Assembly (NCBI GenBank): GCA_963575645.1
Contig: OY754468.1
Location: forward strand, 24,328,465 to 24,392,464
Source of the DNA: Xanthostigma xanthostigma
Taxonomy: Eukaryota; Arthropoda; Insecta; Raphidioptera; Raphidiidae
DNA: 64,000 nt
Direction of reading: 5' to 3'
Shown: positions 1 to 64,000 of the stretch, in pieces
Layout of the letters: every line of letters begins with the position of its first letter
How positions within the stretch are numbered: the stretch's first letter is position 1
Notes under the pieces: model-generated
The model's input: only the letters and a program-made list of their open reading frames with translations
What the model was told of the DNA's origin: nothing
The model's database searches: none
Position numbers and translations under genes: made by a program

Positions 1-1548
1 TTTGAAAGAAGTAAATCCTTTGCTATTTTTTCTTGTTATTTGACGCAGTGGATATTTAATTGTGTGAAATTGGTCAACCGTTAATAGTGCGGTCATTAGT
101 TTTCTTCTGGTCAGCATTTCTTTTTTTAAAAATACTAATTTAACCTCTAACGTAACCAATTGACAGTTCTTGTAGTAAATAAATAAGTAAACCATACCAC
201 ACACAAAACGCACCTAGCGTCATCAAGCGTATTTGTAAAGAAGCTTGTACTTCTGTCTTTGGGTTACTGACCTTCGAATAGATCTTTGAATATAAGTACA
301 GTGGAGCCCCCATTCCTGTCACTTTACTATAAATATTGTAGTTCATTTCATAATATGATGTATTTATTACATAATATATTATGTTGGGTAACGCTGCTCA
401 GGCAGTTCCTTTGTGACATAAACATTGATGTTATAAAAAATAAAGGAATATAAATGCACTTTCAGTTTCAAAGACTGAAAAAGTTATATTTATAAATGTC
501 ACTTCATGCTGATTGCTGAACTGGTTAGCGCGCAACTAAGTGACCACATTTGTTTTACTTTACCGCACTAGTGTTTAAAGGGCACTTTGCATATAGGCAT
601 GTAAAACAGTATTTTAGAGGTAGGACAAAAATTCGTTTTCATGCGAGTTTTTCTGATACCTATTTTCTATTAAAATGGTTTAGTTTGTACTACCATCACT
701 CAAAAGCGGCTGGAATGCTGGATCAATTTTTATTATTTGAAACCCAAATTTAAAATTTCTCTTTTTACAGTCATACCGAGATGAGCACGAGGTAAATATA
801 AAGTGCAAAACCGTGGGCAATCCCTATTATAGCAAAAATCTATATGCTACTGGGTCGCGCATTTCAAGTTTTCTGTTTATTTTTAAATGGTTTATTTTGT
901 GCTTTTATTATTAAAAATAGTTTAAGTAATAATTATTATTACTAGGTAATTGTGTTCACTAACAATAATTGTAATGATTAAATTTATAATGGCACTTAAT
1001 TTTAACATATTATCACAAACAAATTTTTGGTATTGTTGACTTATTGCCTGTATTAACGTCCAAAGCAATTGAGATCTTTCATTGGAATCTCCTCAGCGTC
1101 TTCATTTTCGTAATTCAGAAGCCTGCAAAAATATGTTTGATTAGAAATACATTTATAAACCTGTTCAGTGTGTTCTTATGAAAATGTAAGATTTTCTCCT
1201 TGCATAAACGACTCAACATTTAACAAAAACGTACTCATTTATTACTCGAATTATAATAATATTTTATTATATTATATTTAACTCCACGACCACAATATTT
1301 TCACGAAATTAAAATTAAAATATGCACAATAGTTTATTATATGTATCGGTTTCAAATCATAATTGTACTTATTTTTCACAAAAATTATGGTTTGAAAGTT
1401 TTTATATTTTTCCTCGTTTTAATAATGAACCAAAAAGTTGACGCAAACCATGGCTAATAAACAGGAAACTTGTAAAGGGTTGTGCAACATTTAGAAAGAC
1501 ATTTTATGTAATAATTATTAATCCATGATCGTCGTCATAGCACAGACT
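1..1548. other. AT-rich non-coding, nothing recognised
   Basis: Short frames only, no splice-supported exon and no clear repeat structure. Confidence 0.5.
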
Positions 1549-1550
1549 TA

Positions 1551-1744
1551 TAGTACTAACAGACGCTCGAACTTGGTCCGGTCTGACAACGGACATGGTA
1601 CGGCGGATCTTGCAACAGACGACCGAATCTGTTCCCATCGAACCGGGCGGACACGCAGACTACTGTACAGACGAACAGATTTGGTACGGAGCGGACCAGA
1701 TCCGCTGTCCGCTTCGAACCAAGTACGACCGTCTGTTAGTACTA
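1551..1744. mobile_element. Small TIR element (MITE), TA target site
   Basis: A 194-bp block, notably GC-richer than its surroundings, begins TAGTACTAACAGACG and ends with the inverse. It is flanked by TA on both sides. The arms also share GAACTTGGTC/GAACCAAGTAC. Small frames on both strands inside it are artefacts. TA duplication fits a Tc1/mariner-mobilised MITE, but no transposase is present to prove this. Confidence 0.75.
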
Positions 1745-1746
1745 TA

Positions 1747-4738
1747 AAGTTACGAGGCATTTTGACCTCTAATCGTACGTAATTTGTACAACAAACCTTT
1801 TCAGTGCAAACATTGTCAATATTTCAAAATGATTCAAAGACCAACATACAACCGAAAAAATTCACATAAGTTTAAAATCATATTATTTTTGCTTATGGTC
1901 TATAAAAAATGTAGAAAATTTCCCAATCAAACATTTTATTTCGGAAAAAAATTAGATACATAAATACAAACTTCAAAAAAAAAACATTTTAAATTTAACG
2001 AAATTCTTTTTATTTTACATTCAATGGAAAAAAATACAGAATGGCAACTTCATAGAAAATTACTATAATTTTTGTCACACACAAAATTCACAGCCCCGAT
2101 ATTTTGCACCAATTTTACCCCAAAATACAGACAAATATCAAACGAGCACACAATTTATGCGCAAGTTAGATTGATTATTAAATAGATAAATAGTAAGCTA
2201 TCACTTTTATTTTAAACGCAAGATAAATCACTTTTACATTTGACTAAATATTAAAAACGTAATCAATATAAAAAAAATTGTAATAGTATATTTATAAAAG
2301 TAAATTTCAAAGCACATTTTTTTAATAATTGTCTCTTTTCTAATTGCAATCAGTACCACACGCTGTCGTACTGAGGTTGCTATATTGTCTATGTTTTTTT
2401 TTTCATTTCATGAAATGTGAAACAGATCTAAAATACCGTTGATTAGAATAGAGTCAATTAACATTACTTTTTTACATTTCACCAATTCAGAACTAAATTT
2501 TGCAGAATAAAAACAACTTTCCACAATACAAGACATATCCAGTAGGTACTGTGATGACACATTTGTGTTCTTATCGTTTCAGAAAAGTGGTTTTGGTACC
2601 ACAATATCTCTGTGGTCTGCCGCACATACAATATTATGAAATACCCACAGATGGACAGAATTGCACTGTGTTTTTTAAAGATCAGCCATGGATGTTTAGT
2701 AGGTTCAATATATATATAAAAAAATAATAATACTAACTAATACAAGAATAAAATATTTAATAGTTGTTCTAAAAAGAGAATACAACTTGATTTGTTATAT
2801 TATATTATCTTACTTCATTGGATGTAAACTTATTGGCTCTACTACAGTAATTAAAATATTGAAATTAACACTAATAATGGCTTTAAAAACAATAGTAATT
2901 TTGTTTCTAATCCTTTTTTAACATACATACGTGTTTGAATGTAAATTATATACCCTCATTGTACGTTGCTATTGATTCGTATCTATCTACAGTGAGCTGA
3001 CACTCGTGTTCTTTGGAATGAACGATTATGGAATTAATTTCCAGGACTGTAAACAAACAACAATTCCGATAAAAAATAAAATATACTTATGATTGTGTTA
3101 AGGTTAAAAGAAATAGTAAATATTTTCAATATTCTTATTTTTGTTGTTCAGTAAAATTGGAAGCGTATTAGTCGCAAAAAGAACCCACTAAACATTTAAT
3201 TTTGTTTAAAAAAAAAAAAATAAAAAAAAAAGATCAATAATATTCGATTTTTCGATATGTAGTAATTGTAAAAAAAACGTGCCAATTCTTTTGCTTTTTT
3301 CATCAAAAACTTACTGATAAGGGTATCTATTACCGCTCGATTGAAAGATAGATAAAAGAAATCAATATTACTACCAAAAATTCAAAAAAAAAAAAAATTG
3401 TTTACCATTTCTTCAAAGCGATTACAAAAGTTTAATGTTCTATATTAATACAATCACGAAATAATAATAATTAATAAAACAAAATCGAACAGGACTTTTT
3501 CATTTAGGAAAAATACTTTCATTTCACAAATCTATATGGAAAGTTACTAGGCATATTTTTCTTCAATAGGTTGACCTATAATAAAATTACTATAATAAAA
3601 AAGTCTAATCTACTACTTCTGTCTACTTTTATAACGTAAAAAAAATGTATTACGAAAAAAGAATACAATTTTATGAGCAACATTTCAATTGTATTTGAAC
3701 CATTTTGAGTAAATATTTGACTTGATATAGCACAAAAAAGAACAAAATAAAGTGCGTGAGGGAGATGGAACACATTTATATGCAAGAAACTATCAGAACA
3801 ATACATTAGGGAATTCACGTTAAAAAAATAATGCACAAAATAAACAAATTTAAAGTTTGCATTTTATATTTGGTATGTTAAGATATCCTGAATCAAGTTT
3901 GGTTGGTATATTTGTCTGGAAATCAGCATAAAAATAGACCCATGGTTAGGCATCAAAATAATATAATTATTACATCATATCAAATCTGTAAAAAATTTAA
4001 TTTTAACTGTTACCACAGAAAACATACAAAAAAGAGCTATAACCAAAAATTTTATTAATTTTTTTATCGCAATTGTTTGGGACAAAGTTTTTAATAAAAT
4101 GGATAGAAAAGAAAATTTCGAGACTAATTTTTAACAAAAACAAAACATTTTAGATATTTTATAGTCTCGATTTATAATATTGTCTAATTTTGTTTATCGC
4201 CGATCTGTATCCAAATTATCCACTAAGTCATCAGCTCATGTTTTCTGCTGACAAGTATACCAAACGGATTTTTAAGAGGTAATTGTTAAACAATGAATTC
4301 CTCACTGTTTAAACACATAACACTGAAATTTGAACGGTATTATGAAAATTATTCTGGTACATATTACATAATGCATGCAATTTTCCCACATATAAATGTT
4401 AACGTGTTTGCGAAATAAAATAGCCATGTTATGAAATTAAAAAAAAAAAAGAAAAAATAGCAGATAGACAGAAGCAGTAATAATTAACCTTTCATTACTT
4501 ACATTCGTTAACAGATTTATGGACGTTTTATAATTTGTGATACTTAAAAAATCAGAAATGCTGTTAAATCAAAATGGTACTGAAAGGTTAAATATAAAAA
4601 ATACACATATGTATCTCCCTCTATTTTCATTTGATCAAATTAAAAAAAAAAGAAACACAATTCACTGATATTAATCAACTTTGAAATATTACGTAATTAT
4701 AGGCAATAATACAGTAATGCAAATGGAGCCCCTTTTCG
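1747..4738. other. AT-rich 3' flank of the LAMP gene, nothing recognised
   Basis: Many A and T homopolymers; several TTTATT words could serve as minus-strand polyadenylation signals, but none stands out. No coding or repeat structure that I can support. Confidence 0.5.
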
Positions 4739-4761
4739 TTTATTCATAGATCCTGATTAAC

Positions 4762-4904
4762 TCACATGCTGAGGTAACCTCGGGCTTGTGATCGACGTCT
4801 TCCAATCAAATAAGCAATTAAAACAATAATTACTAATCCCGCCAGGGCGCAGCCAACGGCGATAGGAACAATGTCCGGTGTGTCAGCCGGCTCACAGTCT
4901 TCAG
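4762..4904 (-). CDS. Lamp1: LAMP exon 4 (transmembrane segment and lysosomal-sorting tail)
   Basis: The acceptor is GTTTTCAG above 4904. The exon starts [10 protein letters not shown] with the fourth cysteine, then a 25-residue hydrophobic span, a basic stop-transfer RRR, the GYLSM end, and TGA at 4762-4764. A possible AATAAA (TTTATT on the plus strand, 4739-4744) lies only about 18 nt after the stop, so the real polyadenylation site may be further away. Confidence 0.93.
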
Positions 4905-7900
4905 CTGAAAACGTAACGTCGAATTTAATATAATTCACAATTGATTACAAAACGATCAGTCGTTTCCCTCAGATTAGATTATAATTTCGGAGCACGTGCG
5001 GACCTTGTTCAATTTATTTCTATGCATTTGTACCATGGATGTTAGGCTACGTTCACACATTGCGGTTTACCGAAACGTTTTTCGTATGCGGTTTTCAGTA
5101 GCAAATGCAAACATATAAACGTAAAACCGAATGCGGTAAAAAAAACAGTTTCGTTTATTTTTGCATCCGTGTCTTGTCACTGAAAACCGTGAGCCGCGTA
5201 CGGTACAAAAAACGAAACGGTCTCAGTGGCAATAGTATTTCTATTCTACCGTATAAGAAAAACGTATGAATGTGAATACTGAATTAGTTATTGGCGTAAC
5301 TAGTAGTCTAAGTCATTCATGGCGTGTCATGACTTAGCCTACAAGTTGCGCCCATAATTTTATTCAACAATTGCGCGTTATTCATGTTTTAATTATAATG
5401 AGATGTTGTAAATATCTATTTATTTCTTTATAAAAAAAACTGTCAATACTAACAGCACCAAACAGCACGATTCAATGTTTTGGTTTGAGGTTAGCCGGTT
5501 ATGAATAAACTCCATGTCGAAAACATTCGGCCTCTCAATTTTAGCCTCAATGGGTAACAACGGAGTTGTAGTTACCTACTATTTCGTTACGACTCAGAAA
5601 ATAGTTACGTTTATTTTCATTACTCCACAATGGCCGAGCTAGTAGGAATCTTCATTGAGTTATGACAAGTAATTGTCACCAGTCGGTAAATGGCTATTTA
5701 GGGTTCGGTTTTTAGGCATGATAAAACATGAATAACGCGCATGAGTTGAATAAACGTTTTTACTGTATATGGTAAAATCGTATAAGAATTCCGAATAGGA
5801 AAAATCGTATAGTGTGAACCTAGCCTTACAGATGTGGAAAGAATATTATTTTTAACAATAAATGTGACTTCTGATTGGTTAAAGTTGTCACTTGAACACG
5901 CTGCCGAATCCTCGATTCCTATTGGTCAAGTGCCGGATCCTAGCCCGATCATTTTGTCATCGCATCCGCTAGAGCTCTGCGATGATTGTTGCGGATGTGC
6001 AAATCAAAAATTATGCCAATGCCCAATTATGCAACTGCGGATGCAGACGTCTGCAATATTCCTAATTAGTATGTCGGTATAATAGTGCACTTGTTCCTAA
6101 TACCCAAGGTCAATGCAAAAGACCAACAATATTAGTGTTGGTTTAGTAAAAAAAAACGTAATTTTATAGCGCTCGAGACACCGAAATTACAAATTCGGCC
6201 CCAATCTGGAAGGGACGACTGTATTAACAAAAAAATTAAAAACATTTGTTATACCTGTATCGAATACAGCTCCTGTTTTTTCATGGAAGGCTTGTAATTG
6301 TAAATGGCTGACAATCATCTCTCCATGTACTGGCAATGTGCTGTTCAATTGTCTTGTTTCTGATTTATAGCATTTATAAGACATATTTAATGGTGCTGCA
6401 AAGAGTTCTTTTTGGTACCACAGATCTATTTTTTGAACACTAACTGAAAACAAAAATAATGTGATATTAAATTCTTGTATTTATTACGATTTTGCTATCA
6501 ACTTTTTACAGTCAAAGCTGTGGGTTTTTACACATAAGTGATGCTAGATTTATACACACAATTTCTTTTTGCCAATAATTTGCGTTTATCGCCTGCCGTA
6601 TTGGATCGGCGGCGGTGAAATAATATACTCTATTACCTATAGCACGTACAAGACAGATTAATAGACACCTTAGTTGTCAAAATCTGTTCAGTAGTTTAGA
6701 AGCTATGAGGCATGTTTAATTCAGTAAACCGTCCTTTTCGCAGACAATTGGGCTTTTGAATGAAAATTTTTTTTGTCATAAATGGAAAGATCGTATATAA
6801 GTTTTATAACAAAACTATTTTTATAACAAAAATATTAGGAGCACTGTGGTTTGAATCTAATAAAAATAGAGAATAGCTACTTCTTACCACAACAAGTTTA
6901 TTAGTGGATGTACATTTCGAGAGCTATGCTCTCATCTTCAGCAATAGTGTATTGCTGAAGATGAGAGCATAGCTCTCGAAATGTACATCCACTAATAAAC
7001 TTGTTGTGGTAAGAAGTAGCTATTCTCTATTTTTATTAAAACTATTTTTCTTTTTTTTATTTTCGTTATAATTCAAAAGTTTATCAAATTAAAAATAAAT
7101 TTTTGTACCCAGTTCCGAGAACGCGCCGACATTTCCCGAACATAATGTGACGTCATAATGGTAATTTATATTATTATAATAATACATGTAGAAGCCCTTG
7201 ATAGTATACTGCGTATATACATTTTAACATTATGACGTCACAACTGTCAAAAACAATTTTAGTGCGTTTGCAGTCACGTGATTTTTTTAATATTTTATCA
7301 ATTTCAAATTGCTTATAATTAATTTAAAAAAAGTTTTTTGAAAGTTTTTCGCATCGATTATCAATATTATTTATAATAAAGTTTTAAAATACAATAAAAA
7401 AAACCGATAATTATTTTTTTTTCAAAAGCCTATAATTACAGTAAAACGTAACGCTAAAGGCCCCCATACACCTCGTTCTTTTCTGGCAGTTTTAACCACA
7501 CGGGTAAAACTGTACGGGTAAGCACGAACAACGACCATATCCACACACTAGGCGTTGTTTCGTTCAGTTTTTCTGAAGTCGTGGCATCATCTGATCTGCT
7601 TTGATGGATCCTACAACGTTACAGAGTCGAACAAAACCCGTCCTTTTTAACTGCGTCGTCACACACGGGCCGACTTGAACGAACACGTTTAAAACGGACG
7701 GTTTAAATCAAGCAGCAGCAGATATTTTTGAGCGCCGGTAAGAAGGACGGTTTTTGGCCACACACCAACCGTTTTAGCCATGCGGTTAAAACTGCCAAAA
7801 AAGAACGAGGTGTATGGGGGCCTTAAGAGAATTTTATTTCTGTCTCTGTTCTTTGAAATAACACTTTTTGTATAAAATCGTGCAGCATTCACTGTAAAAA

Positions 7901-10620
7901 TGCATTGTAATTTTAACTTACCGTTCAATCCAACAAAGTGTTTATCCCTGACAATTACAGATGTGAAATTATTTATTTCAAATTTTTTGGTGGTAAGATT
8001 TCTGTTGAAATTTATTAGAATGAAATTTTCCAAATCTTCCGTTTTATTGTTAGGATCAGAGTACCAAGTTATATTGATAAACTGTGTATTGTTTCCGCAC
8101 TCTCCGACAGCTGACGCATTTGTTGGCATATTAACTTTGGCTGTGTACGATTTGTTATTTGGTGCTTTATATGTGATACTGAACTGCAATGCCATATTGA
8201 TCATGATGCACGTTTTGTTGGCAGTATCGGTGACATTATACGTGGCTGGTGAAGGATCTGGTAATGGTTTTGGTGGGACCGTAGTTGTCGATGGGGCCGT
8301 AGTTGTCGTCGTGGGTTTTTCTGTGGTGGTTGTAGTGGTAGTAGATGTCGTTGTCGGTGGAGGTGTTGGTTTTGTTGTCGTAGTCGTGGGTTTTTGTGTG
8401 GTGGTTGTAGTAGTGGTAGTAGATGTCGTTGGTGGAGGTGTTGGTGTTGCTGTCGTAGTAATAGGTTTTTGTGTGGAGGTAGACGTAGAACTTGTGGTAG
8501 ATGAGCTTGGCGCTGGAGTTGGTTCTGGCCCAATTCCAACGTCCTCGGCTGTAAAAAAAAAGTAAAATGAATTGTCATCCTCCTTTATGGAAACCCCTTA
8601 CCGATATTATTTTTCAAAAATTCCTGTCATTTATACCAAATCGTAAAAACAACATTCAATAAAGACACTGCATGTACCGCTAAATTATGTTTCCTACAAT
8701 CTATTACTATTTCATCGCTTCAAGGTAGGGGTGGGGAACCTTTTGGCACTGGATGATCGCATGTCTTTTCACGGATTTCTCGTAAAGTCTCAATTTTTTT
8801 GTATAATTATTAACCACATAACAACGATAGATCAATAAAATATTTTTAACAAAAAAATTGAACCGACTTCACACTAAAAAGTAAAAAATAATTGCGTATT
8901 GAAATGTTTTGGAGTCGGTGTCAGCCAAAATGAAATCTATTCCGAGAACTACACCGACTCCAAAACATTCAATACGCAATTATTTTTTACTTTTTAGTGT
9001 GAAGTCGGTTCAATTTTTTTGTTAAAAATATTTTATTTTTCTCTTTTTAGTGATAATCTAACACTAAAAATCGGTGAACATACATAAAAAACAGTATGCG
9101 TTTCTTTGAAATTTGAGAGTTTCCCTCGATTTCTCCGGATTCCACCATCAGATCCTGACTTGGTTCCGATGGGACCACCTCTGAGGTGCACTCTTTCGAA
9201 TAAAAAAAAATATTTGAAAATCGGTCCATAATTGACGGAGAAATCGGTGAACATACATAAAAAAAAAATATATACAGACGAACACAGAACCTCCTCCTTT
9301 TTGTTGAAGTCGGTTAAAAATAACAAATAGGTAAGTAAAGGTGCTAAACATTTTTTTATCGCACCGTTGGGATTGGATTTTTTTTGCATTTTTTCTAGGA
9401 ATTTTATACCGAATGAATTTCATTTTTAGAGGTTGATTAACGTTTAGTAATCAGAAAAATAAGCGTCAGTAGCTGACGTTCAGAGTACTAAGGGAAAACT
9501 ATCATTGTTATGATTTTCGGTCGTTCAAAAGTAACGCTGCCGCCTTCCCTACCATTAATGATGAAAGCCTTAATTGTTGAATGTATGATCTAAAACTTAT
9601 AATTGATAAAGACGCATAGTTTATAAATACGTATATGCAGTACCGAATACTTCAAAAGGTCGTTTGGCAATCTCATAATTTATTCAATTTTATGGCATTT
9701 CCTTAGGAATTTCCCCTGCTAAATTATAGGCAACTCAGCCGTTTAAAAACTTTTTTCGGCCAACAATAATACTTAATAACGGCAAATTTCGTCAATCTGT
9801 TTTGAAGAGTGTAAGTTACCAATGTAAAATATATAATATTTAAGATTCATTTTAGAAAAAAATGTTTAATTTATTTAAAAAAAATTGTGGCCTAGTGTGA
9901 AAATAATAGTCCAGAATATTTTTCTTTACGAAAATGTCTTTTCAAATGAGTATCTGCTCAGTATCTTTTATGTCGTTTCTCCTTATTGTTATAAAAACGT
10001 ATAATGGTATGACGACGATTATACTGCAATGCATCAATTTAGAAAAGTTATCATGAAATCAGAGAATCTATTATCTACCCAGCGTTTCGCAACACCAAGA
10101 ATTTAACCCCACTCTCACTTTCAGATAAAAAACCCCCTATTTACTTTTTGATAAAAAAAAAGAATCCAACAAATAAAAAGATAGAATGTAAATTTATAAG
10201 TGCACGAAAGATTTCCAATAAAATTGATTAGCAGTGTTTTACAACTTCCTAAGGGACCACTAAACTGCATGTTTGCATTTTACTAATATGCGATAGGCAA
10301 TATCACATATCAATATAGACAGTCTACAATATGGAAGTATATCATTTTCATTGTTTTTAAATTGACAAAATCTGTTACGGAATGATTGTTGTGGGAATTA
10401 ATAAAATAGGTATTTGATTTCTTTTAACTGAGCTAAGGACAATCATGTGACGGCGGTTAAGATGACTGGCCAGAAACAGTACGTCACAAATGAGTAAACG
10501 ACTGACAACAGCATCGCCATTTTTACTTATTGACAATTTATTATAAATTTAATTAATTTACATACCACCGTTCACCAGCAATATCACCGAAAATAAGATA
10601 AACGTAAGTTTTAATTCCAT
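4762..10620 (-). CDS. Lamp1: LAMP-family lysosome-associated membrane glycoprotein, 4 exons
   Basis: Spliced CDS: exons 10620-10566, 8548-7922, 6443-6255 and 4904-4762 (all minus strand), giving 1014 nt and 337 residues. Every intron is GT-AG and phase 1, and the frame stays open. Residues 1-18 are a signal peptide ([18 protein letters not shown]). Residues 28-112 form a mucin-like Thr/Pro stalk with repeated TQKP/TEKP blocks. One LAMP domain follows, with cysteines at 131, 168, 252 and 294 (spacings 37 and 42, as expected for its two disulphides) and about 11 N-glycosylation sequons. Residues 301-325 span the membrane, and the short tail [12 protein letters not shown] ends in a GYxxPhi lysosomal-sorting signal. 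A single domain on a mucin stalk resembles CD68/LAMP3 more than the two-domain vertebrate LAMP1/2; the symbol follows usual insect naming. Known role of the family: heavily glycosylated protein of the late endosome and lysosome membrane. Family call very sure; exact orthology not. Confidence 0.93.
5045..5825. mobile_element. Harbinger-type MITE in LAMP intron 3, TSD TTA
   Basis: The ends GGCTACGTTCACAC and GTGTGAACCTAGCC are inverted repeats, flanked on both sides by TTA (5042-5044 and 5826-5828). A 3-bp TWA duplication is characteristic of PIF/Harbinger. The interior (781 bp in all) has repeated GCGGTTT/ACCGAAA words and no transposase. Confidence 0.8.
6255..6443 (-). CDS. Lamp1: LAMP exon 3 (second half of LAMP domain)
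   Basis: The acceptor is TTTTCAG above 6443; the donor is GTATAAC below 6255. The exon begins with the completed Val228 and contains the third conserved cysteine in NMSYKC. The length of 189 nt preserves the phase-1 pattern. Confidence 0.92.
6750..7431. repeat. Dispersed repeat family 1, copy A (LAMP intron 2)
   Basis: The element starts GGGCTTTTGAATGAAA and ends TTTCAAAAGCC, so GGCTTTTGAA is the terminal inverted repeat. It shares long blocks with 49278-49916 (for example GTTCCGAGAACGCGCCGACA and GAAGCC.TTGATAGTATACTG). It has no coding capacity. It is interrupted by the palindrome at 6858-7038, which is absent from copy B. Confidence 0.78.
6858..7038. repeat. 180-bp near-perfect palindrome, Penelope-tail-like
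   Basis: Two inverted copies of a ~85-bp unit meet at AGCAATAGTGTATTGCT (6942-6958). The unit carries CTGAAGATGAGAGC-ATA-GCTCTCGAAA followed by a target-like word for AATAAACTTG. This resembles the hammerhead-like 3' tails of Penelope-like elements. It sits inside repeat copy A, flanked by a duplicated AAACTATTTTT, as expected for an insertion. Confidence 0.72.
7458..7823. mobile_element. Harbinger-type MITE in LAMP intron 2, TSD TAA
   Basis: The 366-bp element has ~40-bp terminal inverted repeats starting AGGCCCCCATACACCTCG, flanked by TAA at 7455-7457 and 7824-7826. It ends about 100 bp from the exon 2 donor. Part of it extends the exon 2 frame by read-through only. Confidence 0.85.
7922..8548 (-). 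CDS. Lamp1: LAMP exon 2 (mucin stalk and first half of LAMP domain)
   Basis: The acceptor is a T-run followed by ACAG just above 8548; the donor is GTAAGT starting at 7921. The exon encodes residues 19-227 plus one base. The stalk shows three decayed repeats of the type TQKP(T)n-PTPPPTT. A valine/glycine-rich 221-codon frame on the opposite strand of this repeat (7900-8565) is only its shadow. Confidence 0.93.
8835..9036. repeat. 200-bp palindrome in LAMP intron 1
   Basis: Arms of about 85 bp (including AACCGACTTCACACTAAAAA and its inverse) flank a ~30-bp centre at 8921-8950. An AACCGACTTCA end is common in insect retroelement tails, so this is probably an inverted dimer of a repeat end. Confidence 0.7.
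9037..9330. repeat. Interspersed retroelement-tail-like repeat
   Basis: Contains ATCGGTGAACATACATAAAA twice (9071 and 9244 areas) and ends CCTCCTTTTTGTTGAAGTCGG. Such blocks with GAACCTCCTCC..GAAGTCGGTT are widespread insect repeats (established pattern, recalled rather than searched). No protein. Confidence 0.55.
10566..10620 (-). CDS. Lamp1: LAMP exon 1 (signal peptide)
   Basis: The ATG at 10618-10620 opens 18 codons of hydrophobic signal sequence plus one base. The donor is GTATG just below 10566. The split codon G|CC joins to exon 2 and encodes Ala19, the likely first luminal residue. No in-frame coding is seen upstream, so 10621 to about 10800 is probably 5' UTR or promoter, but no core promoter motif is clear. 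Confidence 0.88.
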
Positions 10621-12134
10621 TTTGTTAGGTACTTATATCACAATTTTCGAACCCCGAAACTTTACTTCACCTTTGTTCTACACAAGCGACAGAAAATACT
10701 GGAAACACTACTGTTAACACCGAAACACATAGGAAATGACTATTGACTGCAACTTGCAAGAGTGAGATCAAACAACTCGCAATAGCACGGACACCGCGCG
10801 GGCGGTCATACATGAATAAGCGCTACTCAGATGAATGTCGCGGATTTATTCGTAAAACAGGGTTGCTTATAATAACACAATAAATATTTTGCTATTTTTT
10901 TCCTAAGAAAAACAATGTGCCGAACTAAAAAAAATATGTATAGTACTAACACGCAGTACGTGTTTCGTCTGAGAGACAGTTACAAAATGTTTTCGTCGTT
11001 GCCAATCTCAAAAAATGCCATTGTTCATTCAATGCGAACTTTGATAAGCAGTTCTCGATAATCAGTTCTCAACTATTATTTGTTATTATTAAAGTTTAAT
11101 ATTATAAAATTAACAAAAATAAAATAAAATTCACATCCTATAACAGTTCAGCAGCGCCGTCGTCATTCATACGGTTAAAATCTGAACTTGGGACCGGAAT
11201 TGTGCACCTTTGCCTAAATAGCCAGATGACCACCAAAAACCGTATATTCCCTTCTCGTTCCTCCGCCGTTCCCTAGCTTGTCGTGCATTCTTAGCAAAAA
11301 TCAGGACTTTTTTAAAACGCCGCGGGACGTCTGGTCACCTTAGTGTAGTGACATTATGTTGAAACGACCGATATGTTATATCATTGCGCACGAGATAATA
11401 TATATGGTATTTTTTTCATATCTCCCATAAAATATATATTTTTCAACATTGTTGACGGTTCAGTTGTGTAGCAAACGTCTCTTGCCAGTAGCTGACGCCA
11501 TTCTGATTCATGCGACAGATATCGGTCCACCGCTACGCTCGAGCTGGGTCTCCTGGTTACAGACTTCGTGATTTCTAATGATCATCGCTGAAGGTTATAA
11601 GTGGTTTATGAAAATTACTGTTGAATTGGTTAGTTTGTTTACTTTAGATTTTTATTATAACACTGGTGCGTTATGAATCATGACAGAAAAAATATAAAAA
11701 GATAACTTATGAACAATATTTACAGAAGAAAAATTGTCTCCAAATTTATATACCTACTATTAGCAATGAACTACAGAACACCCCAAAAAACGTGTCGCTC
11801 GATAACAGGAGCAGTCTGGCAGTCTGGTGGCTATCTCATTTTATGTTCTTTTCTAATCAACGTTAGAAATTGGCTGCCACTTTCTTAAACCTTGCTTACA
11901 CAATAATGTAAATTTAAAAATATTGTAATTAGAAATTTTTTGATTTTGAATAAAATAATAATGAAACCACTTAGTGACTGGCGCTCCACTGTGTATTTGA
12001 GCCCGACCCAAAAAAAACCCAAAGCGTAAAAACACAACGTTTCATACAAGTTCACGTAGGTAAAGGCAATACTTCCCGAGCACTTGCCAGTAAAAAAAAT
12101 ATAAACTGACAAAATATTAGATTATCACAGGGCC
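10621..12134. other. LAMP upstream flank; possible small hAT-like remnant
   Basis: No coding exon is visible. Within it, 11214-11342 has inverted-repeat-like ends (CTAAATAGCCAGATGACCAC and GTCTGGTCACCTTAG) and a GACGTCCCG motif shared with the hAT MITE at 16941-17398, so it may be an internally deleted relative. No target duplication was found. Confidence 0.4.
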
Positions 12135-12563
12135 ATAATTCAAAAAAGTTAAAGTAGGGCGCAAATTTTACATATGAATCATTGTCTATCTACGCAATGT
12201 GCGGTGAGTGAAGGCAGCAAAGCGTATCGAAAATATATCTGCGTCTCTTTGTAATTCCCTGATTTTTCCGACGGTAGGATTGGTTGATGTACTTGCATTC
12301 AATCTGAATAAAGTATCTCTGTTTCAAAAACTTAGTCTTTTTCTATGACGTTAACAGAAGGGGGCAAATTAGAAATTTCTTAAGCCGGGTCCTCCGTGCT
12401 TGTTTTGCCCTCCTGGATATGCCAGGGCTTACGGCTTAAAAAAAAAACAGAAGTATATGTTTGTACCCTAATAGTTCGATTGCGATTTTATTCATATGCT
12501 CAGTATAGAATAAAAGTATGTGGTTTCATCTTAATCGCGTGCAAAGCCGCGGGTAACGGCTAG
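12135..12563 (+). repeat. Dispersed repeat family 2, copy 1, Helitron-like 3' end
   Basis: It ends in the hairpin GCCGCGGGTAACGGC directly followed by CTAG|T (12560-12563), as at Helitron 3' ends. It matches 21415-21815 in inverted orientation over most of its length (for example GGATTGGTTGATGTACTTGC). It also holds part of a hAT-like insert near 12360-12425. Its 5' end is not defined. Confidence 0.65.
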
Positions 12564-12565
12564 TA

Positions 12566-13717
12566 ATTAATATAGGTACTGTGAATAAATAAGACAGAAC
12601 ATTGACTTTGTAAATCTCTATCATCTATGCTCCCCAGCTATGATCTTGAATTATTGCATAGGTTGCGTAATATTATGTAATAAAACTATGTCTAATTTTT
12701 TGTTCTACACCAAGTAAAATAGTTGCTTTGCATGCTTGTATGCAGGTACAATTTCATATGTTTGTCAGTTAATGTTTTTTAAACATATACTATATTTTAT
12801 AGTGACGTTTGTTCAGAAGTGATTTGTCAAACATTTTGAAAATGAAGTGAAAGCAGCTGTTTTATAAGAGGTACGTGCAAAAAATACCCCACATACCTTG
12901 TACGTAATTGTATTACGACTCGTGTGACTGTTAAAACTCGCTTTAAATATAATATCACAACTTGTCGGAGTATCAATAAAATACAATATGTCAATTTTTT
13001 TAATATAAGTATGGTTTAATTGGCCTCAACATTTTCTAATATAAACAGCCATGTCAATACATTCGGTAATATTCCGAACTAAACGACAGACAAAAAAAGA
13101 AATAATATTATAGTAAGAATCTCAATATAAATACAGCTTGATATAGTGTCCCTATTTATTATCGTTTAATTGTAAATCATCTTGCATGTTATGTAAATAG
13201 GAAATATAAAGAAAATTTTAAAATAAACTTTTCCATTTGTTATTTTTAATTTTTGGTGTCGCTTTATCTGGCCTACGATATTATTGAAATAAAGTTCAAA
13301 CAAAACATAAATTATAGCAAAGAGAGCTAGCAACGTGTTTAATCAAATTGTCCGATAACAATTCTGGACATAGAAAATTACTGAGTCCAAAAAAGTAAGC
13401 TTAAACAAAATAAGTACCGCGACATTAAACTAAACTGAAAAACAAGTCTCTGTCTACTTTTTTGTGATTGTTCAAATCAGTTATACATTAAATCCGCTGC
13501 TAGCTCGCATCCTATAGTCAAAAATAGACTACAGAATTATTTATATTTATTATTTTTCAAAACCACTGTACATAATATCATAATTTTTATTTAAAAATGT
13601 TATAACTGTCAACAACCCATACTATTTATGACAACAAAAATATGAAGTTAAAATTTTGGAGTTTACATTATGCAGTTTTGCGATAAAATTAGACATATAG
13701 TTTTATATTTATTCAAT
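12566..13717. other. AT-rich non-coding, nothing recognised
   Basis: No supported gene or repeat boundary. Confidence 0.5.
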
Positions 13718-13718
13718 A

Positions 13719-14068
13719 CTAGCGGTCCCGCCCGGTTTCACCCGGGTGCAAAAGAACGAATAGGGAAAGGACAAGAGATCGCATGTTCTTCTTCATTTAC
13801 CGAGATGAATGTTGTGTCCAAATTTCATGATGATCGGAGTTACCGTTCAAAAGTTTTTGTCGGACGGACAAATTTTGAGTTATATTTTGCAACATTTTTC
13901 ATTGATGCTCCGCTCCTATTGGTCGTAGCGTGATATTATATAGCCTATAGCCTTCCTCGTTAAATGGACTATCCAACAAAAAAAAATGTTCAATTCGAAC
14001 CAGTAGTTCCTGAGATTAGCGCGTTCAACCAAACAAACAAACTCTTCAGCTTTATATATTAGTATAGA
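13719..14068 (-). mobile_element. Short non-autonomous Helitron, family 1, copy a
   Basis: On the minus strand it starts TCTATACTAATATATAAAGC and ends with the palindrome CCCGGGTGAAACCGGGCGGG..CTAG, inserted between A and T. This is the Helitron layout (5' TC, 3' hairpin plus CTAG, no target duplication). 350 bp, the simplest family member, with no captured insert and no Rep/Helicase. Confidence 0.88.
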
Positions 14069-14120
14069 TTATTATAGATAATAATCTATCGTTATGTATC
14101 TTAAGGATCAAAACTATCAG

Positions 14121-14665
14121 AAAGGACCCCACACAAACCTTATGGGATTTGGTTCTCGGTTAAATTGATCGAAAATGGTTTTATTTTATAGTTTAAAGGT
14201 CAATAAGAAAAAGTGTCCATGGGCGCATAACCTAAAAACCAATAGATATTTAGCTACAGATATGTTTAGCGAGATTTTAGATATAGGGATATCTATCCTT
14301 TGAATTCACAAACATGTTCTGTGATCAACTTTTGTCCTTTTTTTTAGAAATAGAAAAATAGTCCAAAACTAGGTAATGCTGGAAGGTGTCATCCCCTGTA
14401 TAAAATAATAAAATCATATTCGGATTCAGCGCACTGGAAAACATATTTCAAGAGCTTAGGATTTTTTTAAGATTGTGAATTCAATTGATATCCCTATATC
14501 TAAAATCTAGCTAAACATAATATCTGTAGCTAAACATCTAATGATGGTTTTTAGGCTATGCGTCCATGGACACTTTTTCTTAGTGACCTTTAAACTATAA
14601 AATAAAACAATTTTCGATCAATTTAATCGAGAACCAAATTCAATAAGGTTTGTGCAGGGTCCTTT
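14121..14665. mobile_element. Long-TIR foldback element, family F1, copy 1
   Basis: Arms of about 190 bp are inverted copies (starting AAAGGACCC.; including TTGATCGAAAATGGTTTTAT and GTGTCCATGG) around a ~170-bp unique centre. It has no coding capacity. A second copy at about 30764-32882 is split by another insertion. Target duplications not resolved. Confidence 0.78.
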
Positions 14666-15834
14666 ATTGCATGCTACGCTTGAATTAACAGAGAAATCTG
14701 TTAATTATGAACAAGTTGTAAATAGAATCTCTTGATAATGCGATTCGCCGATTAGTAATCAACTGATTTGCGTAATGTTGTGATATCATTTAATAAAGCA
14801 TCACATGACGATGATTCAAAAACAAGTTCTGATCTTTAGAGGCGCGCACCGGTGGCATGTCGTGCTTATTGACAATATAATATAGATACAATAATACAGT
14901 ATTACGATCCTGGATCCTCCCATGTTGGGCTGCAGAAACCCTTGTCAAAAAATTTGATTTGATGACCTTTATTGTGAAATTACAGTTTTTATATATTCAG
15001 AAGCTATCTAATGTCGTTACGAAACTATCATATAGAACATTAGACTAATAGATTGCACTCAAAAACAAATGATTAATTCACGTAGAAAAATATCGCTTTT
15101 CACGCTGAATTTTGATAAAAATGCGTAGGAAATGTTGTTCGAACGATCTAAAATAAATATGTAGGTATACGCAATTAAAAAAAAAATCGTTTCAAGCTAT
15201 TAATTAATTACTTTCGAGCAGGAACGATTTAAAATTCGACTATATACTTTTCTTATGGGGAAATATATATCGTCCCAATCAAAGGTCAATGTTAAATCAG
15301 TTTTTCTGACAGTGCTTTCTGCAACCGAGCATCACGGTTATAGATAAAATATAGCCGAGCCTGTATATCAGTGCCTCTGTTTATATAGCGTTTTCATGAC
15401 TCCTCGATTACAAACCCCTAGTATCAATTGATTTTTCAATTTATTATTAAAAAATAATTAATTGAATAGACCTAAATAATTCTAGTTAAAAAATAAGTAT
15501 ATTCTCGATGTTACGAATAAATTAGGAGATATGACATAATGACTGCAAATCAGTAAACAATAACTGATACGTATTTACGCGAAAAACAACATATTCGATG
15601 TAGATATTTAATACAAAATGTACGCGTTAGAAAATAATTAACAAGGAAACACTGACCATGCTTATCATGTCTGTTTGTATATGCCAGGCATGGACAATCC
15701 ACTAGCCCCAGAGTTTTTTTTCGATTGGCTCTCACGTTCCGTTTACTTTGTTGTTTAAGTTACATTTTTTGAAGAGAAAACTTCTATATGTAGGACGTAG
15801 GTATATGTATATAAATAAAGTTAAATTGACTACT
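14666..15834. other. AT-rich non-coding, nothing recognised
   Basis: No supported gene or repeat. Confidence 0.5.
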
Positions 15835-15842
15835 GTTACTTC

Positions 15843-16344
15843 CAGGGCCGGATTTAGGGGAGGGCAACAGAGGCTACAGCCCCGGGGCCTCCACAAAAGA
15901 GGGGCCCCCACAATAGAGACTTCGGGAAAAAAAATTCAAATTCAGACTAGTAAACACTAGTAAACAACTTTTACTTTGATTTTTTTTTCGCGTTTTACCT
16001 TTACCTACAGTACTTTGTACCACGATGGGACAAAACCGTCTATCAAAGCTTTCTCTCCTGATCATTGAAAGTGATTTACTTCGGGAACTGGATTTCAGCG
16101 AAATCATCAACTATTTTCGGCGAAAAAAGCTCGGAAGGTTCTGTTCGTTAACGCTAAAATTTAATTTCAGATATAATTATTCTTGATATATTTGTTAAAT
16201 AATAAATACTTGGTTTCACAGTAAATTATTTATTGGAAAACTCGACTGAAAAAAATTGTCCATTTTATTTGTAAAATAATTTGGGGTCGGGGGCCTCCAC
16301 TCCTTTATTGCCCCGAGGGCTCCACACCTCTAAATCCGGCATTG
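15843..16344. mobile_element. hAT-type MITE with 8-bp TSD GTTACTTC
   Basis: The termini CAGGGCCGGATTTAG and its inverse (CTAAATCCGGCATTG) are flanked by identical GTTACTTC at 15835-15842 and 16345-16352. An 8-bp duplication with CAGGG ends is diagnostic of hAT. Subterminal regions are rich in GGGGCCTCCAC. Non-coding, 502 bp. Confidence 0.92.
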
Positions 16345-16940
16345 GTTACTTCATAGTTTAAATTGCCACTTCGGCAGTCCTCAATGACTGCATTTTTTTT
16401 TTTAATGCAATGTTTTTCATAATGGATACCTACTAGAAAATATATATAAGTCATGCCACAAAAGAAGAAATGTAACGAAAATACTATAATTTATTCCTAG
16501 CGGCCTGTGAAACGTTAAAAATTATTAATATGGTCTATGAGCCGAAAAAAGTTGTCCATGTATATTATAAGCCGAGGACATGCTAGACCAGAACTGACCG
16601 CGGATAACTCTGTGATCGCCTCCAGTTGTTTTGATAACAATTGTAAAAAAACTTCATGGCTTTTATATTTAAGGCTTTTTTTATTTTTTGACGGTCATTT
16701 GATCCCATACGAACCTTTCCCAGTTTTGCCCAAGCCTGAGTCATACTCATTACTCATAGCATAACTTCATTATACTATACATGGCTGCTGCGTTGAGCAC
16801 CGATATTGTCAACCGAAGAATAATTTAGGTTATCCTTATTATGATTATCAAAAACCAGATGCTGTTACATTATAGTATCCACTGTTCGAATCTTCGCAGT
16901 TATATGATGTTGAGTATATATAAGAGAAGTGACTTGCAAG

Positions 16941-17398
16941 CAGCGTTGCCAGACGTCCCGATTTTTAAATCAAAATTAAATGTCCCGCGCGGGACAGGCT
17001 CAGTCCTGCTTTTCGGGGATAACTTTAAAAGAAGTTAAATCTTCACAGAAATATCACACCACAGACTATTTCTAATGAATAAAACTTTTTTGATTTTGAT
17101 TTCTGTTTTTTTTTTTTATTTATTCTGAAGACGAATAAGACTCAACTATTTAACGATAGGGTAAATCTGATTTAAAATATTATATTTTTATTAAAATACA
17201 TTTTCTATGGCTATTTTTGCTATCTATTGTCACGTTAACGTAATTTTAATTCAAATAAAAAGATAAATAGGTATTTGAAAACTTCTGAGTATATAAGTAC
17301 GTTTTTTTACTATGTCCCGCTTTCGACGAAAGAATCCCGCTGTTTTCACTCAAAGAGTTCCAAAATCCTGACTTGGCAAAAAAAAACTGGCAACGCTG
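16941..17398. mobile_element. hAT-type MITE, TSD CTTGCAAG/CTTACAAG
   Basis: The ends CAGCGTTGCCAG and CTGGCAACGCTG are perfect inverted repeats; the flanks CTTGCAAG (16933-16940) and CTTACAAG (17399-17406) agree at 7 of 8 positions. The interior has TCCCGC..GCGGGA words and no transposase. Confidence 0.88.
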
Positions 17399-17406
17399 CT
17401 TACAAG

Positions 17407-19150
17407 TTACAATTTTAAGTGGAATTACTTTAAATAGTTTCAATACTCTTTTTTTGAATACCTAGTAATTATCAGAGACAAAGTACCTTTACTTCCACCT
17501 TTAATCGCATTTTTTTCATATCAATCAATGCATTGTGCAAGCACTTTCGAATGCGCTCTCATCATAAAGTGACAAAGTGGATAAGAAATCTTTAACAGGA
17601 AACTGAAACTGTGATAAGTTATATTTACTTATGTTTAAATGTTATTTGTACTAGATATCTGCATATAAACAAATTGTCAACTGATATTATAAATTGTACA
17701 CAATTATGAAATTTGACCCCAGTGGGATAGTTTTATAGTACTTACAAAAATAAAATCAATTAAAAATAGATATGACAAGCAAAGATAGATTAAGCATTAG
17801 CGTTAACCACATTTTAGACGGAAACAATATTGTCATCACTAATTGTCGATAAAGAAGTAACAACTTTGTTGTGATCAATTTTTTAATTAACTGAGATCCG
17901 AGGACCTCTAGAGTCAGTCAGTATATCCGAGGGGAATGTATCGAAAAACAAAACAATTTAATAAATAGATTATGGTTACACAGATACATAATTGGTCATT
18001 ATGATACGAAGTATCTACATGCAGATTTAGGACACTTGTAAATATGTAATTTCCTGCTCCCCTGATTTTCTTAGAGCAAAAATTTATATCACTGTTAGTA
18101 TAAGTAGGTATCTATTATTAATTTGTCAGAAAAAATTATTCGTGATAAAAATTTATGTATGCTCTAAAACCTAAAACGAGCTTTAAACTTAAAGTTTTTA
18201 GGGGATTCCTCAAGAAGGTTTTTCATATATTCTCCTAAATAAGAGTAGGTACTTACTTTACTGATGAAGAAAAATAGAAAATTGCGATAAATGTATATTA
18301 TGTATATATATCTTTAGCTGAATTTTAGATTTTTACTCCGAATACCTTTAAAAAGCAACTATGACATGCAGTCAAAAGATATAGTAGCTGTAACATCAAA
18401 ACATTTCCCAAATTTAATTTATGAACTTATATAAAGCCGTCTTTCCGTTTTATATTTAAAACACAAACATGATTACAATTTGACATGTAAATTTTCTTGT
18501 TAAAATTGGTTAGATCTTATTTTATTCACAAAAAAGAATCGATATACTATTATATAAGTTTTTTTACTATAAACAATCAACTATTATACGAAACGATCTA
18601 AACAAAAACGTTTTTATGACCTTGATTTCAATTTGCGCGAAGTCTCGAAAATAACATTTTTTTAAGAATCTATTTCTTGACATAAACAAAGAAAAAAAAT
18701 AATATTGCATTCAGTGTTTATATGTACACTGTACAGACAGGCTGCCGTATACATTTGCAACAAAATTAAATGAATCGTTGGCATTTTCTTATCATATAAT
18801 AAAATATACTAGTGCCCTACAAAAGTGCAAGTTTTTTTAATACCTATTATAACTCTAGACTCTCTAGAGTCTATTCAATGAATCGATACAGTAAGACTGC
18901 GTGATCAGTATCTGATTGGTGACTTGAAACAACACAGCAGAACAACTATTCAGATCTTTGAATATAAAACCTCTTCTTTGATTCCCAGCCATGCATGTAT
19001 GTTGGTGGGAAAGACTTAACTTACAAAGTTGTTTTTCGCTAGCTAATTTTGGCCCACTTCCGCAATAGATCCGATAGAAATGAAACTTTGCACACATATA
19101 GGTAGGTAGCTCCGATGTCAATATAATATTTTCTTGCTTCCGAGAACTGC
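17407..19150. other. AT-rich non-coding, nothing recognised
   Basis: A 138-codon minus-strand frame at 18864-19280 spans the edge of this block. It has a repeat-derived start and no family features, so I do not call it a gene. Confidence 0.45.
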
Positions 19151-19159
19151 CGATAAATT

Positions 19160-19255
19160 TAAGCGAATTTCTAGTAACTAAATTTCGCTCTGTAACTGAA
19201 ATTCGGCATGTAACGATGTTTCGCCTCGTAACTAAATTTCGCCCTGTCATGTAAC
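19160..19255. repeat. Short tandem repeat, unit about 18 bp
   Basis: Four to five imperfect units of GTAACTAAATTTCGCCCT type. On the minus strand this reads as repeated RNLVTRRNIVT, which explains the misleading frame over it. Confidence 0.65.
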
Positions 19256-19609
19256 TTACCAATATGTAACAAAACAACACATAGTAATTAATTATTATTT
19301 ACACACGCTAAAGAAAGGCACACGTAGTACACAGCTCACACACAGAAGCAACGATGTATATAGTATGCGCGCGCGCACACACAAGGTTGAGAGCGATGGC
19401 GTAGAGGGGGTATAACGGCATGAAAGAGCGTCATGCCGTTTGTCGTCACGGCATGGTTTTTTCTGCCAAGGCGCGCCAATAAAAAAAATAACCAAAAATT
19501 CATTTCATCGTTTTATCATAATTCATAGGGCATATATATTTAAAGGATATGATACATTACAATAAACCAGACTAAATTTACACACTGTACACAATAGGAT
19601 AAGATAGGT

Positions 19610-19995
19610 ATATTAGTGTCTGTTTGCCTGTACCTATTACTCAACTGATTTGAAAGCGGTTTTTATCATTCATTAGGTTTTTTTTGGGAAGGTTTAGATC
19701 AATTATTTATAACTGTCCTACCCAGTTTCACTCGGATCCAAATCGGATTGATTCCAAGTCGGATTGAAATCAAATTAATATCGAAAACGGTGTCAATATT
19801 ATATCCAATAATAAACCATAATAAGTTGGAGCGTATAGTTAATTATAAAATCGATCGAAAGAGTGAAGTGAGTAGCGTTATGATTAATTATACAAAGAGC
19901 GAAGTGTACCCTAGCGAAATAGGACAGAGCAATCAACCTTTTACAGGAAAACAACTTGAATGCGTAGATATTCGTTAAAGATTGATCTGAATCCA
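19610..19995. repeat. Dispersed repeat family 3, copy 1
   Basis: Shares, in inverted orientation, a string of motifs with 32890-33130: AAAGCGGTTTT, CACTCGGAT/ATCGGGTGAAG, GATTGATTCCAA/GGAATCAATTC, ATATAATATT.. and a TATAGTTAATTATA with GAAG-rich tail. Diverged, with no defined ends. Confidence 0.5.
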
Positions 19996-20225
19996 AGGAG
20001 TACCTGTTCCGATCTCATCATGATAAGCATGAATGGAGACTTATAACGGTTGAAAACAGTAAGAAACAAGAATAGAAAGGCTAGAATCGCTTATTGAATG
20101 AGCCACCGTCGTAGGAACAAGTATTTTTTCTTTATACCTCGGTCGAAAGTACGTATTTCCGGCATAAATTTTAAGGCAGAAACTCTAACAGACAGGCAGA
20201 AAGTTTGAGAGCCATGAATTGTCCG

Positions 20226-20257
20226 TCATGATGCCCGAGGCGAACGGGCATCATGGC
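20226..20257. other. Strong short hairpin
   Basis: CATGATGCCCG, a 7-nt loop AGGCGAA, then CGGGCATCATG. Perfect 11-bp stem. Function unknown; possibly a transposon subterminal structure. Confidence 0.6.
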
Positions 20258-20789
20258 GCGCAGTGCAAGAATCTCCAACTTTCTACCCTTGTAGTGTATT
20301 ATACTATATTCCAGGGAACTTTTACAAATCAATCGCAATACTAAAGGAAGTCCGCCGCGATAGTGGAAACTTTCGGGGTTCGTATCCCGACGGTGTTGAA
20401 AAAAACAGTAGCTATACTTTAAACTGTTTTTATAGTATAGTTACGAACTATACCGTAATAGAAATTTATAAAAACTAAAGGAAATCTTTCAGGTTTTCGA
20501 GAAATTAGTTTTATATTTACGATCCATCATTTTTCTGAGTCACTGTACTGTGTGTATACCATTTTTTTCTGATTTATTTAACTGTTAACACGTCATGCTG
20601 AAAGTGTGTAATGTTAGATTCTCAAATTTCCATGAATCGGTTCGTTATTTTCCTCTCCATCACGTGCCTACTGATAAAATTAATGTTTCATAAAAATACT
20701 ATAAGAAATAGATAAAAATTTATAATTTAAACTGCGGAGAGTTGGAAAAAACTTGCAGTTCTGTGAACTGTAGACGTCGCTTCCTTATA

Positions 20790-21405
20790 CTAGAGGTCCC
20801 GCCCGGTTTCACCCGGGTGCAAAAGAACGAATGGGGAAGGAAGGGACATGAGTACACACATTCATCTTAGTTTACCGAGATGAATGTTGTGTTCAAATTT
20901 CATGATGATCGGAGTTACCGTTCAAAATTTTTTGTCGATAAAGAGCAGTATTTAAACTTTTTTTAACTAATAATTTTTTTTAAATGAATTAAATAAAATT
21001 AAAATAAATTTAAATGTAAGCCTTAGAAGAAAGCAATGTAAAAATAAAAATAAAAATATATTCACCCAACGTGGGGCTCAAACCCACGACCCTGATATTG
21101 ACAGTCGTATGCGCTACCGATTGGTCTACCTGAGATTGTGTTCTTTCATCACTAATATGAGTATATCTAGTTAGTGCATTACACATGAATAGAAGCTTAT
21201 TTTTGAGATACTTTTTGCAACATTTTTCATTAAAGCTCCGCTCCTAATGGCCGTAGCGTAATATTATATAGCCTATAGCCTTCCTCGGTAAATGGGCTAT
21301 CCAACAAAAAAAAATTATTTTATTTGAACCAGTAGTTCCTGAGATTAGCGCGTTCAAACAAACAAACAAACAAACAAACTCTTCAGCTTTATATATTAGT
21401 ATAGA
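20790..21405 (-). mobile_element. Non-autonomous Helitron, family 1, copy b, with captured tRNA-like insert
   Basis: Same ends as copy a (minus-strand TC start at 21405, hairpin plus CTAG at 20793-20790). Relative to copy a it has an extra block of about 270 bp (20937-21205) holding a tRNA-Lys-like sequence. Helitrons are known to capture host fragments. No Rep/Hel frame. Confidence 0.87.
21062..21134 (-). pseudogene. tRNA-Lys-derived pseudogene inside a Helitron
   Basis: Minus-strand sequence retains the D-arm AATCGGTAGCGC and an intact T-arm and 3' side, GGGTCGTGGGTTTGAGCCCC then ACGTTGGG, which match the body of eukaryotic tRNA-Lys(CTT). The anticodon position now reads GTC, the anticodon stem is broken and the acceptor 5' strand does not pair, so it is a pseudogene rather than an active gene. 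Confidence 0.75.
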
Positions 21406-21414
21406 TATCTGTTG

Positions 21415-21815
21415 GAGTGTCACAACCATATACTTTTATTCTATACTGAATAAAATCGCAATCGAACCATGAGGATGCAAACATATACTTCTGTCTTTTT
21501 TACGCCGTAAGCACTGGCGTATCCAGGAGGGCAAAACAAGCACGGGGGACCCGGTTTTAGAAATTTCTAATTTGCTCCCTCCTGGGCCAAAAGCTGGGAA
21601 TGCCCATGTTAACGTCATAGAAAAAGACAAACTTTTTGACGCAGAGATACTTTATTCAGATTGAATGCAAGTACATCAACCAATCCTATCCTCGGAGAAA
21701 TTAGAGAATTACATCGAAGAAAGAGACGCAGTTTTCGATACGCTTTGTTGCCTTCGCTCAACGCACATTGAGTAGATAGACAATGATTCATATAGTAAAT
21801 TTAATTTAACAAAGT
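21415..21815 (-). repeat. Dispersed repeat family 2, copy 2
   Basis: Inverted copy of 12135-12563, starting right after Helitron copy b. It holds a fuller version of the hAT-like insert (21512-21610, CACTGGCGTATCCAGGAGGG to GCATTCC..CATG inverse). Confidence 0.65.
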
Positions 21816-22078
21816 TTCATATTCCTGCTCACCAAACTGACATTCTTTATTTCGATCACATCAATAGGTACATCTATTAGAATGTCACAACCATATTATG
21901 TGTAAAGCAAGTAGCAACTGTCCTATATTAAAGAACAAGTCCGTATATAAACGAACTGAAGATTTAAAACAGGTTGTGTAAGAAGCATATATTTTACAAA
22001 CGGACTAGTCGATTTATAAAAAGAATTGTAATAAAATAATAAAGCACACTAAAAACTCAAAATTAAAATACCTAGGTA

Positions 22079-22284
22079 GTTTTTTTTAAGTTGAACTTTT
22101 ATGGTACAATCGATGATGCACTAAATGTTAGAAAATAAATATGTATATCAGTAATCTGAGGCTTTGATCACACTAAAATAAAATCGTCTAAGCCCCATAT
22201 AGTAGACCCACAATTATTTTATAGCTTTTAGTACATCATCGTCCATCGATTGTACAAGAAAATCGTTCAACTTAAAAAAAATTA
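22079..22284. repeat. Inverted repeat, arms about 65 bp
   Basis: TTTTTTTAAGTTGAAC...ACAATCGATGATG is mirrored by CATCGTCCATCGATTGT...GTTCAACTTAAAAAAA around a ~75-bp centre. Related words occur at 42780-42880. Confidence 0.65.
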
Positions 22285-22769
22285 GTTGTTTTTTAGAAAC
22301 AAAACAAGCTGTCTAATAATTAATATAATATGCAATAAAGAAGGCAACCACCATAACGTCACAGAATTAAAACAGCCTAGCTGCATGTAAGTATCAAGAA
22401 ACAAATAGCAGATTGTGTCTTCAGAATTACTTCAAATGTTTATTTACTAGCTGCCCGCTCTGACTTTATCCGGAAATAAACCAGATAGATTCCGTGAATA
22501 TAAAATGTAATTGTTTGTAATAGACAGGATATACCAGTTTTATAATGCACTAGCGGTAGCGCCCGGTTTCACCCGGGTGCAAAAGAACGAATGGGGAAGG
22601 GAGGGACATGAGTACGCACATTCATCTTAGTTTACCGAGATGAATGTTGTGTCCAAATTTCATGCTGATTGGAGTTACCGTTCAAAAGTTTTTGTCGTTA
22701 AAAAGCAGTAATTATACTTTTTAGATAATAAATTTCTTTTAAATCAATTAATGGAATTAATAAAATATA

Positions 22770-23388
22770 CAGTGTAAACTCTTTATAACGTCCTTCGTTA
22801 TAACGAAAAACTCCCTATAACGTCGAAATTTTTACGATTTGGTTGGTTTACCTTAAAACCTATACATTAATACCCTCTTTATAACGCAACAGCCATTCTC
22901 TATTACGAAGAAATATGTTCATATTTAGGCGTCAGCAAAGGTTTACAGACATAAAGAGGACCATTCTGAACCATCACTATCTATTCAACAAGCACTTGAT
23001 GACGCCAAACTTATCGAAAAATTCCTATTATTTAATGAAGATTATTCCACCACATCCCAAGGCATGCATAAGATACTTAAAATACAAAACAAATATTGGC
23101 ATAGCGAAAAACGTCAGGCAAAAACAAACTATAGATAGGTATATGTGTTTGGAATAAATTAATTTTGTGAAAATTGGTTATTTTTCTTTCTTCCCTCCAT
23201 ATAACGAAAATTCTTTATAACGAAAAAAATGTTCGGTCCCTTAAAATTCGTTATAAAGAGATTATACAGTACATTGAAGATTATTGTTAATTTGGTTGTT
23301 TTTCTTTCTTCACTCCATATAACGGTAACTCTCTATAACGATAAAAAATGCTCGGTCCCTTGAGTTTCGTTATAAAGAGTTTACACTG
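22770..23388. mobile_element. pogo/Tigger-like DNA transposon remnant, TA target site
   Basis: The ends CAGTGTAAACTCTTTATAACG and its inverse are flanked by TA. The sequence near the right end is present twice (about 23190-23280 and 23300-23388, each with TATAACG...TCGGTCCCTT...CGTTATAAAGAG), a partial tandem duplication. It keeps only a transposase C-terminal scrap, so it is non-autonomous. Confidence 0.85.
22978..23148 (+). pseudogene. Tigger-type transposase C-terminal remnant
   Basis: One frame reads LSIQQALDDAKLIEKFLLFN then EDYS..., which resembles the QALDDAxxIEKFLLF helix near the C-terminus of Tigger/pogo transposases. The DDE core and N-terminal DNA-binding domains are missing. Confidence 0.6.
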
Positions 23389-23570
23389 TAATAAATATTT
23401 AATTGAAAACACTGTAGGAAAATTATTTTTATATAGGTCCCTATAGTTATAACAGTTTTCAAATGAGTTATTAATTAGATTTATTTAATTTTAATTAGTC
23501 GTAATTAAATTAAAATAAATTTAAATGTAAGAAAGTAAAGTAAAAAATAAAAAAAAATTAAACATTTATT

Positions 23571-23614
23571 CGCCCAACGTGGGGCTCGAACCCACGACCC
23601 TGATATCAAGAGTC
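23571..23614 (-). pseudogene. tRNA-Lys(CTT) 3'-half fragment in a Helitron
   Basis: On the minus strand, GACTCTTGATATCAGGGTCG then TGGGTTCGAGCCCCACGTTG then GGCG: the CTT anticodon, variable and T-arm match tRNA-Lys(CTT) almost exactly. The 5' half is lost. It is closer to the source tRNA than the copy at 21062-21134. Confidence 0.8.
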
Positions 23615-24421
23615 ACGTATAGTCGTAGCGTGATATTATATTATAGCCTATAATAGCCTTCCATGGGCTATCCACAAAAAAAAATTTTCAATTTGAACCA
23701 GTAGTCCCTGAGATTAGCGCGTTCAAACAAACAAACAAACTCTTCAGCTTTATATATTAGTATAGATTCTAATTGATAAATTATATTTATCTATTTATCT
23801 CTGTACTAAATAATCCCTTCTGCTTCAACACCTCTATGCCTCAAAGGCTTAAACAATCTGCTTAGAGCAGCCATGGGCATTTAGGTTAATCATTAGTTGG
23901 CACGTGTGAAGGTCAATAAGATCTTCTTTTAGGGTGGAATCTGCATTACAAATAGATTAAAACACAGTTTTGTTGAAAATCTTTCGGAAGCTTTTTCTAC
24001 AAAAAAAAATGTCTATTTCTCATTTCTCGTTGTCATATTAATTACAGAAATTAAAATGTCGCTACAAAAATGACGTAACATTCGACTAACCTGTGATTGA
24101 CTAACTAGGTCTACTGTGTCACGTTCACTGATCTGTGCAAATCGCAATCCAGATAATTCATATACATCTCTTTCTATAGATAAATACGTGTGACTCTCTT
24201 CTATGTCATCAGTATCATATATGACGGTTTTTAATTCTTGTTTTCAATTAAGAGGAAGAGTGAAAGAACGAAAAAGTTGGTTTAAATTATTTATAAGGAT
24301 TAAGACGCAGTTTGCAGTGTTCAAAATTATCAAATTTTTAAGTGAGAAGATCACTATATCAAATATATGTATGTATATAGGTAATAAAGTTTATTTTAAA
24401 ACCTAGCAAGCCTCTATAATT

Positions 24422-24959
24422 CAGAGGTTCCCAAACTTTTTTGTCTCGTAGACCACTTGCCATGTTTTTCGGTTTTGGGTAGACCCCCTGCTTATCTGAT
24501 ATTGATTTTTTGCAAATTCATTAATTTCAAATGTATTTTTGACAACCGGTATAGTGCTACTCACTTTGAACGATTTAAATTTATAACGGTAGTGAAATGT
24601 AGTGTGAAATGTTTAGTTTTATACATTTATTAATTAGATTCAAATTAAACGAATCAAATTAAAATTTACTTTCTGTTACATAAAATAACTAAGCAAAAAA
24701 TAAATGCTTTAAGTGTGAGAAATGAACCTGATGCTTTAATAATAAATTTTCAACATTTGGCATCAATTTAGTTAGATTTAATCTTAAATCTCTTCAGTTA
24801 ACGATGTCCAGTTTGTTTTTTTTATTTGTTAGGAGATTCACTAACGTTGACCCCCATTTTCATTTCATGGACCCCCAATTTTTTTTCCCGCTGACATGGA
24901 CCCCTTGCAAGTTGTCGTCGACCCCCGGGGGTCGATATAGACCACTTTGGGAATCACTG
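24422..24959 (+). mobile_element. hAT-like MITE, family H1, copy 1
   Basis: Ends CAGAGGTTCCCAAACTTTTTT and CACTTTGGGAATCACTG, the GTTCCCAAAC style typical of hAT. The interior has GACCCCC-rich stretches. Target duplication only approximate (CTCTATAA/CTCTATAT). Inverted relative to the copy at 25370-25903. Confidence 0.75.
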
Positions 24960-25369
24960 CTCTATATAGTGTACAGCTATTATGTTATTGTTTTTTGGTA
25001 AATTTTCAGGTCATTTACGACCTATCCTTATAAAGAATAAAACCATGTTTAAGTGTATAAAATATTATGTAACGATTCAATTTTAAAAGATGATTTTGCA
25101 TAGGTTTGGTATCATTTCTACGCAAAAGTGTTGTTCATGAAGATTTCCTAAGATCGATTACAATAAATAGATAATAATATTATAATATAATACTATACAA
25201 GGTGTGCTCTGTCATGATTTATACTGTTAAATAAATCAATGAAATGTCAAAGTTTAAAATAATTGCGTTTCTGTGTAAGTACACTGAACCAAAAGTAGCG
25301 TATACACTATACACGTGTCCATACGGTAGAAATATCAATAATAATAAATTCCACGCCGTGTCTGTCTAT

Positions 25370-25903
25370 AGTGATTCCCAAAGTGGTCTATATCGACCCC
25401 CAGGGGTCGACGACAACTTGCAAGGGGTCCATGTCAGCGGGAAAAAAATTGGGGGTTCATGAAATGAAAATGAGGGTCAACGATAGTGAATCTCTTAACA
25501 AAAAAAGAAACAAACTGGACATTGTTAACCGAAGAGATTTAAGATTAAATATAACTAAATTGATGCCAAATGTTGAAAATTTATTATTAAAGCATCAGGT
25601 TCATCCCTCCACTAAAAGCATTTATTTTTTGCTTAGATATTTTATGTAACAGAAAGTAATTTTTAATTTGATTCGTTTAATTTGAATCTAATTAATAAAT
25701 GTATAAAACTAAACATTTCACACTACATTTCACTACCGTTATACATTTAAATCGTTCAAAGTGAGTAGCACTATACCGGTTGTCAAAAATACATTTGAAA
25801 TTAATGAATTTGCAAAAAATCAATATCAGATAAGCTGGGGGTCTACCAAAAACCGAAAAACATGGCAAGTGGTCTACGAGACAAAAAAGTTTGGGAACCT
25901 CTG
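25370..25903 (-). mobile_element. hAT-like MITE, family H1, copy 2
   Basis: Nearly the full inverse of 24422-24959 (AGTGATTCCCAAAGTGGTC to GGGAACCTCTG). Flanks CTGTCTAT/GACTCTAT match at 6 of 8. It is inserted immediately next to the mariner-type transposase remnant and may have truncated it. Confidence 0.75.
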
Positions 25904-25924
25904 GACTCTATCTGATCGTTATTC

Positions 25925-26085
25925 CTTCCAGATGCTTTTATGGGAGTCACTGTATCTTGCTCTTCAAACAGCCTTACAAAAAATCGCATGCCGTCAAATC
26001 AGGACGTGCTCTTGCTGGCCAAGGGTTGTCTCCATTCCAGGACATGACATGATTCGGAAGCACTTCTGAAACATTCATTGGCATG
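25925..26085 (-). pseudogene. mariner/IS630-type transposase remnant
   Basis: The minus-strand frame reads LPNHVMSWNGDNPWPARARP followed by DLTACDFF, then after a frameshift GCLKSKI. WPARSPDLTACDFFLWG..K is a hallmark of mariner-type (DDE_3) transposases of insects, around the second and third catalytic acids. It is broken by indels and ends where hAT-like MITE copy 2 begins. Confidence 0.82.
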
Positions 26086-26448
26086 CGATATTTTTTTCTA
26101 TAGGTACTTTAACGAGTTGAACTTTTATAATCGCCCATTTCTAGGGCGCACATGTATATTAAATATATAACACTAGCGGCCTGGTCCCGCTTTTTGCCAC
26201 CGCTTTTTCATCGACTTAAGTTGCAAAATTGATATCCACGAATATAGTAAGCTATTCTTAAAAGATAAACATGTGCCATCGCGAACTTTTCTGTAGCCTT
26301 ATAAAAGAGGAACAATTCAACCATACATTGTTTTGTTATATTTCTAAAGGGATTAGGCAGCGTTTTCGATGAAATTTCCCAGTCGGCTTGATTTTTCCGA
26401 CATCCTCAACAATCATTGACATATATTAACGAATTCACACAAAACATT

Positions 26449-27060
26449 GGGCGTGTTTGGCCGAAGTAAGTACTTACTAAATTTAGTAAGTCACTCACTA
26501 TACTTACAAAATTTTCGGCTGGAACACAAAATAAGTGCTAACGCAGTAAGCATGGCTTAATATAAGACGCCATTTTGCTTATTGTTGATGTAAACAAAAC
26601 AAATAGGAACATACCACTCATTTATCCATTTGTAATTTATTTACATGAATTAAATTATAATGATAAATTTAGTCAGTGGCGGATCCACGGGGGGGGGGGG
26701 GGGGTTCGGGTTCAAACCCCCCCTTCCAGAGAATCAAAAATCCCAAATTAAAATCTTACTGCGCAATAAAAAAAAAAGCTTTTCATGTTTTTCATGAATT
26801 CTCCACAAAAGGAGTAAAAAATTTTCAAGACCCCCCCCCCTTGCCGTAATCCTGGATCCGCCACTGAATTTAGTACTGTCAATTATATTCAATCTATGAG
26901 GTTATGTACGGGATATAACGTAAACCGGTGTTTTGAGTTATGTCAAGCCAGTAAGTCTGTCCTGGCCGAAAAGCGCTATAGTCAGCTTGTAAGATTTTAA
27001 TTTTTTTATGCTAATTGGCTTACTAAGTTTAGTAAGTACTTACTTCGGCCAAACACGCCC
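26449..27060. mobile_element. Harbinger-like MITE, middle layer of the nest
   Basis: Inverted ends GGGCGTGTTTGGCCGAAGTA continue into AGTACTTACTAAATTTAGTA; flanks share ATT. It is 612 bp, or about 411 bp without the hAT insert at 26674-26866. The subterminal AAGTACTTACT repeats are palindromic. Confidence 0.8.
26674..26866. mobile_element. hAT-type MITE, inner layer of the nest, TSD AATTTAGT
   Basis: CAGTGGCGGATCCA...TGGATCCGCCACTG flanked by identical AATTTAGT (26666-26673 and 26867-26874). Contains G and C homopolymers of 11 or more. 193 bp. Confidence 0.93.
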
Positions 27061-27195
27061 ATTAATGAATTATACACACAAACCTTTCTCTTGAACCACT
27101 CCGTATGAAAATCCGTTCGGTAGTTTTTGAGATTATCGCGTTCGGATAGACAGACGCGGCGGGAGAACTTTGTTTTATAACATTATATGTAGTGA

Positions 27196-28100
27196 TATAA
27201 AAATTTTGCAAAAATTGTGCCAAATTGCTCAGAATGTTATTAAACGTCCGGATTTTATCGTTTCACTTCGAGGCGGTGAACCCCGCTAAGCGACCAAAGC
27301 CAATAGTGTGCCAATACTATGTTTAGACAAAATTGAGAAAATTCACTAATTATTATTGAGCATGTTTATCGAATTATCAATTATAAATCTGACATATTAA
27401 TCGTGTGATTTATTCTTAGTTAGAAAGTACAAATGACTATTGAGTATACATTTTTCTAATTATTCGGTGAAAAGTGTGCTTGCATAATCAATTTAAACGG
27501 ATACTGTATTTATTATTTTCGTTTCCAAAAATGTCGAAATTTGTTATTAATATCGCTGTTACTTATTTTAGTTAATTATGTAACTTAATACACACTCACA
27601 TAATAAATCTTTTCTCTGTGCTATATGGATTTGTGATATTATAATATACCGAGTGTTTAGTGATTGACGGCTTAACTCGACCTGTCCGTTGATGAGTCAG
27701 TCAGTCTCCCAATCAGAACTTCTCTCTTTATTATAAACGTATAATGGAAATCCAATTGATACTTTGATCGGGGTCCAGTTCTCGAATTAGAGCCTGGACA
27801 TTGAGGACTTGCAATATAGAGAAGTCACCCGTTTTCAAGCGCGTCCCCCAGTTTACGCACCTGTACTCCCGACTGTGCGAAGCTGGAACATTAACGCTTT
27901 CAATCGCCCCAGGTGTTATAGATGTGTATAAATCAATGTAATATAGTATGCACCTATAATTTGATTACTTCCTGACATGCCATTCATTTTCATCACAATT
28001 ACATACTATAACCGGAGAGATCACCGTCATATTTCTTTAATCGTAAGCATGAGTTAGCATTAGGGCAGACAGATAGAACGTCACAATTATGTATATACTA
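27196..28100. other. Non-coding, nothing recognised
   Basis: No supported gene or repeat boundary. Confidence 0.45.
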
Positions 28101-28119
28101 GTGATGTGCCGGATCGTTA

Positions 28120-28230
28120 AAAATGCATATCCGCGGATACGGATCTTAATACGGATATTTGGTTTCAAGATCCGCGGATACGGATACGGATATTTGGTTT
28201 CAAGATCCGCGGATACGGATACGGATCTTA
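28120..28230. repeat. Minisatellite, GATCCGCGGATACGGATACG type
   Basis: Three to four units of ATCCGCGGATACGGATACGG plus ATTTGGTTTCAAG. Spurious frames arise from it on both strands. Confidence 0.75.
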
Positions 28231-28255
28231 ACTTTCTTAGAGTACGCGGCGGTAA

Positions 28256-28364
28256 ATATTGCACATCGACCTTTGGAAAGAGACTGTTATGGGAAAAAGT
28301 TATTGACTTCTTTAAGAGTTAACTCTCATAACAGATTGTCTCTTTCCAGAGATCGATGTGCAAT
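28256..28364. repeat. Inverted repeat at the 5' edge of a Penelope-like remnant
   Basis: ATATTGCACATCGACCTTTGG...GAGACTGTTATG is mirrored by CATAACAG..GTCTC..GATCGATGTGCAATAT around a ~17-bp loop. Probably an inverted partial duplication of the element edge. Confidence 0.65.
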
Positions 28365-28372
28365 ATCTCATT

Positions 28373-28720
28373 ATAAAGATAGTTTTTTATTAGTACCTAC
28401 CTTTGAGTTATGTACTATTGGTATGGTACTCACTACGATAAATTTTTGCAATTGTAATGCGATCTATGTTGGACAAACCTCTCAATATTTAAAAAATGGT
28501 GTTTACCGACACAAAAATGATGTAAAGAAGTCCTTAGGAAAACCACGTGACATTAATAATCATTCAGCATTACCAATGATCACAATTTTAACTTTAATGA
28601 ACCAAAAATACTACATAAAGAAATGAATTTGCAAAAAAGACTTTTTTTGGAGATGTGTTACATCAAAAAAAATCTAACACTGTCAATAAGAGAACGGACA
28701 TTTATGGCAATATAATTAAC
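28373..28720 (+). pseudogene. Penelope-like element, GIY-YIG endonuclease end of ORF
   Basis: The frame reads CNAIYVGQTSQYLKNGVYRH then KNDVKK, matching the C..AxYVGQTxxxLKxRxxxHK core of Penelope-type GIY-YIG endonucleases. It stops at 28623-28625, but a shifted frame continues ILHKEMNLQKRLFLEMCYIK, the usual C-terminal pattern. The reverse transcriptase is absent, so this is a 5'-truncated dead copy. Confidence 0.82.
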
Positions 28721-29025
28721 AAAACTTAACAATTTATAACCTGTACACAAAATGTAGTTTGTATAGAAAATCTTTCTTATACATAAGATAGTACAATATT
28801 TATTTTCATATTGGACAGAACAATTTTATTTAAAAACTGTTTTATGATATTTTTAAATTTAAAAACTGTTGAAATTTATAATAAATGATGATGTATATTA
28901 CAATATTTTGCTCAATTTTCCATCTCAACTTGCATTGAGGTATGTTATAATGTTTAGTTTTATCTATATTTGTAATTTAGAAATCAAAATAATATTAAAT
29001 GTAATGAATACTATACATGTTCATA

Positions 29026-29105
29026 GGCCCTGATGATGAAAATATATTTTTCGACACATTGACCACAAGCGATACTCTGGTAAAGCTTATTTTTCAATTG
29101 TTCCT
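29026..29105 (+). mobile_element. Penelope-like 3' tail with degenerate hammerhead-like motif
   Basis: CCTGATGATGAAAATATATT then TTTCGACACA: a CTGATGA core and a stem-loop, followed by GACA where a hammerhead has GAAA. Position and wording fit Penelope-like tails, downstream of the GIY-YIG remnant. Confidence 0.6.
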
Positions 29106-29477
29106 CAACCAGATAAATCTCCTTCAATACATATTTTTGGAACAAAACTTCTACTATTGTTTACGTTCATATACTGGAAAAAATTAGCGGAGTAAATACG
29201 GAGTGAATTACGGTCGTTTTCGACCGCTGCGGGCGACCACTAGTAACCATTATTTTTATTCTGCCAGATCATGAAATACTAGCATCATTTCCGGTAATTT
29301 TTTGGATTATCTTTTTATGGCATCGATTACATAAATAGTTCCAACGAGTACTAAATGGCATGACGGGATGTCAGAGTTCATTCTGCCGCAACCTGTCAAC
29401 AGCCTTAATTTTTCAAATTCAGGCAAGATTAAAAATAGTAATAATGTCTACCACAATGCTAACTCATATACTAGTTT

Positions 29478-30362
29478 AAGCTCCCATGACAGAAAAAGTT
29501 ACCCCAAAGAACACCTCAAAACTATAAAGTGAAAATGGCTGAAAAACATGTCAGAATATGTTAGAATGAAAAATTTTTTTTTTCTAGTTAGCAACGATTA
29601 TACCATATTTTTTTATTAAATGCGACCACATTTTTTAATGAAAAAATATGGTATAATCGTTGCTAACTAGAAAAAAATTTTTTTTATTCTAAATTAATAC
29701 GGTAGATCCCTTTTATATACTTTAATAACATTTTTCATCAAAATATTGTTTTTTACCATGCCAGATTCAATTTTTAAGCGCCGTGACAGCGTTTTTTCAT
29801 AAACAAATCAGCTTTTACAAAGGCCGTGTCAAAACACCACCTTAATTTTTTTCTGAAAGAAGGTTTGACATCTATTTTATGCATAAAAATTGGTCTGTCA
29901 GCGAAAAAATGTTTTTTACTATGACAGACTTCATAAAAAAAAAATTATAACAAATAAAGTCTGACCCATTTATTAGCAAAAATTGTCAGCCAGACAAGTT
30001 GTATTAGATAGAAGAGATCTTAAACTTTATTTAAAAAAAATTCAAGAAGGTGTTATGAAATGTATTTTCATAAAAAAAATAATTTATAACAAATGAAGTC
30101 TGACAAATTTATTAACAAAAATTGTCAGCCAGACTTTTTTCAAAAATGGTACATTACTTACTACAAATTGTATAAATTTCAAGCAGGTGTTTTGGAAAGT
30201 AAAATCATGTTTTTTTTAAATTCAAAAATTCATAAAAAATAACAATTAACAAATTTTTACTTAGTCTGGCGGGCGTAACATGTTTCTGACATGTTTTTCA
30301 GCCATTTTCACTTTATAATTTTGAGGTGTTCTTTGGGGTAACTTTTTCTGTCATGGGAGCTT
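29478..30362. mobile_element. 885-bp foldback element, family F2
   Basis: Terminal inverted repeats of about 85 bp start AAGCTCCCATGACAGAAAAA. Inside are a smaller palindrome (29563-29690) and two direct repeats containing AAAATTGTCAGCCAGAC (29936-30000 and 30074-30138). No target duplication and no protein found. Superfamily unknown. Confidence 0.78.
29563..29690. repeat. 128-bp palindrome inside foldback element F2
   Basis: Arms AGAATGAAAAATTTTTTTTT..CTAGTTAGCAACGATTATAC and their inverse meet around a short TGCGACCACA centre. Subterminal within F2. Confidence 0.82.
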
Positions 30363-30781
30363 GCACCTTTGCGTGTTCGAAACATAAGAAATGCGACTAT
30401 CGGCTCTTGTACTGAAACACATACAAACTCACGTATACAGAACATTACTGTAAAGTGCGTATAATTATATGGTATATTCGGTGTGGTGTTAAATAATACT
30501 TGTACCTATACAGTCATGGATATTTCGAAAGCAAACACAATATTACATATTATGTTTTTATTCAAAAATAGAGTCTAAATAGAAGAATTTGTTAACAGTG
30601 TGTGGGAGATCAACCATAGCGACCTGTGTTCACAACCTATTCATTAAAAGAGTGCATTAATTATTTTCACATTATTGTCACATTTATATCGATACTAGGT
30701 GCCTCGTGCACCTTCGCTCGAATTTATAATAAATTTCACGAGCCTCGTTCGTTCTCTCAAACGACCACGTATAAACCTTAT

Positions 30782-32368
30782 TAGACCGGGAGCCCGCGAC
30801 AAAAATTTTTGTCAAATCTTATTCACCAAAATACGTTATACATTGTATAAAGTACGTTATTCTGATGTCGAAAACCCATTTCTTACACTTAAACTATGGG
30901 ACAACTGCGATAGCTGTTGCGGGGGAGTATACAAAAAAAATAGCTGACATGTCAAATCTTATTCATTATGAAACTGATTTTGTAGTTAATTTTTAGTAAT
31001 TTAATTATGAAAATACATTTCTTACACCTGACAAGCGGGGAAAAGTTGTTCTTACAGAGTGCAAATCATGTGATATTTTTCGAGGGTGGTGTCAAATTTT
31101 ATTCACTTAATTATTTATATGAGAGGGAAGTTTGAACCATAAATAATTAGAAAAAAAAGTTCTTACAACTTGAACGCGGACCAAAAGAGTTCTTACACTA
31201 CTTTCAAAGTGATAATTGAGAATATCCACTGAGCTCTTTTGCTGCAGTGCGCATGCGACAGTTATTATTTAGTTTTACTCCATCAATGGATTTAATCGCA
31301 TGCAAACATAAAAAATAGATAAACTATACGAAATTATTATTTCAATTAAATCCAAATTTTTAATGTAAATTTATATCCATATAATATATACGTACGACTT
31401 CTGTTGATTGAAAATATTGCTTTTTTATGCTTAGTGGTGTATATAGTTTTCATTTAAAAACAAATTGGAATGGATAATTTTAAAAACTCCTTTCATGGCA
31501 TGATTGTAGAAATAATGAAAAATTAAACGTAATTGTAAATTATAAATTAAAGATCTGAAATTATTTTTTTTAATTTTTCTATTAGGAATATTTACTACAA
31601 TAGTAATAAATATTTAAAATTGTATTATCTGTGACTCGATGAAATTGAGAAATGTAATTGAGAAATGTAATCGCCACCCGATGGAAAATTTAGAAACAGA
31701 ATTTTCGGATGACGATTCCAATTCCTCCCCAGAATATTCAGATGAAGATGAAGAAATTGATGATATATAATTTTTAATGTCAGGTTTTATTAAACAAATG
31801 TAATAAACAATGAATAATTTTATTGATTTACATCGTTTCTTTTATTATTTCTAATATTCATATGTTATTAGTCACACTTACGTACTGTTAATAACTGCAT
31901 GCGCACTATAGCAATGAATACGTTGGATATTAACTATTTTTACTTTGAAAGTAGTGTAAGAACTCTTTTGGTCCGCGTTCAAGTTGTAAGAACTTTTTTT
32001 TCTAATTATTTATGGTTCAAACTTCCCTCTCATATAAATAATTAAGTGAATAAAATTTGACACCACCCTCGAAAAATATCACATGATTTGCACTCTGTAA
32101 GAACAACTTTTCCCCGCTTGTCAGGTGTAAGAAACGTTTTTTCATTAATTATTTATTAAAAACTTACTACCATTTGAGTTTCAAGATGAATAAGATTTGA
32201 CAAGAGTGCTTTGAAAAATTACATATTTTTTATTAATTTTTACATCCATGTCCCGCTAAACGACCTCGGTAATATCATGAACCTTTCTTACTTTACTAAT
32301 ATAACTAATTCTATTCATATGGCTGTGAATAAGATTTGACACACATTTTGTCGCGGGCTCCCGGTCTA
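30782..32368. mobile_element. 1587-bp element F3 with about 430-bp inverted arms
   Basis: Ends TAGACCGGGAGCCCGCGACA and its inverse; arms 30782-31222 and 31938-32368 are largely inverted copies (GAACGCGGACCAAAAGAG, CACCCTCGAAAAATATCACA). A unique ~700-bp centre lies between. It is inserted into foldback F1, with TA at the junctions. It contains one short acidic frame (31639-31770) and nothing like a transposase. Superfamily not assigned. Confidence 0.8.
31639..31770 (+). CDS. Small acidic frame inside element F3, hypothetical
   Basis: 43 codons from ATG, ending in a run of acidic residues (FSDDDSNSSPEYSDEDEEID). The frame is open from 31618, where CIICDS precedes the ATG. It may be the surviving end of a transposase or accessory exon. 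No family recognised. Whether it is expressed is unknown. Confidence 0.3.
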   Translation: MKLRNVIEKCNRHPMENLETEFSDDDSNSSPEYSDEDEEIDDI

Positions 32369-32889
32369 TATGGGATATGGTTCTCGGTTAAATTGATCGA
32401 AAATGGTTTTATTTTATAGTTTTAAGGCCACTAAGAAAAAGTGTCCATGGGCGCATTCCGCATAGCCTAAAAACCAATAGATTTTTAGTTACAAATATGT
32501 TTAGCGAGATTTTAGATATAGGAATATTCATTGAATTCATTCCATGTTCAACTTTTGTGCTTTTTTTTAGGAATAGAGAAATAGTCGAAAACTAGGTGAT
32601 GTTGGAAGGTGTCGCTGTATAAAATAATAATGACATATTGGGATTTAGCGTACTCGAAAACATATTTCTAGAGTTTAGGATTTTTTAAGATTGTGAATTC
32701 AATGGATATCCCTATACATATCTAAAATATCGCTAAACATATCTGTAGCTAAAATCTACTGGTTTTTAGGCTATATGCGATCATGGACACTTTTTCTTAG
32801 TGACCTTTAAACTATAAAATAAAACCATTTTCGATCAATTTAACCGAGAACCAAATCCAATACGGTTTGTGCGGGGTTCTTTATAATTA

Positions 32890-33130
32890 ATTAATACGGT
32901 ACTCGTTCGCTCCAATTAAATAAGTAATTATTATATAGCTCGCTCACTTCGCTTGGTCGCTCGAATGTATAATTAACTATTCGTAACGTATTATTAAATT
33001 ATTGGGTATAATATTATATTCAACACCTCTTTGGCTAATTCACATAAAGGTTTCAATTCAACTATGATTGGAATCAATTCGACTTGTAATCGGGTGAAGT
33101 GGGGCTGACTAAAACCGCGTTCAAGTCTTA
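32890..33130. repeat. Dispersed repeat family 3, copy 2
   Basis: Diverged inverted relative of 19610-19995. Begins with GCTCGCTCACTTCGCTTGGTC, a word also seen in that copy as GAAG/GAGCG fragments. Confidence 0.45.
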
Positions 33131-33264
33131 AACATTCCTCCAGAAATTAAGCTATTTTTCGCATATTTGACTATGATTTCAAAATGTCTGGTTCATGTCA
33201 TTATTCAATAGTATGTTCATTTCCACATAATTTAAAAGTTACTAATAATAATTGAGCCATTTAA

Positions 33265-34186
33265 CACGTTGACCACGATTCTTATCCTTAGAGTCAAATA
33301 ATAAAACATTGTTTAGAAACCTGACTCAAAATGTTTAAAAAAACTATTTATAAATATTTTATTAAGGAGTGCTTCTATAAGTACCAAGAATTTTTAGAGA
33401 TGGGCAATGCACCCTAACATTGTATATACACATATTTTGTTTTCTCTTTTGACGTGTTTTAACATTTTTTTGTATAACTAAAACCAATAAATCTATCTAT
33501 CTATTGACGGCGCTCAATTTCATTACATATTAGACGACGAAGACTCTCTTTCGAAAACATAAGTTTTGTACGGTTCTTGTCTCCGGGTCAAGTGTTTAAG
33601 CAAGTTTTAAAGACAGTTTTTAACCCCGGCGTCAAGAATCCATTCCAATATTAATTGATGGTTACTATAAATTAGACAACAGTAATGTTGATTTCGTTAC
33701 TGGGATTTAGTCTTCATACTTTTTAAAGCACAAATCGTAAGAAAATTAATAGACATGTACAGAACTAATAATTAATAAGTGTTCCTTTTAATCACGTATA
33801 ATTATATTGAAGATACTCATATTTTTGTAAAATTTTTAAATATACAACAGGTTACCATCAGGACTCAATCCTGAATCTCCCATTTTCACGTTGGTTGATT
33901 TATCAATAATTAATCTAGAGTAACTGATGGTAAAATGTATTATAGAAGATATTTTATTTATGAAATTTTGATAACTGAGAACCACTGCATGCGAGAGTCG
34001 AGATTTAACATTGGGTGTTAAGTATCGAATCATAATATTTGAAAATGAGCCCCGTGTATAAATAATGAACGGTAACTTGACCTTGGGGGCAAGAATCGTC
34101 ATTTAGAAATTATTTAGTATTTGACTTCAGGGGCAAGAACTGTACCAAAATTATGTTTTAGAAAAATGGCTCCCGTGATCAACGTG
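33265..34186. mobile_element. TTAA-flanked element (piggyBac-like target site)
   Basis: The ends CACGTTGACCACG and CGTGATCAACGTG are inverted and bounded by TTAA at 33261-33264 and 34187-34190. TTAA duplication is typical of piggyBac (and Kolobok). The interior has repeated GGCAAGAA..GT and TTGTACGGTTCTTG words but no transposase; an 88-codon minus frame is not recognisable. Confidence 0.75.
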
Positions 34187-34505
34187 TTAAAAGATAATAT
34201 TTTTAGAGATAGTACCTATTTGTCGACTTCACATAGTATGCTATATAATATACAATATTATTCACATAATACGATATAATATGGAAATAATAGAGTGAAA
34301 ACGATGTGTATATAATAACAGGTTACCTTCAAAAATAAATAACACTATAAATAAAAAATTATTGTATGAGAAACTGTGCAATTATTTATTAATAAACCTA
34401 CAATGATATTTTATCTAGCAAAGGCGTAGAATTCCCTAAATAATAATAATTGTATGAACATTTAAAATGTTAGTATTATCAATTATTATACTATCTATTC
34501 TATAG

Positions 34506-34860
34506 CAGGGGTGTCAGACTGATTTTTCTAAAGGGCCATTTATAAGATTTAGGGTGTGTTAACGGGCCAGACTCTTATAAATTAAAAATTAAAACACATA
34601 CTAAATTAAAGAGTTTATTTATTAAGTTTAAATCAATTTTTATGTAAAGGTAAAAAAAAAGAGTAAATTATCTTAAGCTTCAGGATCCAGACACCTGAGG
34701 TGTTTTTGATAGGTAAGCTCATTGATGTCAGGTGTCTAAAATTCTCACTGGTTACATTCTGGTCGTGAGCTGTTTTGAGATGGATTCAGAGCCGAATGCG
34801 GCCCACGGGCCGTATAGAGATGGAGCCGAATGCGGCCCGCGGGCCGTATCTTTATCACTG
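34506..34860. mobile_element. hAT-like MITE, TSD around CTATAG
   Basis: Begins CAGGGGTGTCAGACTG and ends TATCACTG; flanked on both sides by CTATAG. Right part has a duplicated GGAGCCGAATGCGGCCC block. Non-coding. Confidence 0.75.
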
Positions 34861-34866
34861 CTATAG

Positions 34867-37587
34867 AGTATAGGTTTATATATATGTGTATAGGTTAATA
34901 TACCTACTGCAAAATAATTGAGGTTAAGTGTTCTGGAAGCCAGGCTGAGCCAATGTGTAGCCAGCTTGCTTCGGTGGAGTAGCGAGAGATATTTGAAGCA
35001 AATATTTGTTAAAGACTATTGAACCAGTTTTAGTATGTGTCGCCCTAGTCTTTCTATGGATGACTCAACGACAATTATTTTCGCACCGTACACTAGTGAA
35101 AATAGTTAAGATTTCTTATCAATCGTTATCTATCAGCATCAGGTTGTTGACAATAATTGACAAGGTGACGCTAACCTGTTGAGCCGGCGGCAACAATCAA
35201 CGTCGGTTATTTAGCGTACGCTGTTGTTCAACGGACGCGCTGATTGTTGCAAAACATGCATCGTGAGAAGTAGACCCAAGATCTCTAGACATAGAAGTAG
35301 ACCATCATTGCACAATCTTCGTGTACCACATGCACGCGGCAATAGTATAAGTACCTATGTAATTTAAAGATAAACACATTAATTTATTTATTACTTTGAG
35401 CTATGTGATACTATGGTCATACTCACAAGCTACGACTTTACAGGTGTTGCTATACCTATAACAATGCATTACGGGGACTTATAATGTTTAATAATTGTGC
35501 AGAAAACAGAGAGGACCTGCGCAAGAACAATTCTTTTCTTGCATGTCTGACTTTAAAACGTTTATGGAACCCGTGCGAAAAATTTCGCCGCATCTTAGTC
35601 AAAATGAAAAGTGAGAATGTTTATCACCTGATTATAATCAGTGTTGTATATAATTTTTATAATCAAGAATAATACCACTGATAAAATTAAACAAGTGCCG
35701 ATCGATAATGTTGTAGACCACAAAAATCAACCCGACATAATACAGATGGTTTTTAAGTTGATTCTTTTTTTAACAGCGTGTAGAAATCAAATAGAGGAAC
35801 AAATATTTCACTTTTTTATCAAAACTCAAAAATGAAAGAGGATCAGGCTTTCAAAGTTTTAATCAAATTTTGAGGTTATGTTATGTCACTGTGGAAATAT
35901 GTTACGTCATTATCAAGTATAGGTATTCACAGAAATTGTTAAAAGTTGTCCCCGTTTTGTTGGACACAAAGATGCGTGCGTCGTAGCCATGCTTCTGTGC
36001 GTGCTTGTAGTAGCGATAAGAGCCTTCCGTGAATTATTTGGAATGCATTTCCGATTTGTGCTGTCATTTCTTCACGTGTGTTAACCGGGCTTTTGAATTA
36101 ATTAAATAATTTTATAAAATTTAATTAAACTTTGAAAGGCTGTTTCTTTCTTATTTTTGAATTTTGATAAAAAAGTTACCTACTTAAATATTTGTTCGTC
36201 TATTTGATTCTACACACTATTAAAAAAGAAGAATCAACTTAAAAATCATTCTGTATTATACATAATACAAAGTTATCAGTTATTATTATCGTATCGGAAG
36301 TTAATCTTGAACAACGGTCTTCCTGAAGTGCATGTACTGCCAAATATGATCCATGTAAATAATTAATCAATTACATTATGGTTTGATAGCAATGTCTGTA
36401 TTTGATATTAACTAACTAAAGACTTACAAATCGAATAATATGATTCATTCATAATAAGTAATTTTACATTGTTCCGCTTTCACGATGAAAAATTATCCAC
36501 TCAGATATTACCACTAGGTAAAAGTTATGTTACCACGTAATACAGAAAAGTAAAGATTACCGACAATCACCAAAAAGATTGCCAATTTTTAAACTTAGCT
36601 TCTTAACGCAGGTTATGGTCTATGGACGCAGATGGAGAGTCACCTGGAAAAAAAACAGCAAATCTTCACGTGTCATTTATTATTGAGTATAATACTCAGA
36701 TTAATGTACCTAAAAGAAACGACTTATGTTGCCGAGCGATTTAGTGCTACAAGATGGCTAGTTCGACTCCCGACAAGGTCAGTACTGCTCTTTTTCTTAT
36801 TTTTTATTAATAACATTTTTTTATATTTTTTATTAATAAACTTCTATTCGGAGTCACTAATGATAGTAGGTAATGATTAAAAACGACAATAATAATAACA
36901 AATTATCTTTATTTGACACACAAAAAGTATAAATATTATATTTTTTGGGTCTACTGCACATTCACATATTTTAGGTTCCGTTCCACTGTACCTCAGACCG
37001 AAAAAAACGGTACCATATGATTACACTACCCTATATAGTCTTGTATATAATTTCTGAAAGTCAATGCAATAAAAAGATTAAAATAAATCACGTATCTTGT
37101 GATTCACTTTTCAAAACTACTCCCCATTCACTTAGAATATTGAAATTTTCCACAAAGAAAAGTCTCATAGCCCAAGTGTAAAGAAAAAATCCGAATCAAT
37201 TATTTTACAAAATCGAAGTATATTTAAAAATTTATATTTCGCCAAGCTTGGGTTACCGTCAAAATCGACACTAATTCGAGTAACTAAACCGACGTTCATA
37301 TAAGCGAAATCGTGGAAAATAAAATCAAAAATTTGATATAAATCTTGTTTTTATAAATGAGTCTTTCAACAGAGGTAATGAAAAAAGATAAAAAATAATA
37401 TGTTTTTCTAATTAATTATAATAATTAGTATATTGGATTTTGTTATTCATTATAAAAAAAGCATGGTTCATAGGACGGACTTCTCGGCGCGCGAGCCTAG
37501 CTCGCACTTGCCCGGTTATTTTAATTATAAAATTCAACATTTTAACTAAAACAAAGTTTACATCGTTATACACGGACATTCAATTAT
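34867..37587. other. Non-coding, nothing recognised
   Basis: Short frames without family features; scattered TTTATT words near 36790-36913 could polyadenylate the orphan minus-strand gene. Confidence 0.45.
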
Positions 37588-38868
37588 TTATGGCACATCT
37601 TTCCAATAGAAAAATCTGGGAAAAAATTCTGTTATTAATTCTTCCAAAAAAAGTACATTGTCTTTCAGATTTTTTTTGTTGGCTTTTTCAAATACAATTA
37701 TTTTTTCCATAATCGGTCTTCGACTGCTTATAAGCACTCGCATAAACGTTTTGATAGCACTAAATTTCTTATTTGCGTATAAAAATTTGATAGAAGAAAA
37801 TAATTTATCTTCAGTTTCAAAATGGCGTTGCGCTACATTCATTTCCAAAAGTTGGACAAGTAAAGGTAAAAATAAATTATTTCGATTATTGTCAGTAATT
37901 AGGCGAGCAAATATCTTAATCAAAATATCCAATTGATTCCAATTGATTACACGTAGATCACAACATAATTTAAGAACACTTGAAAACCTGTGATGATGAT
38001 AATGATTTTTCACAATAACAACGAGTAATTTCAAACCAGTGTATTGACTTTTATGATTTTTTACGAAATATTCCAGATCTCCATGACTTGCATATCTTAG
38101 CAGGAAATCAAGTAGATTTTGCGTAGGAGATTCGGATGACAGAATCAAACACTCTTTAATCAGAATTGTTCGTTGAGTAGGAGACATTCTTTTATATACG
38201 ATTTCCAAAACTCCCCAGTAATCACTAAAATCCCAATTTAGACCTCTCATTCTATCGAAAAAGAGGGGAACACAATCTTTTTGTATGAAATCATCCAACG
38301 CATGCAAATTGTAATCGAGTTCTGATGACAGCAAACGCAGAATTTGTAACCAAACTTCTGATATGATGATGTCAGCTCTAGTCTGAAATTCATGTCTTCG
38401 ACTTGTCATAAAGTTGACTAGTAATTCTTTCCCGTTTGTACCAAAACAATTTTGTTCTCTCATCAAAAAAACTAAACTCTCTTCACAATAACAATAGTAT
38501 GCAATTTTTATGCGCGTCTCTATGTCGATTGATGCGTTTTGGAATATACATTTCTTTAGCGTACTCTTCACGTTAATTTCGCCGTTCGTGGTCCAGTCAA
38601 TTGAATTTCCAAAATGTATAAGCATCGTATTATTCCCAACGAAGCTATTCACGTAATTTATAAGCATACGTACGTCGCAACTTCTCAAATCTATCAGTTG
38701 CTTTAATTGAGTCAATGATTTCTCGTCTAAAATCATCGCATCAACGATTGTTTTTAAATATATTATAATATCTGGTAGGCTCATCGAGACACATTGCCTT
38801 TGCACTAATTCCGAACACCATATTCGAGTCACTAAATAATTTTTTGCAATCGAGCGTAATGGTAACAT
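37588..38868 (-). CDS. Uncharacterised intronless protein, probably all-helical
   Basis: The first ATG (38866-38868) gives 426 residues ending ...FFYWKDVP with TAA at 37588-37590. The frame stays open upstream to 38961 without an ATG (it contains FGEQFCDPVLTKFESKNF). The gene may therefore have an upstream exon joined at an AG near 38923, or simply start at this ATG. At about 31% GC, an open frame this long is very unlikely by chance. The protein is rich in Leu, Ile, Phe and Lys, with regularly spaced amphipathic helices and no signal peptide or clear membrane segment, which suggests a HEAT/ARM-like or other helical repeat. The start (PLRSIAKNYLV...LPDIIIYLK) faintly recalls a SOCS-box pattern (helix, then LP..I..YL), but this is weak. 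I do not recognise the family. No coding neighbours lie within several kb. It could be a lineage-specific expanded gene or a recent retrocopy; no A-rich tail follows the stop. Confidence 0.72.
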   Translation of the reverse strand: MLPLRSIAKNYLVTRIWCSELVQRQCVSMSLPDIIIYLKTIVDAMILDEKSLTQLKQLIDLRSCDVRMLINYVNSFVGNNTMLIHFGNSIDWTTNGEINVKSTLKKCIFQNASIDIETRIKIAYYCYCEESLVFLMREQNCFGTNGKELLVNFMTSRRHEFQTRADIIISEVWLQILRLLSSELDYNLHALDDFIQKDCVPLFFDRMRGLNWDFSDYWGVLEIVYKRMSPTQRTILIKECLILSSESPTQNLLDFLLRYASHGDLEYFVKNHKSQYTGLKLLVVIVKNHYHHHRFSSVLKLCCDLRVINWNQLDILIKIFARLITDNNRNNLFLPLLVQLLEMNVAQRHFETEDKLFSSIKFLYANKKFSAIKTFMRVLISSRRPIMEKIIVFEKANKKNLKDNVLFLEELITEFFPRFFYWKDVP

Positions 38869-39073
38869 TATATTTCGTGAGAAATTTTTCGATTCAAATT
38901 TAGTTAACACGGGATCACAAAACTGTTCACCAAAATATAATATAGAACTTGTAACTAATCTTTAGTCGTCCGAAATAAATAGTTTTCTATATCTTTGAGC
39001 AAGCACTGTTTTTCTGCGTGTTACAGAACCTTACACCAAAATGCAGATCAATTAGTTAAGAAAGGGTCAAGGT

Positions 39074-39351
39074 CAAGGGCGTAGACATTTTTTGTTCTGG
39101 GGGGGTAAAGCTAAAAAAAACAATAAATTTTTTTAAGTCTTATTAATTTCACATAAGAATACCCATGAAGAAAGGTGTCAAGCAAAATATTAATTCCCAA
39201 ACTAATTTTACAAATTCTTTTTCAAGAAGTATTTCTCAATTTTATATTTTAGTTAGGTATTCGCAATATTTTCAGTTTTATTTTTTATTATTATGGTCCT
39301 GGGGGGGGGGGTGGTAATTACTCCCTTTACCCTCCCATATCTACGCCGTTG
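39074..39351. mobile_element. Probable hAT-like MITE
   Basis: CAAGGGCGTAGACATT and ATATCTACGCCGTTG are inverted ends, with subterminal GGGGGGGTAAAG/CTTTACCCTCCC. Target duplication unclear. 278 bp, just upstream of the orphan gene. Confidence 0.65.
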
Positions 39352-41229
39352 GCGTTGTTTATAATCACAGGTAATAAACACCTTTACCTGTGGGGAAAAA
39401 TTCTGTTTAAATTTTCAATATTTTTTCTTGCATAGGTAATCATTCAGTCAGTGTTTTCAACCCTTCTCCTTCTGTATCTTACCGTTCTCAATAGTTATAT
39501 GAGCGCAATTCTGCACATTTTGGCTTGATTTATATAAAGGAAAAACTCGAGTCACAGTGCAGAGCCTTGCCGACAAAATAATTTACTAATACTGCATGTA
39601 TTTTGGTACGAATATTAAATGTATCGTTATGTGATCTGAAATTTGTTTTCGGACAAAATACAAAATTTGACACCTTTACATACATAATATCTTAAGACGT
39701 ACATTTTCCCATTGTACCTATACATTATTACATATACTAGATATAATTAATTACATTATATACCGTGGATAAAACGAGAATCTTATTAGCACGGTTCGGG
39801 TGCAATCGTATATTTTACCATTCCAACTCATAAATGTGGAATGGTACTAGTTTAGGTCAAAATTCACTTTTCAAAATTTTACAATATTTTTTTCGTTTTG
39901 AGGTCCCCCGAATCCAAAGAACACATTTTTGTAAAAACTCTGCGTCTATTTGTCTGTGAACACGACACAGGGCAAACGGATGAACGGATTGAAACCAAAT
40001 TTTGGGAGGATGTTTCGTCTGCAAATATGAAGAGCTCTATTGATTTTTGGGAAAATCGGCGCGTGCACAGAAGAGATATATACTATAACGTTGTTTATTT
40101 ATATAAGAATGGTATACTTTTCATAAAGGTTAATTTTTCTGTATATTTTTGCAAGAAAATTTTGTAAACAATAATTTTTCTAAACTTTATAGATTTAGGA
40201 TTATTTTTTAAATAAAAAAAATCAGCTAATGCACTTTCATTCCGTAGATAAAATAAATTAGTTACGTCGCTGACAAGCATGCTTTGTTAAAATTTTACAT
40301 TAAAGTAAAACTATCATAGTGCCATGTCGAGTATGTACCTAATACCTATACCTATTCTACACAAATTTCTGTAAAAATTTAATAACATTTAAATTTATAA
40401 GGAGAACAAATTAAAGACATTAGTTAATTTCTCTTTAATAGTTAATATGATATTTAAATTACCATTGAACTCTAATAACCTACATAATCGTTAATTGAAT
40501 ACTAAATATAATATATTATGAACGCGTATTTTATGGTCGATTTTGTCACATAGGTATAGCCGCATAAAACTATACACACAAATCGTTTGGTTTAAGTTGT
40601 TTTTTTTTTAATTTTTTTATTTGAAAAATTAACATCATAATGATATGGCTATACGGTCTACATCTTTCAACAATTTCGATATCCGCCGTATAATTAAAAA
40701 AAAACTGTCTTTTTAGCTGTGTTGTTGTCATTTATATAATATTTATAATGCCACCACTAAACAGGAATGTAGTGTGTAAGAAATACAGATCTCTCCTCGG
40801 GTAGATTATTATAAATACAGAGACTTCGTAATCGTATAAAATAGGATGTAATAACAGGATTCTGTTAACATTCTTTTAACAATTTGTTAGTCATACGTAC
40901 GCATTTAAGAATAGTGAATGTATAACTTTAGATGTTCATTTGTCCTCGAATTTATTACATCCATTTCGACTGCGTGCGATATTAAAAAGTAATAAACGCT
41001 CATAAGTATATGTATCATAAAGAGGGAATTAAAAACAACACCAAGACTACCACCATACTTTATTATGGCTTGTTTACATGTACATTGCATATATTTATTT
41101 AGTAGTGTTTTCTTTTATTTAATAATCTAAAAATGATAACTTTGAAAACTACTAGCTGCAAACCCAAATTCGCTTGGATCAAGTTCTGTGTTAATTTGAA
41201 GTCCTGTCAAAAATAATACTACGGATCCT
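39352..41229. other. AT-rich non-coding, nothing recognised
   Basis: No supported gene or repeat boundary; a CTAGCTGC element-end word occurs near 41152. Confidence 0.45.
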
Positions 41230-42260
41230 GCGGGGTTGATAGTCCGCAATTAGTGACCGACCGAAACCGAATTTCAGCTTCTGTCTCAGTTTCGGCCGAA
41301 ACCGAAACCGAAATTCATGTTTTCGTGGGAAAAATAAAATAAACATTATCAGAATCAGTCTTTATCAATCTGCACATATTAACCGTTCAGCCTCTAATTT
41401 ATTTTAACTAATCATTAACTTATCATATCATATTATTCAAAACTTTGATTAACGTCTGAATAGAACTCTTCAAATAAATAAAATAGTCGACCAATTTTTC
41501 TCAGACCAATATATTGACAAAAAATATCATATTATTACCCCCTTATTTCAAAAAGCACAAATAAATATACTTTTTGTAAGATTATGAAATAATATAAAAG
41601 CTACAAAACAAAATTACTTTTTAGTAAAAAGTATTTACCTATAATAAATATGTTTAGGTATAGGTACACAAAAAAAACACTCATTCATCTTAAGAACAAA
41701 ATTGTTTCTTCTAAACTTTGATCATTTTGTATGGTACTCTTGTTAACGAACTACCTACCAAATACAACAAGAACATGTCTGATTTCAGCGCGAAATCTCC
41801 CAAATCCCGGCATGGGCGTACCCAGGGGAGGGCAGCTGCCCCCCCCCCCCTGGAATTTGGGAGACGTCATAAACCGTTTTGCTGAAGATCCTCGAAAATT
41901 ATTTGACTATACCTATAATATAGAATCTCCCGCTGGCGTTTCCCCTACACACTACATACAACCTATGTTTCGTGTAGTTGTCTTCGTGAAGGGCGAAACA
42001 AGCGCGGGGGACCCGGCTTAAGAAATTTCTGATTTGCCCCTCCCTGAGCCAAAAGCTAGATAAGCCCATGGGTAGCCGAAACCAGTTTTTTGCCGAAACT
42101 AGGCCGAAACCGAGTAGAATGTGTCCGCCTCTTTAATGGTCTTCGAGAATCTAGACATCGTATACACAATTCATTTGTCGCTTCTAGAAAGCAATTATGT
42201 CTATTTATCGAATTGATGAAAAGAATTGTTTTTTTTTTCAGGATAACCACGAATCTAAAC
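41230..42260. repeat. Dispersed repeat family 4, copy 1 (CCGAAACCGAAAC-rich)
   Basis: Shares CGAAACCGAAACCG clusters and the block TTTGATTAACGTCTGA.TAGAACTCTTCAA with 50060-50773. It is interrupted by the CATGGGC element at 41811-42070. Confidence 0.6.
41811..42070. mobile_element. CATGGGC-ended MITE
   Basis: Starts CATGGGCGTACCCAGG and ends GATAAGCCCATG. Related inserts are present in both family-2 repeats (near 12360-12425 and 21512-21610), which share GGGGGACCCGG and AAATTTCT. Poly-C run inside. Confidence 0.6.
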
Positions 42261-42727
42261 AATTTCAATAATCCAAGTAATTAAATTACTGGCAACATTT
42301 TTTAATGTTTTACTTATGTACAAAATCTAAGTTCCAAACCATTATTTAACTTATATAAATCAATACAACATTCCCTCATTTTTTTTAAATTGTGCAGCAA
42401 ATTATTTACAAGATCTTTTTCGTTGATCAACCGGATCATCTGAAACCTTGGTCTTGCCCAACACATTGGTATTTCATAATTCATAAATATATACTTATAG
42501 GTGTACCTATGCGTATGAATGTGTTATGTTTTTGCTAAGTATACGACTTACAGTCTTAATTAAATTAGATATTTAGTAATGTATACCCTATCTCTACACC
42601 ACATTTATGTAGTTCTACAAAGTTATTTTTTATTATCGATCTTTTCGGATATCATTTTGTAGTTACTCGATTGAGTTGAAGTTTTGCGCAAATGAATAGT
42701 TCCAATGAAAATGTAATATTATGGTAA

Positions 42728-42890
42728 CTAGCCGACCGATCCGGTTTCGTCCGGGTGCAATTCGAATTTTTAATAAAGCATACTAAAAACTTGAAAATAA
42801 AAATGGAAGAAAACGGTTTTATTGTACGATCGATAGTGTGCTAAAGGCTAGAAAACAGTTACGGATCAAATAGGTGGGAATTATTTTTTA
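42728..42890 (-). repeat. Helitron-like 3' end fragment
   Basis: CTAGCCGACCGATCCGGTTT..CCGGGTGCAA, inverse of a hairpin-plus-CTAG end. The same end recurs in direct orientation, decayed, at 45215-45258 and 45310-45366 (GAAAGCCGGACCGGTCAGTT). Confidence 0.5.
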
Positions 42891-43074
42891 TCTTATAAAA
42901 ATAGCAGAAAGTTACCTGAAAGATCAATAAGTATGCGTTTGTTTCATTTATTAACACAATGTATAACGGGGGAAACTTGATAATTCAAGATTAAATAATT
43001 TACGTACCTACCTAATCAAAGTTTGTTGTTTTTGTATATGTTACGCTCAAAGATCGAAAACGCTCAGTGAGCGA

Positions 43075-43275
43075 AAAAATAGCTCACAACGCGTTGTGGT
43101 CACAAAACATCCACATCGCGAAATTCGTGTTATGGCTCTAATAAAAACGCGCACGACGCGTTGTGGCAATCACAGAATGACCAAATAGCGAAATTCGCGT
43201 CGTGGCTGACATGCTATTCGATCTCAACGCGTTGTGGCAATGAAGAAAAGCCATGACGCGTTCTGAGCATTCATT
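43075..43275. repeat. Degenerate tandem repeat with ACGCGTTGTGGC units
   Basis: Four units of ACGCGTTGTGG(C/T)..CA alternate with AGCGAAATTCG(C/T)GT.TGGCT, unit about 60-65 bp. GC-richer than its surroundings. Confidence 0.65.
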
Positions 43276-43364
43276 GTTTTAACCATATTACGACGGACAG
43301 AATCAGAACTATGATTTTAAGGGTATACACAGAGAAAAGGTTACCGGTATCAATATCCAGTACC

Positions 43365-43475
43365 AAGATATCCAGTACCATAATATCCAGTAATAAATAT
43401 CCAGCATGAAAAATATCCAGCATAAATAATGTCCTGTATGAAAAATATCCAGTATAAATAATGTCCTGTATGAAA
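43365..43475. repeat. Short tandem repeat, (A)TATCCAG.A units
   Basis: About six copies of ATATCCAGTA(CC/TA)A, the last ones in longer units with ATAATGTCCTGTATGAAAA. Confidence 0.8.
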
Positions 43476-43705
43476 ATTAAAATCCCTAATTATTTTAAGT
43501 GAATTATAAGTAATTTACAAAATAATGATTAATATTTTGTGTTCAGTAATTTATTACTTAATACGTTGATTTTTTTAAATATAAAGTAATCTCAATAAAT
43601 AACAAATATCAGGGCCGTACCCAGGGGGGGTTAGAGGGGATAATCCCCCCCCCCCATGAAACTCCAAAGCTATATATAATTTTTCTAATAAAAGATGCAA
43701 CGTTA

Positions 43706-44426
43706 GGCTACATACGCACTAGGCGGCTGCCCGCAATGCGGCTAGTCGTCCGGCTAACCGCAGTGTACGGTTGAATCTGCGGTCAGCCGGACGGCTAGCC
43801 GCATTGCGGGCAGCCGCCTAGTGCGTATGTAGCCGTCAGTTGAATCTGCGGTTGAATCTCATTTTAACCAGACATATTTTGTTTACCAGAAAGATTTTGT
43901 TTAATCAAACAAAACGAACCATTTCTACAATGGACGTTGAAGAAGTTGTAGCTGTTTATTATATATATGATCGCCACATAAAAAATAAAAAGAAAAAAAA
44001 AATACTCGATACATCTTTTCTTACAAACACGAAATGAAACCAGGCATTTTGATATATTTTTTGAAAATCTCAAAAAATATGAAGACAAGTTTTTTGGTTA
44101 CATGAGAATGCGTTTAAAATCATTTGAAGAATTATAGAGTATATTAAGAACATTCATAATGTAAATTGTCAGATTACAAAATACACGACTACCCAGGTAA
44201 CGGTTAACCGCAAACTAAACCGCGTAGTGCGTACACGAACCGCGCGGTCAGCCGTCGAAGCGGCCGCTGTGCTCCAAGCGACTGGAGCGGTTGGCGGGCA
44301 GCCGCAACGTAGTGCGTATGCATTTTTTTATATATACAGAATTTACGTATAGTTTACTACTTGCGGTTAGCCGGACAGCCGTCCGGCTAACCGCATTGCG
44401 GGCAGCCGCCTAGTGCGTATGTAGCC
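43706..44426 (+). mobile_element. PIF/Harbinger element remnant with GC-rich arms
   Basis: Both ends are GGCTACATACGCACTAGGCG extended by GCTGCCCGCAATGCGG in inverse, flanked TTA..TAA. The first 130 bp (43706-43835) are themselves a palindrome of this end, so one end has been duplicated. It contains the N-terminal part of a Harbinger transposase. GC content far above the surroundings. Confidence 0.85.
43930..44136 (+). pseudogene. Harbinger transposase N-terminal remnant
   Basis: ATG at 43930 begins MDVEEVVAVYYIYDRHIKNK; after a frameshift near 44030 it continues FDIFFENLKKYEDKFFGYMR then MRLKSFEEL and a stop. This order (MDxEEVVALYxxxRR..K, then F..L..L..DE.KFFGYFRMS..SFEELL) is the start of PIF/Harbinger nucleases. 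The catalytic DDE part is deleted. Confidence 0.8.
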
Positions 44427-44816
44427 TAAGAAAGTATGCCAACAAAATATAGATTTCGTGTCAAATAATGGCTAGTGTTCACTGTCCACAGCATCGTGAT
44501 TCCTCTAAGTCGATTATTGCAAGATGATGAACTCGATTTATCTTCAGCAGTAGATTTAGCAAATTGTGCTCGAAACGCTCTTGAAAAATAAGAGAGTCGT
44601 CTGAATTGCATTTCCAAAAAATTTTTTCAACAGTCTCTACATTTTGCACAGACTACGAAATCGAAATAAGAAAACCTATAGATTATATTTAAATGAAGCG
44701 ATTTTGAATCTGGTTTAAAAAGACTCTTATAACGGCTTAGTCCAGCGTGAGTCAAAAGATTCATTGGCTCGTTTCAGCTCGGAATGTAATCGGTCAATGA
44801 GAATTTTATTAAAAAT

Positions 44817-45190
44817 TAATAGTAAAAAAACATTTTTAAAAACAAGATTTTATTTAAATGCTCTAAAAAGAAGAAAATAAACGTTTAATTATATCAAACC
44901 CAACCATTTATTACATTATGCAATTTATATGATATAAAAGCTTATCGTGAGATTTCCCTGTGTAAAATATAATGAAATACATACATTTTTTCTTAGAAGT
45001 ACTTGTGTCAAGATCAAGTTACATATTGTATTCTTATTTATTTACACAGGAAAATCTTGCGACAAGATTTTATGTCATAAAAATTGTATTATGTAATAAA
45101 TGTTTGGGTTTGATTTAATTAAAAGCTTATTTTCTTCTTTTTAAAACATGTAAATAAAAGATTGTATCTAAAAATGTTTTTACTATTATT
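44817..45190. mobile_element. 374-bp foldback element
   Basis: Arms of about 150 bp (AATAGTAAAAAAACATTTTT, then AAAGAAGAAAATAA, ATCAAACCCAA, ACACAGG/CCTGTGT) mirror each other. Non-coding. Confidence 0.75.
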
Positions 45191-47124
45191 TTTTTTTAAG
45201 TTTTTAGTGTGCTTTCTTAAAAGTGCAATTTGCATTCGAAAAAAAGCCGGACCGGTCAGTTGGTTGAATTTTAACTCAATCGGCTAACGGGAAGTAGTTG
45301 AAAAAGTTGTCGCATGCTTTATTAAAAGTGCGATTTGCATCTGGACGAAAGCCGGACCGGTCAGTTAGTTATTGCCATCGGAACTGAACCAACATGTAAA
45401 AATTCAACTCCGTAGGACAAGAGGAAGTGGTTCTAATTCAGTTGGCAAGATTTAACTTAAACTCCTAATAAACTCAATAATAAACGATGATCCCGAATTT
45501 ACATTGGGTTGAAAGCTATAAATGATCTCAATTGTCTATAAATTGATTCGATGTAGCGATGTAGTGTTTTTTTTAAATATGCATCCTTCTTGGCAATCGA
45601 TATTGAAAGTCAACTCTAAGACCTCTCTTAATATTACCAACTTATTTTAAGTAAAAAATTAATACAATGCGCAGATATCCCCCGACTACAAGTGCCTTGA
45701 CATTTTAATGGCATTCTTTGTGATGCACGAGGTTTCATCCTCCATTCATAATAATGACATTTTGTTATTTATATTTAGCATTTACATTGTTCGTGCGTTA
45801 ACATCTTACTGCCTCAAAACTTGTATAGTTCCTAGTATTAAATTTTGTATTCAGATGGAATTTTTATCACGTAGAAGAGATCTAATTACCAATAGAAAAT
45901 TGTTTATTTGATTTTATATTTTAAACATACGCAATTTAAACATTTTTAGGCGAGCCAGTCACCCTCAATTTTTTGCCTTCATCGCGACTTATCATTAGCG
46001 AATGTCTGATTTTCCAGATTCGAATCGGTAAATTATATTACTTATTGCTATACATTTTAAAATTTTTAAGATGCGAACTAACAAACATTTACTTACCTAC
46101 TAAATAAAGGTAAAAATGACGTTTTTGTGTGACCTTCTATTAAAAAAAACTGTTTTTCACGCCTGTATAGCGGTAGTAAATGATCCCAAAAAGTTTTCAA
46201 CTCCCGAATACTCTTGGAACCGAGCATAACCGAATCGGGCTAGTATTTTAATAAATGCACTTTTTTTTCAATTATTAGAATGTTACAAAATCTAAAGTGG
46301 AATTCCAGCAATCATTATCGAATCATACAGGAAGGTTATGTGAATCTTATGTTCGTGAATAAAATAAAACTAATTAGGGTAATGTTTTTGGCACGAAAAC
46401 TAGATGACCTACTTGTTAAATGCAAAATATTTCTGCTCTGAAAATATTAAAACAAAGTTGCCTTTGTCGTTTGTTTCTATTAATAGTAGGTACTCAATTA
46501 TTTGCTTTGCAAAATTGAATTATAAAAAGTGCAAATTGATTACGAATCAATATTTATATATAAGCTTTCACAATAAAAATGTCAAAGTATCATCCGATGA
46601 ATTGTTACGTACTTGGCTAGATATTTACGATGTTGGATTTGAACAAAAAATGGATGGAAATAAACGATGATTTAATATTAATTTTTGTTGGAAAGACAAC
46701 AGTTATAAAATTAACTTTGACTCTAGCTGTTGCTGTTTTTACAGTTATCGGTTTCATCATCATCATTAATAAATAAGATGTATATTATTATTATGTAAAA
46801 AGTGCAGCAAAATATCTATTATTAACAGTTGATAAATAAGTGCCATTACAATAACCAGTTTTTTTTTGCAAAATAGAAATCATCAACGCTATTAAGTTCG
46901 ATTTATTAAAATTTATTTAACTCATAAAAGGGGTTCTCAGTCAACGCAAATTAAGTAGCAAAAAACGTTTTACTTTTTTAATTTTTTACATAGTCAGATC
47001 TTAGCTTTTTACTAATTAGTTGTAGGTACCCAATTTTATTTGCGTGCATTTTTCAACGACAAAAATCGATAAAGACTATTTATATACATACCTATATAGG
47101 TATACCTATGTATACTAATCTATA
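45191..47124. other. Non-coding with two decayed Helitron-like ends
   Basis: Direct repeats at 45190-45258 and 45305-45366 share GTGC(A/G)ATTTGCAT and GCCGGACCGGTCAGTT. Nothing else recognised. Confidence 0.45.
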
Positions 47125-47479
47125 TCTATACTAATATATAAAACTGAAGAGTTTGTTTGTTTGGTTGAACGCGCTAATCTCAGGAACTACTGATTCGAAT
47201 TGAAAAAAATTGTTTGTGTTGGATAGTCCATTTATCGAGGAGAGCTATAGGCTATATAATAATATTACGCTACGACCAATAGGAGCGGAGCATCAATGTA
47301 AAATGTTGCAAAATATAACTCAAAACTTGTCCGTCCGACAAAAACTTTTGAACAGTAACTCCGATCATCATAAAATTGGGACACAACATTCATCTCGGTA
47401 AATGAAGAAGAACGTGCGTACTCTTGTCCCTCCCCCATTCGTTCTTTTGCACCCTAGTGAAACCGGGCGTGACCGCTAG
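47125..47479 (+). mobile_element. Non-autonomous Helitron, family 1, copy d
   Basis: Plus-strand TCTATACTAATATATAAA at 47125 and hairpin plus CTAG at 47476-47479. Full-length relative of copy a without a captured insert; 355 bp. Also gives the 63-codon frame 47210-47401, which is not a gene. Confidence 0.88.
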
Positions 47480-47722
47480 TAATATATAAAAATATCGTGT
47501 CACGATGTTCGTCCGAGCTAATCTCTGAAACCACTGAACCGGTTTTTTTTTGATATTTTGTAAATGTGTCTTGTTTGGTCCAACTTACACTATAGGGTAG
47601 TTTTTATAATATTTTGACATTTTCCAAAAAACTGTTTTACTAACATTTAGTTCAGAAGAAAATTTGGTAGAACTTACTCAAAATTATTAGTGAAAATAGG
47701 TGAAACCGGGTCGGGCCGCTAG
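47480..47722 (+). mobile_element. Second Helitron-like unit, abutting copy d
   Basis: Starts at TAATATATAAAAATATCGTG and ends GGTGAAACCGGGTCGGGCCG then CTAG. Different internal sequence (ACGATGTTCGTCCGAGC), so a different family inserted at the CTAG|T end of the previous one. Confidence 0.65.
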
Positions 47723-47955
47723 TATATTATAAAGTGAGAGTGCGAATTTTGTGTTTATGTGTATGAACTACTGCACCTATTTAAAAAATTCTTTCACCTA
47801 GCTTTAAGAATGAACCTTCAGGATAGATACCTATAGGCTATGTATATTATAGCATTAAAATAAAATCGCTTTTCGTGGAGACCAATTTTGGAACATAAGT
47901 CGACGAAAAAACGGTTCCAATCTACAAACTCGGGCCAAGCCGGACCGGGCCATTA
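47723..47955 (+). mobile_element. Third, decayed Helitron-like unit
   Basis: Starts TATATTATAAAGTGAGAGTG and ends GGCCAAGCCGGACCGGGCCA, with CTAG decayed to CCAT. Completes three head-to-tail units. Confidence 0.5.
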
Positions 47956-49277
47956 ATTAATTATTGAATAAAGGTACACCTACAATGAAGCCTGAAAGTT
48001 AAGGGTATAACTTAGATCAGCAAACTTTTTCGCTGCAAGTATTTCATAATTCATGAATGAATAGGTAAACAGCTGCTTTGTTTTGGAAGTAAAAAGGCAG
48101 AAACAATTTCCTGAAAAACTGTCGCGCCTTGTACTTCTTGAATTACTTACGCAGTTCAATTGGTTTATACGATCTGATTAAAAAAGCAATAATATATAAA
48201 TAATAATTTTAAAAAATATTCATAAACATTGATCTACTTTTCAACGACCTTGTTATGCAATAAATTGTTGTTATTGTTATTACTGTATAAAGTTAATCGA
48301 TATAATAATTAAATTTATAGATTGAAAATATCCATTCACAAATTATTAGTTAATTATTGTAGATTATACTGAGATGCTCGATTCACAAGTTGTAGTGCTT
48401 CAAGCGTGTATATCGACGCTTTTTTAATTGTTCTAATTTTGCAATATTAGAATAACAAAACTTCTATAGTGTCTTTGTACGGTTAATATAAAATCAGTAA
48501 TTAATTAACTCCGGTTTAATTTAATTTATTTATGCATGAATTTTACAAAAGAGGCTGCCAATTAACATACGGTACCTTTTTAATAATATAATGAACTAAT
48601 AAAGAAACAGTTTCACTTTATAAAACTAAATCAGTGTGACTGGAATATTGCGGCCTGCGAACTTATTAATTTACTAGCTTCTGTCTCGCCCTCGCTTGCG
48701 TGAGTGTCAGCGGTTCAGTTTTGTTCCAATTTTGACACTATAGTTTTTTTCATATGTTTGAAATTGAATTACTTTTATAAGTTGTTATGTTATGACAATA
48801 TTGCCTTAGTAGATATTTGTACGGTGACACAAAGCACACATGGTATGTATTCTACACTGGAAAATAGACTGCTACACCCGTCTGGCTATAAAACGTTCCG
48901 TAGTATACGACGGCTTCAGCCGTCGTGTCAAACTTTTGAAGTTTTGTTTATGACGGTCTAAGCCGGTTTGTCCGTCAAAGTGTTAACGTTGATTTTGACG
49001 GAAACACGAATATAGGACAGGTGTACAAAAAAGTAATAATAGTAATACAGTAATTCAAGACAAAACAATTAGACACTAATGACCTCAGTTGTCGAGCGTC
49101 TACTGTCAATAATATTGAAAGAGTTTTATTGATCACTAATATTGACGGCGCTGAAGCAGCGTCGGTCTGGTCTCAGGGAAAACCGGAACTTTTTCCGGTG
49201 GGCCGGTCCGGATCTTTTTCTTAGTTACATGGTCAAGTGGAGGCGTGATGAGTTCATTTACATTATTTCGGACAATT
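47956..49277. other. Non-coding; fragments of element ends only
   Basis: A CTAGCTTCTGTCTCGCCCTC end near 48674 and a GACGGCTTCAGCCGTC hairpin near 48909. No gene. Confidence 0.45.
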
Positions 49278-49916
49278 GGGCTTTTGAATGAAATTTTTTT
49301 TTGTCATAAATGGAAAGATCGTATATAAGTTTTATAACAAAACTATATTTTTCTTTTTTTTATTTTCGTTATAATTCAAAAGTTATATCAAATTAAAAAT
49401 AAATTTTTGTACCCAGTTCCGAGAACGCGCCGACATTTCCCGAACATAATGTGACGTCATAATGTTCATTTATATTATCATCACATGCAATTGACACAGT
49501 GTTTTAACACTTTTAACCTCTCATTGATTGAATACAGTCCACAGAACAACTGTTCTGTGATACAGTCAATATAATATTAAGAAATTTATCAAAAATGTCG
49601 AATCTTAAATGTTATCGTGCTTGTCAACAATATTTTTTTATACTAAATCTAGAATATTTTTAGTCAATACACATGTAGAAGCCATTGATAGTATACTGCG
49701 TATATACATTTTAACAATATGACGTCACAATTGTCAAAAACAATTTTAGTGCGTTTGCAGTCACGTGATTTTTTTAAATATTTTATCAATTTTATATAGC
49801 TTTTAATTAATTTAAAAAACGTTTTTTAAAGTTTTTCACATCGATTATCAATATTATTTATAATAAAGTTTTAAAATACAATAAAAAAATCGATAATTAT
49901 TTTTTTTCAAAAGCCT
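49278..49916. repeat. Dispersed repeat family 1, copy B
   Basis: Direct relative of 6750-7431 with the same GGGCTTTTGAATGAAA start and TTTCAAAAGCC end. It lacks the palindrome insert of copy A but has about 200 extra bases (49470-49670), so one copy gained or the other lost them. Confidence 0.78.
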
Positions 49917-50344
49917 AATTGTTTGACAATTTTCCCTGTAACTTTTTAGGTCCCAGACCGACCCTACAGACGATTCAATCACCCTGCGTTAGGTACCTAG
50001 CTTGGAAACAGCTTACAGGACCTCAAATTCTAAGCATACATAGTCCCGAAGTCCGAACACCAATAATAATTAGTGTCCGACTGAACTTTCGGTTTCGGCG
50101 AGTTTCGGCGTTCAATTTGCGTTTCGGTTTAGTTTCAGTGTCGACAGAAAATCTGCCGAAACTTGGACCGAAACTAGGTTCGTGATCTTCCGTGCGGCGT
50201 TTGGGAGCGATATCGGTGTAGTGGAGCGGCGACGGAGAGTATCGGTGTCACTGTCAGCTTCTCCTCGCGCCCGTGCTAACTGTCCGCTGTCGTGCGTTTA
50301 TCAAATAATTGCTTCTATATGAACACAAACACATTAAGTTTGTT

Positions 50345-50481
50345 GTAAGCAGCCAGCAAACGGTAACTAAACCGTCACCTGCATGCGCAGTAGCTAAGAC
50401 GTGTTCCAAAATCACAACAAACAGCTTCGTTTAACTACTGCGCATGCGGGTGACGGTTTCGTTACCGTTGGCTGGCTACTT
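50345..50481. repeat. Inverted repeat, GCAGCCAGC..ACGGTAAC arms
   Basis: Arms of about 50 bp: GCCAGC.AACGGTAAC..AAACCGTCACC.GCATGCGCAGTA and their inverse, around a ~35-bp centre. Confidence 0.75.
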
Positions 50482-50706
50482 GGAATAAACTTATTATTTG
50501 CAACAGCTAAAATGAACAAAAGCTTAAAAAATAAACATCATAGATTTTCCCTCGAAGTAACTTTCGGTTTCGATTGTAAAAACTAGTTTCGGTCAGACAC
50601 TACCAATAATATTATAATAATAATATTGATGATTTGTCCATAAATTTTAAATCAAATACATTTTTAAATCTTTGATTAACGTCTGATTAGAACTCTTCAA
50701 TAAAAA

Positions 50707-50773
50707 AAAATTATCGACCAATTTTTCAGACAATATATTAATATATTGTCTGAAAAATTGGTCGATAATTTTA
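50707..50773. repeat. Perfect 66-bp palindrome
   Basis: AAAATTATCGACCAATTTTT continuing to a centre at AATATATTAATATATT and back. A cruciform-prone site; the left arm belongs to repeat family 4, so the right arm is a recent inverted duplication. Confidence 0.8.
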
Positions 50774-51049
50774 TTTATCAAATAAATTTTTATTGAACGG
50801 TTCTCAATATATTGAACGTCCTCTTTGTTAACAAGATTTATTCTTACACGATCACTATTGTTGATTAATAAAACGCCTTCAATAATATTGACAGAATTAA
50901 ATTTTCATTTAGTGTACCTACATACTCACAGATATAGGTACTCGGTATATATTAATTAACTTTTAAAATAAAAACGCGATAGTTGATTTTGCAATTGCAT
51001 CCCTTCAGCAAACTTTAATACAGTCTGGAGAGCAGTTTGACTTATTTTC

Positions 51050-51350
51050 TGGGATAAAAAAATAAGTTTAAAAACTAAAATCCGACTACTGAAAAGTATG
51101 AAACAAGAAAATAATCTCATCTGAGGATAGCCGTGGTCATCTGCCACCTATCCTAACAAAACATTACATTTTAACAGTAGTAAGCGATCATAAGCTCTAG
51201 GGCAAGTGCATCACGCTATACATCTAAGGGGCCTCATATATATGAGATGGCATACGACCACGTCTCTCCTCAGATGAGAATATTTTCTTGTTTCATACTT
51301 TTTAGTAGTCGGGTTTTAGCCTTTGAACTTATTTTTATTTTTTATAAAAA
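51050..51350. repeat. Inverted repeat, arms about 95 bp
   Basis: CCGACTACTGAAAAGTATGA..AACAAGAAAATAATCTCATCTGAGGA is mirrored at 51243-51345 around ~90 bp of spacer. Probably two retroelement-tail copies in inverse. Confidence 0.65.
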
Positions 51351-51410
51351 AATATTTTCTATTTGTTTTCGATTTGCTCCCATCTGGGAAAAAAATTCGA
51401 AAATAAATGT

Positions 51411-51575
51411 AGCCTATGTTACCCGGGTCATAATAACGAATCGATTGACACCTTATTTATCAAAATCGGATGAATAGTTTAGGCGCTACGGAACATCCGT
51501 AAATACAAACATACATACATAGACTGCTAAACTCATAGCCCTTCCTTTTGGCTTCGCCGTAGTCGGGTAAAACAC
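51411..51575 (+). repeat. Retroelement 3'-tail-like repeat
   Basis: AAATCGGATGAATAGTTTAG then GCGCTACGGAACATCCGTAA, ACATACATACATAGACTGC and CCTTTTGGCTTCGCCGTAGT. A widespread insect interspersed tail (recalled pattern). Confidence 0.5.
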
Positions 51576-51741
51576 AAACCGAAAGTAAATGAAGGTTGCG
51601 GCGATCGCAACAGGCGGGTTGGACATCCCTGTACTGATGGGTAATATTGTAATGTACGTAGACACACTCACCTACGTGAATAAGAGACGGTTTAATATCG
51701 ATTTTCCTTTCAATTGACCTGGTTATTTTGACGACATACAC

Positions 51742-53754
51742 ACGAACTGTATCAAACGTGATACAGATTCACCTCTCGCATACCTACTTATTTCTCACCT
51801 GAATATTTATAACATAATATATGTACCTATGCGCGTTATTGCAAGCTTGATTAACTTATATAGTCTGTCCTGCTTAAGCCGTTCCTCATTTGCATCACTG
51901 TACACCGAATTCTCATTTTACTCAGACGTAATACAAAACCCACTTTTTAAACGGTTTTATACTCCGTATATTTGTTTGTCTCTATGTTTGTTTGTTTCAA
52001 ATCTTCAGACAGGTTTTTCAAATACTTCCTGTTATCCGATTGAGTTGAAATTTTGCTTAGGTAGGTAGTTCCGATGACAATACAATATAGGTTTATTAAA
52101 TTGATACCGACCTCAAAACTTTGTTATTTTACGCATTTTAGTGACCCTTTTTTAATGGAGGTTCAATTTTTTTTAGGTTTTTTTTTGTGAATAAATTTCC
52201 AATTGTTCAAAGATAATTCGAGATATATTGTAAATTATAGAATTTAGATTGGTGTGTAGATTATATAGACGCTCACCAGCCGAGGTCATTAGCCTCCATT
52301 ATGGAATGCATTCAGATCCACTCGTCAAAAATTGTTCAAAGCGAGCTCTAAGATTTGACCAATAAACACTCTCCTAATGCCTCATATTGTAACAAAACTG
52401 GCAAAACTGTTCTTTGTTGGTGGTTAAAAATATTTATTTACCTACAAAAAAAAACATTAACAAAAACAAACTAAAAGTACTTCTCTATAATAATGCAAAA
52501 ATGAAATAATAATATAAATAACGAAAAACAAACGAATTCTAACACAACAATAATAACAGTAAACTACTATGTACGTAGAGTATCTATCTCACAGATGTCT
52601 ATCTATCTTTGTATTTATTTAGAACATTTATTTATGTCGCTCGCGCACGGTTCAATCACTGACACTGACTCATAACTGACTGTCCTGCCTTCCACGCTAG
52701 CGCTGTTTATGTAAGTTCTTCAGTCGCATTATGGAACATTATTCGGCATTCTAGAAGCTTCGGAATTCTTATGTGGTTTCCAAATACGCGCATTGTTGTT
52801 TAACCGATTCCGACAACAATGCACTGCTGCCGCCGTCTCGTTACAATATGAAAACTATACACTCTGTGACTAATTAAAACGCACGGTATATAAACTCAGA
52901 TGGAATATTATGTGATGAGCAGTACATTAATGTGCTTTTAAATATGCTTACATGATTGCATTATTTTATAATGTAGGTATTTGGTGCAATAGCACGTTCC
53001 ACTCTATTACTTAAACACGTATATCTTGCAAGATGGTGAATATATCGATCGATGTTCATTGATCTAGAGTTCTGGTCTAGATCACTCGACACAATCATGT
53101 CCTCGAATTCATACTCAAATACACAACAACTACTTGAATGAAGATGTTTTCAAGTGTAAGAGAGAGACATTGGTCGCGTAACGACATTTTCTTTTGAGGG
53201 AGCTTAAAGAATAAAGACCAATGATCACTTTTGTATTTTCGTTTCACTTAAAATGCATTAATGTTTTCCATTACAGCTACCAGATAAACAAAATTTTCAT
53301 AAGTAATTAACCAAGACACTTCGCGATACCCAAACGTCATTACGTAGGCAAGTACGGGAAATAAACGCATCGATCGCTGTTGATAAGTGGAAGTATTGCA
53401 ATGGAGCTACCAATGTGTTGCCAAATCGTGCGATAGAACCAGAAATCTAGAGTAGCTGAGAAATCGACAAAATGTGATGTATCTTGTCTTGCGGCGAACC
53501 CTTGCGATTTTTACTACGGAATCCACTTTGGGAAGCCCTGTCATAGAGTAACTAATCAAGTTTATTTAGAGTCGCAACTATAAATTCGAGCATAACGTAA
53601 TATATCTATAATGTGTGTATGCGCAGATGATTTGCTGTATTCATTAAAACATTGTATAAAAAATATATATTTAATTAACAGATGATTAAATTTAATATTC
53701 AACGTCTTCATAGGAAAAGTTCCACCCCTCTTCAAAGAGATTCGTTCTTCGACC
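51742..53754. other. Non-coding, nothing certain
   Basis: A lone hAT-like end (CACTTTGGGAAGCCCTG, 53526-53542) without a partner. No gene. Confidence 0.45.
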
Positions 53755-54200
53755 ATCAATTGATAAGAAATGGATTTTTTTCAATAATGCTATCCTGAAA
53801 AGTTCCTTTGATTGTCCTGATCAGGATAACCCGATGAGAAATACATTTTTTTCCAGTGAGGTCATTCTGATGTGATCCTAATGTGGAACTCGTCAGGATA
53901 ACCCGATAAGAAATGGATTTCTTTCCGGTAAGGCCATCCTGAGAAGTTCCTTAGATGAACCTAATCAGGATCGCCCGATGATAAATAGGTTTTTGTTCAA
54001 TAAGATCATCCTGATGTGATTCTAATGTGGGACTCGCCAGAATAACCCAATGAGAAATGGATTTTTTTCCAGTAAGGCCATCCTGAGAAGCTCCTTAGAT
54101 GGACCTTATCAGGATAACCCGATGGGAAATATATTTTTTTTTAATAAAGCCATCCTGATGTCATGTAATGTGGAACTCGTCAGGTTAGCGCTAATGAGGT
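53755..54200. repeat. Minisatellite, about 72-bp units in a dimeric pattern
   Basis: Six units, each starting GAT(A/G)AGAAATGGATTTTTTT followed by CATCCTGA. Units alternate between ...GAGAAGTTCCTTAGATG and ...TGTGATCCTAATGTGGAACTC, giving a 145-bp higher-order repeat. Confidence 0.82.
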
Positions 54201-55347
54201 AAACCTTATTTCAACCTGATGAGGACTTTATGATACTTCAAGGTATTCAGAAATAATAGGGTGAATGATATTTTTTATCCTCAACTTCTTATATCTTTCA
54301 ATTAAATTTTGGTGTATCCTCGGTTCAAAATATTCCACAGCCCTAACTATTACCACCCAAAATTCCATCCTCATTTATAACAGTTTCCGAATGGTATGCC
54401 TCTACGATAGCACTTAATAACATTCATTTTGCACCAAAAATGTGACATTTAACAGACATACCTAATATTTCATACTTTCCAAATATTAACTGTCGTCTGG
54501 CTACATGTTTGCAATATATCTTCGATTTAAAATAATTTACTCTAATTGTTTAACTCTTCAAGCATACATCTTTCAGTATTACCTAACACTATTATTTCAT
54601 AGCTCAGTAATAATGCAAACCCACAATTCACGTATGTATCATGCAATTGTTATGCTTTAATGTGGGTGGCCAAGCGTATGAACGATCCATTTGAAGGTCA
54701 TCTAAAATCTGACACAACAAACAAAAACACATCAATAACTTTCTTGAAATGTAATATTATATGCTTTGGTATTTTTTTATGCGTTTAATATATTGTTTTA
54801 TTTCACTATCAGCTTTTAGACGCAGTTACACTCGAGTTAATGTCGATTTTAAAAGAAACATTAATTCTTATTTGATCGGAACGATGACATCTATAATAGA
54901 CGATTCTTAAAGTAGCATAAATAGATAGTGTTAATCTATCCCTGATCTTACATCCGATTGTGACCGAAAACTTTTGTTTGGGCATCGGTAGATTGTATAT
55001 CAAGTTTCATTAATATCAATTTAGTTGAGTAATGCTATAGCATTCAGGAAACACATTTTTTGAAGTGAAAACTTCTTTAGCGGCGTTGTACACTTTTTTT
55101 GTAATGGGTAAAAAATGTTAAACTCGCGTCAGATCGTCAGATATGCGTAAGACGAAAACTTTTATTTATACAACGTTAGACATCTAGCGTTGAAATATCG
55201 TACATAAAAATGCAATCTATGATACAAACCATTTTGATCGAAAATTCGTAAGACGTTAATATTCAAGTTTTTACTTCTGCCAGCACTCCCGGAGTGCAAC
55301 CCGTCTTTTTTTATCTATACTTAGGTGCCATATAAAATACAAAAAAA
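54201..55347. other. AT-rich non-coding, nothing recognised
   Basis: No supported gene or repeat boundary. Confidence 0.45.
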
Positions 55348-55998
55348 TTGGTTGTCTGTAAAGTCGGTTTACGGACGATAGTTTTACGTGATAACGTATT
55401 CCGTAATACATAACCTAAACCTCCCAAAATTTGGTTTCAATCCGCTTATCCTTGGTGTCGGAATGATAAGAAATGTCAAAAGTGACTTTTGCAACTGTCA
55501 AAGTATTATGTTCTAATAATAATTAGTTATTCCAATACTTAACTTAGAAGGCGTTGCATTTCACAAAATACTAATGTCAAAAAATTGAATTAAACATTAG
55601 AAATGCAGCCGTTTTCATGTTAAGACAAGACATACGTTATCTTCTAATTTCCATGTACGGCAAACAAAGACGACCGACCGCGTCGCGCCATGCATTAGAC
55701 AACTTTGCATTTATACAGCTATTTTTCTATATAAATTTGTATAAAAAACTGTTTAGGCAAATTCTATTATACGAAATCTATGTAAAATGTTCTCCTCTTT
55801 CGTTTAAGACTGGTTTCAAACCGATCTGATTTAAATTGAGCGAGAAATTAGCAAAAAGCACGCACAGGGTCAGGCGGAACGTTACGCGTTACGAACGTTA
55901 GGAACGTTAGGAACGTTACACTTTTTCGTGCATGCAGCCGGTGTTTTATCAATTTATAAGATTGGTGATTCATCAATTTATAAGACGTTATCACGTCA
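55348..55998 (+). mobile_element. Element family R5, copy 1
   Basis: Left block TTGGTTGTCTGTAAAGTCGG..TTTTACGTGATAACGTATTC and right block GCACGCACAGGGTCAGGCGG..TATAAGACGTTATCACGTC are both shared with 60812-61389; the middle differs. ACGTGATAACGT and ACGTTATCACGT form subterminal inverted repeats. No protein recognised. Confidence 0.72.
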
Positions 55999-56299
55999 AA
56001 ATCCACACGAAAACAAAATTACAGAAGCCCTGTTTCAACTTTATTTATTGATAACAGGTGTGTGCTTAGCTGTCGAGCGTCTACATTTATCCTGAATTAA
56101 TTTAATTTGAATACAGATTCTTCACTAGACATTTGTTAGAATAATAAACATAAAAACACAAACACTTGAAAAAATTATTTTTTTTTTAATTTACTGTACG
56201 ATATTTTCGGGCTATACCCAGCTTCAGGAAACGAGGAAGAGTCGTTTATTTATAATTTGCCTGACATGCGGTTTCAACAGGTGGTTCTACAGCAGCTCT

Positions 56300-56600
56300 A
56301 ATAGTGAATTTATTGAGCCAAAAATTTCCTGGACGAATATCTCAAAAAATGGCGTTGTTGCATGGTCACTAAAAACATGTGATTTAACATCGTTGGACTT
56401 CTTTCTCTGGGGCTCTGTTAAATCACAAGTCTACAGCAATAATCCACAGTAAATTGATGAACTTAAGGCGAAGATTATTTGTGTTATTGGTGAGATTCAG
56501 CCCATTTGTGTGAAAAAGTCATCGAAAATGTTTACAAGAGAGTCATCATCTGTAGAGCATCAAGAGGTGATTACTTGCATAATATTCTTTTTAAAACGTA
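56300..56600 (+). pseudogene. mariner-type transposase C-terminal remnant
   Basis: The frame from 56341 reads ISKNGVVAWSLKTCDLTSLD then FFLWGSVKSQVYSNNPQ, an in-frame stop, then IDELKAKI. The S.DLT.LDFFLWG..K..VY motif holds the last catalytic acid of mariner-type DDE transposases. A one-base slip separates it from LLSQKFPGRI just upstream. CGACACACTGTA near 56745 may be the matching right end; the left end is missing. Confidence 0.8.
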
Positions 56601-56760
56601 AATGCAAACCTTTAACTTTTATATAATGCAAAAATTAAGATACTTTCAATGTAAACATTGCAGTGTTTTTTTTTTTATTTTTAATTAAAAAAACCTTAAT
56701 GGAACACTATATTTAGAAAACGCCTTTATAATCGACACACTGTACAGGCTAGTCCTTTTT

Positions 56761-57957
56761 TAGTACGATTCCAAAACGGAATGACCTCCATTTTATGTAG
56801 GTTTCACTTGTCATTATACAGGGTATGGGTGATGGGTCACGGTACGTAACCGTTCCTAGGTGTACCTACATTGTCTTTGCCACTTCCTTTACTGTATACA
56901 ATTTTAAAGCGACTGTACGCAGTATTTCTATAGAATATAATTAAAAACAGCGCCAAACTCATTTGCATTTAACAAGTTCGGCAAATGTTTCTGATTGCAG
57001 GTGTGTGGAGGATGGTGGAGATGTTGGCTCGCGGAAAATTACATCACTTACTCGGTTAGTGTTTAACAGTCTGTCGCATCATAAAACTTTTTGTACTCAT
57101 TCATTCCTTCTACGTAAAGAAGTAGATTCCAATATGAAACGTAGTCGGATAAAAAAATACCTATTTGATTTTTCAGTTTTCTTAGTCTATCTTCCCTTGG
57201 GTAGGTACTACTTATTCTATATATTATATAATACTTTTGTGTATTTAATTAATATCTCTACTTAATACTTTATTGGCGCAAGCTGACCGCAAACAAAAAC
57301 AAAAACCTAAAAGACAGTGGCAGAGTGGGCAAAATGCCACAAGCCCCCGGTAAGAGTGAGCCTTAAGCACATGAGAATCCTGAAATTTGTTATTACAACA
57401 TTTAGTAAATAAAATTTACCACGGGCTTTCAACGGCATAGTTACGCTACTGCTAAAATGTTTTGTATCTAGTAGTAAGATGACGCTAAAACTAACGTATT
57501 TTTGCCCGACTACTTTTCATTCTGTAGGCTTGATTTCTACTTTTATGTAACCACATTTTAGTTTTTTTATCTTTTAATTTTATTTCAGTTTTTGCACTAG
57601 GATTAACAAGTTTTAAAATTGGAATTCTGGTCATTGGAGGTCAAAAACACTGATTTTTCAAAAAAGTGCTTGTTTCGATATTGAGAAAGCACTGAGTTAA
57701 CTTTCGTACATTTTTGGTCACTTGAAACAGATCTCAAAAATATTTTTTGTCAGATATTGCACTATAAAAGTTTTGGCATATCATACATATCTCGAAATTT
57801 TTATTGCGTGAGCAAATTAGCTATAATTGAATCCGGCGGTGCAGAAAACCGATTTTTTTTAGCTCATTAATGAGAAAATAATGAAAAAACTTTTTCCATG
57901 TTCGCATAGATTTTAATTAATTCGCGGTTTTTGCGTCATACAAGAATAAAACCGTTC
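56761..57957. other. Non-coding, nothing recognised
   Basis: A 100-codon plus frame at 56963-57265 lacks family features and splice support. Confidence 0.4.
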
Positions 57958-58366
57958 AAGTGCGAGTCGAACTCGCACACGAAGGGTTCCGTACCATCGT
58001 ACAAGATATAACACTATGTGACCAATACCAGCTTAATTGTAATTTTTTTTATTTACATAGCGGTCATTTTGAAATTTGCAGTCTTGCTTTTATTTTTCAT
58101 TCTCATGTAATTTTAATTGAACACGCAAGTCTAATATCAGCTTAATAGAAGATTTTTTTTAATTTGTAAGGCGACCATTTTGAAATTCGCCATCTTGTTT
58201 TTTCATTCGTTGTTGTTATAGCGGCAATAGAAATACACACTTTCTACCTATTACGGTCCATGAGATACAATCCGCTGATAAACAGACAGACGGACGGACG
58301 GACAGCGAAAGCTTAGTAATATAGGATCCCGTTGAGCACCCTTCGGATACAGAACTCTAAAAAGCA
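57958..58366 (+). repeat. Interspersed insect repeat with CGAGTCGAACTCGCACACGA
   Basis: Begins GTGCGAGTCGAACTCGCACA, then AAGGGTTCCGTACCATCGTA; ends GACGGACGGACAGCGAAAGC and GATCCCGTTGAGCACCCTTC. A common insect repeat of this wording exists (recalled, unsearched). Two internal AAATTTGCAGTCTTG / AAATTCGCCATCTTG blocks. Confidence 0.6.
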
Positions 58367-58370
58367 GGTC

Positions 58371-59111
58371 TTGAATGAAATTCGGGCGGACTGCAGGCTC
58401 CGATCAGAATTCTCTAAATTCGGTCAAAACGGAAAGCATCCCAGTACTCTACGAATAGTCTCAAAAAGTCTACTGGAAAGATTTTTAACAGTTAGGTAGA
58501 AACTATAAAAAAAAATTTTAAGTTTGCTTGCAGATTACAAACGAAAAATAGCGTATAAACAAATAGAAAAGGACGCAGCTATAAACAGTTGTGTTAACCA
58601 ATAGCGCGTTTTAATGTACACGGAACATCCTCGACAACAATGCATTGTTCATTCCTGCAATCACAATTACACACGCGGTACATGAAAATGTGTAAAATTA
58701 ACGGTTTCAGATCAACGTTGCTTCATTATTGACATGTTGCGATATATTTCTTATTGATCCGTATGAAAGACAATTACATCATAGTTATAGATTCCAACAA
58801 TTAAAATTTGTTAATTGAAATACCAAGACAAATACGTTTGATTGTTAATAGAAATGCAAATGAAGAACGGTTATTTGAAATTGAGTTCTTACATAGTTGA
58901 TAAAATTCATTTTATTCTACGTCTGTGTAAATACTTAGTTAACTACAAACATATTTACAATTTTGCTATATTCAATACAATTCTTGCTCGATATATACCT
59001 ATACTTACAATTCAGAATCCAGATAGACAATATTAGTTATATTTGCTATAGTAACTACCAAATTGTCAAATATGAAAAGCTCTTATTAGTCCATTGAAAA
59101 GTTACATTTGA
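58371..59111. other. AT-rich non-coding, nothing recognised
   Basis: No supported feature. Confidence 0.45.
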
Positions 59112-59743
59112 AATTACATTTGTCATAGGACGCAATTTTATTTTTTAGATAGGTATCAAGAAGGGGTTAGTGTAAAGTTAAATTCAAGTTTGTGGGGTCA
59201 CAACCCTTGTCCCACGGCCGCCATCTTGGAAAAAGGGGTGCAAGTGGTTTCCATGGCTTATCTCACGAGCTATAGGTTTCACAAAAAAAATTTTTAAACA
59301 TTTTTTGTAGAAAATATAATTTCCTACAACTTTGGCTCAATAACTTTTTGTCGTAGATCCTATACAAGGTCAACAAGATCTTATAAATGTATACAATGTT
59401 GGCTGTCATATACAAGATCCTGAGCCGCAGCCTGGTCCATCAAAAAAAGCGAGTAATTATGTCATTTCGAAAATGACCGTGGATTAAGCCTATTGGGAAT
59501 ACTACGACAAAAAGTTACTGAACCAAAGTAGTAGGAAATTATATTTTCTACAAAAAATGTTGAAAATTTTTTTTTGTGAGACCTATAGTTCGTGAGATAA
59601 ACCATGGAAACCACTTGCACCCCTTTTTCCAAGATGGTGGCCGTGGGACAAGGGTTGTGACCCCAAAAACTTGAATTTAACTTTACACTAACCCCTTCTT
59701 GATATCTAAAAAATAAAATTGCGTCCTCTGACAAATGTAATTA
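59112..59743. repeat. 632-bp palindrome with about 240-bp arms
   Basis: The arms 59112-59370 and 59490-59743 are near-identical inverses (ATTACATTTGTCA..GGACGC, CTTGTCCCACGGCCGCCATC, AAGGGGTGCAAGTGGTTTCC). A ~120-bp unique centre lies between. The 90-codon minus frame 59462-59734 lies on the right arm and is not a gene. Confidence 0.85.
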
Positions 59744-60811
59744 TTTTAGCCCAAAAAAATGTTAAGTACATTTCAATGTACTATATATAGAATCAAGCAG
59801 TTAAGAGCAAGGCAGTAGCTATAAATTCACTTCGGGGGGAGTCGGACTCTGGACCAGAGACAACAATAACTTCATTTGAAAATAAGCATACATATATTAT
59901 AATTTTACATAAATACAAATTTAATTAGAAGGCAGCCAACGTAGTTTCACTTAATTTATTAACAATGCATTACATTTCGATTTTACTCGTTCCGAAAAAC
60001 GTGGAATCCAATTATCGTATACATCTGCAGATCCGAAAAAAGAGTCGAACATATTTTAGTGAGCGTGTATAAAATGGTGGGTTGGCTAAGGCATTTCGGG
60101 AGGGGGGAGGTGAACCCCCAAAACAACCCCTCTGCTTACGGCCTTGGTTAAGAGGTTTTACCATAATTGAATGCGTTAATAGTACTCTAAATTCTTAATC
60201 TTTGATATATTATAGGTAGATATATAACCAAATACCATTCCCGAAAAACTTAATATTTATTTTTTTTTTTGTAAAACTGGCCTCGAGAAAAGGTAATTAA
60301 AAATTAACTAATCCAAATATATAAAGCTCGGTTACTTCAATTTGTCTATAATCTATATTATTATATTAATTGTATTACAATATATTATTATGCTTAACAC
60401 TGAAGCATTATAAATACTCATATACCTATTTACACAATCTGTAATTACCTTTAGATACAATATTCACCGCAATCACAGAAGTTCGCAGTCATAGAGAAAA
60501 CAACGTGGTTTACAGTTAGTGAATATAAATAAATAATTACTGTGAATAACAATTATCGTAGTGTATAATTAAATATAACCTTGTCTGAACCACCACATCT
60601 TAAATCTATAAGAACAGGAATACCCCGTTTAACTCGGAGAGCTCAATAAGTCATGTGAATATTAAATGTTGTTTTACTTACTTATTACCTTGCACGATCA
60701 AAAAACTTTAAAATCACTTAAAAAGTTTTTCACCCGGGCGAAGCAAGGTCGGTACATTAAAATAACTATTCCCTAAACCGAATTGTAACTTATCGAACAA
60801 TAAAAAAAAAA
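59744..60811. other. AT-rich non-coding, nothing recognised
   Basis: A short CACCCGGGCGAAGCAAGG word near 60731 resembles the tandem array downstream. Confidence 0.45.
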
Positions 60812-61389
60812 TTGGTTGTCTGTAAAGTCGGTTTACGGACGATAGTTTTACGTGATAACGTATTCCGTAATACCTACATAACCTATATAATAATTATAAT
60901 AATTCGAATCTATGGTATTGCATCTTTCGCTTCAAATTTAGGTTAATTTTATTTATTTAAATTACTCACCATATAATATAATTGTTTTTTTAACTTTCTT
61001 TCTTTCGTATTTATTTTAAGTCTCAAAGATTAGCTGTCATAATATTTATAAAACAATTGTTTCACTGTTTATATAAAATTCCAAAACCTACTTAAATATT
61101 TAAGTATTTTCATACGTCAAAAAATTGATTTTTATAATGATAAAATTTGTAAGAAAACGATTTTTTCGAGAGATGAGACCTAGCTAAAACGATTTTTTGC
61201 CCCCCAAAATCCCTTTTCAGTAAATTTCATCCAAATCGTTAGGGCCGTTTTCGAGAAAAGCACGCACAGGGTCAGGCGGAACGTTAGGAACGTTACGTTA
61301 GGAACGTTACACTTTTTCGTGCATGCAGCCGGTGTTTTATCAATTTATAAGATTGGTGATTCATCAATTTATAAGACGTTATCACGTCG
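60812..61389 (+). mobile_element. Element family R5, copy 2
   Basis: Same left and right blocks as 55348-55998, in the same orientation, with an unrelated or rearranged middle. The GGAACGTTA short repeat has fewer and reordered units than in copy 1. Confidence 0.72.
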
Positions 61390-61433
61390 AAAAATTAAAA
61401 TCGGATATATCTATAGTTTCTAAAAATAGTTTT

Positions 61434-62113
61434 GATTTTTACTCGCGCGAAACCGGGCCGGTTAGCTATACCATGACATACCTATCTTAAAGTAAAGTAC
61501 CACCTGTCGAACAGTGAAAAAATTGAAATCGATTCAGTAGTTTCTGAGATTATTCTTGATTTTTACCCGGGCGAAGCCGGGCTGACCAGTTATTATAGCC
61601 TACGTCATAAAACAAAGTATCACATATTGAACTATGGAATGGGCTCAGTAGTTTCTGAGATACTCTACGATTTTAATCCGGGCTAATCCGGGTCGACCAG
61701 TAATTACTTATAGCATATATATATCCTAAAGCAAATTACCACCCATCGAAGAGTGGAAGAAAATTTGAAGTCAGTTTCTGAGATTACCTACATCCGATTT
61801 TCACCCGGGCCAAGCCGGACTGTCCAGCACAATGAAAAAAACTGAGATCGCTTGAATAGTTTCTAAAATTACTATCATTTTTACCCGGACGAAGTCGGAC
61901 CGGCTCGTTATGATAAGTCTTAAAGCAAGGTACCACCTACCAAAGAAAGAAAAAAATTGATTAATTAATTAAATAGTTTTTGAGGTTACCCTCGATTTTT
62001 ACCCGGGCGAATCCGGGCCGGCTAGTTATTATAGCTTATATCTTAGAGTAAAGTTTCGCCTATCGAACAGTGAAAAAAATAAAATCGCTTTAGTAGTTTT
62101 TGAGATTATCTCC
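61434..62113 (+). repeat. Six-unit tandem array, GATTTTTACCCGGGCGAAGC units
   Basis: Units of about 80-127 bp share GATTTTTACCCGGGCGAA.CC, GGGCCGGCTAGTTATTATAG, AAAGTA..ACC, a GAACAGTGAAAAAA tract and GTAGTTTCTGAGATTA. Units start near 61434, 61557, 61669, 61796, 61878 and 61995. Each resembles the hairpin/CTAG end region of a Helitron-like or other non-LTR element. Confidence 0.8.
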
Positions 62114-62115
62114 GA

Positions 62116-63497
62116 CAACTTTACTTGGTTTATATTTTATAATATTATCTGACATTTCAGAGATTTCAATGCATGTAGAGAAATGAATTATGAATATAGG
62201 TAAGTACATCTTATATTTTAATAAAAATTTATAATAAATTACCTCGCGTGCTGACACTTTTACGTATGCCAGTTTTTATCAGGAAAGTTAAAGAAATTTT
62301 ATTAATCAACGCATTTTATAGCCTGAAAGAATATTTTTCACATGTTTTTTAAGAAAGTTATAATGACGTATCTATAAATTTTATGTTTTTAAGATGATAT
62401 TAAAATTCTATTCTATTCTGTTCTTATTGTATCTATTTTATAAAAAAAGTTTCGTTAAAAAATTTTTTTTCTAAACTTTATACTTTCGGAAATATTTTGA
62501 AAATAAAAAAAAATCAGCCGCTCTTTTGTTTTATGGATCTGTCAGAAATAATAATAATAATAATTTCCTTATTTACAATTCCATCGGAATATCATAGCGT
62601 CAGATACAGAATTGTGCACATGAAATGTACCTACATATTAATATAGTTTTGACCATATTGGTAAAACTCGTCATTGTTTAAAAAAAATTCCAGAACATAC
62701 AAAAATACAACTAGTTCGACATGCTTTGATTAATTTTTACATGACGTGGGACATATTATGTTGTTAACAATGACAACGAATAGCAAATGTCATATTAAAC
62801 ACTAGCCATTACCCGCGTCACCTCACACGATATCAGAAATTGTATTTTCTTTATTATAATCAAATGTCAACATTTTTGAAGTTGGAATGGTCCCGTCGCC
62901 CAATTGGCTGGAATTATTTTTTTCTATACTTAGATACCTTACTCAAAAATTTTGACAAACATCTACATCTTTTTAATGTTCCGTTAGCAGGCGACCTAGA
63001 TAAAGAACTTTTACTTATGAACTTTTTTTGTAAAATGCATAGTTAAAGGCACTCAGAAATACTATTATAGTAGGTATACGTGTATTGGTGAAGTGAACAT
63101 TTTAGGGATTGAACGGAACATGTACAGAAGATTAATATAATCAATTGTTAGATATCTGAAACTAAAACCTAGTTATTGGGATTGAAGTAAGTAGGTACCT
63201 ACATAAAAAATATTGCGACAAGATTAAAAAAAAATTACCTATTATTATAATTTTCAAACAATACCAATAAGATCAATATAGTCCAAGATCCTGGAGCTCC
63301 CAGACGTACTTTATTTTGTGAAAAACAAAATGTGGGGCTTTGAGTATATAGTGTTCATGTGTACATTGAATGTTAGCATATACCTGCAAAATTAGTTAGT
63401 AGAAGGCCGATTTATAGGTACCAGGTGAGAAAGGCAAGTAAAAATAAGACTAACTTTACCTACTTAAATTCTGCAAGTTGATTTTTATATAAGTACT
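62116..63497. other. AT-rich non-coding; one AAT microsatellite
   Basis: AATAATAATAATAATAATTT near 62548; otherwise nothing recognised. Confidence 0.5.
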
Positions 63498-64000
63498 AGC
63501 AGCCCTGTACGTGCTTCGCTACGTATAAAGTGAAATAATAAAACAATTTAATTGGAACATCTATCTATCTATTTTATTTATTTTAAAATATACATGGACG
63601 TATATGTGTGTATGTCGAGCACTCCGGCTGCGCCGTCGTGCCCGGTGCAAAAGAACGAATGGGGAAGGAAGAAAAAAAATTTAGGGGTGGACTACCCCTA
63701 ACATTTAGGGGGATGAAAAATAGATGTTGGCGAAGTGACACCTGTAGACATCTGGCGGGGATAACTAATTAAATGACGATTGATCAGTTTTCGACCGGAG
63801 AGGAAAAATGATTAAATTACTAAAATGGCTATTAAAAAATAAGGGTTGATCGTAGAAGGGTGAAAATTGAGGATTGTATGTATTTTTGTATGTTGTATCA
63901 TAAAAAAATAGAAATTAAAAATTTTGTCTAAAAAATAAAAAAAAAAATTAGGGGTGGACTACCCCTAACATTTAGGGGGATGAAAAATAGATGTTGGTCG
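63498..64000 (-). mobile_element. Element running off the window end, with direct repeats
   Basis: CTAGCAGCCCTGTACGTGCT opens it (minus-strand 3' end). GCCCGGTGCAAAAGAACGAA then TGGGGAAGGAAG matches the Helitron family 1 tail. The ~55-bp block TAGGGGTGGACTACCCCTAA then CATTTAGGGGGATGAAAAAT occurs at 63683-63737 and again at 63949-64000, about 270 bp apart. Each holds a TAGGGGT..ACCCCTA hairpin. Confidence 0.6.

Follow-up and report, generated by a model that had tools for sequence, protein, structure and literature searches.

The window, i.e. the whole 64,000 nt stretch of Xanthostigma xanthostigma DNA that was analysed, contains four copies of one short Helitron family, identified by blastn against copy b together with their termini or, for copy c, by alignment. 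Copies a (13716..14069, Helitron sense minus) and d (47122..47481, Helitron sense plus) carry no tRNA-related sequence, whereas copy b (20788..21407, about 620 bp) and copy c (22549..23767), both on the minus strand, do. In copy b, the CTAG 3' end lies at the low coordinate and the 5' TC end at the high coordinate. All four have the form of a TC inserted after A, a hairpin near the 3' end and a terminal CTAG followed by T, and the ends of the family read TCTATACTAATATATAAAG and GGGACCGCTAG. We surveyed the ends of 43 copies (a–d and 39 from elsewhere in the genome): the 5' TC was present in 39 and preceded by A in 38, while the 3' end was exactly CTAG in 35 and followed by T in 34. The remaining eight 3' ends were CTAA in three copies, which still conforms to CTRR, and CTAT in five, which does not. 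An exact CCCGG..CCGGG stem formed the 3' subterminal hairpin in 39 of the 43. The family thus inserts after A, ends in CTRR followed by T without target duplication and carries the expected hairpin, so that copies a–d are Helitrons, as the initial annotation had proposed for this family.

That annotation also reported an extra block in b and c that is missing from a and d, and both blastn and the alignments agree. In copy b, the block spans about 262 bp (about 20938..21199, minus strand, with approximate edges) and comprises a tRNA-like body and its flanks; copy c carries it at the same place in the alignment, with the tRNA part truncated and the block interrupted by a MITE (22771..23391, with inverted ends CAGTGTAAACTCTTTATAACG and a TA target). 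In both copies, the tRNA-Lys body is in the sense of the Helitron. The body of copy b is decayed (about 21063..21135, minus strand) and has GTC at the anticodon place (21100-21102). Copy c keeps the 3' half (about 23571..23619, minus strand) with its CTT anticodon (23608-23610), as had been noted, the 5' half being deleted. The GTC of copy b had been described as drift; the triplet is there, but it is no private change, since it is common to b and the 39 relatives fetched with it (40 of 40).

Neither body is recognizable as a tRNA by itself. ARAGORN called no tRNA gene in the window, Rfam recognized a tRNA in neither b nor c, including when small stretches were searched at E-values up to 10, and the closest Rfam match in the two copies was a tmRNA of 6.7 bits on the T arm of copy c. 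The minimum-energy fold of the body of b contains no cloverleaf. Because both programs are silent on b and c, the tRNA-Lys identity of these bodies rests on their relatives, which uphold it. The consensus of the b subfamily is identical at 57 of 64 aligned nucleotides to what we take to be the metazoan tRNA-Lys-CTT sequence, and homologous Helitrons carry, at the position equivalent to the block of b and c, a tRNA that reaches the Rfam gathering score. Of 19 Helitron relatives tested, 17 did so (37-57 bits), and ARAGORN called tRNAs in 9 of 11 loci of one set and in 22 of 30 of a second (21 Lys and 1 Gln, one of the 22, L097, lying outside a Helitron). Most loci were picked by tRNA similarity, the exception being the 39 nearest to copy b, so tRNA conservation is biased upward in most of them.

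Searches of the 623 Mb genome detected the 3' part of the tRNA with its flank at 5,675 places within three mismatches, and the empty junction of a and d at 6,950 places within three mismatches. Helitrons with and without the block, which the initial annotation had suggested counting, are thus both numerous; since the two figures count different kinds of stretch, their ratio is only rough. The pattern behind the 5,675 places is ungapped and misses a subfamily with a one-base acceptor deletion (GTCGGCG), and the loci inspected among these places were drawn from other searches; three of the 6,950 empty junctions were fetched, and all three were Helitrons. The 43-nt anticodon-to-3'-end part of copy c occurs at 1,088 places. 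Reversed patterns, used as a chance control, gave 0 matches in every completed pattern search, and searches of viral contigs, phages and plasmids gave no matches outside the insect's own genome. Among 71 fetched loci (68 distinct places, three having been fetched twice; L064 is copy c itself), Helitron sequence flanked the tRNA on both sides in 63, on one side in six and on neither in two. These last two, L097 and L115, carry tRNA-Lys-like sequence outside any recognizable Helitron.

All block edges that could be read fall at one shared position in the Helitron, the empty site being GTCCGTCCGACAAAAACTTTTG and the filled site GTCCGTCCGACAAA, then the block, then CGACAAAAACTTTTG. In most Helitrons read, the tRNA sits some 265-285 nt inside the element. 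The filled left edge is kept in L093, L109 and L117 and, with one change, in L101. In this old subfamily, the 7-bp CGACAAA stands at both edges of the block, while empty elements have it once. Just 4 of 61 printed left edges still have the left copy, which the others have lost, so the evidence for a 7-bp duplication comes from one old subfamily only; the right edge was unreadable in 25 of the 61 loci. In a phylogenetic tree, a and d grouped as a clade of their own, separate from the 30 rows with a tRNA (support 0.96). The tree took 32 of the 47 assembled elements (41 plus six of the b subfamily), the rest having no recognizable flank, and holds one place twice (L072 and L110). A single shared position together with the CGACAAA repeat is most simply explained by one ancient gain followed by amplification. 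The direction, gain of the block rather than its loss from a and d, is probable, and a deletion between the two CGACAAA copies could also have produced the empty state.

Two independent insertions of a SINE, at different positions in the two Helitrons, would have spoken against capture; they can be rejected, as position and flanks are shared in the printed loci. A single insertion of a separate tRNA-derived SINE or other transposon, which would have hitch-hiked within the Helitron since, is unlikely, although the CGACAAA at both edges in the old subfamily would fit a 7-bp target duplication of the kind that a retroposon or a DNA transposon could leave. A SINE should begin with its tRNA head at the 5' end, and in the present block the tRNA is preceded by about 60 nt of non-Helitron sequence. 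A SINE should also be read through by Pol III without an early terminator; the first run of four T lies a median of 6 nt past the tRNA and within 23 nt in 75 of 76 loci. By eye, we detected no poly-A, LINE-like tail or terminal inverted repeats at the block. Moreover, an active SINE should mostly lie elsewhere, and Helitron sequence was found on at least one side in 69 of the 71 loci. Origin from a mature tRNA by reverse transcription, or from a primer-binding site, was rejected because the Helitron loci show the context of a tRNA gene, with tRNA-gene flanks, a downstream T-run and no CCA.

The state of the tRNA was scored in 76 of 82 loci, and in a second round in 115 of 121; in each, six were left out for want of an ungapped match. 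L115, which is not in a Helitron and has a broken acceptor, is the only one of the 76 whose anticodon stem is fully paired; among the 39 b-type tRNAs there is none. The Helitron-borne tRNAs scored are thus without the complete cloverleaf expected of a functional tRNA-Lys(CTT) gene. The canonical anticodon stem survives in its 5' half (TGAGA) in one lineage and in its 3' half (TCTCA) in another, which suggests that their common ancestor was probably intact. Regarding the A and B boxes that the initial annotation expected of such an element, each box of copy b departs from the usual consensus at one position, and copy c has lost the A-box half; many relatives do retain them, 42 of the 76 keeping both consensus boxes. 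For the b subfamily, divergence of the tRNA keeps pace with that of its flanks, and the tRNA shows no constraint: among the 39 copies nearest to b, 1.36% of tRNA sites depart from the consensus, compared with 1.05-1.20% in the flanks.

These data bear on the proposed hybrid of Helitron mobility and SINE-like transcription, in which the internal Pol III promoter would have been kept because transcription aids the Helitron, by open chromatin, an R-loop at the origin or an RNA product. Both boxes are retained in those 42 loci though no Helitron-borne tRNA scored has a fully paired anticodon stem, tRNA and Helitron have the same sense in 11 of 11 loci of one set and in the 26 loci with both ends read out of the 41 of a second, and the genome holds comparable numbers of tRNA places and empty junctions. 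The box conservation, however, comes from loci picked mostly by tRNA similarity, and the b-nearest copies, which show no constraint, carry non-canonical bases at about 17% of their A-box sites. Helitrons require no RNA intermediate, and the boxes are dispensable for mobility, given that elements without them are just as common. With the T-run just past the tRNA and the block internal, an RNA made by Pol III should include neither of the element's ends. We therefore do not support the hybrid, which is very unlikely, while a tRNA-sized RNA may possibly be transcribed from some of the copies that keep their boxes.

Ordinary tRNA-Lys(CTT) genes proved scarce in the pattern searches: among the matches listed with their letters, only L115 had a CTT anticodon with a fully paired anticodon stem, whereas one search recovered 13 tRNA-Lys(TTT) genes as a positive control. 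A pattern for an intron-bearing host tRNA-Lys(CTT) gave 58 matches, and the eight fetched were all of the Helitron type by eye. This scarcity was unexpected and is not proof that such genes are absent from the genome. It would be in line with a take-over in which the original genes are gone and the AAG-reading tRNA-Lys(CTT) comes from a small number of the Helitron-borne copies, those whose boxes are intact and whose cloverleaves are nearly so; the 11 places that match the canonical 39-nt 3' part exactly all adjoin Helitron sequence on one side or both, and some Helitron copies reach 57 bits in Rfam, against 74.5 for tRNA-Lys(TTT). Such a take-over is nevertheless extremely improbable, given the broken anticodon stems, whose five pairs are complete in none of the scored tRNAs except L115. 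Furthermore, the patterns either presumed GAGC ahead of the anticodon arm and GACTCTTAATC within it or tolerated few mismatches to the canonical sequence; two of the searches showed only the 5' half of the tRNA, a minority of the listed places was fetched, and the Rfam scan of the genome scored 63 of 57,534 candidates. The original genes may also be missing from the assembly itself.

We observed the Helitron ends, the shared position, the copy numbers, the tRNA homology and its decay, and we consider it highly probable that the tRNA is captured passenger cargo of a non-autonomous Helitron family, gained most likely once and then amplified. A tRNA-Lys-derived block at one position, spread with its Helitron, is what ends, flanks, edges and tree all support. 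Such an element would have gained a stretch of host DNA with a tRNA-Lys(CTT) gene, including the gene's own 5' flank and Pol III terminator, at a point inside the element that reads ...GTCCGTC-CGACAAA..., with a short (7-bp) duplication that filler DNA at a staggered break could produce. No donor locus outside Helitrons was found in the insect's own genome. The loaded Helitron, presumably served by RepHel in trans, would then have multiplied by rolling-circle transposition and diversified into several subfamilies, reaching thousands of copies that are mostly broken remnants. Different changes would have broken the anticodon stem in each subfamily, b and c being two derivatives, of the GTC and the CTT/TATCA subfamily, respectively. 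The cargo itself is probably without function.

To our knowledge, Helitron capture is known mainly for pieces of protein genes. In the present family, a Helitron appears to have captured a complete Pol III gene and spread it to several thousand places; the element thus looks like one of the rare transposons to multiply a small-RNA gene and not like a hybrid moving by its tRNA. A DNA transposon can thereby fill a genome with tRNA-like sequences, which gene-finding programs will annotate as tRNA-Lys, and the large set of filled and empty sites allows tests of capture, decay and effects on Pol III or AAG decoding.

Among known systems, the insect Hel1 (PMC6544945) and Hel-2/BmHel-2 (PMC4344730) are described as short non-autonomous elements with a 3' hairpin, like the present family. 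The paper on Hel1 treats TC/CTRR ends as the mark of Helitrons, places captured sequence inside the element and prefers a filler-DNA model over end bypass (PMC6544945). For Hel1, gene fragments are described, with no mention of the word tRNA in the main text (PMC6544945), whereas the present family carries, at thousands of places, a Pol III gene together with its promoter and terminator. For tRNA capture by a Helitron, our literature search, which lay mostly outside subscription journals, found one proposed plant case and none demonstrated: a tRNA-Cys cluster of Arabidopsis overlaps annotated Helitrons, and its authors raise such capture (PMC10701932). The cluster is small and local, and Helitron-finding programs gave no reliable prediction there, while for the present family we report ends, empty and filled sites and genome-wide copies. 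LTR elements end in TG...CA, and by eye no such ends with a 4-bp duplication occur at the block edges, which rejects a Helenus-type LTR. Helenus/TRIMp3 are likewise mobile elements with tRNA-derived sequence, and hymenopteran Helenus LTRs were aligned with tRNA-Lys-CTT; they are LTR retrotransposons with PBS/PPT and, in animals, 4-bp duplications (PMC10886601), unlike the present element, which ends like a Helitron and is flanked by no target duplication. Finally, tRNA-derived SINEs, for example those of Lepidoptera (PMC8010984), share a tRNA-derived body with A and B boxes, but in the present element the tRNA is not 5'-terminal, a terminator follows it and the ends are those of a Helitron.

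A blastn search of the window with copies b and c recovered a set of related elements: copies a (13716–14069), b (20788–21407) and c (22549–23767), all in minus sense, and copy d (47122–47481) on the opposite strand. Each starts with TCTATACTAATATATAAAG directly after an A, continues with a hairpin CCCGG...CCGGG, altered in copy d, and ends in CTAG directly before a T (read on the minus strand for a–c), a combination that is the Helitron signature. Among 43 copies surveyed (a–d and 39 from the X. xanthostigma assembly), the TC end was found in 39, the exact hairpin stem in 39 and the exact CTAG in 35, the other eight having CTAA (three) or CTAT (five). The blastn comparison of the four copies bore out the initial annotation in that b and c contain an extra block absent from a and d. 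The block measures about 262 bp in copy b and occupies the same position in copy c, where the tRNA 5′ half is absent and the block is split by a TA-flanked MITE of about 620 bp (22771–23391) with inverted ends CAGTGTAAACTCTTTATAACG and internal near-repeats, which we take to be pogo/Tigger-like. Elsewhere in the window, a long inverted repeat (24415–25910; four paired stretches of 72–301 nt, 90–97% complementary) has a fold-back or hAT-like look, and a short tRNA-like stretch, GGGGTTCGTATCCCGACGGTG (20346–20400), resembles a SINE B-box region. Two open frames lie on the minus strand: one of 302 codons (7689–8597), Thr/Pro-rich and by eye similar to a LAMP-type membrane protein, and one of 457 codons (37588–38961).

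ARAGORN called zero tRNAs in the window and the Rfam tRNA model did not match copies b and c, so the window by itself offers mere resemblance; sequence comparison with relatives in the same genome settles the tRNA identity. The consensus of the b subfamily (copy b and its 39 nearest relatives) is identical to a reference tRNA-Lys-CTT at 57 of 64 aligned positions, and the tRNA is nearly complete in older subfamilies. The Rfam gathering score was reached in 17 of the 19 Helitron loci given (37.0–57.3 bits) and also by L115, a locus outside any Helitron; L056 and L058, both missing the tRNA 5′ half, fell below it. ARAGORN called tRNAs in 9 of 11 loci in one set and in 22 of 30 in another (21 Lys CTT and one Gln; one call was L097, outside Helitrons). 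The tRNA-Lys body proposed for b and c thus stands through relatives, by consensus, Rfam and ARAGORN, but not through any call in the two copies themselves. Counted from the TC end, the tRNA of most Helitrons read begins after some 265–285 nt and has the same sense as the element. L056 and L058 have a common foreign 5′ part in place of the missing half, which suggests a chimeric Helitron that itself spread.

A count of Helitrons with and without the block, as proposed initially, gave 5,675 places for the tRNA 3′ part with a GCGAATAT-type flank and 6,950 for the empty junction of a and d (three of three inspected were Helitrons), each within three mismatches. The 43-nt stretch of copy c from anticodon to 3′ end matched 1,088 places (up to three mismatches) and a D-arm/anticodon pattern 1,050 (up to one); the reversed-pattern control was 0 in every answered search. 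The 71 tRNA loci inspected (L048–L118) represent 68 distinct places, three being retrieved twice, and include copy c; Helitron sequence flanked the tRNA on both sides in 63, on one side in six and on neither in two (L097 and L115).

The junction is GTCCGTCCGACAAAAACTTTTGAACGG in empty elements, and in one old subfamily of filled elements the left edge shows GTCCGTCCGACAAATATTATCAGG ahead of the tRNA; the right edge, readable in 36 of the 61 filled elements printed, is mostly TTTTTATCGACAAAAACTTTTGAACGG or near it. A single insertion site would thus have CGACAAA at both of its edges; against this, the left copy is kept in only 4 of 61 left edges and has been lost in the other subfamilies. We favour a filler-DNA route, by which host DNA would have been inserted at a staggered break, as PMC6544945 prefers for other insect Helitrons. 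In a tree, a and d cluster apart from 30 tRNA-bearing rows (support 0.96); the 7-bp repeat would also permit a later precise loss of the block in a and d. Roughly 60 nt of the block lie ahead of the tRNA, a T-run follows it closely (median 6 nt) and there is no CCA; in this the block resembles a tRNA gene with flanks and not a SINE. The common tRNA-like head (GGTACCGGGTTC.AATCCCGGCGG) and downstream body of L138 and L139 probably represent a tRNA-derived SINE with no relation to the Helitron. In L099 and L101 the block is followed by a further junction of the empty type, which suggests that templates were switched between loaded and empty copies, and in L015, L045 and L047 another Helitron-start-like sequence directly follows the 3′ end, as expected of tandem rolling-circle products.

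Two overlapping sets, of 115 and 76 tRNAs, were scored, and all five anticodon-stem pairs occur only in L115. The breaks differ by subfamily (A29C; C40G with T41C; C40A plus further changes in the c type). The canonical halves of the stem survive in separate lineages, the 5′ half in one and the 3′ half in another, which makes an intact ancestor probable. The GTC attributed to drift in copy b is present, but is fixed in its subfamily (40 of 40). The b-subfamily tRNA lacks a cloverleaf in its minimum-energy fold, whose stability does not exceed that of its shuffles (z 0.95; 0.81 for copy b). The fold of the older form is more stable than its shuffles (z −2.44) and has the tRNA acceptor and D stems, but a middle hairpin that differs from the anticodon arm. 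In the young b subfamily, whose 39 relatives were chosen by whole-element similarity (the other sets, chosen by tRNA similarity, are biased), divergence from consensus is 1.36% in the tRNA and 1.20% and 1.05% in the flanks; the tRNA, diverged at least as much, shows no constraint. Both boxes are intact in 42 of 76 scored tRNAs, so such copies could yield a tRNA-sized transcript. The suggested hybrid of Helitron mobility and SINE-like transcription is not supported: RNA transcribed by Pol III from the two boxes would be expected to terminate only a few bases beyond the tRNA, precluding an element-length RNA, Helitrons move without an RNA intermediate, and loaded and empty forms are similar in number.

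Pattern searches of the assembly gave no ordinary tRNA-Lys(CTT) gene outside Helitrons among the matches listed. The exact canonical 39-nt 3′ part occurs at 11 places, all of them flanked by Helitron sequence on one or both sides; the canonical 5′ part lies within two mismatches at 82, and the TGAGA/TCTCA stem appears in the letters listed only at L115, whose 5′ end is unpaired. This tRNA-Lys-like locus, with an encoded CCA, is perhaps a retro-pseudogene or SINE head. In the 5 and 23 matches listed by two stem-pattern searches, read by eye, a fully paired stem was never combined with CTT; tRNA-Lys(TTT) made up 13 of the 23, and ARAGORN bore this out for the eight inspected (L124–L131). A search for an intron-bearing tRNA-Lys(CTT) gave 58 matches, and the eight inspected all look Helitron-derived. 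These searches might suggest that Helitron-borne copies replaced the original tRNA-Lys(CTT) genes, but the patterns cover only part of the possible sequences, a minority of the listed places was inspected and sequence may be missing from the assembly; we therefore regard such replacement as highly improbable.

Helitron capture is known for protein-gene fragments. For non-coding RNA, the sole proposal found is the Arabidopsis tRNA-Cys cluster, which, according to its authors (PMC10701932), would be the first example, Helitron-finding programs giving no reliable prediction over its genes. Helenus is a tRNA-bearing LTR element with a tRNA-Lys-CTT-like part in Hymenoptera (PMC10886601), but its ends are absent from the block studied here; we class the element as a Helitron that carries an unusual cargo.
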